Assembly (NCBI GenBank): GCA_017937405.1
Contig: JAGBDS010000029.1
Coordinates: 1-49,743, forward strand
Source: Oscillibacter sp.
Lineage (GTDB): Bacteria; Bacillota; Clostridia; Oscillospirales; Oscillospiraceae
Direction: 5' to 3'
DNA length: 49,743 bases
This document shows positions 1-49,743 of this stretch, in pieces. The stretch's first letter is position 1; every line of letters starts with the position of its first letter. The notes beneath the pieces are model-generated. The model saw only the letters and a program-made list of their open reading frames with translations. It had not been told where the DNA came from and made no database searches. The position numbers and the translations under genes were made by a program.

Positions 1-303
1 GAAGTTAAATCTGTCCTAGCTCCTTGATGTTTCATGGCATCCAGCTTCATCTTGTAGGCAAATGCTCTTTCACTGGGGAGCAGACTTTCCCTCTGTAAGT
101 TGCTGTCAACCATAATAATCGTGGCGGCATCATCGTCCAGAGCACGCACAATGACCGGCATGGTCTCCTTTTCGGCCAACTCACTGGCCCGGTGCCGCCT
201 GTGTCCGGCAACCAGCTCATACCCTCCGTTGGGGTCTGGGCGGGCAATCGCAGGAACCAGCACACCATAAAAAGCGGCGTCAAGGAGGCGTTCTGCCTCC
301 TTG
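1..303 (-). pseudogene. ParB-like nuclease-domain protein, N-terminally truncated remnant
   Basis: Read on the minus strand, the frame encodes a stretch typical of the ParB/Spo0J/Noc N-terminal domain: GVLVPAIARP, then ELVAGHRRHRASEL (the GHRR box), then MVDSNLQRESLLPSERAFAY. These match the partition-protein copies carried by clostridial integrative elements. The part before GVLVPAI, which should hold the first 50 or so residues and a start codon, is not recognisable. The reading frame runs into the antisense of the next gene, which has its own good ribosome binding site at about 318-323. The C-terminal part lies beyond the left edge. I read it as a gene beheaded by a rearrangement near position 300. 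It points away from its neighbour, which is unusual for such modules. Confidence 0.6.
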
Positions 304-332
304 CGCCGACTATGATTGGAGGTTTCATACAA

Positions 333-1328
333 ATGACGGAAAACAATGCGCGAATCATCCCTACGATCAATGCGGTAGACAACTTCAACCCTGCGGACTT
401 TACACGGCAGTTGCCCAATGAGGATGGCACTATGAGTCTTTATTTGGATGTCAAGTACCGGCTCCTTTGGTTCCGGCTCCACAGACCCAACGGGAAGATC
501 GACTCCGAGATCATCCATGTGGATGATAAATCGGCGGTGGTCTGCTGCAAGCTGTATGCGGATCGAGGCGATGCCCTGGATCAGTATGTGGCGAAGTCCA
601 GTGCCCAGAGATTTGTGACCCAGGAACGCTTTGGTGACCGCTATCTTGAAACGGCGGAAACCGCAGCGATGGGCCGAGTGCTTGCCGCTGCCGGATACGG
701 TACGCAGTTCTGCGGCGCTGCTGATATGTTTGGCGATATTATGGTGGATGCGCCTGTGGATCTCGGTGCAGTTGAAGAAGACTGTTCCGAAGAGCCGGGA
801 GTGGCAAGCCAGGTCAAACATGAAACGAAGCAGACCGGAACTGCTCAAACGGCTGCCACGGTTTCTATGCCGCAGCCGGCACCTGCTACTGCCCCAGCCC
901 CTGCTGCTGCTCCTAAAAAGCAGGAGCCTGTCACGCTGGAGGACTATCTGAACTCCATGACGCTGGAAGAGGCAAAGAATGTGCGTATTGATGTTGGCTA
1001 TCTAACTGAAGGTGTCATGAAGGCAGATATTGCTCAGTATCTATCGAATGCACTTGGCCAACCCAGATGCTTTATTGGCCTAACTGGAGTGGGCAATATC
1101 AATCAGTTCCGTAGACTGCTCAAGGAATTGGCCACCGTTCATATCAACCGGATCATTGTCGCTTTCGACATGGATGCCCTGATCAATGAAAATGTGCGGA
1201 ATGCACGACAGCGGGTATTACAGGAAGGCAGCGATGCCGGATTTGAGATGACACCAATTGCCTGGGATGAAAAATACAAAGGGATTGATGACCTGCTGCT
1301 CTCTTTCAAGGAGGCAAGGGCATCATAA
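333..1328 (+). CDS. Chimeric element protein: DNA-annealing/RecT-like conserved N-part fused to TOPRIM/DUF3854-like C-part
   Basis: The start ATG at 333 follows GGAGG at 318-322; the upstream in-frame extension is antisense to parB and unlikely to be coding. Residues 1-110 resemble a conserved protein of clostridial integrative elements (SLYLDVKYRLLWFRL, then ETAAMGRVLAAAGYGTQF). A Pro/Ala-rich linker follows (about 165-190), then TLEEAKNVRIDVG. At about residue 222 the sequence switches to YLTEGVMKADIAQYLS, FIGLTGV and IIVAFDMDALINENV, resembling the TOPRIM-like DUF3854 domain of element primases, including the Asp pair in FDMD and KGIDDLLL near the end. In related elements I recall these as parts of separate proteins, so this is probably an in-frame deletion fusion. 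Function is inferred only: DNA replication or maintenance of the element. Confidence 0.6.
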   Translation: MTENNARIIPTINAVDNFNPADFTRQLPNEDGTMSLYLDVKYRLLWFRLHRPNGKIDSEIIHVDDKSAVVCCKLYADRGDALDQYVAKSSAQRFVTQERFGDRYLETAETAAMGRVLAAAGYGTQFCGAADMFGDIMVDAPVDLGAVEEDCSEEPGVASQVKHETKQTGTAQTAATVSMPQPAPATAPAPAAAPKKQEPVTLEDYLNSMTLEEAKNVRIDVGYLTEGVMKADIAQYLSNALGQPRCFIGLTGVGNINQFRRLLKELATVHINRIIVAFDMDALINENVRNARQRVLQEGSDAGFEMTPIAWDEKYKGIDDLLLSFKEARAS

Positions 1329-1393
1329 AATCAGTAAGGTCGCTGTTGCACTTCATGAGCAACGGCGACCTTTTTGCGGAGATGACGACTGAT

Positions 1394-1573
1394 ATGACTG
1401 TGAAAGATATATTAAGCTTCCCAAGCGGGCTCTACACCAGCGGTGATCTTGTGATTATGCGCCAGAAAGGAATAGGCTTCTTGATCATGGAAGAGACACA
1501 TCATAACTGGGTGGAGTTACGCAGATATGATGAAGCTGGTCTATTGACCGAGGTAACTTATGAACGAGCGTGA
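1394..1573 (+). CDS. Small hypothetical protein of the integrative-element relic
   Basis: A 59-residue protein if translation begins at ATG 1394, which has GGAG about 12 bases upstream; an in-frame TTG at 1346 and ATGs at 1355 and 1382 are alternatives. The sequence (MTVKDILSFPSGLYTSGD, ending LTEVTYERA) has no motif I recognise. It has no evident membrane segment or signal peptide. It sits between the chimeric TOPRIM-like gene and the next hypothetical, on the same strand with short gaps, so it is probably co-transcribed with them. Base composition is AT-richer than the chromosome to the right. Confidence 0.5.
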   Translation: MTVKDILSFPSGLYTSGDLVIMRQKGIGFLIMEETHHNWVELRRYDEAGLLTEVTYERA

Positions 1574-1587
1574 AAGGAATTGATGGA

Positions 1588-2094
1588 ATGAATACGAAAA
1601 TCAACTATTTATATCGTGACGCTGATAACTACAAAGTCCACAATGAGTGCGTTGTCCAAGGAACTATTTCCGCTGAACAAATCGCTGTTATCCTGGAATG
1701 TTTGGATGAAGGAGAATACTTTATCCCCCATCTGGTGGGCCTGCCGGAGAAACGGTTTGATACCTTTGATCCGCAGGTCGATCATCCGTATTTTGAGTTG
1801 TCGGAGGATAGCTTTGCGGAAACGATGGAGTCGGAAACTGTCGAAGTTCAGGTAGATGAACTCGTATCAGCGTTTTTGTGCTGCAAGGGGAAATGGGAGC
1901 AAATTGACCCGGATCGGACGATGGAATTGCTGAACATACTCATTGATGAAAAAGTCAATGATGAAGGCGGCCATGGATATCGGGTTGTTGAGAGATTAGT
2001 GGAACTAGGCTTCTCCAAAAAGGAACTCATGGTTCTGAAGTTTGCTGAGAGCGACATCGACCGCGCAATGCAGGAGGGCAAAGAAAATGTTTGA
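1588..2094 (+). CDS. Conserved integrative-element hypothetical protein
   Basis: 168 residues from ATG 1588, chosen because AAAGGA lies nine bases upstream; a GTG at 1570 would add six residues. The N-terminal half (INYLYRDADNYKVHNE, EYFIPHLVGLPEKRF, VDHPYFELSED) resembles a protein common in mobile elements of gut Clostridia. The C-terminal half (YRVVERLVELGFSKKELMVL) resembles a helical segment I associate with other small element proteins, so this gene too could be a join of two. It is acidic and soluble, with no catalytic motif visible. The stop overlaps the next start, indicating translational coupling. No function can be assigned. Confidence 0.6.
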   Translation: MNTKINYLYRDADNYKVHNECVVQGTISAEQIAVILECLDEGEYFIPHLVGLPEKRFDTFDPQVDHPYFELSEDSFAETMESETVEVQVDELVSAFLCCKGKWEQIDPDRTMELLNILIDEKVNDEGGHGYRVVERLVELGFSKKELMVLKFAESDIDRAMQEGKENV

Positions 2095-2317
2095 AATCTA
2101 CTTTTCTGACCTGACACCGGAGGCACAAGAGCGTTTCTTGGCCTCCTGTGGCCTTTCCAACGCTGCTGAGGGCAATTATGATGTGTTCCCGATAACAGCC
2201 ATCCCCACTCCGGAAATGGACAGGGAGAGCGCAGGAACAAGCGAAAACGGGGCCTGTAATGAGGAATCTACCAAAGCCTCAGATATTGTGGAATGGGAGG
2301 AACCCTGGCATGAATGA
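2087..2317 (+). CDS. Small acidic hypothetical protein
   Basis: 76 residues from ATG 2087, which overlaps the end of the preceding gene by eight bases and is preceded by GGAGGG. The N-terminus (MFEIYFSDLTPEAQERFLA) resembles the opening of small proteins in clostridial integrative elements. The rest is acidic and low in complexity (TPEMDRESAGTSENG) and looks disordered. The stop at 2315-2317 overlaps the start of the next gene, so the three hypotheticals form a coupled set. Function unknown. Confidence 0.55.
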   Translation: MFEIYFSDLTPEAQERFLASCGLSNAAEGNYDVFPITAIPTPEMDRESAGTSENGACNEESTKASDIVEWEEPWHE

Positions 2318-2681
2318 AGTCAAACACGAGCGATTTCGGCGTATTGTCGAAAAGAGAATGACGGGCATCATCAAGGATCTAAAGAAACTCGGGAATTGCG
2401 CTGAGCCAGCATCGTATGAGTACACGGAAAGAGAAGCAGAGCAAATAATTGCGGAGCTTGAATTACAGATTTTTCACCTCCGGGAGCGGTTCGCCGGCAG
2501 AAAGCGGTTCTCGTTGAGAAACGAGGACAATACAGCCAACGACACACCAGATAACGCGGCTTCCTTTGAAGTTGATTGCGGGGTTGGCGTTATTGTAGTT
2601 GATGAACTCCTGAGCGGCCCCCATCCTGGAGTAAGAGTATTCTTCAAACTCCCTGATTGTAACCGTCCCGAAGAAAACTAA
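2310..2681 (+). CDS. Hypothetical protein, partly coiled, of the element relic
   Basis: 123 residues from ATG 2310, chosen because GGGAGG lies about nine bases upstream and the start overlaps the previous stop by eight bases. Residues 5-70 are basic and helical (RRIVEKRMTGIIKDLKKLGN, EREAEQIIAELELQIFHLRE). They resemble a small element protein that I recall from the same mobile-element family. The tail (FEVDCGVGVIVVDELLSG) is different in character and may be a separate module joined by deletion. No signal peptide or membrane segment. Function unknown. Confidence 0.5.
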   Translation: MNEVKHERFRRIVEKRMTGIIKDLKKLGNCAEPASYEYTEREAEQIIAELELQIFHLRERFAGRKRFSLRNEDNTANDTPDNAASFEVDCGVGVIVVDELLSGPHPGVRVFFKLPDCNRPEEN

Positions 2682-2788
2682 TTTGAACTTATTTGCCATT
2701 AGGGGGTTTCATTTGCCCCACCTTTTTCTCCATTTATAGTGAAGGGGCATTTGCCCACAAATCCATTTTTTTGAAGGAGCAAATTACG
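2682..2788 (+). promoter_or_regulatory. Control region of the excisionase-like gene with direct repeats
   Basis: This gap contains two direct copies of CATTTGCCC about 40 bases apart (near 2709 and 2749), one preceded by GGGG. A GGGCATTTGCCC inverted repeat lies at the second copy. GAAGGAGC at 2773-2780 is the ribosome binding site of the HTH gene. Repeats of this kind upstream of a small HTH protein could be its operator or recombination-directionality sites; that is inference. Confidence 0.3.
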
Positions 2789-3010
2789 ATGGAACTGTTT
2801 AACCGAAGAGAGACGGCAGCCATTCTTGGAGTATCGCTAACTACCTTGGATAAAATGCGTGAGAACAAGAAAATCGGATACTATCAGTCCTGCCCAGGCG
2901 GTAAGGTTCAGTTTACCAGAAAACACATTGAACAATACTGGGAGCGGATTGAGAGTGAGCCGCGAGAGAAGTATGCGAGGAAGCCTAAGAAGGCAAAACT
3001 GATTTTTTAA
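2789..3010 (+). CDS. Excisionase-like helix-turn-helix DNA-binding protein
   Basis: 73 residues from ATG 2789 after GAAGGAGC. The pattern RRETAAILGVSLTTLDKMR, then QFTRKHIEQYWER, is that of the MerR-like winged helix of excisionase (Xis) and 'DNA-binding domain, excisionase family' proteins: a first helix, a turn, a recognition helix, a wing, then a helix. The C-terminus is Lys-rich (YARKPKKAKLIF). In integrative elements such proteins steer the integrase towards excision or regulate the element. No integrase gene remains in the window. A strong terminator follows six bases after the stop. Confidence 0.75.
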   Translation: MELFNRRETAAILGVSLTTLDKMRENKKIGYYQSCPGGKVQFTRKHIEQYWERIESEPREKYARKPKKAKLIF

Positions 3011-3016
3011 TGGAGT

Positions 3017-3055
3017 GGGCCGTTGCAGAATGCCAAATTCTGCAACGGCCCTTTT
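3017..3055 (+). terminator. Rho-independent terminator after the element gene string
   Basis: A perfect 15-bp stem (3017-3031 with 3037-3051, 5' arm GGGCCGTTGCAGAAT) and a five-base loop are followed by TTTTT. It ends transcription of the string that stops at 3010. Confidence 0.9.
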
Positions 3056-3199
3056 TCTGCGCTCAAATTCTGTTTTCAGATGGGGGACGATCATTCGAGA
3101 TTCAGAGCGAAGAACAAACCATTGCTCATTATCCATAGAACGCAGGATGAAGAAAAACAGAGTCGTGATTAGATGTGCGGATACCAATTTCTGGGCGGT

Positions 3200-3266
3200 T
3201 TTCCCACCGCAAATTTAACCTCAAACCCTCAAAAAAAGGCTTCCCACCGCAAATTTAACCTCAAAA
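3200..3266. repeat. Near-perfect direct repeat of about 24 bp, 40-bp period
   Basis: The sequence TTCCCACCGCAAATTTAACC followed by TCAAA occurs at about 3202-3226 and again at about 3241-3265. Read on the minus strand both copies encode FEVKFAVG; the left copy continues KPPRNWYPHI and then a stop, which looks like the end of a lost coding sequence. It lies at the boundary between the element relic and the core rpsI region, so it may be an attachment-site core or a scar of deletion. The rest of 3056-3407 holds no gene. Confidence 0.6.
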
Positions 3267-3286
3267 ATTGTGCTATAAAAGGTTAC

Positions 3287-3315
3287 GCACCACAATATAT
3301 TGTGGTGTGCTTTTT
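3287..3315 (+). terminator. Palindromic terminator-like hairpin
   Basis: 3288-3307 is a perfect 20-base palindrome (arm CACCACAATA) followed by TGC and TTTTT. It would act as a plus-strand terminator near the boundary of the accessory region. Confidence 0.6.
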
Positions 3316-3361
3316 GAAAAAATAGACCCCTTAGATTTAGGTATCGTAACTTTTGACATAA

Positions 3362-3392
3362 GAAAACCCCGGAAAACCGAAGTTTTCCGGGG
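3362..3392 (-). terminator. Terminator of rplM-rpsI
   Basis: On the minus strand an 11-bp stem (CCCCGGAAAAC) closes a UUCG tetraloop and is followed by TTTTCTT. It lies 15 bases after the rpsI stop. Confidence 0.9.
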
Positions 3393-3407
3393 TAACTGAT
3401 AACAAAA

Positions 3408-3812
3408 TCAGCGCTTGGAGAACTGGGGAGCACGACGGGCGGCTTTCAGGCCGTACTTCTTACGCTCCTTCATACGAGGATCGCGGGTCAGGAAACCGGC
3501 CTTCTTCAGGATGGGACGGTTGTCCTCGCTGGCCAGCAGCAGGGCACGGGAGATGCCGTGGCGCAGGGCGCCGGCCTGACCGGAGACGCCGCCGCCGGTG
3601 ACGGTGGCAACGATGTCCATCTTGCCGGTGTTGCCGGTGGCCTCCAGAGGCTGACGGACGACCATCTTCAGGGTATCCAGACCGAAGTAATCGTCGATGT
3701 CACGGCCGTTGATGGTGATGGAACCGGTGCCGTTGGGGAACAGATGGACGCGGGCCACGGAGGACTTCCGGCGGCCGGTGCCATACAGATAGGGCTTCTT
3801 AGACTGATACAT
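3408..3812 (-). CDS. rpsI: 30S ribosomal protein S9 (uS9)
   Basis: 134 residues, close to the family's usual 130. The protein carries the S9 signature [20 protein letters not shown] at the N-terminus, a central [19 protein letters not shown] segment, and the basic tail [22 protein letters not shown] whose last Lys-Arg reaches the P-site tRNA in the 30S head. The start follows AAGGAGGAG. It lies 14 bases downstream of rplM, the usual bacterial order, and is followed by a terminator, so the two form one transcript. Identification is certain from the sequence. Confidence 0.98.
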
Positions 3813-3826
3813 TCTCTTACTCCTCC

Positions 3827-4258
3827 TTATTCGACGTCCAGAGCGACGGGCTTCTGGGCCTGCTGCTCGTAGTTGGCGTCAGCATAGATGTGCAGGCGCT
3901 TCAGAGAATCCTTGGAAACGGTGTTCCGGGGCATCATGCCGCGGATAGCGACGCGCATGGCGACGTCGGGCTTCTCCTGCATCAGGATGCGGTAGGGGGT
4001 CTCCTTCAGGCCGCCGACCCAACCGGAGTGGGTGCGGTAGATCTTCTGGGTGCCCTTCTTGCCGGTCAGGACAGCCTTGCCGGCGTTGATGATGATGACG
4101 TTGTCGCCGCAGTCAGCGTGGGGAGTGTAGGTGACTTTGCCTTTGCCGCGCAGCAGGTCAGCAGCCCGGACAGCGGTCTTGCCCAGGGGCTTACCGGCGG
4201 CGTCCAGGATGTACCACTTACGCTCAATGTTGGCCTTGTTTGCCATAAAAGTGGACAT
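3827..4258 (-). CDS. rplM: 50S ribosomal protein L13 (uL13)
   Basis: 143 residues, normal length. Hallmarks: [18 protein letters not shown] near the N-terminus, the [22 protein letters not shown] segment, the [10 protein letters not shown] block, and [22 protein letters not shown]. It is an early assembly protein of the large subunit. The start ATG at 4258 follows ACGGAGG; an internal Met five codons later is possible. It is the first gene of the rplM-rpsI transcript with a strong promoter about 75 bases upstream. Confidence 0.98.
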
Positions 4259-4262
4259 GGTG

Positions 4263-4328
4263 TTTCCTCCGTATCATATATTTGCATGTGCTTTACAAAT
4301 CAAGTGCTCCGGGGTAAAATCGGAGCAA
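4263..4328 (-). ncRNA. Short 5' leader of rplM, possible L13-leader hairpin
   Basis: The minus-strand leader between the predicted promoter and rplM contains GCTCCG, a nine-base loop and CGGAGC, followed by the ribosome binding site. Several Firmicutes rplM transcripts carry a small autoregulatory leader (Rfam L13_leader); I see a hairpin in the right place but cannot confirm the family match. Confidence 0.35.
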
Positions 4329-4333
4329 GGATA

Positions 4334-4362
4334 CTTATACCACAGGGGACAAAGGATGTCAA
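4334..4362 (-). promoter_or_regulatory. Sigma-A-type promoter of rplM-rpsI
   Basis: On the minus strand TTGACA (4357-4362) is separated by 17 bases from TATAAG (4334-4339), nearly consensus for a highly expressed ribosomal-protein operon. Confidence 0.8.
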
Positions 4363-4460
4363 TAAGAATTTGATTTACTCCGTGGAAAGCTCTTGATTTC
4401 TTTGAATATCTTCGTTTATCTCGCAAATACTCACAATTTACTTTCGGAATTTTAAGGAAC

Positions 4461-4489
4461 AAAAAATCGGAGGGAGAATCCTCCCTCCG
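4461..4489 (-). terminator. Terminator of yaaL-bofA
   Basis: Nine-bp stem CGGAGGGAG with a four-base loop (4468-4489), followed on the minus strand by ATTTTTT; ten bases beyond the bofA stop. Confidence 0.9.
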
Positions 4490-4499
4490 CACTATGTAA

Positions 4500-4763
4500 C
4501 TATAATACCCATTGTACCAACAGCAGCAGCACGAATCCCGGCAGACCAAGCACGCCGATGACCAGGGCGTTCCACAGGTTCAGCCCCAGTGCAATGCCGG
4601 TGAAGCCGGAGGTCATGCTGACCACCCACAGGGCCAGGAAGCCCAGCAGGGTGTTGCACAGCAGCTTCAGCGCCAGCCGCAGTGGGGTGCGGAATACCCG
4701 GATGAGGGCGATGAGGAAAAAGCCGCCCAGCAGGACGGCGATGACGGTTTGATTCAGGTCCAT
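4500..4763 (-). CDS. bofA: BofA family protein (pro-sigma-K processing inhibitor family)
   Basis: 87 residues, the family's usual size, almost entirely hydrophobic. An N-terminal membrane segment (TVIAVLLGGFFLIALIRVF), a central amphipathic link, and a C-terminal half with LLGFLALWVVSM and the conserved NLWNALVIGVLGLPGFVLLL end. In Bacillus, BofA sits in the outer forespore membrane with SpoIVFA and holds the SpoIVFB protease inactive until the forespore signal arrives. The start is ATG 4763, overlapping the end of yaaL by ten bases; longer upstream readings are shadows. yaaL-bofA adjacency, as in Bacillus, supports the call; recR, usually next to them, is absent here. Confidence 0.9.
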   Translation of the reverse strand: MDLNQTVIAVLLGGFFLIALIRVFRTPLRLALKLLCNTLLGFLALWVVSMTSGFTGIALGLNLWNALVIGVLGLPGFVLLLLVQWVL

Positions 4764-5047
4764 AGGGCATCTCCTTCCTCGTCCTCGCCGCGGGTGCGGC
4801 GGCTCATGGCGCGGCTGAGGGCTGCCGCAGTCTCTGGTTCCCGGGCTTTGATGGCCCGGATGAGATAGTTGCACCGGGCTTTGACGGCGCTGATCTGATA
4901 GACGCAGGATTCCACCAGCTCTGGGTCCAGGGCCTGGTCGAAGCGGCGGTAGGCCAAGGATAATTCACCCTGCGCCTCCTGTAATTCGGCTTTCAGTGCC
5001 AGTAATTCGGGGTCAGGTTTTGATTTCTTGGAAAAAATGGTTCTCAT
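4754..5047 (-). CDS. yaaL: DUF2508 (YaaL) family protein
   Basis: 97 residues, slightly longer than Bacillus YaaL. The conserved pattern is a helical pair: ALKAELQEAQGELSLAYRRF, DLxPELVESCVYQIS-like centre, then ARCNYLIRAIKAREPE. The C-terminal 20 residues are charged (SRRTRGEDEEGD) and probably disordered. Molecular function is not known for the family. It starts after GGGAGGG and is translationally coupled to bofA. The gene pair is conserved across endospore formers, although yaaL itself is not known to be a sporulation gene. Confidence 0.88.
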   Translation of the reverse strand: MRTIFSKKSKPDPELLALKAELQEAQGELSLAYRRFDQALDPELVESCVYQISAVKARCNYLIRAIKAREPETAAALSRAMSRRTRGEDEEGDALWT

Positions 5048-5124
5048 GGATGTCCCTCCCAGTGATACAGCTTATGGGAAGTTTGGACAAATATGCCAGC
5101 TTTTATGCAGCAGGAGGAAACACG

Positions 5125-5577
5125 ATGCGGCAGGAACAGTATATGAAAGAGGCGCTTGCTCTGGCCCGGGAGGCTGCGGCGGCGGGAGAGGTGCCCGTGG
5201 GCTGCGTCATCGTCCGGGAGGGCGAGATCGTGGGCCGGGGCCGGAACCGCCGGGAGGAGAAGCAGGCCACCGCCTCCCACGCGGAGATGGAGGCCATCGC
5301 CCAGGCAAATGAACGCCTCGGCACCTGGCGGCTGGATGACTGCGAGCTGTATGTGACGCTGGAGCCCTGCCCCATGTGCGCAGGAGCCATCCTGAACGCC
5401 CGCATCTGCCGGGTGTGGTATGGCGCCCGGGATGAGGCCATGGGGGCCTGCGGCGGCGTGACGAACTTGTTCATGGAGCAATTCCCCAACCGGCCCGCCC
5501 TGGTGGGCGGCATTCTGGGAGACGAATGCCGGACGGTGCTGGCGGATTTTTTCACGGTGCTGCGGCGGGAAAAATAA
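5125..5577 (+). CDS. tadA: tRNA-specific adenosine deaminase TadA
   Basis: 150 residues, full length. The deaminase zinc site is intact: His52 and catalytic Glu54 in SHAEMEAI, and Cys82/Cys85 in PCPMCAGAI. PVGCVIV and the N-terminal helix are also typical. It converts adenosine-34 to inosine in tRNA-Arg(ACG), an essential step in decoding. The start is ATG 5125, seven bases after AGGAGG; the upstream extension is not coding. It is divergent from yaaL-bofA with about 77 bases between starts. Downstream are only stem-loops, not the SRP RNA or dnaX often found after tadA in Bacillus. Confidence 0.95.
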   Translation: MRQEQYMKEALALAREAAAAGEVPVGCVIVREGEIVGRGRNRREEKQATASHAEMEAIAQANERLGTWRLDDCELYVTLEPCPMCAGAILNARICRVWYGARDEAMGACGGVTNLFMEQFPNRPALVGGILGDECRTVLADFFTVLRREK

Positions 5578-5691
5578 GTTGACATAAAAATATTGCCCGA
5601 TTTAAAACTTTTGTAACAATTAGTGCTGGTTTGGTTAACAACTCTCCTGTATCTTAATACTTGCAAGAGACAAAACTTCTTTTCATCCAAT

Positions 5692-5751
5692 CTTCCAAAA
5701 AATAGCCAACAGGCCAACCTTCGGGTTGGCCTGTTGGCTATTTTTTGGAAG
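5692..5751. terminator. Very long bidirectional hairpin after tadA
   Basis: A perfect 28-bp stem (5692-5719 with 5724-5751) closes a TTCG tetraloop. The arms begin with CTTCCAAAAAATAGCC, so either strand reads a GC-rich stem followed by TTTTTT. It serves as tadA terminator and could also stop the opposing transcript. Confidence 0.85.
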
Positions 5752-5755
5752 CCTT

Positions 5756-5784
5756 CCCATTTCAGCCCACAGGGCTGAAATGGG
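5756..5784. repeat. 13-bp perfect inverted repeat
   Basis: CCCATTTCAGCCC pairs with GGGCTGAAATGGG over a three-base loop. No U-tract follows, so it is not an ordinary terminator; it is part of a hairpin cluster. Confidence 0.7.
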
Positions 5785-5816
5785 CCCGGCGCTTCGCACC
5801 GGGTTTGATCAAAAAG

Positions 5817-5847
5817 AAAGGGAAACCCGCTAAGGTTTCCCTTTTAA
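5817..5847. terminator. Second terminator-like hairpin downstream of tadA
   Basis: AAAGGGAAACC pairs with GGTTTCCCTTT over a six-base loop and is followed by TTAAAC. It may terminate either strand. Confidence 0.65.
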
Positions 5848-6007
5848 ACTATCCCTTCCTTGCGATGACAAGGAGCCATTCCGTGTCGATATGTTGTTCT
5901 TATGAGATCCTTTCAACGGTATTTTGGAAAAATTCCTTAAATTGCGATGCATTTAAAAGACTTTTCTGCACGATTCTTGTCGGCGCCTGTCGAAAAACAG
6001 GTGGCCC

Positions 6008-6892
6008 TTATTCTCCGCTTGTGCTATGATGGACCTCGCAGTTGTCAGGGCGGCACAGACGCAGCAGCAGAAATCCCAGCAGGGTCAGCGCACCGCCCAG
6101 ATACAGCAGAGGGGCGGAAAGATTTGATGCACTGGTATCCGCCAGCGCTGCCAGAGACAGCACCGTAGCGGGAGCCGCGTACAGGGCGAAGCGCCGGGTA
6201 CGGCCTGCCTGGAAGGCGAAGGCGGACAGGCGGTAAAAGCCCAGCGTCAGGAATACCAGAGCCAGCAGCTCGACATAATATGCCTCCAGGGCGGGATTGA
6301 TGGACTCTGCCCGGTAGGTCAGCACCAGCCGGATCACCAGCGCCGCCGGGGCGACGAGCAGGATCGTTCCGGGAACGGGCTTGCGGCCCTCCCGGGGGCG
6401 GCAGGCCGTCACGGTCAGGAGCAGTCCGGCGGCGGAGGCCAGGGACAGCAGACCCATCAGCAGCATGGCTTTCTGGGAGAAGACGGGGCCGGGGACCCAA
6501 ACCTCCATGTCAGCGGTCAGCACGTAGGCGTCACCCAGACCCGGTGCGCCGGGCAGGGCGATGCCCAGCCCCTGGGCCAGGTCCGTCAGACCGGACAGGG
6601 CAATGAGCAGTACGCCCATTACCGGCAGCATCAGCAGCTTGGGCTCGGTGGTGGAAAAGTCTGCGGGAAAGGCGGGGCCGGGGTCCTGCTCCTTGGGCAG
6701 TTTTCCCGCCAGGACGCACAGTGCCGCCGCCAGAAGCACCAGCAGGACGACCAATATAAGTCCGGGGATATTGCCGGGAATGGGCAGGCCGGTGTCCGGC
6801 TCGAAGCCGGTGCGGTTTTGCAGCAGCCGCAGGAGGAACGCCGCGGCGCCGCCCAAAACGGACAGCGCGGGCAGGACGAGATTTTTTTTCAT
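6008..6892 (-). CDS. Polytopic integral membrane protein of unknown function
   Basis: 294 residues from ATG 6892 after AAAGGG; the upstream in-frame region is not coding. About eight hydrophobic segments are visible, for example LVLPALSVLGGAAAFLLRLL, LILVVLLVLLAAALCVLAG, LMLPVMGVLLIALSGL, and LLYLGGALTLLGFLLLRLC near the end, with short loops. I see no transporter or enzyme motif and cannot place it in a family. It has its own predicted promoter, is divergent from spoIID and convergent with tadA. A role in envelope or sporulation would be guesswork. Confidence 0.8.
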   Translation of the reverse strand: MKKNLVLPALSVLGGAAAFLLRLLQNRTGFEPDTGLPIPGNIPGLILVVLLVLLAAALCVLAGKLPKEQDPGPAFPADFSTTEPKLLMLPVMGVLLIALSGLTDLAQGLGIALPGAPGLGDAYVLTADMEVWVPGPVFSQKAMLLMGLLSLASAAGLLLTVTACRPREGRKPVPGTILLVAPAALVIRLVLTYRAESINPALEAYYVELLALVFLTLGFYRLSAFAFQAGRTRRFALYAAPATVLSLAALADTSASNLSAPLLYLGGALTLLGFLLLRLCRPDNCEVHHSTSGE

Positions 6893-6929
6893 ATCAAAAC
6901 GACCCTTTCGGATAATCAATGCGGCTAAC

Positions 6930-6958
6930 AGTATAGCATGATTCCCGGCGTTTGTCCA
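6930..6958 (-). promoter_or_regulatory. Promoter of the 294-residue membrane protein
   Basis: Minus strand: TGGACA (6953-6958), 17-base spacer, TATACT (6930-6935), about 37 bases before the start codon. Confidence 0.6.
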
Positions 6959-7030
6959 TGCCGGGGCGTATTTTCCGCCGGGACGGCGCATAGAGTGGAG
7001 GGACAACCTGTGCGAAAGAGGAGGAGACCT

Positions 7031-8053
7031 ATGAAACGAGGTGTCAGGGAGAGCATTGCCGTGTCGGCGGTGCTTCTGGCGGCGCTGTTTATCCTGCCGC
7101 TGCTGGTCATCGTGCCTTTCCGCTCGGAGCTGCTGACCCGGGAGCCGCCGATGGATGAGACGGAGGGGGAACCCTTTGTCAGCGGCGATCTGGACAGCCG
7201 GACGGTGTTGAAGGTCAAAAACGGGGATACCGTGGAGGAGATGGACCTGGGGACTTACCTGGTGGGGGTGGTGCGTGCGGAGATGCCCGCGTCCTTTGCG
7301 GAGGAGGCCCTGAGGGCCCAGGCGGTGGCTGCCCGGACCTATACCATTTATAAATTACAGACCGGGGGCAATCACGGCAGCGAGGCGGACATCTGCACGG
7401 ACTCCACCTGCTGCCAGGCCTATATCAGCGAGGAGCGGGCCCGGGCCAACTGGAGGAAAAACGCCAACGATTACGAGAAGAAGGTGGAAAACGCCGTGAC
7501 TGCCACCGACGGCGAGACCATCCTCTACGGCGGTGTGCCCATCCTGGCGGTGTTCCATTCCTCCTCCGCCGGGCTGACGCGGGCGGCGGGACAGGTGTGG
7601 CTGAACGACTTGCCCTACCTCCAGGCGGTGGACTCCCCGGAGGAAGGGGACACCATCCCCAACTATTACAGTCGGGCGGAGTTCACGGCGGCAGAGTTTA
7701 AGGAGAAAATGCTGGCGGCCTTCCCGGAGGCGGATTTCTCCGGCCCGGTGGACCGCTGGCTGAAAAATGCCGTCACCGACAGCGCGGGCAGTGTGGAGAC
7801 GGTGGAGGTAGGCGGCGTTACCGTAAAAGGGACTCAGGTGCGGGCGGCTCTGGCCCTTCGCTCCGCCTGCTTTGAGTGGGAGGTGCAGGGAGAGAAGCTG
7901 GTATTTTACGTCACCGGCTACGGCCACGGCGTGGGTCTGAGCCAGTACGGCGCCAACCAGATGGCCGCCGACGGCGCGGACTACAAGGAGATCCTGACCC
8001 ACTATTATACAGGGGTCACCGTAGAGCCGTACAGCTTTGCCCTCCCTGGCTGA
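7031..8053 (+). CDS. spoIID: Stage II sporulation protein D (SpoIID), peptidoglycan lytic transglycosylase
   Basis: 340 residues, typical length. An N-terminal membrane anchor (about residues 9-30) precedes the extracytoplasmic domain. The expected catalytic Glu is Glu84 in VGVVRAEMPASF, followed by QAVAARTYTIYK, the CTDSTCCQAY segment, FHSSSAG, and the C-terminal GYGHGVGLSQYGANQMA motif. SpoIID cuts glycan strands made accessible by SpoIIP during engulfment of the forespore. The start ATG at 7031 follows GAGGAGGAG. The gene stands apart from spoIIP and spoIIM, which are not in the window. The next gene, 70 bases on, encodes a secreted protein that may share its transcript. Confidence 0.93.
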   Translation: MKRGVRESIAVSAVLLAALFILPLLVIVPFRSELLTREPPMDETEGEPFVSGDLDSRTVLKVKNGDTVEEMDLGTYLVGVVRAEMPASFAEEALRAQAVAARTYTIYKLQTGGNHGSEADICTDSTCCQAYISEERARANWRKNANDYEKKVENAVTATDGETILYGGVPILAVFHSSSAGLTRAAGQVWLNDLPYLQAVDSPEEGDTIPNYYSRAEFTAAEFKEKMLAAFPEADFSGPVDRWLKNAVTDSAGSVETVEVGGVTVKGTQVRAALALRSACFEWEVQGEKLVFYVTGYGHGVGLSQYGANQMAADGADYKEILTHYYTGVTVEPYSFALPG

Positions 8054-8123
8054 GACTTTACAAAAAAGGCGGAAATATGGTAAAATAAATTATTAAAATC
8101 TTAGGGGAAAGGGGGCCGCGGAA

Positions 8124-9245
8124 GTGAAAAAGAAGAGATGGGCGGCACTGGTGCTGTGCCTGCTGTTGGTGTTCCAGCTTGCGGCCCCATGGGCGAATGC
8201 GGCCGGGAGCGTCTATTTTGTGGCGGCGGGCAACGAGGTCCTGCCCCTGTCCGACGAGACCATGCCCTTCTGGTCCGGCGGCTACCTGTACATCGCGGCG
8301 TCGACCTTCAGCGGTTCGAGCCGGAGAGCCCTGGGCGTTTCCTACATGGGCTCCGGCCAGACGGCGGTCTTGTATAACAGCAGCGGCGACCATTCCCTGA
8401 TTTTTGACCTCAGCAAGGACTATACCCAGGACCGGGAGGGAAATATCAGCTATCCCGGCGCCCTCCGGCGGGGCGGTGTGGTGTTTGTGCCCGCCTATCT
8501 GGTGGCCAAGTATTTCAACTTGATGTATTCGGTGATGGAAGTGGAGTACGGCCATCTGGTATGGCTGCGCCAGCCCAACGTCAGCATGACGGACAAGCAA
8601 TTTGCCAATGCGGCGGTCTATCCCTGTGCCATCAGCTACACGGAGTACATGAAAAAGAAAAAGGAGGCCCAGACTGAGGAACCGTCCCCACCGTCGGCCT
8701 CCGGTACGGAGATCGACGGCAAGAGTGTTTACCTGTGCCTGGAGGCGGGGGACAATACCTCCGCGCTGCTGGATGCGCTGGACCGCTATGATGCCCAGGC
8801 GGCCTTCTTCTGCACACCGGAGTTCCTGGCAAGTCAAGGGGGCCTGCTGCGCCGGATGACCGCCGGCGGCAGCAGCATCGGCATTCTGGTGGACGCGGCG
8901 GATACATCCCGGACGGTGGAGGAGCAGCTGGCGGCAGGCAATCAATCGCTGCGGAAAGCCACCTGCGGCGGCACCCGGCTGGTTATGATCCGGGGCGGGA
9001 AAGAGGAGGACCTCCAGGCGGCCCGGGAGGCGGGCTACCGCTGCGTGGAGCCGACAGTGGACAGGACCGCCTATGAGCTGAAAAGCGCCTCCAATGCTCA
9101 GAGCCTGCTGAAGCGGGTTTCGGGAGTGCGGGGCAATGTGAGCGTCTGGCTGGGGGACACCGTCGGCGTGACGGGCCTGCGGTCCTTCCTGGCAGCCATT
9201 GAGGACGCCGACGGCCGCTGCCTGGCTCTGACGGAGACGTCTTGA
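8124..9245 (+). CDS. Secreted protein with degenerate polysaccharide-deacetylase-like domain
   Basis: 373 residues from GTG 8124, preceded by a purine-rich GGGGAAAGGGGG tract. A signal peptide (about residues 1-27: Lys-rich start, LVLCLLLVFQLAA, cut after ANA) is clear. Residues 28-165 resemble the stalk/copper-amine-oxidase-like N domain of Clostridia surface proteins (VYFVAAGNEVLPLSDE, GGVVFVPAYLVAKYF). After a Pro-rich linker, residues 195-373 follow the fold pattern of NodB deacetylases (LLDALDRYDAQAAFFCTPEF, LLRRMTAGGSSIGILV). The catalytic TFDDG is CLEAG here and the metal-binding His-x3-His is missing, so activity is unlikely. A role at the cell surface or spore, beside spoIID, is inference. 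Confidence 0.75.
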   Translation: MKKKRWAALVLCLLLVFQLAAPWANAAGSVYFVAAGNEVLPLSDETMPFWSGGYLYIAASTFSGSSRRALGVSYMGSGQTAVLYNSSGDHSLIFDLSKDYTQDREGNISYPGALRRGGVVFVPAYLVAKYFNLMYSVMEVEYGHLVWLRQPNVSMTDKQFANAAVYPCAISYTEYMKKKKEAQTEEPSPPSASGTEIDGKSVYLCLEAGDNTSALLDALDRYDAQAAFFCTPEFLASQGGLLRRMTAGGSSIGILVDAADTSRTVEEQLAAGNQSLRKATCGGTRLVMIRGGKEEDLQAAREAGYRCVEPTVDRTAYELKSASNAQSLLKRVSGVRGNVSVWLGDTVGVTGLRSFLAAIEDADGRCLALTETS

Positions 9246-9265
9246 ATGGTACTATTTACAGAAAA

Positions 9266-9296
9266 TTCAACATCCCGGCCCCGAAGCGGGTATAAT
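9266..9296 (+). promoter_or_regulatory. Possible promoter of the two-component operon
   Basis: A perfect TATAAT at 9291-9296 lies 43 bases before the response-regulator start, with a weak ATTCAA 19 bases upstream of it. A CCCG...CGGG inverted repeat sits between the two boxes. Confidence 0.4.
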
Positions 9297-9338
9297 GGGA
9301 AGTAAAGCAACAGAATCGTCAGACTGGGAGGGAATGCC

Positions 9339-10049
9339 ATGGGGCGCAACATTTTGGTGGTAGAGGACGATCATAATATTTCCGACCTCATCCATATGTA
9401 TCTGGTGAAGGAGGGCTTTGACGTCCGCATCGCCGGAGACGGCGGAAAAGCCATCGAGGAATTTCAAAAGGAAGTGCCGGACCTGATCCTGCTGGACATC
9501 ATGCTGCCCGTGATGGACGGCTGGGCGGTGTGCGCCAAAATTCGGGAGACTAGCAAGGTCCCCATCATCATGCTCACCGCCAAGAGCGAGGTATTTGACC
9601 GCATCCAGGGCCTGGAAATGGGCGCGGATGATTACATCGTCAAGCCATTCGAGATGAAGGAACTCATCGCCCGCATCAACGCCGTCCTGCGGCGGACGGA
9701 AATTCCCAACGATACCAGCAAGCGCCTGACCTTCGACAAGCTGGTCATCGACCTGGACTCCTATGAGCTGATCGTGGACGGGAAAAAGGTGGATACGCCG
9801 CCCAAGGAGCTGGAGCTTCTGTACCATCTGGCCTCCACCCCCAACCGGGTCTATACCCGCAACCAGCTTCTGGACGAGGTGTGGGGCTTCGACTATTTCG
9901 GTGACAGCCGCACCGTGGATGTCCACATCAAGCGCCTGCGGGAAAAAGTGGAGAACGTCTCCGACCAGTGGGCGCTGAAGACGGTGTGGGGCGTTGGCTA
10001 TAAGTTCGAGCTGGCGGGCGCCAAGCAGGCGGAGAAGGCGGAAGGATGA
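9339..10049 (+). CDS. OmpR/PhoB-type response regulator
   Basis: 236 residues. Receiver domain 1-120 with the acidic pair in VVEDDHN, phospho-acceptor Asp53 in LILLDIMLPVMDGW, the switch Thr in IIMLTAK and the conserved Lys in YIVKPFEMKEL. Linker, then a winged-helix DNA-binding domain (about 135-230) with PPKELELLYHLASTPNRVYT, LLDEVWGFDYFGDSRTVDVH and VWGVGYKFE. The start ATG follows GGGAGGG. The gene overlaps the histidine kinase by four bases (ATGA), so the two are translated together. Its target is unknown; the htrA-like gene in the same operon suggests envelope stress. Confidence 0.93.
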   Translation: MGRNILVVEDDHNISDLIHMYLVKEGFDVRIAGDGGKAIEEFQKEVPDLILLDIMLPVMDGWAVCAKIRETSKVPIIMLTAKSEVFDRIQGLEMGADDYIVKPFEMKELIARINAVLRRTEIPNDTSKRLTFDKLVIDLDSYELIVDGKKVDTPPKELELLYHLASTPNRVYTRNQLLDEVWGFDYFGDSRTVDVHIKRLREKVENVSDQWALKTVWGVGYKFELAGAKQAEKAEG

Positions 10050-11500
10050 AGCAGAAAAACCACCGGTTCCGGGGCCTGTACTGGCGGCAGATGTTCGTCA
10101 CCGTGGGCATGGTGCTGTTGACACTGTTGCTGCTGGGTGTTTCCTTCTTCTGCCTGAGCTATAACTATGCCCGGAACCAGAAAAGCGAGGAGATCGGCAG
10201 CCGGGCTGCCGTGATGAGCCGCTTGTCCGTCAGCTATCTGGAGAGCGGACGGTATCTCTCCATGGAGGAGCTGCGGGACGACCGGGATTTTCAGGAGCTG
10301 GTGTCCTTCGCCGCCACGGTGTCCGACCTGCAGTTCCTGATCTGTGACGAGGAGGGCCATGTGCTGCTGTCCACGGACGGGGAGCTGGAGGGCATGGTGG
10401 TCACCATGCCGGAGGCTATGACCCGGGAGATTATGGAAAAAGGCTCCACCGCCCACCGGGACGATTTGAATGGGCTGTATCAAAACAAGCGGTTCGTGGT
10501 AGGTGTGCCCGCTGTGAACCCTGAAAGCGGCGAGACGGTGGGCGAGGTGTTCGCCGTGTCCACCACCTCCTCCCTGAATTCCATGTGGCAGGGCTTTATC
10601 GGATTGTTCTTTATGACGGCCCTGGTGGTGCTGATGATCTCCTTCATGGCGTCCTCCGTCACCACCATGCGGCAGATACAGCCCATCCGGGAAATGGCGG
10701 CGGCTACCCGGCAGTATGCCGAGGGCAATTTTGACATCCGCATGAACGACTACGGCCGGGACGATGAGATCGGCGAGTTGGCGGCCTCCTTCAATAATAT
10801 GGCGGAGAGCCTCCAGCAGACGGAGCGCCAGCGCCGGGAGTTCATCGCCAATATCTCCCACGAGCTGAAGACCCCCATGACCACCATCGCCGGGTATACC
10901 GACGGTATTCTGGACGGCACCATCCCGCCGGAAAACGAGCGGCAATATCTTCAAATCATCTCTAACGAAAGCCGCCGCCTCAGCCGCATGGTGCGGCGGA
11001 TGCTGGACGTCAGCCAGCTCCAGGCCATTGACCCCCTGCGCGGCGGCGGCCATTTCGACATCTGCGAGAGTATGCGCCGGGTGCTGATCTCCATGGAGAA
11101 GAAGATCAACGACCGGCACCTGGATGTGGACGCGGACATTCCCGAAGAGCCCATCCTGGTCCTGGGTGACAACGATATGATCACCCAGGTCATCTACAAC
11201 CTGCTGGAAAACGCGGCCAAATTCGCCCGGGAGGGTTCCACCCTGTACCTGGGCGTGGCGAATATCGACGGCAAGGCCCGTGTCACCGTGCGGAACGTGG
11301 GCGATACCATCCCCGCCGAGGAGCTGCCCTTGCTGTTCGAACGGTTCCACAAGAGCGACAAGTCCCGCAGCGAGGACAAGGACGGTGTGGGCCTGGGCCT
11401 GTACATCGTCAAAACCATCCTGGAGCAGCACCGGGAACACATCAATGTGACCAGCGAGAACGGCGTGACGACCTTCTCCTTCTCTCTGACCACGGAATGA
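10046..11500 (+). CDS. Sensor histidine kinase with extracytoplasmic sensor, HAMP, HisKA and HATPase domains
   Basis: 484 residues. Transmembrane helices at about 15-40 (FVTVGMVLLTLLLLGVSFF) and about 180-203 bracket an outside sensor domain of some 140 residues. HAMP at about 204-256, then the dimerisation helix with phospho-acceptor His272 in ISHELKTPMTTIAGY. ATP-binding boxes follow: N box NLLENAAKFA, the G1-like VRNVGDTIP (canonical DxGxG is altered to NVGDT), F box LFERFHKSDKSR and G2 GVGLGLYIVK. It pairs with the overlapping response regulator. Organisation resembles envelope-sensing kinases (PhoR/ResE-like); the ligand cannot be read from the sequence. Confidence 0.93.
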   Translation: MKQKNHRFRGLYWRQMFVTVGMVLLTLLLLGVSFFCLSYNYARNQKSEEIGSRAAVMSRLSVSYLESGRYLSMEELRDDRDFQELVSFAATVSDLQFLICDEEGHVLLSTDGELEGMVVTMPEAMTREIMEKGSTAHRDDLNGLYQNKRFVVGVPAVNPESGETVGEVFAVSTTSSLNSMWQGFIGLFFMTALVVLMISFMASSVTTMRQIQPIREMAAATRQYAEGNFDIRMNDYGRDDEIGELAASFNNMAESLQQTERQRREFIANISHELKTPMTTIAGYTDGILDGTIPPENERQYLQIISNESRRLSRMVRRMLDVSQLQAIDPLRGGGHFDICESMRRVLISMEKKINDRHLDVDADIPEEPILVLGDNDMITQVIYNLLENAAKFAREGSTLYLGVANIDGKARVTVRNVGDTIPAEELPLLFERFHKSDKSRSEDKDGVGLGLYIVKTILEQHREHINVTSENGVTTFSFSLTTE

Positions 11501-11506
11501 GGCACT

Positions 11507-12796
11507 ATGAACGAACGTGAGGAAAACCGGCGCCTGTCCGGCGAAGTGGTGGAGACCTACTGCCGCCCGGACCCCCGGGAGGTGGTGGAGGTCTACACCC
11601 GGCCCCTGCCCGGCGTCCGGCAGACGGAGCGGCGGGAAGCTCCGCCGCCCGCCAAACGGAAGAAGCGCAAAGGCCTGTGGATATTTATGGGCTGTCTCTG
11701 CGTGGCGGTGGTGCTGGCGGCAGCGGCCTTTGTGCTGTACTGGATATGGAACGATACCGACGACTACCGGCATGACCGCTTTGAGGAGTATTACGGCGAG
11801 ATCATCGACGAACTGGAACCGGAGGAGATCACCATGGAGACCTGGCCCACCGGCCAGGGTGTGAAGCTGGATGTCCTGCGGGACCACGGTGAGTCCCTGA
11901 CCGCCCAGGAGGTCTACCGGAAGGTGAACCCCTCGGTGGTGCAGGTGATGGTACAGGTGGGAGGTAAAGTGTCTCTCGGTACCGGTGTCATCTTCACGGA
12001 GGACGGCTACATCCTCACCAACTACCATGTGGTGGAGGGCGGCTCCGACTGCTATATCGCCCTGAATACCGGGGCGGGTTATCCGGCTTCCTATGTGGCC
12101 GGAGACCCGGTGAACGACCTGGCGGTGCTGAAGGTGGACGGACAGAATTTGCCCGCCGCTGAATTCGGCGACTCCGGCCTGCTGACCGTGGGCGACCCGG
12201 TGTACGCCATCGGTAACCCGCTGGGCTATGAGCTGTGGGGCACCATGACCGACGGCATCGTCTCCGCCGTGGACCGGGATGTCCGGGTGGATGACCGCAC
12301 CATGACCCTCATCCAGACCAACGCCGCCCTGAACTCCGGCAACTCCGGCGGCCCTCTCATCAACGAGTATGGCCAGGTGGTGGGCCTGAACGTCATCAAA
12401 ATGAGCTCCAGTTCTTTCAGTATCGAGGGTTTGGGATTTGCCATCCCCTCCGCCACTATGGACCGGGTGGTGGACGACCTGCTGGCGGTGGGAGAAGTTT
12501 TGCCCCAGCCTGTTCTGGGCCTGTCCGTCCGGCTGGAGGCCACCCAGCTCTCCGACACGGACCGAGGTCTGGAGGTCGTGGAGGTCACGCCCGGCGGCGC
12601 CTCTGACCGTGCCGGTATCCGGGTGGGGGACTATGCGACCTCCGCCGGGGGCCATCCCCTGGAGACCAGCGGCGACCTGTTGTGGGTCCGTCGCCAGAAG
12701 CGATTGGGCGACGAGTTGACCATGACACTTTGGCGGGACGGGGAGACGGTGGAAGTGACCCTCTTCCTGCGGGAATCCCTGGAAGAAACTGAATAA
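11507..12796 (+). CDS. HtrA/DegP-like membrane-anchored serine protease with PDZ domain
   Basis: 429 residues. A long Arg/Pro-rich cytoplasmic N-terminus (1-55) precedes one membrane helix (about 57-80). The trypsin-like domain has its triad intact: His174 (ILTNYHVV), Asp204 (NDLAVLKV) and Ser280 (NSGNSGGPL). A PDZ domain occupies about 325-425 (VVEVTPGGASDRAGIRVGDY). Such proteases degrade or refold misfolded exported proteins at the membrane. It starts six bases after the kinase stop, so it belongs to the two-component operon and is probably both a target and an effector of that envelope-stress circuit (inference). A terminator shared with the convergent TSUP gene follows. Confidence 0.93.
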   Translation: MNEREENRRLSGEVVETYCRPDPREVVEVYTRPLPGVRQTERREAPPPAKRKKRKGLWIFMGCLCVAVVLAAAAFVLYWIWNDTDDYRHDRFEEYYGEIIDELEPEEITMETWPTGQGVKLDVLRDHGESLTAQEVYRKVNPSVVQVMVQVGGKVSLGTGVIFTEDGYILTNYHVVEGGSDCYIALNTGAGYPASYVAGDPVNDLAVLKVDGQNLPAAEFGDSGLLTVGDPVYAIGNPLGYELWGTMTDGIVSAVDRDVRVDDRTMTLIQTNAALNSGNSGGPLINEYGQVVGLNVIKMSSSSFSIEGLGFAIPSATMDRVVDDLLAVGEVLPQPVLGLSVRLEATQLSDTDRGLEVVEVTPGGASDRAGIRVGDYATSAGGHPLETSGDLLWVRRQKRLGDELTMTLWRDGETVEVTLFLRESLEETE

Positions 12797-12800
12797 GCAG

Positions 12801-12828
12801 CAAGCCTGCCGCCAACGCGGCAGGCTTG
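12801..12828. terminator. Bidirectional terminator between htrA-like and TSUP genes
   Basis: 12-bp perfect stem CAAGCCTGCCGC / GCGGCAGGCTTG with a four-base loop, lying between convergent stops at 12796 and 12831. T-rich sequence follows on the plus side. Confidence 0.8.
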
Positions 12829-12830
12829 TT

Positions 12831-13196
12831 TCATTTCTCCTTCCGGGGCCAGACCAGGCTGACGCCGGAGAGCAGGAGGTAGACGCCAAAGGGCTTTCGC
12901 AGGACCTCCACATCCAGGGTAGTGGCGACCCAGGCCCCCAGCAGGGCGGCGAGGACGGCCCAGGGCACGGCGCTTTTCAGCGTGGGCTTGTCCAGATAGC
13001 CGCCCCGCCAGTGACAGACCAGGGCGCTGGCGGCGGTGGGGAGGAAAAACAGCAGGTTCACGCCCTGGGCGGTCCGCTGGTCCACCCCCAGGAACAGCGT
13101 CATCACCAGCAGCAGCAGGGTGCCGCCGCCCACGCCCCAGGCGGAAATGACGCTGGCCCCCAGGCCGCAGAGAAAGGGAAGGAGCCATTCCGTCAC
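12831..13196 (-). CDS. Half-size TSUP (TauE/SafE-type) membrane protein, second half
   Basis: 121 residues from a GTG at 13196 that overlaps the previous stop (GTGA). Four hydrophobic segments are visible. The TSUP repeat motif occurs as GLGASVISAWGVGGGTLLLLVM, then GVDQRTAQGVNLLFFLPTAASAL, then LDKPTLKSAVPWAVLAALLGAW. Full TSUP permeases of about 250 residues carry two such repeats in one chain and move sulfite, sulfoacetate or other organosulfur anions. Here the repeats are separate, coupled genes that probably assemble as a heterodimer. I considered a frameshifted single gene, but each half begins with its own repeat and start codon. Substrate unknown. Confidence 0.85.
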   Translation of the reverse strand: MTEWLLPFLCGLGASVISAWGVGGGTLLLLVMTLFLGVDQRTAQGVNLLFFLPTAASALVCHWRGGYLDKPTLKSAVPWAVLAALLGAWVATTLDVEVLRKPFGVYLLLSGVSLVWPRKEK

Positions 13197-13546
13197 AGCA
13201 GATACTTCACCCCCGCGTAGAAAAGAAAGGCGGCGAACAGCCATTTTAGGAGCCTTGTGGATACCTTTCCGTACAGCTTTCCGCCTAAGGCTCCGCCGAT
13301 AAGGCCCCCCGCCAGATAGGGCAGGGCGGTGCCCCAGGATACGCCGCCCCGCCAGAGGTACACCCCGGCGGACACGGCGCACACCGGGAAGATGACCCCC
13401 ACGCAGGTGGCATACAGCTTCCGCTGCTCCAGCTTGCCGAAGCGGGAAAGGATAGGCAGGAACACCATGCCGCCTCCGCCCCCGAACAGCCCGTTGGCCA
13501 GCCCCGCCGCCCCTCCGGCGATCCGGGCGGGAAATTTAGAATCCAC
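13193..13546 (-). CDS. Half-size TSUP (TauE/SafE-type) membrane protein, first half
   Basis: 117 residues. Opens with the TSUP repeat signature GGAAGLANGLFGGGGGMVFLP, followed by LEQRKLYATCVGVIFPVCAVSAGVY, YLAGGLIGGALGGKLYGKV and a last helix LLKWLFAAFLFYAGVKYL. Four membrane segments are predicted by eye. The start ATG follows GGGGGAGGTGGCGC. Its stop overlaps the start of the second half by four bases, so production of the two is coupled. It lies 61 bases after the DUF1540 gene. The pair is best described as a split sulfite-exporter-family permease; transport direction is not evident. Confidence 0.85.
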   Translation of the reverse strand: MDSKFPARIAGGAAGLANGLFGGGGGMVFLPILSRFGKLEQRKLYATCVGVIFPVCAVSAGVYLWRGGVSWGTALPYLAGGLIGGALGGKLYGKVSTRLLKWLFAAFLFYAGVKYLL

Positions 13547-13571
13547 AGCGCCACCTCCCCCAAAATATGTA

Positions 13572-13592
13572 GGGAACGGCCTGAGCCGTTCC
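13572..13592 (-). terminator. Weak hairpin between DUF1540 and TSUP genes
   Basis: GGAACGGC pairs with GCCGTTCC over a short loop; the following minus-strand bases are CTACATATTTT, so termination would be partial. Confidence 0.4.
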
Positions 13593-13607
13593 TCCGGGCA
13601 AGGGCTT

Positions 13608-13799
13608 TTATTTCAGCTTGAAGCTCTCGCAGTCGGTGCACTTGATCTCGGTGGGGTTGGTTTCGTGGGTGCCGACCTGGATGGTGTCCAGGCCGCAGTA
13701 GTTGGAATCCTGGCAGTGGTGGGCGCAGTTGTTCACGGTGCACTTGATGCTCTGATTGGGGGTGCAGTCGCAGCCGCTGTTGGTGCAGTCCTTCATCAT
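13608..13799 (-). CDS. DUF1540 cysteine-rich small protein
   Basis: 63 residues with ten cysteines. The two DUF1540 blocks are recognisable: CTVNNCAHHCQDSNYCGLDTI and the C-terminal TEIKCTDCESF, with a further Cys cluster at the N-terminus (CTNSGCDC). The pattern suggests metal binding, probably zinc; the family is common in Clostridia and some members are linked to spores, but no function is proven. The start ATG at 13799 follows GGGAGG. It is transcribed in the same direction as the TSUP pair and another small Cys protein upstream. Confidence 0.85.
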   Translation of the reverse strand: MMKDCTNSGCDCTPNQSIKCTVNNCAHHCQDSNYCGLDTIQVGTHETNPTEIKCTDCESFKLK

Positions 13800-13868
13800 G
13801 GTTAAAGACCTCCCGGTTGAAAGAATTTTGGCTTTCGCCGGTAGCTAGTGTGCGCCGCGGCGGGGAAA

Positions 13869-14039
13869 CTATGTATCCGATTCCCGGGGAGAAAATTTTT
13901 CACAGGCGGGATGATTTTGCTTTCGGACTTTGATGAGCGGGTAAACACAGTGACCGAAGGCGGATAAGTAGTAGCCGTCCTCCAGCTTGATATAGTGCTG
14001 GCGGAAGTGTTCGCAGCTTTGGCAGGTATTATTTCCCAT
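13869..14039 (-). CDS. 56-residue zinc-ribbon-like small protein
   Basis: Minus-strand ORF starting at ATG 14039 after AGAGGCG and ending with TAG at 13869. The protein begins MGNNTCQSCEHFRQHYIKLE, continues DGYYLSAFGHCVYPLIKV and ends with NHPACEKFSPRESDT. The CxxC near the N-terminus, the central GHC and the later PACEKF resemble the Cys pattern of small treble-clef or rubredoxin-like proteins in gut Clostridia. It faces the ribbon-helix-helix gene across an operator-like region, so both may be controlled together. Function unknown. Confidence 0.7.
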   Translation of the reverse strand: MGNNTCQSCEHFRQHYIKLEDGYYLSAFGHCVYPLIKVRKQNHPACEKFSPRESDT

Positions 14040-14065
14040 AATTCGCCTCTTTTATGTGATATAAA

Positions 14066-14136
14066 AATATAACATAAAATATAACATAAAATATAACATA
14101 TATTATAGCTAAAAAGCAAGCATAAAATATGTTATA
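14066..14136. promoter_or_regulatory. Repeated operator between divergent small-protein and RHH genes
   Basis: Three tandem copies of the 12-mer AATATAACATAA begin at 14066, 14078 and 14090 (the last ends in T). An inverted partial copy, ATATGTTATA, lies at about 14127-14136, close to the RHH ribosome binding site. The array is pure A/T plus one C in a 60% GC neighbourhood. One repeat per helical turn upstream of a ribbon-helix-helix protein is what cooperative binding by such a repressor requires; autoregulation is inference. Confidence 0.6.
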
Positions 14137-14148
14137 GAGGTGAGCGTT

Positions 14149-14349
14149 ATGGGAAAACTAATTATTGGCCCCCAAAGAAAAAGAGGGGACGATGGTTATC
14201 ATACTTTCTCTGTTCGGATAAAAGAGGAGACTGTGGAAAAATTAGACAGGATTGCAAAAGAAACTGGCAGAACCCGTAATAATTTGATCGGATTACTTTT
14301 GGAATATGCCGTGGATAATTGCGTAATAGAAAAAAACGAGGAGCCGTAA
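14149..14349 (+). CDS. Ribbon-helix-helix (CopG/Arc-type) DNA-binding protein
   Basis: 66 residues from ATG 14149, chosen because AGAGG lies upstream at good spacing; a GTG nine bases earlier is possible. After a basic N-terminus (LIIGPQRKRGDDG) comes the RHH fold: strand HTFSVRIKEE, helix TVEKLDRIAKETG, turn TRNN, helix NLIGLLLEYAVDN. Such proteins bind DNA as dimers through the strand. Codon use is AT-rich compared with its neighbours, indicating transfer. No toxin gene is adjacent, so an antitoxin role is not supported; the repeat array upstream suggests an autoregulator. The last codons lie inside a terminator-like hairpin. Confidence 0.8.
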   Translation: MGKLIIGPQRKRGDDGYHTFSVRIKEETVEKLDRIAKETGRTRNNLIGLLLEYAVDNCVIEKNEEP

Positions 14350-14360
14350 GCTCCTCGTTT
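14334..14360 (+). terminator. Terminator-like hairpin overlapping the end of the RHH gene, left copy of a 27-bp repeat
   Basis: ACGAGGAGC pairs with GCTCCTCGT over a CGTAA loop that contains the stop codon. The same 27 bases recur at 14523-14549. Confidence 0.7.
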
Positions 14361-14522
14361 CAGACTGTCGATAAACCCGGAAATCTTGCGCGACGGGAAG
14401 GAAGATAGTTACGAAAGAAACCCAGGAGGGGGGTCTTTCGTTTTCAATCATAAGTTTTTCTGAACTTTTTAAGTTCAGAAAAACTTGTAGCGGCTTGTCG
14501 AAAAGACTTTTTCGACAAGCTG
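14361..14522. mobile_element. Hairpin-rich block between two identical 27-bp terminators (MITE-like)
   Basis: 162 bases without a gene. The ends read CAGACTGTCGA and TCGACAAGCTG, an imperfect terminal inverted repeat (9 of 11). Inside are CGAAAGA...TCTTTCG, a perfect 16-bp hairpin with arm AAGTTTTTCTGAACTT (14452-14486) and a 12-bp hairpin with arm GCTTGTCGAAAA (14493-14520). Flanking it are two identical 27-bp copies of the AACGAGGAGC terminator. It could be a non-autonomous element that duplicated its target. Confidence 0.5.
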
Positions 14523-14552
14523 AAACGAGGAGCCGTAAGCTCCTCGTTTTTT
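14523..14552. terminator. Right copy of the 27-bp terminator repeat, between RHH gene and mgtE
   Basis: Identical to 14334-14360 but followed by TTTTTTC on the plus strand, making it the more effective plus-strand terminator. On the minus strand it follows the mgtE stop by about seven bases. Confidence 0.75.
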
Positions 14553-14556
14553 CATC

Positions 14557-15942
14557 TTAAATTCCCAGCAGCAGCGTTGCGAACCGGAAGTAGATCAGCA
14601 GGGACAGGGAGTCCACAATGGTGGAGATAAAGGGCGAGGCCATTACCGCCGGGTCGAAGCCCACCTTTTCTGCCAGAATGGGCAAGGTGCAGCCCACCAG
14701 CTTGGCGCAGACCACCGTGCCCACCAGCGTGGCACAGACCACCAGTGCCACCATGGGCGTCACGGCGGGGTTGTGCATCAGCCAGCGGTCGATCAGCATC
14801 ATTTTGCCGAAGTTGGCTGCGGCCAGGCACAGGCCGCAGCAGATGGACACCCGGAACTCCTTCCACAGCACCTGGAGGGAATCGGAGAACCGCACTTCTC
14901 CCAGAGACAGGGCACGAATGATGGCGGTGGAGGCCTGGGTGCCGCTGTTGCCGCCGGTACCGGACAGCATGGGCACGAAGGAGGTCAGGATGGCGCAGGA
15001 CATGAGGGCGTCCTCGAAATGGGTGAGGATGATGCCGGTGAAGGTGGCGGAGAGCATTAGGATCATCAGCCAGGGGGTGCGGGCCTTCCAGGTCTCGAAC
15101 ACGCCGGTCTTGAGGTAGGGCTTGTCGGAGGGCAGCATAGCCGCCATCAGCTCGATATCCTCGGTGGTCTCCTCCTCGATAACGTCCATGGCGTCGTCAA
15201 CGGTGACGATACCCACCAGCCGGTTTTCCGTGTCCACCACCGGCAGGGCCAGGAAGTCATATTTGCTCAGGGCCTGGGCGGTGGTCTCCTGGTCGTCCAG
15301 GGTCTGGACGGAGATGAAGTTCCGCTCCATGATGTCGCCGATGATGTCATCGTCCTCTGCCAGCAGCAGCGTCCGGATGGACAGCAGGCCGATGAGATGG
15401 CGGCGGTCGTCAATGACGTAGCAGAGGTTGATGGTCTCCTTGTCGGGGCCGGTGCGGCGGATGCGCTTGAAGGCGTCCTCCACCGTCATGGTCTCCTTCA
15501 AGTCTACGAACTCCGTGGTCATGATGCTGCCGGTGGAATCATCGGGATATTTTAAAATTTCGTTGATGCTCTTCCGGGTCTCAGGGTCGGAGTGCTTCAA
15601 AATGCGCTTCACCACGTTGGCGGGCATTTCCTCCACGATGTCCACGGTATCGTCCAGATACAGCTCGTCCAGCACCTCTTTCAGCTCGGTATTGGAAAAG
15701 CCCCGGATCAGCATTTCCTGTTCGTCGGAGTCCAGCTCCACGAACACCTCCGCCGCCAGCTCCTTGGGCAGCAGGCGGAACACCAGAGGCAGCCGCTCCT
15801 CGTCCAGTTCTCCGAAAAGGGAGGCGATGTCCGCCGCCTCCAGCGGCAGCAGCAAGTCCCGCAGCGGGGCATACCGTTTTCGCTGGATCATCTCCTCGAT
15901 TTGCTCCAACAGCTCCGTCCGTTCGTTTTCCAGTTCAAACAC
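14557..15942 (-). CDS. mgtE: Magnesium transporter MgtE
   Basis: 461 residues, full length, starting at GTG 15942 after GGAGG. The N-terminal helical superhelix (about 1-130; LFGELDEERLPLVFRLLP, DELYLDDTVDIVEEMP), two CBS domains (about 135-255; STGSIMTTEFVDL, FLALPVVDTENRLVGIVTVDD), the plug helix, and five membrane helices with TSFVPMLSGTGGNSGTQAST, the Mg2+-selective pore signature. In this family the cytoplasmic domains bind Mg2+ and close the pore when the ion is plentiful. Expression is controlled by the M-box riboswitch immediately upstream, so this gene is regulated at both RNA and protein level. Confidence 0.97.
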   Translation of the reverse strand: MFELENERTELLEQIEEMIQRKRYAPLRDLLLPLEAADIASLFGELDEERLPLVFRLLPKELAAEVFVELDSDEQEMLIRGFSNTELKEVLDELYLDDTVDIVEEMPANVVKRILKHSDPETRKSINEILKYPDDSTGSIMTTEFVDLKETMTVEDAFKRIRRTGPDKETINLCYVIDDRRHLIGLLSIRTLLLAEDDDIIGDIMERNFISVQTLDDQETTAQALSKYDFLALPVVDTENRLVGIVTVDDAMDVIEEETTEDIELMAAMLPSDKPYLKTGVFETWKARTPWLMILMLSATFTGIILTHFEDALMSCAILTSFVPMLSGTGGNSGTQASTAIIRALSLGEVRFSDSLQVLWKEFRVSICCGLCLAAANFGKMMLIDRWLMHNPAVTPMVALVVCATLVGTVVCAKLVGCTLPILAEKVGFDPAVMASPFISTIVDSLSLLIYFRFATLLLGI

Positions 15943-15971
15943 AGTGCGGGACCTCCTTCCCTGTCATGATC

Positions 15972-16016
15972 AAAAAACAAAGCTCTCCAATCGTCCCGTC
16001 CGGTACGAATGGAGAA
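15972..16016 (-). terminator. Riboswitch-controlled terminator before mgtE
   Basis: On the minus strand TCTCCATTCGTACC pairs with GACGATTGGAGA-type sequence (15983-16015) and is followed by GCTTTGTTTTTTG. It lies between the M-box aptamer and the mgtE ribosome binding site. A second hairpin, GAAAGCGG/CCGCTTTC, lies at about 16030-16050 between them. This is the expression platform expected for a transcription-terminating M-box. Confidence 0.75.
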
Positions 16017-16061
16017 CCCTTCCTTGCCGGAAAGCGGCGCACCGCTTTCCCAACCGTTCAA

Positions 16062-16197
16062 GCTTTAGCATCACAAGGCAGTGTAGTTGCGTTAGATGAT
16101 ACCTTCGTGTTCGATATCGCCTGTTCAAACCATCTTGTGATGTCTCCATCACTTCGCGGCAGCAACCCGTATCCTTGTGGTAGCCTTACCTACCGGA
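16062..16197 (-). ncRNA. M-box (ykoK) magnesium riboswitch aptamer
   Basis: Read on the minus strand, the leader shows the M-box signature in order: GTAGGTAAGGCTACCACAAG, GGATACGGGTTGCTGCCG, a stem GTGATGGAGACATCAC, GAACAGGCGATATCGA, AGGTATCATCTAACGC and CACTGCCTTGTGATGCTAAAGC in the closing part. These match the conserved core of the family that senses Mg2+ upstream of mgtE and other Mg2+ transporters. High Mg2+ folds the aptamer and favours the downstream terminator. The position, 120 bases before mgtE, fits. Confidence 0.93.
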
Positions 16198-16226
16198 CAT
16201 GTTTAGTTTTTCATATCTTCTTATTT

Positions 16227-16255
16227 ATATTATGCCAATTTTTTCACTGTGTCAA
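16227..16255 (-). promoter_or_regulatory. Promoter of the M-box/mgtE transcript
   Basis: Minus strand: perfect TTGACA (16250-16255), 17-base spacer, TAATAT (16227-16232), about 30 bases upstream of the aptamer. Confidence 0.8.
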
Positions 16256-16388
16256 CCCGTGGGTACGGATTTTCGACAGCGGGGAGGGACCCGGACGAGT
16301 ATCGCTTTTTGTTTGGAAAATATCGAACAAACGTTGCATTTTTCCGCCGAGGGTGGTATCATAAAAAAGTTAGAATTGCAAAAATACC

Positions 16389-16418
16389 TTGTGGGGAAAT
16401 GTAGTTCCGTGATATAAT
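16389..16418 (+). promoter_or_regulatory. Promoter of radC
   Basis: TTGTGG (16389-16394), 18-base spacer, perfect TATAAT (16413-16418), 48 bases before the radC start. Confidence 0.6.
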
Positions 16419-16466
16419 ACAATATTCCGAAAATCACGCGGCACCAGGCCGGAGGGGGAGTTTCTG

Positions 16467-17144
16467 GTGGGTATCCATGACGGACACAGAGAGAAGATGC
16501 GGCAGCGCTTTTTGAAAAGCGGCCTGGACGCCTTCGCGGACCACGAGGCCCTGGAGCTGCTGCTGTACTACGCTATCCCCCGGAAGGACACTAACCCCAT
16601 CGCCCACGCCCTGATGGAGCGGTACGGCTCCCTGTCCGCCGTCCTCACAGCCCCGGTGGAAGACCTGAAAAAGGTGGAGGGCATCGGGGAGAGCGCCGCT
16701 GTTTTGCTGAAGCTGGCGCCCCAACTCTACCGCAAAGCCAAGCTGTCCGACGCGGAGCAGGAGACGGTGATGAACTCTGTGGAGCGGGTGGGAGCCTATC
16801 TGCTGGAACGGTTCGCGGGGGAGAAAAACGAGGTGGTCTACCAGCTCTGCCTGGACCGCAAGGGCAAGCTCCTGGCCTGCAAAAAGCTGGGCGAGGGCGG
16901 CGTGGCTTCGGCGGACCTGGACATCCGCCGCCTGGTGGAGAACGCCCTCCTCACCGGCGCCGGTTCTGTTGTCCTGGCGCATAACCACCCCAGCGGCGTG
17001 GCGTTGCCCTCCCAGGATGACTATGCCGCCACAGACCGGGCAAAGGCGGCCTTGCATGTGGTGGGCGTGGCGCTGACAGACCATATCATCGTGGCCGACG
17101 GGGATTTTGTATCCATGTCGGACTCGGGTTATCTCACGGATTGA
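16467..17144 (+). CDS. radC: RadC family JAB-domain protein
   Basis: 225 residues from GTG 16467 after GGAGGGGGAG; this is the usual RadC length. N-terminal helix-hairpin-helix part (VEDLKKVEGIGESAAVLLKL, about 60-85), then the JAB/MPN metalloprotease-like domain with LDRKGKLLACKKLGEGG and the complete JAMM motif HNHPSGVALPSQDD. Despite the name, a direct DNA-repair role is unproven; the fold suggests a zinc-dependent hydrolase. It stands directly before uvrB, separated by a 237-base insertion that contains a ghost copy of the uvrB start, so originally the two were probably adjacent. Confidence 0.93.
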   Translation: MGIHDGHREKMRQRFLKSGLDAFADHEALELLLYYAIPRKDTNPIAHALMERYGSLSAVLTAPVEDLKKVEGIGESAAVLLKLAPQLYRKAKLSDAEQETVMNSVERVGAYLLERFAGEKNEVVYQLCLDRKGKLLACKKLGEGGVASADLDIRRLVENALLTGAGSVVLAHNHPSGVALPSQDDYAATDRAKAALHVVGVALTDHIIVADGDFVSMSDSGYLTD

Positions 17145-17155
17145 TGGAGAACAGT

Positions 17156-17236
17156 ATGCCAAAATTTGAAGTTGTTTCTGAATGTCAGACCTCCGGCGAG
17201 CCCCACAAAAGCTGCGCTTTTGCGGGGACCCCATGA
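17156..17236 (+). pseudogene. Ghost 5' end of uvrB (diverged allele fragment)
   Basis: ATG 17156 opens 15 codons reading [15 protein letters not shown], against [15 protein letters not shown] at the true uvrB start 226 bases downstream. The first 28 bases differ at one synonymous position. Later the same Ser is TCC here and AGT in uvrB, so the difference looks like allelic divergence of a coding sequence and not random decay. A ribosome binding site (GGAGAA) is also shared. The frame runs into the hairpin block and stops at 17234. A 26-residue peptide could still be made. Confidence 0.8.
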
Positions 17237-17340
17237 TTGAACTCAAATGGGCAGGCAAAGCCCGCCCATTTCAAGGTTTTGGCTGCGCCAAAACGCTTGA
17301 CGCCGCTTCCGCGGCGGCGGACCTTTGGTCCGCTGGCTGG
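17201..17340 (-). mobile_element. Four-hairpin repeat element, copy A (before uvrB)
   Basis: Element sense is the minus strand. Hairpins, in plus coordinates: H4 17201-17227 (12-bp arm, loop of three, one G-U in the minus-strand RNA), H3 17245-17271 (arm AAATGGGC), H2 17276-17294 (arm GTTTTGG) and H1 17317-17333 (GCGGACC/GGTCCGC). The minus strand aligns with copy B at 43930-44054 along its length (shared CAAGCGTTTTG, AAAACCTTGAA, CTGCC/TTGCCTGCCCA and GGGGTCCCCGC). It has no ORF and no recombinase and is flanked by the ghost and true uvrB starts. Confidence 0.7.
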
Positions 17341-17381
17341 CCGCCGGATGAAATTTGCAGGAGAGTGCGGAGAATTGAGTT

Positions 17382-19352
17382 ATGCCGAAATTTGAAGTTG
17401 TTTCTGAATACCAGCCTAGTGGCGACCAGCCCGAGGCCATTGCCGCCCTGGCGGAGGGCATCGAGAACGGGCTGAAGGAGCAGGTGCTGCTGGGCGTCAC
17501 CGGCTCCGGTAAGACTTTCACCATGGCTAAGGTCATTGAGCAGGTCCAGCGCCCCACCCTGGTGCTGGCTCACAACAAGACCCTGGCGGCCCAGCTCTGC
17601 GCGGAGTTCAAGGAGTTTTTCCCCAACAACGCCGTGGAATATTTCGTCTCCTACTACGACTACTACCAGCCCGAGGCCTATATCCCCCATACCGATACCT
17701 ATATCGCCAAGGACGCCTCCACCAACGAGGAGATCGACCGCCTGCGGCTCTCCGCCACCTGCGCCCTGCTGGAGCGGCGGGACGTGATCGTGGTGTCCTC
17801 CGTCTCCTGTATCTACGGCCTGGGCGAGCCGGATGACTTCGCCAAGCTGGTGGTCTCCCTCCGGGTGGGTGCCGAGTGGGAGAGGGACGAGCTGCTGCGC
17901 CGCCTGGTGGAGATCCGCTACGAGAGGAACGACATCGCCTTTGAGCGGAATATGTTCCGGGTCCGGGGCGACACGGTGGAGATTTACCCCGCCTATTACA
18001 AGGACCACGCCATCCGGGTGGAGTTTTTTGGCGATGAGATCGACCGTATTTCCGACTTCAATCCTATCACCGGTTCCGTGAACCGGGTGCTGAATCACAT
18101 TGCCATCTACCCTGCCAGCCATTACGTCACCACCAAGGACAAGATGGACAAAGCCATCTCCGAGATTCGGCGGGAAATGGAGGAGCAGGTCAAGGTCTTT
18201 ACGGACAATGACCAGCTGGTGGAGGCCCAGCGCATCCGCCAGCGCACCGAATACGACATGGAGATGATGGCGGAGCTGGGCTATTGCTCCGGCATCGAGA
18301 ATTACTCCCGCATTATCTCCGACCGCCCCGCAGGGTCGGCTCCCATGACCCTGCTGGACTTTTTCCCCGACGATTTCCTGCTGTTTGTGGACGAGAGCCA
18401 TGTCACGCTGCCCCAGGTCCGGGCCATGTACAACGGCGACCACGCCCGGAAGGACAGCTTAGTCAAGTACGGCTTCCGCCTGCCCTGTGCCTACGACAAC
18501 CGCCCCCTGAAATTCGAGGAATTCGAGGAGCGCATCGGTCAGGCGGTGTTCGTCTCCGCCACCCCCGGCCCCTACGAGCGGGAGCGGGCGGACCAGGTGG
18601 TGGAGCAGGTCATCCGTCCCACCGGCCTGCTGGACCCCAGAGTGGAGGTCCGGCCCGTCACGGGACAAATTGACGACCTGATGGACGAAATTCGTGCCCG
18701 CGCTGCCAAAAACGAACGGGTGCTGGTCACCACCCTCACCAAGAAAATGGCGGAGGACCTGACGGAGTTCTTCAAAAACGCGGGCATTCGGGTGCGGTAT
18801 ATGCACTCCGATGTCCAGACCATCGAGCGGATGGAGATCATCCGGGACTTGCGTTTGGGCGAGTTCGACGTGCTGGTGGGCATCAATCTCCTGCGGGAGG
18901 GCCTGGACCTGCCGGAGGTGTCCCTTGTCGCCATTCTGGATGCCGACAAGGAGGGCTTCCTCCGCTCCGAGACCTCTCTCATTCAGACCATCGGCCGCGC
19001 CGCCCGAAACGCCGAGGGCCTCGTTATCATGTACGCCGACGAGATTACGCCCTCCATGCGGGCGGCCATCGACGAGACGGCCCGCCGCCGCTGCCTTCAG
19101 GACAACTTCAATAAAGAGCACGGCATCGTGCCCAAGACCATCATCAAGGGCGTCCGGGAGGTGCTGGAGATCTCCAAGACGGCGGAGGGCGATACCAGCG
19201 GCAAGGGCAAGAAGCGCAAGCTCTCGGACCAGGAGCGCGCCGCCGAGATCGCCAAACTGGAAAAGGAAATGCGGGAGGCCAGCAAGATGCTGGAATTCGA
19301 ATACGCGGCAGTGCTGCGTGACCGCATCATCGAATTGCGAGGAGAGAAATAA
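17382..19352 (+). CDS. uvrB: Excinuclease ABC subunit B
   Basis: 656 residues, normal length. Walker [14 protein letters not shown] (about 40-52), the beta-hairpin region [21 protein letters not shown] that locks one DNA strand, the Walker B-like [14 protein letters not shown], helicase motifs [56 protein letters not shown], and a C-terminal UVR domain (about 615-650) that contacts UvrC. In nucleotide-excision repair UvrB takes over damaged DNA from UvrA and recruits UvrC. Here it heads a tight gene string that ends with uvrA. Translation begins at ATG 17382 after GGAGAAT; a ghost of this start lies upstream. Confidence 0.98.
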
Positions 19353-19738
19353 TGCGTTACGAATGGTTGGATAGTTACCTCCTGTCCCTCCCCGGCACGG
19401 AAAAGGACTACAAGCCCGAGTGGGGCTGGTTCCGGTATATGCTCCGGGGCAAGCTGTTCGCCGCCGTCTGTTCTCCCGGCCCGGAGCACAAGATCTACGG
19501 CGGACACGACATTATCAACCTGAAATGCGACCCCGCCAAGGCAGAGTTGCTCCGGGCCGAATACCCGGACATTCTGCCGGGCTTTTACAGCGACAAGCGC
19601 ACCTGGATCGCCTGTTTCCTGGACGGAGAGCTGCCGGACGAGCTCCTGCGGGAGTTGTGCGCGGACTCCCACCGTCTGGTACTGGAGAAGCTGCCGAAGT
19701 ATGTGCAGCGGGAGATTTTAGCGACAAGAGAGGATTGA
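19352..19738 (+). CDS. MmcQ/YjbR family protein
   Basis: 128 residues, overlapping the uvrB stop by one base (TAATG). Pattern of the family: EWGWFRYMLRGKLFAAVC, then INLKCDPAKAELLRAEYPDILPGFY, then KRTWIACFLDGELPDELLRELC and a C-terminal helix. The fold resembles a double-stranded DNA-binding (DDBP-like) domain; the biochemical role is unknown. Members often sit next to DNA-repair genes, which the translational coupling to uvrB repeats here. No signal peptide or membrane segment. Confidence 0.88.
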   Translation: MRYEWLDSYLLSLPGTEKDYKPEWGWFRYMLRGKLFAAVCSPGPEHKIYGGHDIINLKCDPAKAELLRAEYPDILPGFYSDKRTWIACFLDGELPDELLRELCADSHRLVLEKLPKYVQREILATRED

Positions 19739-19742
19739 ACCT

Positions 19743-21164
19743 ATGGCTTTCAGCAGCATGACCTTCCTGTTCGGTTTCCTTCCTGCGGTGCTGGTGGTCT
19801 ACTTTCTCCTGTCCGCCCGGTGCCGGAGGGGCCGGAACGCCGTCCTGCTGCTGTTTTCCCTGGCCTTTTACGCCTGGGGCGGCATCCGGCTGCTGCCGGC
19901 GCTGCTGGCCTCCTGCGTCCTGAACTGGGCGAGTGCCCTGCTGGCGGCCCCTGGAAAGCCGCACCGTAAAGCGGCCTTTGGGCTCACCCTGGCTCTGAAC
20001 ATCGCCATGCTGGGGTACTTCAAATATACCGGCTTTCTGGTGACGAACCTGAACGCCCTGGGGGCGAGTCTGACCGTCCCCTCCATCGCCCTCCCGGCAG
20101 GCATCTCCTTTTTCGCCTTCCAGGCCATCGCCTACCTGACGGACGTCTACCGGGGCGACATCCCGGCGGAGCGGAGCCTGGGCCGGGTGACGCTGTTCAT
20201 GGCCTTCTTTCCCCAGCTGTTACAGGGCCCCATCCTGCGCTACGGTGCGTTCGCCCCGTCCCTGACGGACCGCCGGGAGACCGCTGCGGACGCGGCGGAG
20301 GGTGCCGTTCGCTTCTGCTTCGGCCTTGGCAAAAAGGTGCTGCTGGCGGACGCCCTGGGCCAGATCGCCAATGGAGCCTTCAGCGCCGGGGACCGCCTGA
20401 CCGTCTCCCTGGCCTGGCTGGGGGCCATCGCCTACACCCTCCAGTTGTACTTCGATTTTTCCGGCTACACGGATATGGCCATCGGCCTGGGCCGGGTGTT
20501 CGGCTTCTCCTTGCCGGAGAATTTCGACTATCCCTATACCGCCCGCTCCGCCTCGGAATTCTGGCGGCGCTGGCACCGGACCTTATCCTTCTGGTTCCGG
20601 GACTATGTGTATATCCCCCTGGGCGGCAGCCGCTGCACCGTGCACCGCCAGCTTTTGAACCTGCTGGCGGTGTGGCTGCTGACGGGCCTGTGGCACGGCG
20701 CGGCCTGGAATTTCGTGCTGTGGGGCCTCTACTACGCTGCCCTGCTGATAGGCGAGCGGTTTCTCTGGGGCAAGGTGCTGGAACGCCTGCCCGCCGCCCT
20801 CCGCCACGCCTACGCCCTGGTGCTGGTCACCATTGGCTGGGTGCTGTTCCGCTCCTCCGGTCTGGTTCAGGTGGGGGAGATGCTCTCCGCTATGTTCGGC
20901 TTCGCCCCCGGCGGCGTCTGGAGCGGTGAGACCGTCTATTACCTCCGCCAGTATGGCTGGGAAATGCTGGTCGCCATTCCCGCCGCTATGCCGGTGAAGC
21001 GCTGGCTCCAGACGGCTCTGACCGAACGTCAGCGCCTGGGCAGCCGCCCCGCCGCCGTGACGCTGGCGCTGGCGCCTAAGGTCCTGGCGGTGGTGTTGTT
21101 GGGCACCTCCGTGGTGCGGCTCCTCAGCTCCACCTTCCGTTCCTTTCTGTATTTCCAGTTTTAA
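19743..21164 (+). CDS. MBOAT family O-acyltransferase (AlgI-like)
   Basis: 473 residues with 10-12 membrane segments. Diagnostic features are MAFSSMTFLFGFLPAVLVVY at the N-terminus, the YFDFSGYTDMAIGLGRVFGF box, FWRRWHRTLSFWFRDYVYIPLGG, and LLTGLWHGAAWNFVLWGLYY carrying the catalytic His. AlgI-type MBOAT proteins carry acetyl groups across the membrane for O-acetylation of cell-surface polysaccharides by a partner SGNH protein. That partner is the next gene, 14 bases on. No polymer-synthesis genes are nearby, so the polysaccharide that is modified is unknown. The start is ATG 19743, four bases after the previous stop. Confidence 0.93.
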   Translation: MAFSSMTFLFGFLPAVLVVYFLLSARCRRGRNAVLLLFSLAFYAWGGIRLLPALLASCVLNWASALLAAPGKPHRKAAFGLTLALNIAMLGYFKYTGFLVTNLNALGASLTVPSIALPAGISFFAFQAIAYLTDVYRGDIPAERSLGRVTLFMAFFPQLLQGPILRYGAFAPSLTDRRETAADAAEGAVRFCFGLGKKVLLADALGQIANGAFSAGDRLTVSLAWLGAIAYTLQLYFDFSGYTDMAIGLGRVFGFSLPENFDYPYTARSASEFWRRWHRTLSFWFRDYVYIPLGGSRCTVHRQLLNLLAVWLLTGLWHGAAWNFVLWGLYYAALLIGERFLWGKVLERLPAALRHAYALVLVTIGWVLFRSSGLVQVGEMLSAMFGFAPGGVWSGETVYYLRQYGWEMLVAIPAAMPVKRWLQTALTERQRLGSRPAAVTLALAPKVLAVVLLGTSVVRLLSSTFRSFLYFQF

Positions 21165-21178
21165 AGGAGGCCCTATCC

Positions 21179-22363
21179 GTGAATAAATGGCTGAACAGGG
21201 CTTTCCTGGCGGGCCTTCTAGCGCTGCTGCTGGCGGTGCCCGTCGGCACCGCCCTGTGGGGCGCGGGCAAAACCACCGCCTACTATGAAAACCGTACCCT
21301 GGTGGAGCGGCCCGCCCTGACCTGGACTTCCCTGTGGGACGGCACCTTCGGCACCGCCCTGGAAAGCTGGCTTTCCGACCACTTTCCCGGCCGCGCCACT
21401 CTTTTGAAAGGGGATACCGCCGTGCAGATGCAGCTCCGCCCGGTGGTGAACGGCGCCGTGCTGGGAGGCGAGGTGCTACTGCCTTTCCGGGATTACGATA
21501 CCTGGTCGTCGGAGGAGCAGTCCGCCCAAGCGGCAGAGCGGGGAGAAGCCTTTGCCGCCCTGAACGATTATATCAAAGAAAATAGCGGCACGTTCCTGTT
21601 TGTGGGTTTCCCAGAGCAGCGGACGTACTTTGACGGCCAATACCCGGATTACCTGAACAGCTGCGCCGAGGAGACCGCCTCCGCCAGCCGCCTGTTCCGG
21701 GCGGCGCTGGAGGACCGGGGCGTGCCTTTTCTGGACATGGGAGAGGTCTACGACGCCCAGGGCCACCCTGCTTCCTATTACGCCGCTGTGGACCACCACT
21801 ATACCTATTACGGCGCTTACGCCGCCTACCGGGAGATCATGGACACCCTCAACGGTTCCGGTTTCAGCCTGTCCGTGCTGACGGAGGAGGACCTGGATTT
21901 TCAGGTGTTGCCCAATCCCTGTATCGGCTCCCGAAACCGGAAGCTGTACAACCTCTGGCCCAACGGCGACCACATCGTGCTGGGCATCCAGAAGGAGCCG
22001 GTGGCCTTTGACCGCCGGGACAACGGCCAGCCCTCATCCCTGCCTCTGTTTGTCACGCCGTCCTCTGCGGCGGAGCCCGCCACCTACGGCATCTACATGG
22101 GCGGCGACTACGGCGAAACGGTGCTGGAGACCCACCGCCCGGAGCTGCCCAAGCTGCTGATCTTCGGGGACTCTTTCACCAACGCCCTGGAGACGCTGCT
22201 GTACGCCTCCTTTGACGAGACCCGCAGCCTGGACCTGCGGCACTACAAGGGCGGCAGTCTGAAGGACTATCTTGCGGACTACCAGCCGGATATCGTGCTG
22301 TGCGTCCTGAACGATTCATTTTATTACACCATCACCGGCAACGGCGCGGTGTGGGGAGATTGA
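21179..22363 (+). CDS. AlgJ/DHHW-type SGNH-like O-acetyltransferase partner
   Basis: 394 residues from GTG 21179 after AAAGGAGG. One N-terminal membrane segment (about 5-27) and then an extracytoplasmic domain. Motifs: SWLSDHFPGRATLLKGD near residue 65, the DHHYTYYGAYAAYREIM block, and LLIFGDSFTNALETLL near residue 325, which holds the nucleophile Ser of the GDSF box. The Asp-His-His triplet matches the DHHW family, the Gram-positive counterpart of AlgJ/AlgX. It would transfer acetyl groups delivered by the MBOAT protein to an exported glycan. The gene pair is co-transcribed; the stop overlaps the next gene by one base. Confidence 0.88.
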   Translation: MNKWLNRAFLAGLLALLLAVPVGTALWGAGKTTAYYENRTLVERPALTWTSLWDGTFGTALESWLSDHFPGRATLLKGDTAVQMQLRPVVNGAVLGGEVLLPFRDYDTWSSEEQSAQAAERGEAFAALNDYIKENSGTFLFVGFPEQRTYFDGQYPDYLNSCAEETASASRLFRAALEDRGVPFLDMGEVYDAQGHPASYYAAVDHHYTYYGAYAAYREIMDTLNGSGFSLSVLTEEDLDFQVLPNPCIGSRNRKLYNLWPNGDHIVLGIQKEPVAFDRRDNGQPSSLPLFVTPSSAAEPATYGIYMGGDYGETVLETHRPELPKLLIFGDSFTNALETLLYASFDETRSLDLRHYKGGSLKDYLADYQPDIVLCVLNDSFYYTITGNGAVWGD

Positions 22364-23247
22364 TGATGGAAGAAACGCAGAAAAAAGCCCCTCCAGGGGC
22401 GTATGCCGGCATCCTGCTGGCAGCGGCTCTCTGGGGCATCATTGGATTATGGAACCGCCGCCTGATGGCGGGGGGCTTTTCCCCCACGGATATTGTGGTG
22501 GTGCGGAATTTCGGCGGCATGGTGCTCCTGGCGCTCATCTTCGCCGTCAAGGACCGCTCCGTGTTCCGCGTGAGGTGGGAGCACCTGAAATACTTCTTCG
22601 GCACTGGCGTCATCAGCGTGGTGCTGTTTACCGTCTGTTATTTTTCCTGCCAGAAGGTGTGCTCTCTGGCGGTGGCATCCATCCTACTGTATACCGCTCC
22701 ATCGTTCGTCGTCCTTCTGTCCGCCGTTTTGTGGAAGGAGCCGGTGACGAAGCGAAAGCTGCTGGCCCTGTTGCTGACGCTGGTGGGCTGTGCTCTGGTA
22801 TGCGGCGTGTTTTCCGGCGGACTGACAGTGACGCTGGGCGGCATCCTGCTGGGGCTGGGGGCTGGGTTCTTCTACGCGCTGTACAGCATCTTTGGCCGCT
22901 ATGCCCTGGCTTATTACGGCTCCATGACCGTCACGGTCTGGACGTTTCTGTTCGCGGGGCCCGCGTCCCTGGTACTGGTCCCCGGTTCCAAAACCCTGGG
23001 CCCGGCCCTGTCCCAGCCGGGAATGTGGCTGACGGCGGCGGGACTGGTGGTGTTCTCTACCGTTCTGCCCTACATCTTTTACACAAAGGGCCTGAGCCGG
23101 GTGGAGCCGGGGAAGGCCTCCATCATGGCCAGCCTGGAGCCGGTGGTGGCCGCCCTGGCGGGCATCCTGGCTTTCGGCGAGCCGGTAAACGCCGTCACCA
23201 TTATCGGCATCATCTGTGTGCTGGTCGGCGTTGTGATCTTGAGGTGA
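22363..23247 (+). CDS. EamA-family DMT-type transporter
   Basis: 294 residues from ATG 22363, overlapping the previous stop (TGATG). Ten membrane segments in two EamA repeats: YAGILLAAALWGIIGLWNRR ... VLLSAVLWKEPVTKRKLLAL, then ILLGLGAGFFYALYSIFGRY ... SIMASLEPVVAALAGILAFGEPV. The motif ASLEPVVAAL...FGEP near the end is typical. Members export amino acids or other metabolites by proton exchange; the substrate cannot be read from sequence. It lies inside the uvrB-uvrA gene string. Confidence 0.92.
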   Translation: MMEETQKKAPPGAYAGILLAAALWGIIGLWNRRLMAGGFSPTDIVVVRNFGGMVLLALIFAVKDRSVFRVRWEHLKYFFGTGVISVVLFTVCYFSCQKVCSLAVASILLYTAPSFVVLLSAVLWKEPVTKRKLLALLLTLVGCALVCGVFSGGLTVTLGGILLGLGAGFFYALYSIFGRYALAYYGSMTVTVWTFLFAGPASLVLVPGSKTLGPALSQPGMWLTAAGLVVFSTVLPYIFYTKGLSRVEPGKASIMASLEPVVAALAGILAFGEPVNAVTIIGIICVLVGVVILR

Positions 23248-23252
23248 GAAAC

Positions 23253-23741
23253 ATGGCAAAGAAAAAAGAGGAAAAGACCAATGTGATGCGGGTGCTGGAG
23301 CAGCAGGGCATCCCCTACACGCCCCATACCTACCCGGCGGACGGCCCCATCGACGGCGTCAGCGTGGCGGGTTATCTGGGGCAGGATGTGGAGCAGGTGT
23401 TCAAGACCCTGGTGACAAAGGGTGCCAGCGGCAGCTATTATGTATTTGATGTCCCCGTTGCGGAAAACCTGGATTTGAAAAAAGCCGCCAAAGCGGTAGG
23501 GGAGAAGTCCATCGCCATGATCCACCAAAAGGAGCTGCTGCCCCTGACCGGATACGTCCACGGCGGCTGCAGCCCGGTGGGCATGAAAAAGCAGTTCCCC
23601 ACGGTGTTCCATGAGACGGTGGTGCTGTTCGATACCATCTGCGTCTCCGCTGGAAAGATCGGCGCCCAGGTGGAGGTGCCGCCCCAGGCCCTGCTGGACC
23701 TGCTGGGAGCGACCACGGCGGACATTGTTGTGGAAGGATGA
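23253..23741 (+). CDS. ybaK: Cys-tRNA(Pro)/Cys-tRNA(Cys) deacylase YbaK/EbsC
   Basis: 162 residues from ATG 23253 after GAGGTGAGAA; longer readings are shadows of the transporter gene. Hallmarks: TNVMRVLEQQGIPYTPHTYP, the catalytic Lys in QVFKTLVTKG, VAENLDLKKAAKAVGEKSIAM, GYVHGGCSPVGMKKQFPTVF and SAGKIGAQVEVPP. The enzyme hydrolyses cysteine wrongly attached to tRNA-Pro by prolyl-tRNA synthetase. It overlaps the next gene by four bases and belongs to the same transcript. Confidence 0.95.
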   Translation: MAKKKEEKTNVMRVLEQQGIPYTPHTYPADGPIDGVSVAGYLGQDVEQVFKTLVTKGASGSYYVFDVPVAENLDLKKAAKAVGEKSIAMIHQKELLPLTGYVHGGCSPVGMKKQFPTVFHETVVLFDTICVSAGKIGAQVEVPPQALLDLLGATTADIVVEG

Positions 23742-24166
23742 ATGTGCCAATGCAGGAGACAGAAGTAAGACAGCTGCTGGAAGAAGCGTTCTCTGCGGAA
23801 ATTGGAATTCTGGGCGATACGTTTTCAACTCATCGCAACAGCCGAAATGGTGCCTTGAGAAGCTATGGCAAAACGAAAGTGACATCAGAGCGTTCTTATG
23901 CAAAGACGGATAAAAATCTTTATCCGACTGCGTGGGAGTTGTTAACCAGGCAGATACGCTGCGCATCGGTTTTGGAAGAAGAAAATCATCTGATCATTGT
24001 AGCCGGCAGCGGAGCCATGCAGATGAATCCGGCTGTGGTGGAACTGCGATTCAGCGGTACTGGTGTGGAAATGACGGCCTGGGCAAAAGAGGGCCTGATC
24101 AAGCAGCATACGGCGCAAAAAGCAATTCAGGCTTGCGCAAAGGCCTTGGGCCTGACGCAGCAATGA
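23738..24166 (+). CDS. Hypothetical protein with atypical composition inside the uvr operon
   Basis: 142 residues from ATG 23738, overlapping ybaK (ATGA). No family recognised. The middle is polar and basic (THRNSRNGALRSYGKTKVTS), with CASVLEEENHLIIVAGSGAM and FSGTGVEMTAWAKEGLIKQH towards the end; the latter part looks like an alpha/beta domain. GC content and third-position GC are clearly lower than in ybaK and uvrA on either side, suggesting that it was inserted into the operon later. No signal peptide or membrane segment. It ends 21 bases before uvrA. Confidence 0.6.
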   Translation: MNVPMQETEVRQLLEEAFSAEIGILGDTFSTHRNSRNGALRSYGKTKVTSERSYAKTDKNLYPTAWELLTRQIRCASVLEEENHLIIVAGSGAMQMNPAVVELRFSGTGVEMTAWAKEGLIKQHTAQKAIQACAKALGLTQQ

Positions 24167-24187
24167 TAAAATAAGGAGTATCACCCC

Positions 24188-27013
24188 ATGCAGGATAAAA
24201 TCATTGTCAAAGGCGCCCGCGCCAACAATCTGAAAAATATCGACGTCACCATCCCCCGGGACAAGCTGGTGGTGATGACGGGCCTCTCCGGCTCCGGCAA
24301 GTCCTCCCTGGCTTTCGATACCATTTACGCCGAGGGTCAGCGCCGCTACGTGGAGAGCCTTAGTTCCTACGCCCGGATGTTCCTGGGCCAGATGGACAAG
24401 CCCGACGTGGACTATATCGAGGGCCTTTCCCCGGCCATCTCCATCGACCAGAAGACTACCAGCAAGAACCCCCGCTCCACTGTGGGCACGGTGACGGAAA
24501 TTTACGACTACCTCCGCCTTCTCTGGGCCCGGGTGGGCACGCCCCACTGCCCCAAGTGCGGCAAGGAGATCCGCCAGCAGACCATCGACCAGATCATCGA
24601 CCAGGTGCTGGCCCTGCCGGAGGGCACCCGCATCCAGGTCATGGCCCCCGTCATCCGGGGGAAAAAGGGCGAGCATACCAAGGTGTTCGAGGACGCCAAG
24701 CGCTCCGGCTATGTCCGTGTCCGGGCCGACGGCAACCTGTATGACCTGGACGAAGAGATCAGGCTGGAGAAGAATAAAAAGCATAACATCGAGGTCATCG
24801 TGGACCGCCTCATCATCCGGGAGGGCCTCCAGCAGCGGCTGACGGACTCCGTGGAGACTGCCGCCGCCCTCTCCGGCGGCCTGGTGGTCATCAACCTCCT
24901 GCGGGAGGAAAAAGACCTTGTGTTCTCCCAGAATTACGCCTGCGAGGACTGCGGCATCTCCATCGAGGAGCTGACGCCCCGGATGTTCTCCTTCAACAAT
25001 CCCTTCGGCGCCTGCCCCGCCTGCACGGGCCTGGGCAGCCAGTTAAAGGTGGACCCCGCCCTGGTAGTGCCGGATGAAAAGCTCAGCATTCTGGACGGCG
25101 CCATCCAGGCCAGCGGCTGGGGCAACATCCGCTCCGACGGCATTTCCCGGATGTACTTCGACGCTCTGGCCAAAAAGTACCATTTTTCTCTGACAGAGCC
25201 CTGGAAGGACCTGACCGACGAGGTGAAGAACATCATCCTCTACGGCACCGGCGGCGAAAAGCTGGAGCTGCACTACGACCAGCCCCGGGGCAAGGGCGTG
25301 CTGTACCAGCCCTTCGAGGGCGTCTGCAACAACGTCCGCCGCCGCTATGAGGAGACTCAGAGCGACGCCAGCAAGCGGGAACTGGAGGAGATGATGGCGG
25401 AGTGCCCATGCCCGGAGTGCAAGGGGATGCGGCTGAAAAAGGAATCCCTGGCCGTCACCGTGGGGAATCAGAATATCCACGACTTCACCACATTGTCTGT
25501 GGTGGACGAGCTGGACTGGGTGGAGAAGCTGGAGCTGACGAATCAGCAGCACCTCATTGCGGACCGCATTTTGAAGGAAATACGCTCCCGCCTGGGCTTT
25601 TTGAAGTCCGTGGGCCTGGGTTACCTGACACTGAGCCGGGCTGCCGGGACCCTCTCCGGCGGCGAGAGCCAGCGCATCCGCCTGGCAACACAAATTGGAT
25701 CCAGCCTGATGGGCGTCCTCTATATCCTGGACGAGCCTTCCATCGGCCTCCACCAGCGGGATAACGACAAGCTCCTTGCCACCCTTTGCGAGCTGCGGGA
25801 CATGGGCAACACCCTGCTGGTGGTAGAGCACGACGAGGACACCATGCGCTCCGCCGACTACCTTATCGACATCGGCCCCGGCGCAGGCATCCACGGCGGC
25901 GAAGTGGTGGCTGCCGGCACCCCGGAGGAGGTTATGGCGAATCCCAACTCCCTGACAGGGCAATACCTGTCCGGCAAGAAGAAAATTCCCGTCCCTGCCC
26001 AGCGCCGCCCCGGCAACGGAAAATTCCTGCGGGTCATCGGCGCGGCGGAGAACAATCTCCGCCATGTGGATGTGGACTTCCCCCTGGGCACCTTTACCGC
26101 CGTTACGGGCGTCTCCGGCAGCGGCAAGTCCTCTCTGGTGAACGAGATATTGTTCAAGCGGCTGGGGGCTGACCTGATGCGCATGAAGGTCCACCCCGGC
26201 AAGTGCGACGCGATCCAGGGCATCGAGTACCTGGACAAGGTGGTCAATATCGACCAGAGCCCCATCGGCCGCACGCCCCGGTCCAACCCTGCTACCTATA
26301 CGGGGCTGTTCAACGACATCCGGGACCTCTTCTCCTCCACCCAGGAGGCCAAGAGCCGGGGTTATGGCCCGGGCCGGTTCAGCTTCAACGTCCGGGGTGG
26401 ACGGTGCGAGGCCTGCTCCGGCGACGGTGTGCTGAAAATTGAGATGCACTTCCTGCCGGACATCTTCGTCCCCTGCGAGGTCTGCAAGGGCAAGCGGTAC
26501 AACCGGGAGACCCTGGAGGTCCATTATAAGGGCAAGAACATCGCGGAAGTGCTGGACATGACGGTGGACGAGGCGCTGGAGTTCTTCTCCGCCCTGCCGA
26601 AGATCCGCAAGAAGCTGCAGACGCTGCAGGACGTGGGCCTGGGCTATGTGAAGCTGGGCCAGCCCTCCACGGAGCTGTCCGGCGGCGAGGCTCAGCGGGT
26701 GAAGCTGGCCACGGAGCTTTCCAAACAGGCCACCGGCAGGACCATCTATATCCTGGACGAGCCCACCACGGGCCTCCACACCGACGATGTGCGGAAGCTC
26801 CTGGAGGTCCTCCAGCGGCTGGTGGACACCGGCAACACCGTGGTTGTCATCGAGCACAATCTGGATGTCATCAAGTGCGCCGATTGGCTCATCGACCTGG
26901 GCCCCGAAGGCGGCGACGGCGGCGGCACCATCGTCTGCACGGGCACGCCGGAGACTGTGGCTGCCTGCCCGGAAAGCTATACGGGACAGTATCTGAAAAG
27001 GATGCTGAAGTGA
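24188..27013 (+). CDS. uvrA: Excinuclease ABC subunit A
   Basis: 941 residues, full length. Two ABC modules: Walker [15 protein letters not shown] (about 31) and [14 protein letters not shown] (about 640), signatures [14 protein letters not shown] and [14 protein letters not shown], Walker [14 protein letters not shown] and [13 protein letters not shown]. Zinc fingers: CEDCG...CPAC (about 255-285) and CEACSGDG...CEVCKGKRY (about 740-765). It is the damage sensor of nucleotide-excision repair and loads UvrB. The start ATG follows AAGGAG. It ends the uvrB-uvrA gene string; a long hairpin-rich gap follows. Confidence 0.98.
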
Positions 27014-27585
27014 CGCAGAGGATGGGCTTCTCTGTCGTGTGACCCGGTGCCCCCACCGGGACGGGGGAGAAGGGGACATTTCTCTTTTGAAAAGAGAAGT
27101 GTCCCCCCACGCCCCCCAAAAAGAGAAACCCGGGGGGATTTCGATTTCCCACCGGACCCCCTTGAAACGACACAAAGAGGAGGGGCCGCGGCCCCTCCCC
27201 TTTGGAAACCCCACCCCGGAATGGCAGCGGCAGCGGAAAGAGAAGCTGGTCCATTCGATGACCACCCCGAAAGCAAGTCTGCAGTTCCGACTTGCGGCGG
27301 CGGGGTATCTCTGTGCCGCTAATGTTAGGCGCACCCGGTAGGAGACTATCAAATGACGTGGGACCGGCCATGACGACTCCCGTTTTGCGCAAAAAGGCGC
27401 CAAAGGTGCCGGTTTTGCGGATGAACGCCTTTTCCTTTGGACCGTGCACGGCCCGTTTCCTTTTCGGCGCCGTCGAAAAGGAAATGGGGGGTGCATCCCT
27501 GCCCGGCGAAGCCGGGTATCCCCCGTCCCCCGAAGGGGGACATCCAAATCTATTGCTTAACATGAAAGAAAGTTGAGGATCACCT
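27014..27585. other. Long hairpin-rich, gene-free interval between uvrA and era
   Basis: 572 bases with no plausible gene although frames are open by composition. Structures seen: GGGGACA...TGTCCCC around a TTCTCTTTTGAAAAGAGAA centre (about 27073-27107), AGGGGCCGCGGCCCCT (about 27181), GCAAGTC...GACTTGC (about 27272-27294), GGCGCC-AAA-GGTGCC (about 27395), TTTCCTTTTCG...CGAAAAGGAAA (about 27459-27484), CCCGGCGAAGCCGGG (about 27503) and GTCCCCCGAAGGGGGAC (about 27526). Several have GAA or AAA loops, as in the repeat elements near uvrB and arsC. Probably several elements inserted side by side. Confidence 0.6.
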
Positions 27586-28485
27586 ATGTCTGACATCAAA
27601 AACGTCGCCATGATCACTGTCTGCGGCCGCCCCAACGTGGGCAAATCCAGCCTGACCAACGCATTGGTGGGCGAAAAAGTCGCCATCGTCTCCAACAAGG
27701 CCCAGACCACCCGAAACCGCATCTACGGCGTGGTGAACCGGGACGACACCCAGTATATTTTGCTGGACACTCCCGGCCTCCACAAGCCCAAGTCCGCCCT
27801 GGGGGACTATATGGTGAAGGTGGTCACCTCCAGCCTCTCCGACGTGGACTGCGCCCTGCTGCTGGTGGAGCCTATCGCCCATGTGGGCGGCCCGGAACTG
27901 GCGCTCATTGAACGCATCAAGGAGGAGCACCTGCCCGCCATCCTCTGCATCAACAAGATCGACACCGTGGAGCCCGCCGCACTGCTGCCTGTCATCGCCG
28001 CCTACAACGAGGCCTGGGACGGCTTCGACGCCATCATTCCCATCTCTGCCCATACCGGCAGCGGCCTGGATGATTTGATGAAGGAACTGCGGAAGTACGC
28101 CACGGAGGGCCCTCAGCTGTTCCCCGACGGCCAGACCAGCGACCAGCCGGAGCGGCAGGTGGTGGGCGAGATCGTCCGGGAGAAACTGCTGCTGTGCCTG
28201 GATAAGGAAATTCCCCACGGCACCGCCGTGGAGATCACGAAATTCTCCGAGCGGGACTCCGGCGTCATCGACGTGGACGCCACCATCTACTGTGAAAAGG
28301 CCAGCCACAAGGGCATCATCATCGGCAAGCAGGGGGCCATGCTGAAGAAGATCAGCACCCTGGCCCGCCAAGACATCGAAAAATTCATGGGCACCAAGGT
28401 CTATCTGGAGACCTGGGTCAAGGTCAAGGAAAACTGGCGGGACAATGTGAACTACGTGCGGTCTTTCGGCTACAACGACGACTGA
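27586..28485 (+). CDS. era: GTPase Era
   Basis: 299 residues, normal length. G1 GRPNVGKSSLTNAL, G2 QTTRNRIYG, G3 DTPGLHKPKS, G4 NKIDTV, G5 SAHTGSGL. C-terminal KH RNA-binding domain with IIGKQGAMLKKISTLARQDIE (about 245-270). Era binds the 3' end of 16S rRNA and helps assemble the 30S subunit. The start ATG follows TTGAGGATC. It is followed by yqzL and recO, the classical Firmicutes order. Confidence 0.97.
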   Translation: MSDIKNVAMITVCGRPNVGKSSLTNALVGEKVAIVSNKAQTTRNRIYGVVNRDDTQYILLDTPGLHKPKSALGDYMVKVVTSSLSDVDCALLLVEPIAHVGGPELALIERIKEEHLPAILCINKIDTVEPAALLPVIAAYNEAWDGFDAIIPISAHTGSGLDDLMKELRKYATEGPQLFPDGQTSDQPERQVVGEIVREKLLLCLDKEIPHGTAVEITKFSERDSGVIDVDATIYCEKASHKGIIIGKQGAMLKKISTLARQDIEKFMGTKVYLETWVKVKENWRDNVNYVRSFGYNDD

Positions 28486-28545
28486 TATTTCCAGCTATAA
28501 GGTTTCGACTTTTTTCGCAGACTATCCGTAAAGGAGGTCTGCGTG

Positions 28546-28656
28546 ATGGAGTCCGAACCGTTTTGGGAACTGTTCTGCATGACCGGGGAGCCTCTGGCCT
28601 ATATGCTCTACCGGAGGCTGGAAGGGGCAGAGGACGAACTGCCTCCCATCCTGTGA
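28546..28656 (+). CDS. yqzL: YqzL-like 36-residue protein between era and recO
   Basis: A short ORF after AAAGGAGG at 28531-28537, starting at ATG 28546 (GTG three bases earlier is possible). It reads MESEPFWELFCMTGEPLAYM and ends RRLEGAEDELPPIL. The pattern W-x2-F-x2-TG-x3-YMLY matches the tiny YqzL family found exactly between era and recO in Bacillus. Function unknown. Position and ribosome binding site make it a convincing gene despite its size. Confidence 0.82.
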   Translation: MESEPFWELFCMTGEPLAYMLYRRLEGAEDELPPIL

Positions 28657-28696
28657 ACAGCGGGGGCCTTGCCCCCATACATAAGGTGGTGAGCGC

Positions 28697-29473
28697 ATGG
28701 CGGGAACGCCGCACATTGTGACAAAGGGCATCGTCCTCCGGGAGACGGAGACGAAGGAAGCGGATAAGATTTTGACGCTCCTGACCCAGGACCAGGGAAA
28801 AATCTCCGTGATCGCCCGGGGCGCCCGGCGGAAGAACTGCAAGTATGCTGCCTGTGCCCAGTCCCTGGTCTGGTCCGAATGGACCCTCTACCAAAAGGGC
28901 GACTGGTACTACGCCAATGAGGGTTCCACGCTGGAACTGTTCTCTGGCCTGCGGAGCGACCTGGAGGCCCTGTCTCTGGGCTTCTACCTGGCGGAGCTGA
29001 CGGAGGCGGTCACCACGGAGAACACCCCGGCGCCGGAACTGCTGCGCCACCTGCTGAACGGCCTGTATGCCCTCTCTACTTTACACAAGCCCCCGGCGCT
29101 GGTAAAGCCCGCCTTCGAGGTGAAACTCCTGTGCCTTGCGGGCTACGAGCCCCTGGCGGACAGCTGCGCCTACTGCGGCTGTCCCGACCCGGAGCGGCCC
29201 ATGCTGGACGTGGTCCAGGGCGTCCTGCGGTGCGGGACCTGCGGCGCAAAGGAAAGCACCCTGTCCATGCCTTTGTGCCCGGGATCTCTGGCCGCCCTGC
29301 GGCATATCGTGTACGGCACCCCCAAGCGGCTCTATTCCTTTACCTTGGGCGGAGACGCCCTCCGGCGGCTCTCCGCCGCCGCGGAGGCATTTGCCGCGGC
29401 TCAGTTGGAGCGGGGCTTCCGCTCCCTGGACTTCTATAAGAGCTTGCAGACAGTGGAAATACCGTCGAATTAG
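28697..29473 (+). CDS. recO: DNA repair protein RecO
   Basis: 258 residues. N-terminal OB domain (GIVLRETETKEADKILTLLT, GKISVIARGARRKN), a helical middle, and a four-Cys zinc finger CAYCGCPD...CGTCGAKE (about 155-180). RecO helps RecR load RecA on SSB-coated single-stranded DNA and anneals complementary strands. The start ATG follows AAGGTGGTGAGC. It lies 40 bases after yqzL and 48 before mutS2, all in the same direction. Confidence 0.95.
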   Translation: MAGTPHIVTKGIVLRETETKEADKILTLLTQDQGKISVIARGARRKNCKYAACAQSLVWSEWTLYQKGDWYYANEGSTLELFSGLRSDLEALSLGFYLAELTEAVTTENTPAPELLRHLLNGLYALSTLHKPPALVKPAFEVKLLCLAGYEPLADSCAYCGCPDPERPMLDVVQGVLRCGTCGAKESTLSMPLCPGSLAALRHIVYGTPKRLYSFTLGGDALRRLSAAAEAFAAAQLERGFRSLDFYKSLQTVEIPSN

Positions 29474-29521
29474 GGATACATTCTGTATAATTCAAAAGAG
29501 ATTATACAAAGAGGAACGAAT

Positions 29522-31915
29522 ATGAGCGAATTGTTTGACAAATCCATCCGCACCCTGGAACTGCCCCGGGTGCTGGAAAGGCTGGCCGACCAGGCCGTCA
29601 GCGCCGAAGCCAAGGAGCGGGCCTTGCGGCTCCGCCCCGAAACGGAGACGGAGGAGGTCCTCCACCTGCTGGACCAGACCGACGCCGCCCGGCAGATGAT
29701 CGGTCTCCATGGCAGCCCGTCCTTCTCTGGCGTCAAGCCGGTGGCGGAGGCCCTGGACCGGGCGGACCGGGGCGGCAGCCTGAACACCCGGGAGCTGCTG
29801 ACCATCGCGGGACTGCTGACCGCCGCCCGCCGGGCACGGGAGTATTTCAACGACGAGGCAGCGGAAAAAACGGCCATCGACCACCTGTTTTTATCCCTCC
29901 ACGGCAACCGCTTCTTAGAGGAGAAGATCAACCGCTGCATCGTGGACGAGGACACCATCGCCGATGCCGCCAGCACGGAATTGGCGGACATCCGCCGCCA
30001 TATGCGGGCGGCCCAGGCAAAAAGCCGCTCGATCCTGCAGAAGATCATTTCCTCTCCCAGCTACGCCAAAATTCTGCAGGAGACCATCATCACCCAGCGG
30101 GATGGCCGCTTCGTGGTGCCGGTGAAAGCGGAGCACAAGGGGGATATGCCTGGCCTGGTCCACGACATTTCCTCCACCGGCGCCACGCTGTTCATCGAGC
30201 CCATCGGCGTCGTCCAGGCCAACAACGAGTATATTGAGCTGGAGGCCAAGGAGCAGAAGGAGATCGAGCGCATCCTGGCGGAGCTGTCCGCGGAAAGCGC
30301 GGCCCACCGGGAGGACATCCAATGGGATTACGACACCATGGTCCATCTGGACCTCATTTTCGCCCGGGGCCAGCTTAGCTATAAAATGGATGCCATCCGG
30401 CCGGAGGTCCGGCGGGACGGCGCCATCCACCTCCGCAAGGCCCGCCACCCGCTGCTGGACGCGAAGAAGGCGGTGCCCATCGACATTGAGCTGGGGGACA
30501 CCTTTGACACTCTGGTCATCACCGGCCCTAACACCGGCGGCAAGACGGTCTCTCTCAAGACCCTGGGCCTGCTGACGCTGATGGCCCAGTGCGGCCTCCA
30601 CATTCCGGCGGCGGACCGGAGCGCTGTCTCCGTCTATGGCCGGGTGCTGGCGGACATCGGCGACGAGCAGAGTATTGAACAGAACTTGTCCACTTTCTCG
30701 GCGCATATGACCAATATCGTGGCCATTTTAGAGGAAGCGGACCGCCACAGCCTCATTCTGTTCGACGAATTGGGCGCCGGTACCGACCCGGTGGAGGGCG
30801 CGGCGCTGGCCATCTCCGTCATACAGCACGTCCGCCAGCTGGGGGCCAAAGTGGCGGCTACCACCCATTACGCGGAGCTCAAGACCTTCGCCATGACCAC
30901 CGCCGGGGTGGAAAATGCCTCCTGCGAGTTCGACGTGGATACCCTCAGCCCCACCTACCGGCTCCTCATCGGTATCCCCGGCAAGTCCAACGCCTTTGCT
31001 ATTTCCAAGCGGCTGGGCCTGCCGGATGAGGTCATCGAAAGTGCCAAGGCCCAGATGAGCGGCGAGAGTGTCCGTTTCGAGGATGTCCTCACCCAGCTGG
31101 AGGCCAAGCGCCAGGCGCTGGAGAAGCGGGAGCAGGAGGCCAACCGCCTGTACGCACAGCGGGAGGAGGACGCCCGCAAGGCGAGAGAGTTCCGGGAACA
31201 GATGGAGCGGGCCAAGGAGAACGCCCGTGGCCGGGGCGAGGCGGAGGCCAAGCGCATCCTGCGGGATGCCCGGGCTGCCGCCGACCAGGTGTTCGCGGAG
31301 CTGGCGGAGATGCGGAAGCAGCAGGCCAAGGCCGAGCGGACGATGAACGCCAACGAAGCCCGTGCCGAGCTGCGGCGAAAGCTGAACGAGGCGGAGGATG
31401 CCATTTCCAAGCGTGACGCCCGGCAGGAGCCCATCCCCAAGCCCAGCCGCCCCATCCGGGCGGGAGACTTGGTGGAGATCCCCGGTGTCCGCCAGAACGC
31501 GGAGGTAGTGTCCGTGGGCAGCGACGGCACCTTGCAGCTCAAGGCTGGCGTGCTGAAAATGAAAGCCAAAGCCGACGAAGTCCGTCTCATTGAGGAGGAC
31601 GAGCGGGCGGCTCAGAAGAAAAAGCCCACCGTGTCTATCCGCCAGAACGCGGACCGTGCCCCCCGGGCTTCCGCCAGCCGGGAGCTGGATATCCGGGGTA
31701 TGGAGACGCTGGAGGCCGAAAGCGTGGTGGAGAACTTTATCTCCGCTGCCGTCATGGGCCGCCTGGATACCGTTACCATCATCCACGGCAAGGGTACCGG
31801 CGCATTGCGGAAAGCCGTCCATGACATCCTGCGGCGGAACAAGGCGGTGAAAACCTTCCGCCTGGGCGTTTACGGCGAGGGTGAGAGCGGCGTGACTGTG
31901 GTGACGCTGAAATGA
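29522..31915 (+). CDS. mutS2: MutS2 (endonuclease / ribosome-collision factor)
   Basis: 797 residues. The N-terminal clamp/lever region (about 1-310) and the ATPase with Walker A ITGPNTGGKTVSLKTLG, STFSAHMTNIVAILEEA, Walker B LILFDELGAGTDPVEGAAL and ATTHYAELK. A long charged coiled coil (about 515-630), then a KOW-like part and the C-terminal Smr domain with LDIRGMETLEAE and IIHGKGTGALR. In Bacillus the protein splits collided ribosomes; in other bacteria it suppresses recombination. It lacks the mismatch-binding domain of MutS. Starts 48 bases after recO. Confidence 0.96.
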   Translation: MSELFDKSIRTLELPRVLERLADQAVSAEAKERALRLRPETETEEVLHLLDQTDAARQMIGLHGSPSFSGVKPVAEALDRADRGGSLNTRELLTIAGLLTAARRAREYFNDEAAEKTAIDHLFLSLHGNRFLEEKINRCIVDEDTIADAASTELADIRRHMRAAQAKSRSILQKIISSPSYAKILQETIITQRDGRFVVPVKAEHKGDMPGLVHDISSTGATLFIEPIGVVQANNEYIELEAKEQKEIERILAELSAESAAHREDIQWDYDTMVHLDLIFARGQLSYKMDAIRPEVRRDGAIHLRKARHPLLDAKKAVPIDIELGDTFDTLVITGPNTGGKTVSLKTLGLLTLMAQCGLHIPAADRSAVSVYGRVLADIGDEQSIEQNLSTFSAHMTNIVAILEEADRHSLILFDELGAGTDPVEGAALAISVIQHVRQLGAKVAATTHYAELKTFAMTTAGVENASCEFDVDTLSPTYRLLIGIPGKSNAFAISKRLGLPDEVIESAKAQMSGESVRFEDVLTQLEAKRQALEKREQEANRLYAQREEDARKAREFREQMERAKENARGRGEAEAKRILRDARAAADQVFAELAEMRKQQAKAERTMNANEARAELRRKLNEAEDAISKRDARQEPIPKPSRPIRAGDLVEIPGVRQNAEVVSVGSDGTLQLKAGVLKMKAKADEVRLIEEDERAAQKKKPTVSIRQNADRAPRASASRELDIRGMETLEAESVVENFISAAVMGRLDTVTIIHGKGTGALRKAVHDILRRNKAVKTFRLGVYGEGESGVTVVTLK

Positions 31916-31925
31916 GGTGCCTGTG

Positions 31926-32411
31926 ATGGAATTGACCTTCCGCTTCGCGGTTGAGCAGGATACCCCTTTGATTCTGCGCTTCATCAAGGGACTGGCGGAC
32001 TACGAGCATATGCTGGACCAGGTGGTGGCGGACGAGGCCACGCTGGGGGACCAGCTCTTCCACAAGAAGAACGCCGAAGTCCTTTTTGCCCTGGAAAACG
32101 GCGAAGAAGTGGGTTTTGCCCTGTTCTTCCACAACTTTTCCACCTTCCTGGGCCGTTCCGGATTGTACCTGGAGGACTTGTTCGTCCTGCCGGAGCACCG
32201 GGGCAAGGGCTATGGCAGGGCCATTCTGCAAAAGCTGGCAGCCATCGCTGTGGAGCGGGGCTGCGGGCGGCTGGAGTGGTGGTGCCTGGACTGGAACAAG
32301 CCCAGCATTGACTTTTACCGCTCCCTGGGGGCGGAGCCTATGTCCGACTGGACAGTCTACCGTCTGACGGGAGATACCCTGAAAAACCTGGCGGAGACGC
32401 CGCAAATCTGA
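31926..32411 (+). CDS. GNAT N-acetyltransferase, SSAT/thialysine-acetyltransferase-like
   Basis: 161 residues from ATG 31926 after GAGGTG. The GNAT core is clear: [22 protein letters not shown] (acetyl-CoA-binding RGKGYG, about 85-105), then [24 protein letters not shown]. The LEDLFV and LDWN-x2[10 protein letters not shown] pattern is that of spermidine/spermine and thialysine acetyltransferases, so a polyamine or lysine analogue is the likely substrate (inference). It follows mutS2 by ten bases and is probably on the same transcript. Confidence 0.88.
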
Positions 32412-32428
32412 AGAGTGAGGTGGCTGTT

Positions 32429-33202
32429 ATGCAAAAACTGGAGAAGCAATTCCACATCCATTGCGCCCCCGGCGACGTGGGCCGCTACTGCATCCTGCCC
32501 GGCGACCCGGGCCGGGTCCCGGCCATTGCCGACCTGTTTGACGAGGCAAAGCAAGTGGCCTGCAACCGGGAATTTAATGTATGGACCGGCTACTTGATGG
32601 GCGAGAAGGTCACCGCCTGCTCTACCGGCATCGGCGGCCCCTCCGCCGCCATCGCCATGGAGGAGCTTCACAACTGCGGCGCGGACACCTTTATCCGCAC
32701 CGGCACCTGCGGCGGTATCGACCTGAACGTCCAGTCCGGCGACATCGTGGTAGCCACTGGCGCCATCCGCTTTGAGCACACCAGTTTGGAATACGCCCCC
32801 ATCGAGTTCCCGGCGGTGCCGGACCTGGGCGTCACGAACTGTTTGGCTCAGGCGGCGAAAGCCCTGGGTCTGCCCTTACATACCGGTGTGGTCCAGTGCA
32901 AGGACAGCTTTTACGGTCAGCACAGCCCGGACGCATCTCCGGTGTATTACGAGCTGAAGGCCAAGTGGGAGAGCTGGAAGCGCCTGGGCGTCAAGGCCAG
33001 CGAAATGGAGTCCGCGGCTCTGTTCGTGGTGGCGGCATCTCTGGGCTGCCGCTGCGGGTCCTGCTTCCACGTCATCTGGAACCAGGAGCGGGAGGCCGCG
33101 GGCCTGGACCAGAAGATGAACGAGAACACCTCTAATTCCGTTAAAGTAGCGGTGGAGGCGTTGAAACTGCTGATCGAGGAAGACCGGAAAGCCAAGCGGT
33201 AA
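32429..33202 (+). CDS. udp: Uridine phosphorylase-like nucleoside phosphorylase
   Basis: 257 residues from ATG 32429 after GAGGTGG; a GTG nine bases earlier is less likely. Family marks: [20 protein letters not shown], the phosphate-site Arg in [20 protein letters not shown], and [18 protein letters not shown] whose Met-Glu contacts ribose. The enzyme cleaves uridine (or a related nucleoside) with phosphate to base and ribose-1-phosphate. Purine nucleoside phosphorylase is the alternative. Genes on both sides are metabolic and closely spaced. Confidence 0.88.
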
Positions 33203-33228
33203 ACTGGTCTGAAAAAGGAAGGATAAAC

Positions 33229-34218
33229 ATGAGAAAAAGTGAATTGGGCGCCAGCGGCATCCAGGTGTCGGGCCTGGCTCTGGGCACCTGGGCCTACTCC
33301 GGTGCCAACGTCTGGGGCGCCAGCGATGACCGGGCGGCCATCGACACCATCCACTGCGCTCTGGACCACGGCGTGAACCTCATCGACACGGCGGAGCGGT
33401 ACGGAAACGGGAGGTCCGAGGAGATCGTGGGGCAGGCGCTGGAGGGCCGCCGGGGCCAGGCGGTGGTAGCCACCAAGGTCTACACCGGGAACCTCCACTA
33501 TGACGACGTGATCGCCCATTGCGAAGCCAGCCTGAAGCGCCTGCGGACAGACTACATCGACCTCTATCAAATTCACTGGCCCAACCCGGACATTCCCATC
33601 GAGGAGACCTTCGCTGCCTTTGAGGACCTGAAAAAAGCGGGAAAAATTCGGATGGCAAGTATGTGCAACGCAGGCGTGGGCTGTATCGCCAGTCTGGCCG
33701 GGCAGGAGGTAGCCATGAACCAGCTGCCCTACTCCCTGATTTGGCGGGTGGCGGAGAAGCAGATCATCCCCGCCAGCGAACAGGCGGGTATCCCGGTGTG
33801 CGCCTATTCACCCTTGGCCCAGGGCTTGCTCACCGGCAAGTTCCGCCGCATCGAGGACGTGCCCGTTGGCCGGCGGGAGACCCGGTTCTATAAAAGCACC
33901 TGGACGCCCTGCCGCCACACGGAAGACGGCTTTGAGGACGAGATTTTCGCCTTTATCGACGTGCTGATGGATTTCTGCCAGCGAAACGGGCTGGCCCCCG
34001 CTGAGGTGGCCATGAACTTCCTGAAACGGCGGCCCTATGTCAAGACCGTTCTGGCGGGCGCCCGTTCGGTGAAGCAGCTGGAGCAGAATATCGCCGCCTA
34101 TGAAAAGGAGATCCCCGACAGCCTGATGGATGAGATCGAGGCCGCTTCCGAATCCCTGAAAGCTATCATGGGTGACAATGCCGACCTGTGGGTAGGCAAC
34201 GGCGGCCGTTTCTATTGA
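33229..34218 (+). CDS. Aldo/keto reductase
   Basis: 329 residues. The catalytic tetrad is present: Asp and Tyr in NLIDTAERYGNGRSEEIVG, Lys in VVATKV, His in LYQIHWPNPD. The NADPH-site tail AGARSVKQLEQNIAAYE is also typical. Members of this branch (YccK/Tas-like and potassium-channel beta-subunit-like) reduce small aldehydes or sugars. The start ATG follows AAAGGAAGG. A strong terminator shared with metA closes the string that began at era. Confidence 0.93.
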   Translation: MRKSELGASGIQVSGLALGTWAYSGANVWGASDDRAAIDTIHCALDHGVNLIDTAERYGNGRSEEIVGQALEGRRGQAVVATKVYTGNLHYDDVIAHCEASLKRLRTDYIDLYQIHWPNPDIPIEETFAAFEDLKKAGKIRMASMCNAGVGCIASLAGQEVAMNQLPYSLIWRVAEKQIIPASEQAGIPVCAYSPLAQGLLTGKFRRIEDVPVGRRETRFYKSTWTPCRHTEDGFEDEIFAFIDVLMDFCQRNGLAPAEVAMNFLKRRPYVKTVLAGARSVKQLEQNIAAYEKEIPDSLMDEIEAASESLKAIMGDNADLWVGNGGRFY

Positions 34219-34220
34219 AC

Positions 34221-34264
34221 ATATAAAAAGTACAGGTTTCCGAGGAAACCTGTACTTTTTATAT
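34221..34264. terminator. Bidirectional terminator between the aldo/keto reductase gene and metA
   Basis: A perfect 21-bp inverted repeat (34221-34241 with 34244-34264; arm begins ATATAAAAAGTACAGG) with A and T tracts at the ends serves both convergent genes. Confidence 0.92.
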
Positions 34265-34266
34265 CA

Positions 34267-35205
34267 TCAGTCATCGGTGCGGATACCCTTTTCGATATCC
34301 CGGATGTCATAAGGCGAGGTCTGGTACACGCAGTAGTTCAGCCAGTTGGCATACAGCAGGTGCGCGCAGCTCCGCCAGTTCATCACTGGCTTCTTGCTGG
34401 GGTCATCGCCGGGGAAGTAGTGCTGGGGCATCTGGATGTCCACCCCGGCGGCCAGGTCCCGCATATATTCCTTTCGCAGGGTGTCCCGGTCGTATTCCGC
34501 GTGGCCCATCAGGAACACCTGACGGCCCTGGTCGGTCTTGACGGCGTAGACGCCCGCCTCCGGGGAGGCGGCTAAGATTTTCAGCTCCGGAACGGCCTCG
34601 ATATCCGCCCGGCTAACTGTGGTATTCCGGGAGTGGGGGACCCAGAAGGTGTCGTCAAAGCCCCGGAAGAGGATGTAGTTGGGGTCCTCTACCGTGTGCT
34701 GGAAGACGCCGAACAGCTTGTGGTCCAGCACCCGCTTGGGGATGCCGTAGTGGTAGTAGAGGCCCGCCTGGGCGCCCCAGCAGATGTGCAGAGTGGAGTG
34801 GACATGGGTCTTGCTCCACTCCATGATCTCGCACAGCTCCGACCAGTAGTCCACCTCCTCGAAGTCCATCAGCTCCACCGGCGCGCCGGTGATGACGAGG
34901 CCGTCGAAGGTGCGGTCCTTCACCTCTGCGAAGGACTTATAGAACGCTAGCATATGGGCCTGGGAGGTGTTCTTGGACACATGGTCCGACGGGGCGATAA
35001 GCTCCAGCTCGATCTGGAGAGGTGTATTGCCCAGCACCCGGGCCAGTTGGGTCTCGGTGTCCACCTTGGTGGGCATCAGGTTCAGAAGGAGAATCTGCAG
35101 AGGGCGGATATCCTGGGTGATAGCCCGGGTCTCCGTCATCACGAAGATGTTCTCCCGGGATAAGGTCTCCGTGGCGGGCAGTTGGTTGGGAATTTTAATG
35201 GGCAT
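34267..35205 (-). CDS. metA: Homoserine O-acetyltransferase (MetA-type)
   Basis: 312 residues from ATG 35205; the start 27 bases further upstream lies inside the metY end. The nucleophile is Cys142 in LHICWGAQAGLYYHYG; Lys47 (PTKVDTE) and the His in LMGHAEYDRDTLRKEY complete the site. Residue 111 is Glu (GAPVELMDFEEVDYW), the residue that in this family selects acetyl-CoA, while Gly111 selects succinyl-CoA. It therefore makes O-acetylhomoserine, the substrate of the adjacent MetY. The two-gene operon gives homocysteine directly from sulfide. Confidence 0.95.
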   Translation of the reverse strand: MPIKIPNQLPATETLSRENIFVMTETRAITQDIRPLQILLLNLMPTKVDTETQLARVLGNTPLQIELELIAPSDHVSKNTSQAHMLAFYKSFAEVKDRTFDGLVITGAPVELMDFEEVDYWSELCEIMEWSKTHVHSTLHICWGAQAGLYYHYGIPKRVLDHKLFGVFQHTVEDPNYILFRGFDDTFWVPHSRNTTVSRADIEAVPELKILAASPEAGVYAVKTDQGRQVFLMGHAEYDRDTLRKEYMRDLAAGVDIQMPQHYFPGDDPSKKPVMNWRSCAHLLYANWLNYCVYQTSPYDIRDIEKGIRTDD

Positions 35206-35206
35206 A

Positions 35207-36490
35207 TCAGATTTCCTCCAATGCCTGGGCAATGTCCTCGATGAGGTCCTCCTTGCTCTCCAGACCGCAGCTCATGCGGACCAGACCGGCGGGGACACCG
35301 GCGGCCTTGAACTGCTCCTCGGTCATCTGGCGGTGGGTGGAGGTGGCGGGATTCAGGCAGCAGGTCCGGGCGTCGGCCACATGGGTCTCGATAGCCGCCA
35401 GCTTCAGATGCTTCATGAACACCTCAGCGGCGGGACGGCCACCCTTCAGCTCAAAGGACACCACGCCGCAGGAGCCGTTGGGCAGGTACTTTTTGGCGAC
35501 CTCGTGGTAGGGGTCCCCGGGCAGGCCGCAGTAGTGGACGATCTCCACCTTGGGATGGGAAGCCAGGAACTCGGCCACGGCCTGTCCGTTCTCGCAGTGG
35601 CGGGCCATGCGGACATGGAGACTCTCCAGGCCCAGATTCAGATAGAAAGCGCTCTGGGGGGAGGGGGTGGAGCCGAAGTCCCGCATGAGCTGGGCAGTGC
35701 ATTTTGTGATAAAAGCGCCCTCCTTGCCGAACTTCTCAGCGTAGGTGATGCCGTGATAGCTGTCATCGGGGGTGCACAGGCCGGGGAACTTGTCGGCGTG
35801 GGCCATCCAGTCGAACTTGCCGGAGTCCACGATGGCGCCGCCCACGGCGGCGCCGTGGCCGTCCATGTACTTGGTGGTGGAGTGGGTCACGATATCGGCT
35901 CCCCATTCAAAGGGACGGCAGCCCACGGGGGTGGCGAAGGTGTTGTCCACGATGAGGGGCACGCCGTGGTCATGGGCAGCCTTGGCGAACTTCTCAATGT
36001 CCAGCACCGTTAGGGCGGGATTGGCGATGGTCTCGCCGAAGACGCACTTGGTGTTGGGCCGGAAAGCGGCATTCAGCTCCTCTTCAGAGCAGTCAGGTGC
36101 CACGAAGGTGGTCTCCACGCCCATCTTCGCCATGGTGACGGAAATAAGGTTGAAGGTGCCGCCGTAGATGCTGGAGGACGCCACAATGTGGTCGCCGCAG
36201 GAGGCGATGTTGAACAAGGCGAAGAAGTTGGCCGCCTGACCGGAGGAGGTCAGCATGGCCGCTGTGCCGCCCTCCAGGGCGCAGATCTTGGCGGCCACGT
36301 AGTCGCAGGTGGGGTTCTGGAGGCGGGAGTAGAAATAGCCGTTGGCCTCCAGGTCGAACAGCTTGCCCATGTCCTCGCTGGTGGCATACTTGAAGGTGGT
36401 GGACTGGACGATGGGGATCTGCCGGGGCTCACCGTTGCCGGGGGTGTACCCGCCCTGTACGCAGATGGTTTCCGGGCGATAGTTGCTCAT
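35207..36490 (-). CDS. metY: O-acetylhomoserine sulfhydrylase (MetY)
   Basis: 427 residues, typical for MetY and longer than cystathionine gamma-synthase. PLP-enzyme marks: ETICVQGGYTPGNGEPRQIP, YSRLQNPTCDYVAAKICALE, SSGQAANFFAL, VDNTFATP and the PLP-binding Lys in HSTTKYMDGHG. It condenses O-acetylhomoserine with sulfide to homocysteine. It is one base from metA, transcribed first, and both products fit the same pathway. No S-box or T-box is evident in the 25 bases before the gene; the string may begin at the mscS promoter instead. Confidence 0.95.
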   Translation of the reverse strand: MSNYRPETICVQGGYTPGNGEPRQIPIVQSTTFKYATSEDMGKLFDLEANGYFYSRLQNPTCDYVAAKICALEGGTAAMLTSSGQAANFFALFNIASCGDHIVASSSIYGGTFNLISVTMAKMGVETTFVAPDCSEEELNAAFRPNTKCVFGETIANPALTVLDIEKFAKAAHDHGVPLIVDNTFATPVGCRPFEWGADIVTHSTTKYMDGHGAAVGGAIVDSGKFDWMAHADKFPGLCTPDDSYHGITYAEKFGKEGAFITKCTAQLMRDFGSTPSPQSAFYLNLGLESLHVRMARHCENGQAVAEFLASHPKVEIVHYCGLPGDPYHEVAKKYLPNGSCGVVSFELKGGRPAAEVFMKHLKLAAIETHVADARTCCLNPATSTHRQMTEEQFKAAGVPAGLVRMSCGLESKEDLIEDIAQALEEI

Positions 36491-36515
36491 TTATATCAGT
36501 TCCTTTCAGCGGGGT

Positions 36516-37334
36516 TCAGCCCCGGTTTTCAACGATGTGGACGTTCAGGTGGTCGTAGGTCATCTCCACGCCGTGGTCAGCGAAGGCGGGGCGGAGGTTT
36601 TCACTGAGACCGAACTTCACGGCCAGGAAATCCGCCGCGTTGGCCCAGCAGTAGATGGTGTATTCAATGGAGCTCTCGCCGTAATTGGTGACGTACACGG
36701 CAGGGGCGGGGTCCGCCAAAATCTTGTCTGTCCGGTCCAGAGCCTGGCGGCAGGCGGCCTTCACATCTTCGGCGGGGGCGTCGTAGGAGGCGGTGATGAC
36801 CTGGGTGATCCGGCGTCGGCCCAGGGCGGTGTAGTTGGTCATCTGGGAATCCGCCAGGGACTTGTTGGGCAGCATCACCAGATGGCCGTCAGGCGTCACC
36901 AGCTTTGTGTAGTTCAGAGTGATCTCCTCCACGGTGCCGGCGGTGCCGGACACCTCAATGTAGTCCCCGATGGTAAAGGGATGGGCGGACAGGATGACCA
37001 GGCCGCCGGCCACATTGGCCAGAATATCCTCGGCGGCCAAGGTGACACCCAGGGAGGCCACGGATAGCAGGGCTACCAGAGAAGAGGTGTCCACCGCGTC
37101 AAAGCAGCCGATTACGGTGATGGCGGCGATGACATACAGCACCAGCTTGACGCCGGAGGCCAGGTATTTCTGTACCCGGTTGTCCAGCTTGGAGCGGGAG
37201 AGGAGCTTCCGCGTCAGCTTCAGCACCACCCGGATGACCACCAGGCACAGCAGCAGTGTGACGGCGGCCGTCAGCACGTCCCCCAGGGAGATCTTGCCGA
37301 TGGATTGGTTCAAGACGGAGGTAAGGTCGAGCAT
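36516..37334 (-). CDS. mscS: Small-conductance mechanosensitive channel MscS
   Basis: 272 residues. Membrane helices at about 18-40 and 58-78, then the pore helix with the Gly/Ala pattern VALLSVASLGVTLAAEDILANVAGG. The beta domain follows with FTIGDYIEVSGTAGTVEEI and TPDGHLVMLPNKSLADS, then the C-terminal alpha/beta domain. MscS opens under membrane tension to release solutes after osmotic downshift. The start ATG at 37334 has AAAGGA 12 bases upstream. It is 25 bases upstream of metY on the same strand, so co-transcription is possible, although the products are unrelated. Confidence 0.93.
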   Translation of the reverse strand: MLDLTSVLNQSIGKISLGDVLTAAVTLLLCLVVIRVVLKLTRKLLSRSKLDNRVQKYLASGVKLVLYVIAAITVIGCFDAVDTSSLVALLSVASLGVTLAAEDILANVAGGLVILSAHPFTIGDYIEVSGTAGTVEEITLNYTKLVTPDGHLVMLPNKSLADSQMTNYTALGRRRITQVITASYDAPAEDVKAACRQALDRTDKILADPAPAVYVTNYGESSIEYTIYCWANAADFLAVKFGLSENLRPAFADHGVEMTYDHLNVHIVENRG

Positions 37335-37421
37335 AACGGGATATCATCCTTTCATGAAAGAAAAATGCAAGAAAATCATAGCGGAAACCGGGAAAAAAGT
37401 CAATGATTCCTGAAAATTCGG

Positions 37422-37451
37422 TTGCCAATCCATGGGAGGTACTGGTATAAT
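37422..37451 (+). promoter_or_regulatory. Promoter of the nhaC-like gene
   Basis: TTGCCA (37422-37427), 18-base spacer, perfect TATAAT (37446-37451), 44 bases before the start codon. Confidence 0.65.
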
Positions 37452-37495
37452 CAAACAAATAGCCACTGCGAAAGAGAAAGAGGAGGATTTATACC

Positions 37496-38905
37496 ATGAA
37501 CCGAGATTTGAGAAAGCGGGGCAGCGGATTGGCCCTGCTTCCATTTTTGCTGTTTATCGTCATTTACCTGGGCGCCGGACTGCTGCTGCAAGCCAAAGGA
37601 GAGGAGATGGCTTTCTACCAGTTCCCCTCCGTCACCGCCATGTTCATCGCCGTCCTGGCGGCTTTCTGCATGGGGAAGGAGAGCATCAACGAAAAATTCT
37701 CCATCTTTGCCCGTGGCGCCGCCAATGAAAACGTGCTGACCATGCTGATGATCTACATTCTGGCCGGTGCCTTCTCCACCGTGGCCAAGGCCATGGGCGG
37801 CGTGGACTCCACGGTGAACCTGGGCCTCAGCATCATTCCCGTTCACTTTTTGGCGGCAGGCGTGTTCGTCATCTCCGCCTTCATGGGCACCGCCACCGGC
37901 ACCTCCATGGGTACCATCACCACCATCGTCCCCATCGTGGTGGGCGTGGCGGACAAGAGCGGCCTGAGCATCCCGCTGCTGCTGGGCGCCTGCGTGGGCG
38001 GCGCTATGTTCGGCGATAACCTGTCCATGATCTCCGACACCACCATCGCCGCCACCCGTACCCAGGGCTGCGAGCTGCGGGACAAGTTCCGGGTGAACTT
38101 CTTCATCGCCCTGCCCGCCGCCCTCATCACCATCGTCGTCCTGCTGCTGGTGGGACGGCCGGAGACGGCGGCCTCCATGGGGGACCTCAGCTTCAGCATC
38201 GTGAAGGTCCTGCCCTATGTGGCGGTGCTGGCTCTGGCGCTGGTCGGCGTCAACGTGTTCCTGACTCTGACGATCGGCATTTTCTCCGCCGGCATCATCG
38301 GCATGATCGGCGGCGAGCTGACGGTGTTCACCTTTGCCCAGGCCATCTGGAACGGCTTCACCGGCATGAGCGAAATTTTCTTCCTGGCTTTGTTCTGCGG
38401 CGGACTGTCGGAGATGATCGCCCATAACGGCGGCATTGTCTGGCTCATTGAGAAGCTGCGGGGCATGATGCACGGCAACAAGTCCGCCCAGGTGGGCATT
38501 GCCGCCCTGGTGTCCCTGGCGGACTGCGCCACGGCCAACAACACCGTCGCCATCATTGTCAGCGGCACCGTGGCCCGGGACATGAGCCGGGAGTACAAGG
38601 TGGACCCCCGCTGCACAGCGTCTCTGCTGGACGTGTTTTCCTGCGTGTTCCAGGGCGTCATTCCCTACGGTGCCCAACTGCTGACGGCGGCGACCCTCAC
38701 CACCCTGAATTACAACATCCCCATGAGCCCCGTGGAAATCGTGCCCTATATGTGGTACTGCTGGATTTTGGCGGCCTTCGGCCTGCTGTCCATCTTCATC
38801 CCCTATGCCGACGGTGTCTGCCGTAAAGACCCCTGGAACTGGGAGTACGACGTAGCGGAGTCCGGCGCGGCGGAGAAAAAAGCCCGGCTGGAAAAGAGCG
38901 AATAA
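37496..38905 (+). CDS. NhaC-family Na+/H+ antiporter (YuiF-like)
   Basis: 469 residues with 11-12 membrane segments. Family marks: AFMGTATGTSMGTITTIVPI, LLLGACVGGAMFGDNLSMISDTTIAATRTQGCE, FCGGLSEMIAHNGGIVWL, SLADCATANNTVAIIVSGTVA and a long C-terminal helix. The DNLSMISDTT motif, with its Asp residues, is the ion-binding signature of the group. It exchanges Na+ (or another cation or amino acid) for protons. RBS AGGAGG precedes ATG 37496. A terminator shared with the convergent LysR gene follows. Confidence 0.9.
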   Translation: MNRDLRKRGSGLALLPFLLFIVIYLGAGLLLQAKGEEMAFYQFPSVTAMFIAVLAAFCMGKESINEKFSIFARGAANENVLTMLMIYILAGAFSTVAKAMGGVDSTVNLGLSIIPVHFLAAGVFVISAFMGTATGTSMGTITTIVPIVVGVADKSGLSIPLLLGACVGGAMFGDNLSMISDTTIAATRTQGCELRDKFRVNFFIALPAALITIVVLLLVGRPETAASMGDLSFSIVKVLPYVAVLALALVGVNVFLTLTIGIFSAGIIGMIGGELTVFTFAQAIWNGFTGMSEIFFLALFCGGLSEMIAHNGGIVWLIEKLRGMMHGNKSAQVGIAALVSLADCATANNTVAIIVSGTVARDMSREYKVDPRCTASLLDVFSCVFQGVIPYGAQLLTAATLTTLNYNIPMSPVEIVPYMWYCWILAAFGLLSIFIPYADGVCRKDPWNWEYDVAESGAAEKKARLEKSE

Positions 38906-38907
38906 GG

Positions 38908-38938
38908 AAAAAGCGCCGGGTTTAACCCGGCGCTTTTT
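38908..38938. terminator. Bidirectional terminator between nhaC-like and LysR genes
   Basis: AAAAAGCGCCGGG pairs with CCCGGCGCTTTTT over a five-base loop; T tracts on both strands. It overlaps the last codons of the LysR gene. Confidence 0.9.
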
Positions 38939-39890
38939 GTGTCAGGGAACGGTGCAGCTCCTGGGTAAAGCGGATGGAATCCGCCACGGACTGCTCCAGC
39001 AGCCCAATAAAATGCTCCGCCAGGGGAGACAGCCTGCCGCCCCGGGGCACGATCCAGCCGATGCGGAAGCTGGCCTGGCCCGCCAGCGGTACCGTCACCA
39101 CCGCCTGGCTGATGAAGCTCTCCACCAGAAGCCCGCTGCCAGTGGTGAAGGCGTCGGTCCGGGAGAGGATGTTCATCATGGTGGCCCGGTCGTTGACAGT
39201 GATGCAGCGGTCGGGCCGCTTCATGGACATCATCTGGTATTCCTCGGACAGGTCCGCCGCCACGCCCTGGGCGTGCTCAAAGGATACATAGGGGAACCCT
39301 TCCAAATCCTCCTCCCGTACCGCGTCCCGTCCCGCCAGGGGGTGGTCCTTGTGGACGTAGATGCAGGGGGGCACGGCGGCCACCTCGTGGAACTCCAGGT
39401 CCCGGGCGTCCAACAGGCGGCGGATCATCTTCTCCGTCAGGTCCGTCAGAAAGATGACGCCGATGTCGGACCGGCGGTCATACACGTCCTCAATGACGGC
39501 GTCCATGCCCGTCTCCTTGATGGCATAGCGGTAGCGGCTGTCCGCCCCGTCCCGCAGCAGCCGCAGAAAGGCGTCCTCGGTGAAGGGATAGCGCTGGGTG
39601 GACACGGAGAACCGGACTGGCGCGGCAGCGTTCCGCCCCTCGCCGTAGAGTTGTTCGATGCGCCGCTTCTGCTCCAGCAGGGAAATGGCGTAGCTTAAAA
39701 ATTCCTCGCCCTCGGGGGTGAACTCCACGCCCCGGTTGCTGCGGACAAAGAACTGGATGCCCAGCTCTTCCTCCAGCTCCCGCACGGCGGTGGAGATGCC
39801 GGACTGGGACAGCACCAGCTTGTGGGCGGCCTTGTTGATAGACCCGCATTTGAAGATCTCCACCACATAGGTCAGCTGCTGAAAGGTCAT
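38922..39890 (-). CDS. LysR-type transcriptional regulator
   Basis: 322 residues. The N-terminal winged helix is canonical: TFQQLTYVVEIFKCGSINKA, then SQSGISTAVRELEEELGIQF and FVRSNRGVEFTPEGEEFL. A linker helix follows, then a periplasmic-binding-like ligand domain (about 90-310) with PCIYVHKDHPLAGRD. Effector and targets unknown; the neighbouring nhaC-like gene is convergent and not an obvious target. The start ATG follows CAGGAGG. The stop lies within the shared terminator. Confidence 0.93.
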   Translation of the reverse strand: MTFQQLTYVVEIFKCGSINKAAHKLVLSQSGISTAVRELEEELGIQFFVRSNRGVEFTPEGEEFLSYAISLLEQKRRIEQLYGEGRNAAAPVRFSVSTQRYPFTEDAFLRLLRDGADSRYRYAIKETGMDAVIEDVYDRRSDIGVIFLTDLTEKMIRRLLDARDLEFHEVAAVPPCIYVHKDHPLAGRDAVREEDLEGFPYVSFEHAQGVAADLSEEYQMMSMKRPDRCITVNDRATMMNILSRTDAFTTGSGLLVESFISQAVVTVPLAGQASFRIGWIVPRGGRLSPLAEHFIGLLEQSVADSIRFTQELHRSLTQKAPG

Positions 39891-40206
39891 ATCGATTGCC
39901 TCCTGTGTCCGTTATCGTTTTTTATTATAGCCGGGGAGGGAGCGAATGTCAAATTCTGATACCTGAATAATTTATTTTTTAACAATATTTTTGAAGGGGA
40001 TTTGAATTTTTGTACATCTTTACGCGAATTTTAAAGAAAAACTATGAAATTTATAAATTATCAGAACATTTGCGGAAAAATTCTCCCTCACCACACCATA
40101 GTTCTCATAATCAACCTCACACTCCTTCCTCATATTGACTGCGTCTGACGGGGCTGTTAACATGGCCTTACAGCCAGTTACACGATAAAAGGGAGGAGAA
40201 TCAGCC
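39891..40206. other. AT-rich gap between the LysR gene and a small hypothetical
   Basis: 316 bases without a gene. The middle (39950-40110) is strongly A/T-rich. A predicted promoter at 40135-40163 (TTGACT, 17 bases, TAACAT) and a GGGAGGAG ribosome binding site at the right end serve the 84-residue gene. No further structure stands out. Confidence 0.6.
40135..40163 (+). promoter_or_regulatory. Promoter of the 84-residue protein gene
   Basis: TTGACT (40135-40140), 17-base spacer, TAACAT (40158-40163). Confidence 0.5.
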
Positions 40207-40461
40207 ATGACTTACACAGAACTGTTTGAAGCGGAGCTCAGAAGAAAGCTGGACCATATGATCCTGCCCTACAAGGATATCGTTTCAGGAGAGCTTCACC
40301 GCGAGGTGGGCGGCTACCCTGCCCGCAGCCACCATATGCCCCAGTGCTGTCAGGCCATGTACAATATGATGGCGGGAGACGATGAGGTGCTGGAGGCTCC
40401 GCCCAGCGGCAAGGGGGCCTATGTGAAGGTCCGGTACTACAAGAAAAACCACTGCAAGTAA
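40207..40461 (+). CDS. Small conserved-looking hypothetical protein
   Basis: 84 residues from ATG 40207 with GGGAGGAGAATCAGCC upstream. It opens with an amphipathic helix (YTELFEAELRRKLDHMIL), then RSHHMPQCCQAMYNMMAGDD and EAPPSGKGAYVKVRYYKK. The two His and paired Cys could bind metal, but this is a guess. The C-terminal basic strand recalls proteins of unknown function that are frequent in gut Clostridia. Good codon use and ribosome binding site support it being real. It is followed by a 16-bp terminator and the hairpin block of the tRNA locus. Confidence 0.7.
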   Translation: MTYTELFEAELRRKLDHMILPYKDIVSGELHREVGGYPARSHHMPQCCQAMYNMMAGDDEVLEAPPSGKGAYVKVRYYKKNHCK

Positions 40462-40493
40462 AATCAGGCCTTTCCGGATCGCAGAGAAACTTG

Positions 40494-40528
40494 AAAAAGA
40501 GAGACATCCAAAGGATGTCTCTCTTTTT
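40494..40528. terminator. Terminator at the left side of the tRNA-locus hairpin block
   Basis: A perfect 16-bp stem (arm AAAAAGAGAGACATCC) with an AAA loop. It lies directly against the ghost tRNA 3' end, just as the second terminator lies against the real tRNA. Confidence 0.85.
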
Positions 40529-40546
40529 TGGTGCACGAGGCGGGAC
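40529..40546 (-). pseudogene. Ghost 3' end of a tRNA-Leu
   Basis: On the minus strand GTCCCGCCTCGTGCACCA equals the last 18 bases of the tRNA-Leu(CAG) genes (GTCCCGCCTCGCGCACCA) with one C-to-T change in the acceptor stem. It is directly followed by its own terminator, as the real gene is. The rest of the tRNA is missing. Confidence 0.7.
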
Positions 40547-40694
40547 AGCGTCGCCGCAGGTTGCGTATCCCTCGCTTCCGCCTGACGGCGAAAGCTCCCT
40601 CACTCCGCAGCGGATCCTTTCCCCACGCGAACCGCTTCGCTGGGTTCGCGCGGGGGCCCCGCAAAAAGGCGGGTTCTTCACACCCCCACGAGCC
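40547..40694. mobile_element. Hairpin block at the tRNA-Leu locus (copy C, possibly related to A and B)
   Basis: 148 bases with no gene, lying between the ghost and real tRNA ends. It contains CGCGAACC...GGTTCGCG (40626-40650) directly followed by CGGGGGCCCCGCAAAAAGGC. That resembles the GGGGTCCCCGCAAAAG start of hairpin H4 in copy A. The left half contains CCGCCTGACGGCG and CCGCAGCGG. Overall similarity to A and B is limited to this motif, so membership in the same family is uncertain. Confidence 0.45.
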
Positions 40695-40730
40695 AAAAAG
40701 AAAGACAGGCAAAAGCCTGTCTTTCTTTTT
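40695..40730 (-). terminator. Terminator of the tRNA-Leu array
   Basis: A perfect 16-bp stem (arm AAAAAGAAAGACAGGC) with an AAAA loop immediately after the CCA end of the last tRNA. Confidence 0.9.
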
Positions 40731-40817
40731 GGTGCGCGAGGCGGGACTTGAACCCGCACGTCCGTAATGGACACTAGAACCTGAATCTAGCGAGTCTGCC
40801 AATTCCACCACTCGCGC
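40730..40817 (-). tRNA. tRNA-Leu (anticodon CAG), second copy
   Basis: 88 bases including an encoded CCA. Acceptor stem GCGCGAG/CTCGCGC, anticodon arm CTAGA-TTCAGGT-TCTAG with anticodon CAG, a long variable arm (TGTCCATTACGGACG) typical of Leu tRNAs, and T loop GGTTCAAGTCC. The sequence is identical to the upstream copy at 40878-40965. Confidence 0.96.
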
Positions 40818-40877
40818 GTACAATATGTAATTAGACCCCGAAGGGACCCACCGGAGACCGGAGCCTCCGGTGGGATT

Positions 40878-40965
40878 TGGTGCGCGAGGCGGGACTTGAA
40901 CCCGCACGTCCGTAATGGACACTAGAACCTGAATCTAGCGAGTCTGCCAATTCCACCACTCGCGC
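40878..40965 (-). tRNA. tRNA-Leu (anticodon CAG), first copy
   Basis: Identical to the copy at 40730-40817 over all 88 bases, CCA encoded. The two are separated by 60 bases that contain a CCCACCGGAG...CTCCGGTGGG hairpin. Confidence 0.96.
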
Positions 40966-40988
40966 ATATGGCAGGGACAAAAGGGTAA

Positions 40989-41074
40989 TGGTGCGGCTGA
41001 CGGGACTTGAACCCACACGTCGATACGACACCAGCACCTCAAGCTGGCCTGTCTACCAGTTCCAGCACAGCCGC
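40989..41074 (-). tRNA. tRNA-Leu (anticodon GAG)
   Basis: 86 bases with encoded CCA. Acceptor stem GCGGCTG/CAGCCGC, anticodon arm CCAGC-TTGAGGT-GCTGG with anticodon GAG, long variable arm, T loop GGTTCAAGTCC. First gene of a three-tRNA leucine array read on the minus strand. Confidence 0.96.
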
Positions 41075-41160
41075 AAATTTGATTGCCCCCCCGGAAAAGA
41101 CTGCTTGATTATTATAGCCAGAACTTTCCCAATTGTCAACACCTAATTTCAGATTTTTCG

Positions 41161-41196
41161 AAAAAACCCGGATGGGGTCGGCCATCCGGGTTTTTT
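41161..41196 (-). terminator. Terminator of citrate synthase gene
   Basis: AAAAAACCCGGATGG pairs with CCATCCGGGTTTTTT over a six-base loop, 17 bases after the gltA stop. Confidence 0.92.
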
Positions 41197-41212
41197 GCCG
41201 TTTTTTGCAGGT

Positions 41213-42604
41213 TTACCGCTGTTCCATGGGCGTGAAAGAGCGGTGCTCCTCCACACACTCGTACCGGGGACGGATCAACTTGCCGCCTGCGGTCAGCTCC
41301 TCCATGCGGTGAGCGCTCCAGCCCGCGATACGGGCCACGGCAAAGAGGGGGGTGTACAGCTCCATGGGTAGGCCCAGCATCTCGTAGACGAAGCCGCTGT
41401 AAAAATCGATGTTGGTGGAGAGGGCGTCCTTGTGCCGCCGCTCCATCAGCAGCTCCTTGCCCACCTTTTCCACGTTGCTGTACAGCGCCAGCTCTTGGTC
41501 CCGGCCCTTTTCGGCGGCCAGCTGGTGGACGTAGTCCCGGAACACCTCACACCGGGGGTCGGAGCGGGTGTAAACGGCGTGGCCCAGACCGTAGATGAGG
41601 CCGCTGCGGTCGAAAGCGTCCTTATCCAGAATTTTGGTCAGATAATCCGCCACGCAGCCCTGGTCGTTCCAGTCCTTTACATGGGTCTTGATGTCGTCCA
41701 TCATCTCCATGACCTTGCTGTTGGCGCCGCCGTGGCGGGGACCCTTCAAAGAGGCCATGGCCGCCGCGATGGCGGAATAGGTGTCCGTACCGGAGGAGGT
41801 GACGACGTGGTTGGTGAAGGTGGAGTTGTTGCCGCCGCCGTGGTCGGCGTGGAGCACCAGAGCCACGTCCAGGGTCCGGGCCTCCAGCTCCGTATAGCTG
41901 CGGTCCTCCCGCAGCAGCCGCAGGAAGTTCTCGGCGGTGGAAAGCTCCGGCTTGGGCATATGGATGAACAAACTCTCTCCGGGCAGGCTGTACCGCCACG
42001 CCTGATAGGCGTAGATGGCCAGAACCGGCATGTTGGCGGTGAGCTGGAGGCACTGGCGCAGCACGTTCTCCAGGCCGATGTCGTTGGGCTTGTCGTCGTA
42101 GCAGAACAGCGTCAGGATGGCCCGCTGCATGGTGTTCATCAGGTCACGGGAGGGCGCCTTCATAATGACGTCCCGGAAGAAGTTGGAGGGCAGGGTCCGG
42201 TAGGACGCCAGCTGGACGCAGAAGTCCTGGAGCTGCTCCGCCGTGGGTAGCTCTCCGAACAGCAGCAGGTAAGCGGCCTCCTCGAAGGCGAACCGGCCCC
42301 GCTGGGCGGAACCCTTGACGATCTCCCGGCAGTCAATGCCGCGGTAGTACAGGATACCGTCGGCAGGGGTGATGTACTCCCGGTCGGCGGCGTCGGTGAC
42401 CACGTTGTAGGACTGGATCTCCGCCACGCGGGTCAGGCCGGTCAGCACGCCCCGGCCATCCTCATCGCGCAGGCCCCGCTTTACGTTGTACTCCTTGTAA
42501 AGGCGGGGGTCGATGTAATTCTTCTTCTCCCACTGCTCCTTCAGCGCAAGAATGGCAGGGGTGATCTCGCAGTAGGCGTTCTCCCGGTTTTCTTTCCAGA
42601 TCAT
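41213..42604 (-). CDS. gltA: Citrate synthase
   Basis: 463 residues. The catalytic residues are visible: His in VLHADHGGGNNSTFT, His in GLGHAVYTRSDPR and Asp in STNIDFYSGFVYEMLG. GILYYRGIDCREI and SLKGPRHGGAN are further signatures. The N-terminus is about 60 residues longer than in archaeal-type enzymes. It makes citrate from oxaloacetate and acetyl-CoA, feeding glutamate synthesis. It is a single-gene transcript with its own promoter; no aconitase or isocitrate dehydrogenase is near. Confidence 0.96.
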   Translation of the reverse strand: MIWKENRENAYCEITPAILALKEQWEKKNYIDPRLYKEYNVKRGLRDEDGRGVLTGLTRVAEIQSYNVVTDAADREYITPADGILYYRGIDCREIVKGSAQRGRFAFEEAAYLLLFGELPTAEQLQDFCVQLASYRTLPSNFFRDVIMKAPSRDLMNTMQRAILTLFCYDDKPNDIGLENVLRQCLQLTANMPVLAIYAYQAWRYSLPGESLFIHMPKPELSTAENFLRLLREDRSYTELEARTLDVALVLHADHGGGNNSTFTNHVVTSSGTDTYSAIAAAMASLKGPRHGGANSKVMEMMDDIKTHVKDWNDQGCVADYLTKILDKDAFDRSGLIYGLGHAVYTRSDPRCEVFRDYVHQLAAEKGRDQELALYSNVEKVGKELLMERRHKDALSTNIDFYSGFVYEMLGLPMELYTPLFAVARIAGWSAHRMEELTAGGKLIRPRYECVEEHRSFTPMEQR

Positions 42605-42643
42605 GGCAGGGTCTCCTCTCCGCTTTAAACAGATGATAATGCA

Positions 42644-42672
42644 ATATTAACACGGTACACTTTCATTTTCAA
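42644..42672 (-). promoter_or_regulatory. Promoter of gltA
   Basis: Minus strand: TTGAAA (42667-42672), 17-base spacer, TAATAT (42644-42649), about 40 bases before the start. Confidence 0.7.
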
Positions 42673-42757
42673 TGGGGAAACCCATAAAAATCAAGAAATT
42701 TTTCGGAATTTTTGCATGATATAGACAATCTCTTGCAAATAAAGGGTAGACCTTTGT

Positions 42758-42795
42758 AAAAAACGACGCCTCCCGCCATCGGAAAGCGTCGTTTT
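42758..42795 (-). terminator. Terminator of the sirtuin gene
   Basis: AAAACGACGC pairs with GCGTCGTTTT (42760-42795) across a 16-base loop and is followed on the minus strand by a T run. Confidence 0.7.
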
Positions 42796-42826
42796 GTGGC
42801 GTACATTTGTCGTTTTGTACAAAGAC

Positions 42827-43543
42827 TTACAACTGGCCCAGCACTTCCCCGATGGGGTCTGTGATGACCAGCCCGGCGGCCAGGTCCCGTGCCACCGCCG
42901 ACTTATTGATGAGCACCAGCTTGTTGCCCCGGTAGTAGTTGATAAGTCCGGCGGCGGGGTAGACGTTCAAGGAGGTGCCGCCGATGATGAGTATATCGGC
43001 CTCCGCAATAGCCCGGACGGAATCGTTCAGGGTCTTCTGGTCCAGTCCCTCCTCATAGAGCACCACGTCCGGCTTGACGATGCCGCCGCATTCGCACCGG
43101 GGAACGCCGCTGCTGTGGAGCATGAAGTCAAAGTCGTGGAATTTGCCGCACTTTTCACAGTAGTTCCGGTGGACGCTGCCGTGGAGCTCCAGCACGCGCT
43201 TACTCCCAGCAGCCTGGTGGAGCCCGTCGATGTTCTGGGTGATGACGGCCTTCAGCTTTCCGGCCTTCTCCCATTCTGCCAGCTTGTAGTGGGCGGCGTT
43301 GGGCTTTGCGTCGGGGGCCAGGAGCTTCGTCCGGTAGAAGCGGAAAAATTCTTCGGGGTTGCTTTCGTAGAACGTATGGCTTAAAATCGTCTCAGGCGGA
43401 TACCGCCATTCCTGGTGGTACAGTCCGTCGGTGCTGCGGAAATCCGGGATGCCGCTCTCGGTGGATACCCCGGCCCCGCCGAAGAATACGATGTTGCCGG
43501 AGCCGTCCACCAGTTCCTTCAGCCGTTTCACAGTTTCGGTCAT
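42827..43543 (-). CDS. cobB: NAD-dependent protein deacylase (Sir2 family)
   Basis: 238 residues, usual bacterial size. NAD-binding [16 protein letters not shown] and [12 protein letters not shown], catalytic His in [10 protein letters not shown], zinc site CEKCG...CECGG (about 130-155), and [14 protein letters not shown] near the end. It removes acetyl or other acyl groups from lysines with NAD, often controlling acetyl-CoA synthetase. It stands alone, divergent from the arsC-like gene with 38 bases between starts. Confidence 0.95.
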
Positions 43544-43581
43544 GCTGACCCCTCCATTCTGAAATCAAGGAGACTTTTCCT

Positions 43582-43917
43582 ATGAATATCCAGATCTTCG
43601 GCTCCTCCAAGTCCTTCGACACGAAGAAGGCGGAACGCTGGTTCAAGGAGCGCCGCATCAAGTACCAGTATATCGACGTTCCCTCAAAGGGATTATCCCC
43701 CCGGGAGTACCAGTCCGTCAAGCAGAAAGTTGGCTTCGAGGCCCTGGTGAACACGAAATGCCGGGCTTACGAGGACCTGTTCATGGCCTATATCACCCCT
43801 GACGCCCAGGAGGTAAAGCTGCTGGAGCACCCGGAGCTGTTCCAGACACCCATCGTCCGCAACGGCAAAGAGGCCACCGTTGGGTATTGTCCCGATATCT
43901 GGGCAAAGTGGGAGTAA
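43582..43917 (+). CDS. ArsC/Spx-family protein lacking the active-site cysteine
   Basis: 111 residues, the usual length of the ArsC-like thioredoxin-fold family. IQIFGSSKSFDTKKAERWFK occupies the position of the redox Cys; family members normally show a Cys just before the DTKKAE segment, here Ser. The remainder (RRIKYQYIDVPSKGLSPREY, LFQTPIVRNGKEATVGYCPD) is intact. Without that Cys it cannot act as a classical arsenate reductase, so a binding or regulatory role like Spx is possible. The start follows CAAGGAG. The last 28 codons are present a second time 231 bases downstream. Confidence 0.85.
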   Translation: MNIQIFGSSKSFDTKKAERWFKERRIKYQYIDVPSKGLSPREYQSVKQKVGFEALVNTKCRAYEDLFMAYITPDAQEVKLLEHPELFQTPIVRNGKEATVGYCPDIWAKWE

Positions 43918-43929
43918 GCGAAGGGTGCT

Positions 43930-44054
43930 CCCGCGCCAAATGGCGCGTCCAAGCGTTTTGCTGTCAGGCAAAACCTTGAACTGGGAGGGCTCTGCCTGCC
44001 CAGTTGAGTCCAATGCGGGGTCCCCGCTGCGCCTGCGAAGCAGGCGTGGTGGGG
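43930..44054 (+). mobile_element. Four-hairpin repeat element, copy B (after the arsC-like gene)
   Basis: Element sense is the plus strand. H1 43932-43947 (CGCGCCA/TGGCGCG), H2 43955-43974 (GTTTTGC/GCAAAAC), H3 43979-44005 (AACTGGG/CCCAGTT), H4 44022-44054 (15-bp stem, GAA loop, three or more G-U pairs). Against copy A the third pair of H3 changes from A-T to C-G and the last pair of H2 from G-C to C-G, with pairing kept. No ORF and no transposase. Real and ghost arsC ends flank it. Confidence 0.7.
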
Positions 44055-44061
44055 TGCGCCC

Positions 44062-44148
44062 CCGGAGCTGTTCCAGACGCCCATCGTCCGCAACGGCAAA
44101 GAAGCGACTGTGGGTTACTGCCCCGATATCTGGGCAAAATGGGAGTAA
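44062..44148 (+). pseudogene. Ghost 3' end of the arsC-like gene (allelic copy)
   Basis: 87 bases, 29 codons with stop, encoding PELFQTPIVRNGKEATVGYC and then PDIWAKWE, the same peptide as the end of the intact gene at 43831-43917. The two differ at nine bases. All nine are third codon positions and all are synonymous (for example ACA/ACG, GCC/GCG, GTT/GTG, TAT/TAC). That pattern needs selection on protein sequence during divergence, so the copy stems from an orthologous allele. It has no start codon of its own. Confidence 0.88.
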
Positions 44149-44173
44149 ACAGGAAAGACAGGAGGCCTATCCG

Positions 44174-45034
44174 GTGAAGCAATTTTCTCCTCCGAAAAAC
44201 CCGTTTTTCCGCGCCGTCTATCTGTTGGCCCGGCGCTTTCTGCGGCATAACGTGGGGGCACAGAGCGCGGCGCTGGCCTTTTACCTGCTGTTCATGCTGT
44301 TCCCGTTCCTGATCTTTATCAGCGCCCTGCTGGGCCTGCTGCACCTGGATGTGGCGGGTATTCTGGCGGCTCTGGCGGAGTTCCTGCCAGCCCAGGTGGT
44401 GGATGTGGTGGAGGTTTACCTGACCTATGTGGGCAGCAGCCCCAGCCCCCAGCTGCTGGTGTTCGGCCTGGTGTTCTCCATTTATTTTCCCATGCGGGCC
44501 ACCAACGCCCTCATGCGCTCCGTGCGGACGGCCTATCACCTGGGGCCGGCCCACGGCGTGATCCAGGTGCTCAAGACGCTGCTGTACACGGTGCTGCTTA
44601 TCGCGGCCATCGCCCTGACCCTGGTACTGATGAGCGTTAGTGACCGCATCCTGGCCTACTGCGTGGCGAACTTCGGCCTTCCAGCCTTCGTCGCGGAGCT
44701 GTGGGCGCGGCTGCGCTTTCCCGTGGCGGCGGTGGTGGGGTACTTCGCCCTGTTCTTCCTGTACGCCCTGGCCCAGGACAGCCGCCAGCCCTGGCGGAAT
44801 ATCTGGCCGGGGACGCTGGCGGCCCTGGCGGGCTGGCTGTGCCTGAGCTGGCTCTACGCCTGGTATGTGGAGCATATCGCCCATTACTCCCTGCTGTACG
44901 GCTCCATCGGAACGGTCATCGTCCTGCTGATCTGGCTGAATATGAGCGCCATGGTCCTCATCATGGGCGCGGAGCTGAACGGTATGCTGATGAGCCTGCG
45001 AAAGGACCGGTTGGAGAAGGCAGAAGCGCCTTGA
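44174..45034 (+). CDS. YihY/BrkB family membrane protein
   Basis: 286 residues from GTG 44174 after AGGAGG; the upstream in-frame extension runs through the repeat element and is not coding. Six membrane segments. Family marks: HNVGAQSAALAFYLLFMLFP, YFPMRATNALMRSVRTAYHL, GYFALFFLYALAQ, SLLYGSIGTVIVLLIWLNMSAMVLIMGAELN. The family was once called ribonuclease BN in error; its true role (perhaps lipid or solute transport) is unknown. A terminator follows ten bases after the stop. Confidence 0.92.
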   Translation: MKQFSPPKNPFFRAVYLLARRFLRHNVGAQSAALAFYLLFMLFPFLIFISALLGLLHLDVAGILAALAEFLPAQVVDVVEVYLTYVGSSPSPQLLVFGLVFSIYFPMRATNALMRSVRTAYHLGPAHGVIQVLKTLLYTVLLIAAIALTLVLMSVSDRILAYCVANFGLPAFVAELWARLRFPVAAVVGYFALFFLYALAQDSRQPWRNIWPGTLAALAGWLCLSWLYAWYVEHIAHYSLLYGSIGTVIVLLIWLNMSAMVLIMGAELNGMLMSLRKDRLEKAEAP

Positions 45035-45043
45035 ATTTCAAAC

Positions 45044-45072
45044 AAGCCGGAGAGGAAGCTCTCCGGCTTTTT
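45044..45072 (+). terminator. Terminator of the yihY/brkB-like gene
   Basis: AAGCCGGAGA pairs with TCTCCGGCTT over a six-base loop, then TTTTG. Confidence 0.9.
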
Positions 45073-45113
45073 GTGTCCAAACCGTGAAATTTCCAGGAAT
45101 CGCCGTCCTTTTC

Positions 45114-45142
45114 TTTACTTTGGAGGTAAGATGCTCTAAAAT
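45114..45142 (+). promoter_or_regulatory. Promoter of the M29 aminopeptidase gene
   Basis: TTTACT (45114-45119), 17-base spacer, TAAAAT (45137-45142). Confidence 0.5.
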
Positions 45143-45184
45143 AGCACATATTAGAAAAAACACTGCGAAAGGATGAATGATTTC

Positions 45185-46417
45185 ATGGATGAAAAACTGC
45201 GGGAATATGCCTCTCTGCTGGTGCGGGTGGGCCTGAACGTCCAGAAGGGCCAACGACTGGTGATCTCCTCCCCAGTGGAGTGTGCCTACTTCGCCCGGAT
45301 GTGCGCCCAGGAGGCCTATGATATCGGCTGCAAAGAAGTAGTCATGAACTGGCACGACGATGCTATGGCCCGGATGAAGTACCTCCAGGCCGACGACGAA
45401 ATTTTCGATGAAGTCGCCCTGTGGCGCCGCCATTTCTTCAACGATTACGCCCTGGAGGGCGCGGCCTACCTCGCCATTTCCGCCTCTGACCCGGAGAATT
45501 TCAAGGGTGTGGACTCTAAGCGCATCGTCCGTGCCCAGCAGGCCAGCGGCAAGGCGTTGAAGGATTTTGACCGTCTGCAGATGTGCGGCGGCTTCCCCTG
45601 GTGCATCGCCTCCATCCCCATCCCCAGTTGGGCCAAAACCGTGTTCCCGGAGGATAGCGAGGACGAGGCCATGGAAAAGCTGTGGGACGCCATTTTCAAA
45701 GCCGTCCGCATCAGCGGCGACGGCAAAGCGGTGGAAAAGTGGGAGACTCACCTGTCCACCCTCCATGAGCGGATGGAGAAGCTGAACGCCCTGAACTTCA
45801 AGTCCCTGCACTATACCAACTCCCTGGGCACCGACCTGACGGTGGAGCTGCCCGAGGGCCATATCTGGGAGGCGGGCAACGACGTCACGTTGTCCGGCCA
45901 GGAGTATATCGCCAACATCCCCACGGAAGAGCTGTTCACCTCCCCCCTCAAGACCGGCATCAACGGCGTGGTGTACTCCGCCATGCCCCTGGTGAATGAC
46001 GGCACCATCATCGACAAGTTCCACTTCGTGGTGAAGGACGGCAAGATCGTGGAGGCCCATGCCGAGAAGGGCGAGGAGGCGTTGAGGGCCGCCATTTCCG
46101 TGGACGAGGGCGCCAGCTACTTCGGTGAGGTGGCCCTGGTGCCTTATGACAGCCCCATCTCCAACCAGAAGATTTTGTTCTACAATACCTTGTTCGACGA
46201 GAACGCCGCCTGCCACATCGCCTTCGGTGAGGCGTATCCCTGCCTGAAGGGCGGCCAGCAGATGACGAAAGACGAACTGAAGGCCCGGGGCCTGAACGAC
46301 TCCATCACCCATGTGGACTTCATGGTGGGTACGCCGGACCTCTCCATCGTGGGTACCACCCACGACGGGAAAGAGATTCCTGTGTTCGTAGATGGTAACT
46401 TTGCCCCGGATATTTGA
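45185..46417 (+). CDS. M29 family metallo-aminopeptidase
   Basis: 410 residues from ATG 45185, which has AAAGGA at good distance; the ATG at 45173 overlaps that site and is unlikely. Family marks: LLVRVGLNVQKGQRLVISSP, the CGGFPWCIASIPIPSWA block, and the C-terminal metal-binding half with NIPTEELFTSPLKTGINGVV (Glu), SYFGEVALVPYDSPIS (Glu), FYNTLFDENAACHIAFGEAY (Asp, Glu, His) and ITHVDFMVGTPDLSI (His, Asp). It removes N-terminal amino acids from peptides with two metal ions. Sixteen bases separate it from the next gene, so they form an operon. Confidence 0.94.
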   Translation: MDEKLREYASLLVRVGLNVQKGQRLVISSPVECAYFARMCAQEAYDIGCKEVVMNWHDDAMARMKYLQADDEIFDEVALWRRHFFNDYALEGAAYLAISASDPENFKGVDSKRIVRAQQASGKALKDFDRLQMCGGFPWCIASIPIPSWAKTVFPEDSEDEAMEKLWDAIFKAVRISGDGKAVEKWETHLSTLHERMEKLNALNFKSLHYTNSLGTDLTVELPEGHIWEAGNDVTLSGQEYIANIPTEELFTSPLKTGINGVVYSAMPLVNDGTIIDKFHFVVKDGKIVEAHAEKGEEALRAAISVDEGASYFGEVALVPYDSPISNQKILFYNTLFDENAACHIAFGEAYPCLKGGQQMTKDELKARGLNDSITHVDFMVGTPDLSIVGTTHDGKEIPVFVDGNFAPDI

Positions 46418-46433
46418 AAAGGAGAGAGAAACC

Positions 46434-46916
46434 ATGGCATACAAGCTGAGAGAGACTGACGAAAACGTTCTGATCTGCGACGGCGCCCGGGTGGCCGGGG
46501 ACGTGACCCTGTCCAAGGGCGTCAGCGTATGGTATAACGCCGTCCTCCGGGGGGACGAGGGCGCCATCACCGTAGGCGAGGATACCAATATCCAGGACGG
46601 CGCCGTCATGCATGAGGAGACGGTGGTAGGCAAGGGCTGCACCATCGGCCATAACGCCATCGTCCACGGCTGCACCGTGGGGGACAACGTGCTCATCGGC
46701 ATGGGCGCGGTGGTGCTGAATGGTGCACGCATCGGTAACAACTGCATCGTGGGCGCCGGGGCCCTGGTCACCGGCAAGATGGATGCCCCCGCAGGCTCTA
46801 TGATCTTAGGCAGCCCCGCCAAGGTGGTCCGCCCCTTGACGGAGGCGGAGATCGAGGGCAACCGGGAGTCCGCCCGGGGCTACCTCCATGCGGCGGAGCT
46901 GTACCGCAAGGGCTGA
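46434..46916 (+). CDS. Gamma-carbonic-anhydrase-like hexapeptide-repeat protein
   Basis: 160 residues from ATG 46434 after GGAGAGAG. Left-handed beta-helix with hexapeptide repeats (VLICDGARVAGDVTLSKGVS to IGNNCIVGAGALVTG) and the His ligands in MHEETVVGKGCTIGHNAIVHG. SVWYNAVLRGDEGAI carries the conserved Arg-Gly-Asp. Members of the YrdA/PaaY branch bind zinc or iron; carbonic anhydrase activity is shown for few. It follows the aminopeptidase gene closely. Confidence 0.92.
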   Translation: MAYKLRETDENVLICDGARVAGDVTLSKGVSVWYNAVLRGDEGAITVGEDTNIQDGAVMHEETVVGKGCTIGHNAIVHGCTVGDNVLIGMGAVVLNGARIGNNCIVGAGALVTGKMDAPAGSMILGSPAKVVRPLTEAEIEGNRESARGYLHAAELYRKG

Positions 46917-46968
46917 AAACGACTGAAAGGCAAGGGGAGAACGGCGGTTTTTTCGGTAAAACCTCCAC

Positions 46969-46996
46969 TTGCAACGAATGGCGAACATGATATACT
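46969..46996 (+). promoter_or_regulatory. Promoter of the MATE transporter gene
   Basis: TTGCAA (46969-46974), 16-base spacer, TATACT (46991-46996), 45 bases before the start. Confidence 0.55.
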
Positions 46997-47040
46997 GGCT
47001 TCCGACCTAAACGATTACCTCGGCAAAAGGAGCCATTTTT

Positions 47041-48387
47041 ATGAAGCCGTCTGCCTCTCCCCAGACCCGCCGGGTCTTTTTCCTGTCCCTGCCCATTTTT
47101 GCGGAGCTGCTTCTGCAGCTTCTGGTGGGCAATGTGGACCAGTTCATGCTCTCCCATGTGGGCACCGCCGCCGTGTCCGCCGTGGGCAACGGCAACCAGG
47201 TGATGCATGTCATCGTCATCGTGCTGGAGACCGTGTCCTCCGCCACTACCATCCTGTTGACCCAGAATCTGGGCGCGGGCAAGGCGGGGGAGAAGTGCGG
47301 CGAGATCGCCACGGTGGGCGTGGCGCTGGGTGCCATATTCAGCATCCTTGTGGGCCTTGTGACATTGTTTTTGCCCCATGTGTTGTTCACTGTCCTGCGG
47401 ACCCCGGCGGAGGCCTTTGACGGCGCCTGCCTGTACCTCCGTATCGTGGGCGGCACGGTGCTCATCCAGGGACTGTACATCGAGCTGTGCGCCGTCCTGC
47501 GGAGCCGCACCCTTTTAAAAGAGGTTGTGGTGGCCTCCGTGGTGATGAACTGCCTGAACGTGGCTGGCAACGCCGTCCTCATCAACGGCTGGCTGGGCCT
47601 GCCCCGGATGGGCGTGGCCGGGGCTGCCATAGCCACCGTGCTTTCCAAGGCAGTGGGGCTGGCACTGGTAGTCTGGCTGATGTGGCGGAAGTGCGACATT
47701 CGCCTTTCCCTCCGCCATCTGCGGACTTTCCCGGCGGAAACTTGTAAGAGCCTCCTGTCCATCGCCCTGCCTTCCGGCACGGAGGCGCTGTCCTATAACA
47801 TTTCCCAGACCTTCATCCTGCGGTTCATCAACCTGATGGGCACCACGGTCATTGCCACCAAGGTCTATGCCAGTATGCTGGCCAACGTGGCTTACGTGTA
47901 CGCCATCGCCGTGGCCCAGGCCACACAGATTTTGATCGGCTATATGCTGGGTGCCCGGAAGCTGGACGAGGTGGAGCGCCGGGTGTGGTCCACTGTCCGC
48001 ATCGCCCTGCTGGTGTCGGAGCTGCTGACCCTGCTGATCTTCCTGTTCTGCGACCCGGTTTACTCGGTTTTCACCCCGGACCCCGCCATTCATGCCCTGG
48101 GCCGGCAGATATTGATGGTGGAATTTTTCCTGGAGATCGGCCGGGGCCTCAACATTGTGATGACCCGTGTTCTGACCACCGCCGGAGACGTGTGGTATCC
48201 GGTGATCGTGGGTATCATCAGTATGTGGCTGGTGTCGGTCATCGGCGGTTGGCTGCTGGGCCACGGTCTGGCCCTGGGCCTGGTAGGTATCTGGATCGCC
48301 ATGGCCTGCGACGAGTGTATCCGGGGTGCGCTGTTTGTGCGGCGCTTCCGCAGGGGAGGCTGGCGGCAGCGGCGTCTGGTGCAATAA
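47041..48387 (+). CDS. MATE-family efflux transporter
   Basis: 448 residues with 12 membrane helices in two MatE repeats. First repeat: LPIFAELLLQLLVGNVDQFMLSHVGT and ATTILLTQNLGAGKAGE; second: IALPSGTEALSYNISQTFIL and ATQILIGYMLGARKLDEVER. The position of the NVDQFM Asp is typical. These transporters extrude drugs or metabolites in exchange for Na+ or protons; the substrate is not predictable. AAAAGGAG precedes ATG 47041. The next gene starts 28 bases after the stop. Confidence 0.93.
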   Translation: MKPSASPQTRRVFFLSLPIFAELLLQLLVGNVDQFMLSHVGTAAVSAVGNGNQVMHVIVIVLETVSSATTILLTQNLGAGKAGEKCGEIATVGVALGAIFSILVGLVTLFLPHVLFTVLRTPAEAFDGACLYLRIVGGTVLIQGLYIELCAVLRSRTLLKEVVVASVVMNCLNVAGNAVLINGWLGLPRMGVAGAAIATVLSKAVGLALVVWLMWRKCDIRLSLRHLRTFPAETCKSLLSIALPSGTEALSYNISQTFILRFINLMGTTVIATKVYASMLANVAYVYAIAVAQATQILIGYMLGARKLDEVERRVWSTVRIALLVSELLTLLIFLFCDPVYSVFTPDPAIHALGRQILMVEFFLEIGRGLNIVMTRVLTTAGDVWYPVIVGIISMWLVSVIGGWLLGHGLALGLVGIWIAMACDECIRGALFVRRFRRGGWRQRRLVQ

Positions 48388-48415
48388 ATCCGCACATTTT
48401 GGAAAGGAACCGCTT

Positions 48416-49579
48416 ATGGAATGGAACAAAGAAAACCTGAAGGGCTTGCTGCTGGTCGTCTGCGGCGGCGTGGCGTTCTACTGCGCCCTGCAGAATCTCC
48501 CGGCAGTGGCGGCGGCCTGCGGCTGGCTGCTGGGCATTTTGGCCCCCTTCCTGCTGGGAGCCGCCATTGCCTTTATCCTGAACGTGCCCATGCGGGCCAT
48601 TGAGCGGCACCTATACCCAAATGCGAGGCGGGGCGCGGCCCTGCGCCGCCCCCTGGCCCTGGTGCTGACCCTGGTGGCGGTCATCGGCGTGCTGGTGCTG
48701 GCAGGCGGCGTCATCGGCCCCGGCGTCAGGGACGCGGTCAAGTCCATCGCCAGCCAGGTGCCCGCCGCCTTTGACCGGCTGTATGACTGGCTGCTGGGCT
48801 TGGAGAAATACCTGCCCCAGATCGAGGGCATCGTCAACAGTCTGGAAATCGACTGGAAGAGCCTTTCCCAGAAGGCCATCCAACTGGCCCAGTCCTGGGG
48901 CGGCAGCCTTCTGTCCTCCGGCGGGGGGCTCATCGGGGGCGTGGTCAGCGGCGTCAGCACCTTCGTCATCGGCTTGATTTTCTCGTTCTACATCCTGCTG
49001 CAAAAGGAGAAGCTGTCCCGCCAGGGCCGCCAGGTGCTCTACGGCTTGCTGCCCATAAAGCGGGCGGACCGGGCGCTGGAGGTCCTGCGTCTGGCAAACC
49101 GTACCTTCTCCAGCTTCCTCTCCGGCCAGTGCACGGAGGCGGTCATCCTGGGTACGCTGTTTGTCATCGCCATGTCCCTCTTCCGCCTGCCCTACGCCGT
49201 GCTGGTGGGCGTGCTCATCGCCTTGACGGCGCTCATTCCTATCGTGGGCGCTTTCATCGGCTGCGGCGTGGGCGCGCTGCTCATCGCCGTCACGGACCCC
49301 TGGAAGGCGGTGGTGTTTGTCATTTTGTTCCTGGTGCTCCAGCAGATTGAGGGCAACCTCATCTATCCCCATGTGGTGGGCTCCTCCGTGGGTCTGCCGT
49401 CCGTCTGGGTGCTGGCCGCCGTGACACTGGGCGGCAAGCTGATGGGCGTGGCGGGTATGCTGTTCTTCATCCCCCTCTGCTCCGTGCTGTACGCCCTGTT
49501 CCGGGACTTTGTGAAAGGCCGTCTGACGGAAAAGCAGGTGCCTGCGAAAAAGTGGCGGGACCCGCCTCCGAAAAAGTGA
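48416..49579 (+). CDS. AI-2E family transporter (TqsA/YtvI-like)
   Basis: 387 residues from ATG 48416 after GGAAAGG. About eight membrane segments with a soluble central part (about 85-160: SIASQVPAAFDRLYDWLLGL, VNSLEIDWKSLSQKAIQLAQ). Conserved motifs are IGLIFSFYILLQKEKL, FLSGQCTEAVILGTLFVIAM, YAVLVGVLIALTALIPIVGAF and QQIEGNLIYPHVVGSSVGLPS. The family includes transporters that export signalling molecules or Na+. Short distance to the MATE gene suggests co-transcription. A terminator follows. Confidence 0.93.
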   Translation: MEWNKENLKGLLLVVCGGVAFYCALQNLPAVAAACGWLLGILAPFLLGAAIAFILNVPMRAIERHLYPNARRGAALRRPLALVLTLVAVIGVLVLAGGVIGPGVRDAVKSIASQVPAAFDRLYDWLLGLEKYLPQIEGIVNSLEIDWKSLSQKAIQLAQSWGGSLLSSGGGLIGGVVSGVSTFVIGLIFSFYILLQKEKLSRQGRQVLYGLLPIKRADRALEVLRLANRTFSSFLSGQCTEAVILGTLFVIAMSLFRLPYAVLVGVLIALTALIPIVGAFIGCGVGALLIAVTDPWKAVVFVILFLVLQQIEGNLIYPHVVGSSVGLPSVWVLAAVTLGGKLMGVAGMLFFIPLCSVLYALFRDFVKGRLTEKQVPAKKWRDPPPKK

Positions 49580-49626
49580 ACGCAAAAATCTCCGGGAAAA
49601 TTCCCCAATGTCATTAAGATAAGAGG

Positions 49627-49663
49627 ATCGAGGCTTCTCGAAAGAGAGGCCTTGATTTTTTTG
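49627..49663 (+). terminator. Terminator of the AI-2E transporter gene
   Basis: A 13-bp stem (arms ATCGAGGCTTCTC and GAGAGGCCTTGAT, two G-U pairs) with a GAAA tetraloop and a run of seven T. Confidence 0.85.
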
Positions 49664-49706
49664 CCAAAAATTTAAGAAATTGCTTGACACAAGAACAAAA
49701 TTGTGC

Positions 49707-49742
49707 GGCCGCTTTCACTGACTTTTGTCAGCGAAAGCGGCC
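49707..49742. repeat. 16-bp hairpin at the right edge of the window
   Basis: GGCCGCTTTCACTGAC pairs with GTCAGCGAAAGCGGCC, one mismatch, TTTT loop. A TTGACA stands just upstream (49684). It may be a terminator or operator of a gene beyond the edge. Confidence 0.6.
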
Positions 49743-49743
49743 C

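What the first reader, a model, noticed from the sequence alone, without database searches (positions are those of the whole stretch)
43831..44148. Repeat element with a synonymous 'ghost' of the arsC-like gene end
The last 29 codons of the arsC-like gene occur twice, on either side of a 125-bp four-hairpin block. The two copies differ at nine bases, every one a synonymous third position. A decaying tandem duplicate would collect replacements and indels. This pattern instead implies that one copy evolved as a functional gene end in another lineage and came in with, or was captured by, the hairpin element. A mechanism that installs a structured element together with an orthologous gene end would be new for an element without a recombinase. 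Site-specific elements that restore the 3' end of their target gene are a known precedent, but those carry integrases.
Basis: partly seen in the sequence, partly recalled or inferred. Interest (0 to 1): 0.9.

Follow-up and report, generated by a model that had tools for sequence, protein, structure and literature searches.

The report
Guide-bearing RNA element duplicating gene ends
A small structured RNA element scattered through gut Oscillospiraceae sits inside the ends of conserved genes, carries a short stretch complementary to the exact spot where it sits, and leaves each gene with a working end plus a spare copy of the old one, which suggests an undescribed way for a tiny element to spread without breaking genes.

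Summary
The block behind the arsC-like gene is a structured RNA element of about 130 nt, with at least 14 copies in this genome and matches in 73 of 250 genomes of the bacterial family. No Rfam family reached its threshold. Of 101 evaluable copies in ten same-genus genomes, 85 lie between direct repeats of flanking sequence, mostly a gene end (control 5 of 400). Of 75 further copies, 62 do (control 4 of 400). Just 5' of the hairpins lies a stretch complementary to about -5..+7 around the insertion point. It spans that point in 43 of 75 copies (control 32 of 1433) and in 36 of 58 further ones (control 25 of 1095). The repeats differ coding-like (162 synonymous, 70 nonsynonymous). Relatives have empty sites, in which the ghost is contiguous with native downstream DNA. 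I read it as a guide-directed mobile RNA element whose unit includes a working gene end, leaving the recipient's own end as the ghost. The machinery is unknown: none of five searched enzyme families was found in every element-rich genome examined. The copying step is inferred, not shown.

The parts
43582..43917 (+). arsC-like gene (111 aa) whose last 30 or so codons belong to the element unit
   Evidence: ORF; Pfam ArsC PF03960, 30.7 bits over cut-off 24
43821..43832 (+). insertion junction 43826|43827 and the target sequence the guide matches
   Evidence: 11 of 12 complementary to 43923-43934 (given as 92%); 9 exact, 43824-43832
43827..43917 (+). copy 1: gene end used by the arsC-like gene
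   Evidence: direct repeat, 81/91 identical to copy 2
43918..43922 (+). short spacer after the stop codon
43923..43931 (+). guide, reverse complement of 43824-43832
43932..43947 (+). hairpin 1
   Evidence: helix 1
43950..43978 (+). hairpin 2 (conserved CAAG.GTTTTGC..GCAAAACCTTG)
   Evidence: helix 2
43979..44005 (+). hairpin 3
   Evidence: helix 3
44022..44054 (+). hairpin 4, ending in the GTGGGG typical of the family
   Evidence: helix 4
44055..44057 (+). variable 3-nt 3' end of the element
44058..44148 (+). copy 2, the ghost: most likely the native arsC end, contiguous with native downstream DNA
44174..45034 (+). brkB-like gene downstream (GTG start chosen by me)
   Evidence: Pfam PF03631, E 6.3e-48
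17381..17425 (-). second element: copy 1, the working start of uvrB (ATG at 17382)
   Evidence: Pfam UvrB domains
17335..17345 (-). second element: guide
   Evidence: score 8.5 over 11 positions spanning the junction (L003)
17201..17317 (-). second element: hairpin block
17155..17199 (-). second element: ghost start of uvrB next to native upstream DNA

Best explanation
The block is a member of a family of small, non-coding, guide-bearing mobile RNA elements. Shown: the unit lies inside a gene, about 30-112 nt from its end; it consists of a copy of the gene end, a guide complementary to about -5..+7 of the insertion point, four covarying hairpins and a GTGGGG-type 3' end; and a second gene end remains on the far side as a ghost. 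Inferred: the transcript of a filled allele (gene end + guide + hairpins) pairs by its guide with an empty allele. It is then copied into DNA at the junction, its 3' end joined to the native gene end and its upstream end resolved by homology to the gene body, so the donor's gene end replaces the recipient's and the recipient's own end becomes the ghost. Repetition of the step at a filled allele would give the tandem arrays. The enzymes are unknown and probably host-encoded or undescribed.
For: Direct repeats: 85 of 101 (control 5 of 400); 62 of 75 further copies (control 4 of 400). Guide: 46 of 75 at score >=8, 43 spanning the junction (control 134 and 32 of 1433); further copies 47 and 36 of 58 (control 73 and 25 of 1095). 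Profile -5..+7. Guides follow their own species' target: 77 of 130 against 25 of 130 for the other species' target. Covariation: 23 of 34 pairs with changes on both sides; 97.2% of cells paired against 84.1% shuffled. G-U is the commonest pair at two positions on the guide-bearing strand, which points to RNA. Empty sites: arsC in G061 and G057, glmS in G084, lepA in G057; lepA filled in G083, G058, G074. Target-bound lineages: nearest core in another genome shares the target in 41 of 59 (shuffles mean 2.0, maximum 7), yet the two gene ends within a genome are each other's closest in 48 of 59, so insertions look younger than the lineages. Repeats end within 6 nt of the stop codon in 46 of 58.
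Against: No direct evidence for an RNA intermediate or for guide action. Reverse transcriptase (RVT_1, E<=1e-5) is not found in several genomes with 7-14 copies (G000, G042, G083, G095). A filled allele keeps an intact guide target at copy 1. In set 1, 29 of 75 copies have no guide match of score >=8, and 16 of 101 have no repeat of score >=20. Donor origin of copy 1 is clear only for glmS (0.87 to another element-bearing species against 0.77 to its own ghost); it is unresolved for arsC and murE, and at uvrB the nearest empty relatives resemble copy 1 more than the ghost (G084 5 to 3, G061 6 to 2), against my reading. The own-target test is biased because guides were chosen for matching their own target, and at 31 differing positions the guide is unchanged against 21 where both guides track their target. 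Wobble-type mismatches (25 of 87 against 13 of the opposite kind) are only suggestive.
Confidence: 0.45

Rival explanations
1. Passive spread by ordinary homologous recombination: each target-bound lineage arose once with a duplication and is passed between strains and species as an allele; crossovers inside either repeat give ghosts with synonymous differences. The guide is a relic or serves another purpose.
For: None of five enzyme families was found in every element-rich genome examined. L062 and L061 show an old insertion shared by two species, copy 1 with copy 1 and ghost with ghost. Lineages are bound to targets.
Against: Does not explain a guide centred on the junction in more than half of the copies of two data sets, some thirty different gene-end targets in ten genomes, or repeats younger than the lineages in 48 of 59.
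Confidence: 0.3
2. DNA transposon or MITE of a transposase that makes long variable target duplications (IS1634/IS1549-like).
For: Long variable repeats are reported for IS1634 and IS1549: titles seen in the reference list of PMC2266710 (passages only).
Against: The same paper's text gives about 5 bp for the families that include IS1634. No terminal inverted repeats seen; many repeats, identical ones included, stop at the stop codon and not at a random place; a guide and RNA covariation are not expected.
Confidence: 0.07
3. Intron-like RNA: gene end 1, guide and hairpins are removed from the mRNA, joining body to ghost, and the same RNA reverse-splices into DNA. The guide would act like a group I internal guide or a group II exon-binding site.
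For: A continuous reverse complement of the joined flanks, centred on the junction, is the layout recalled for such introns; the ghost stays coding-like.
Against: No group I or II family hit; no constant first nucleotides of the excised unit; at uvrB the unit lies antisense to the gene.
Confidence: 0.1
4. Gene conversion between the two repeats keeps them alike, and the insertions are old and immobile.
For: Identity mostly bounded by the coding region.
Against: Synonymous-only divergence such as glmS 15 of 15, empty sites among close relatives.
Confidence: 0.08

Closest known systems
Mobile group I and group II introns
   Same: RNA with a stretch complementary to the joined flanks; site-specific spread into empty alleles (recalled)
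   Different: No Rfam intron hit, no intron-encoded protein, about 130 nt, comes with a copy of the gene end
Integrative elements at 3' gene ends (integrase attachment sites)
   Same: Restore the gene end and leave a second copy as a direct repeat (recalled)
   Different: No integrase and no room for one; one element family uses some thirty gene-end targets in ten genomes (37 clusters, five of them junctions inside tandem arrays)
IS110 bridge RNA, TnpB and IscB guide RNAs
   Same: Non-coding RNA with programmable DNA-target complementarity (PMC11208160, start of abstract seen in the listing; the rest recalled)
   Different: None of the proteins was found in all 21 element-rich genomes searched; long direct repeats
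REP/MITE-type repeats
   Same: Short dispersed non-autonomous hairpin repeats (recalled)
   Different: Mostly inserted in coding ends, guide, gene-end duplication; Y1 transposase domain not found in 6 of 21 element-rich genomes
Diversity-generating retroelements
   Same: Copy of a gene 3' end next to a hairpin (recalled)
   Different: Differences at arsC are synonymous and not confined to adenines; RVT_1 not found in several element-rich genomes

Membership tests
Group I / group II intron | catalytic core recognised by covariance model | tested here: not met
   Rfam 15: no intron hit in the window at gathering threshold, none in six element loci at E<=5; apart from a riboswitch outside the element, only sub-threshold matches to other families there
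Group I / group II intron | guide pairs with the joined exons at the insertion junction | tested here: met
   profile -5..+7; 43 of 75 and 36 of 58 spanning; complementarity only, pairing not shown
Group I / group II intron | splices from the transcript | not testable with these tools
   needs RNA
Reverse-transcriptase-dependent retroelement | RT gene present in hosts with many copies | tested here: not met
   RVT_1 not found in G000, G042, G083, G095; an RT missed by the model is not excluded
IS200/IS605 or REP | Y1 transposase in hosts | tested here: not met
   15 of 21 genomes have a hit; not found in G083, G073, G095, G159, G173, G202
OMEGA (TnpB, IscB) | TnpB or IscB in hosts | tested here: not met
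   PF07282 in 4 of 21, PF14239 in 1 of 21
IS110 bridge-RNA element | IS110 recombinase in hosts | tested here: not met
   PF01548 in 11 of 21, one of them below the cut-off
MITE with long target duplication | terminal inverted repeats | tested here: inconclusive
   none reported by the repeat finder at the ends of the window copy and none seen in the aligned ends; no dedicated search
MITE with long target duplication | long variable direct repeats | tested here: met
   about 30-112 nt
Integrase-dependent gene-end element | integrase within the element | tested here: not met
   about 130 nt between the repeats, no room for an integrase

The most novel reading that the evidence does not exclude
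A protein-less, RNA-guided homing element: an RNA that finds a conserved gene end by a 12-nt guide and writes itself together with a rescue copy of that gene end into empty alleles, working like a natural prime-editing or gene-drive cassette with enzymes supplied by the host.
Probability: 0.3. Interest if true: 0.97.

Novelty: categorically new. Interest (0 to 1): 0.9.

Why it matters
No known class considered here combines a target-complementary guide, a conserved RNA fold, gene-end restoration and the absence of a recombinase. If the guide directs insertion, a new programmable insertion chemistry is present in common gut bacteria. If it does not, one must explain why dozens of target-bound lineages keep a guide to their own site. 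Both readings can be tested in culturable isolates.

Tried and rejected
Rejected: decaying tandem duplicate; assembly chimera as a general cause (repeat-bearing copies in single-contig G085: loci L046, L092, L096, L103, L106, L108); known RNA family (on the elements one search listed only sub-threshold matches such as Bacteroides-1, isrP and rpsL_pseudo at E 0.1 or more, taken as chance); guide aimed at the mRNA, because at uvrB the element is antisense to the gene. Led nowhere or inconclusive: deciding which copy is foreign by sites shared with relatives (glmS favours a native ghost, uvrB the opposite for its two closest empty relatives, arsC and murE unclear); wobble test; enzyme families RVT_1, TnpB, Y1, IS110, IscB; phage and plasmid records, no match at E<=1e-5; IMG/VR, one contig for an exact pattern; paper searches, read as listings only apart from passages of PMC2266710: none of the listed titles describes such an element, which is no proof of absence in print. 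The automatic frame classification was ambiguous and was replaced.

Rows dropped: five duplicate hits and five copies with short flanks (111 hits, 101 evaluated). The 77 copies are those with repeat score >=28 and a repeat ending at least 4 nt before the core; the guide test used 75 of them. The second set began as 137 loci with 151 copies, 130 evaluable; a check showed that 45 of these were copies already in set 1 and 10 were duplicates, so one search's 112 of 130 is not independent and I use the remaining 75; of these, 58 entered the guide test. Targets of the two sets are partly the same genes in other species. In one search, 19 of 77 copies without a forward gene end in the repeat were skipped; the rule there admits stops up to 15 nt past the repeat, so its lower tail is cut, and some frames may be wrong (uvrB copies L033 and L101 are counted as sense ends). 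For structure, 62 of 64 candidate cores were aligned (two left out by hand).

Full report
What is in the window. The arsC-like gene (43582-43917; Pfam ArsC) ends in a 91-nt stretch that recurs at 44058-44148 with 81 identical positions and no gap. Nine differences in the last 29 codons are all synonymous. Between the copies lie a 9-nt stretch complementary to 43824-43832, i.e. across the start of the repeat, and four hairpins. Behind the ghost comes the brkB-like gene.

It is a family. The hairpin block has at least 13 more copies in the same genome (14 in all, the reporting limit), and the first seven I read all lie between two copies of a gene end. I collected 111 hits from ten genomes of the genus. 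After dropping duplicates and copies with short flanks, 85 of 101 have direct repeats of score >=20, against 5 of 400 pairs of unrelated flanks. A second collection (137 loci) overlapped the first; the 75 copies that are new give 62 with repeats, against 4 of 400. The right copy mostly begins at the end of the hairpin block; the left copy mostly ends within some 75 nt before the core.

Anatomy. In element orientation: gene body P | copy 1 X..Y | linker | guide | hairpins 1-4 | GTGGGG-like + about 1-4 nt | copy 2 X..Y | native flank. The guide is the reverse complement of the target across P|X; positions -5 to +7 match at 0.59-0.96, flanks at about 0.3 (46 copies of 24 targets chosen for score >=8). 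The choice favours matches but not their place: 43 of the 46 span the junction. Among new copies 36 of 58 do, against 25 of 1095 controls. Not every copy has a guide: 29 of 75 and 11 of 58 lack a match of score >=8. The three bases before the junction favour G, G/A, A/G. Guides match their own species' target better than the homologous target of another species (77 against 25 of 130; both track their target at 21 differing positions, the guide is unchanged at 31; biased by the selection of guides). For example, CAGTCC and CAATCC versions of one target have matching guides.

The fold. In 62 aligned copies, 34 pairs in four helices are predicted and 23 have changes on both sides that keep the pair; 97.2% of cells are paired against 84.1% in shuffles, and slid versions fall to 33-53%. 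G-U is the commonest pair at two positions on the guide-bearing strand, which points to RNA of that sense. Rfam has no family that reaches its threshold on the element.

Targets. The 77 repeat-bearing copies fall into 37 clusters, five of which, on reading, are junctions inside tandem arrays and not gene targets. Eight gene ends that I tested are lepA, glmS, prfB, infB, era, leuS, hfq and murE; arsC and uvrB are in the window. In 58 of 77 copies the repeat holds a forward gene end. The second copy in the window lies antisense at the start of uvrB (17155-17425): there the element supplies a new start context and a ghost start remains beside the native upstream flank. So DNA, and not the mRNA, is the likely target (inference).

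Both copies look like real gene ends. In 48 diverged sense copies there are 162 synonymous and 70 nonsynonymous differences at 751 and 2453 sites, a ratio of about 0.13. The repeat ends within 6 nt of the stop codon in 46 of 58 copies, including several with identical repeats. A fresh target duplication would run on past the stop; a gene end that travels with its own linker would not. A few copies do run on (for example L095, L056) and may be closer to first insertions.

Mobility. The same sites are empty in some relatives and filled in others. The body+ghost+flank join aligns in one piece at arsC in G061 and G057 (all 391 query bases), at glmS in G084 and G057, and at lepA in G057, while lepA is filled in G083 and G058 and tandemly filled in G074, judged by the gene end matching more than once. 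Element lineages follow the target across species: nearest core in another genome at the same target in 41 of 59, shuffled labels mean 2.0. Yet the two gene ends inside one genome are each other's closest in 48 of 59. Either the elements re-enter their sites repeatedly or the repeats are homogenised. The G000 glmS copy argues for import: its copy 1 is closer to copy 1 of an element-bearing relative (0.87) than to its own ghost (0.77). Two species share one old insertion (L062, L061), so vertical descent also occurs. Against a uniform import of copy 1, the two closest empty uvrB relatives resemble copy 1.

Range. 73 of 250 genomes of the family match, in 40 of 106 genera (strict filters, E<=1e-4). 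A pattern for hairpin 2 finds 102 stretches in a collection of one genome for each of 84,980 species; the 80 listed are titled Oscillospiraceae or genera such as Oscillibacter, Dysosmobacter, Flavonifractor, Pseudoflavonifractor, Intestinimonas and Galloscillospira, or unnamed Clostridia, Clostridiales or bacterium, with one titled Campylobacter. Viral contigs gave one, phage and plasmid records none.

Machinery. RVT_1 is found in 82 of 250 family genomes but not in G000, G042, G083 or G095, which carry 7-14 reported copies. TnpB is found in 4 of 21 element-rich genomes, Y1 in 15, IS110 in 11, IscB in 1. None is general, so either the enzymes are host functions, or undescribed, or absent because the element spreads by recombination alone.

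Verdict. Anatomy, family, fold, guide complementarity and polymorphic sites are shown. That the guide directs insertion, that an RNA is copied, and that copy 1 is the donor's end are inferred in falling order of support. On checking, the second data set was found to overlap the first and its counts were replaced; the odds did not need changing.

Noticed in passing
window 17155-17425: A second copy of the element in the same window duplicates the start of uvrB, antisense to the gene, giving uvrB a new start context; a ghost start remains.
   Followed up: yes
L076, L052, L103, L106; G209:C1:1916204-1916977: Tandem arrays of [gene end + element] with regular spacing of about 205-220 bp, up to four units.
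   Followed up: partly
window 16042-16204 (-) and 40733-41074 (-): An M-box riboswitch and three tRNA hits.
   Followed up: no
L253: One element copy lies in a contig titled Campylobacter sp. (metagenome-assembled); perhaps a mis-binned contig.
   Followed up: no
L286 (viral contig): The only hit in viral contigs, with a 68/74 gene-end repeat; whether the contig is viral was not checked.
   Followed up: no
L029, L035: The leuS lineage has little room between stop codon and hairpin 1 and no clear guide; hairpin 1 itself may serve.
   Followed up: no
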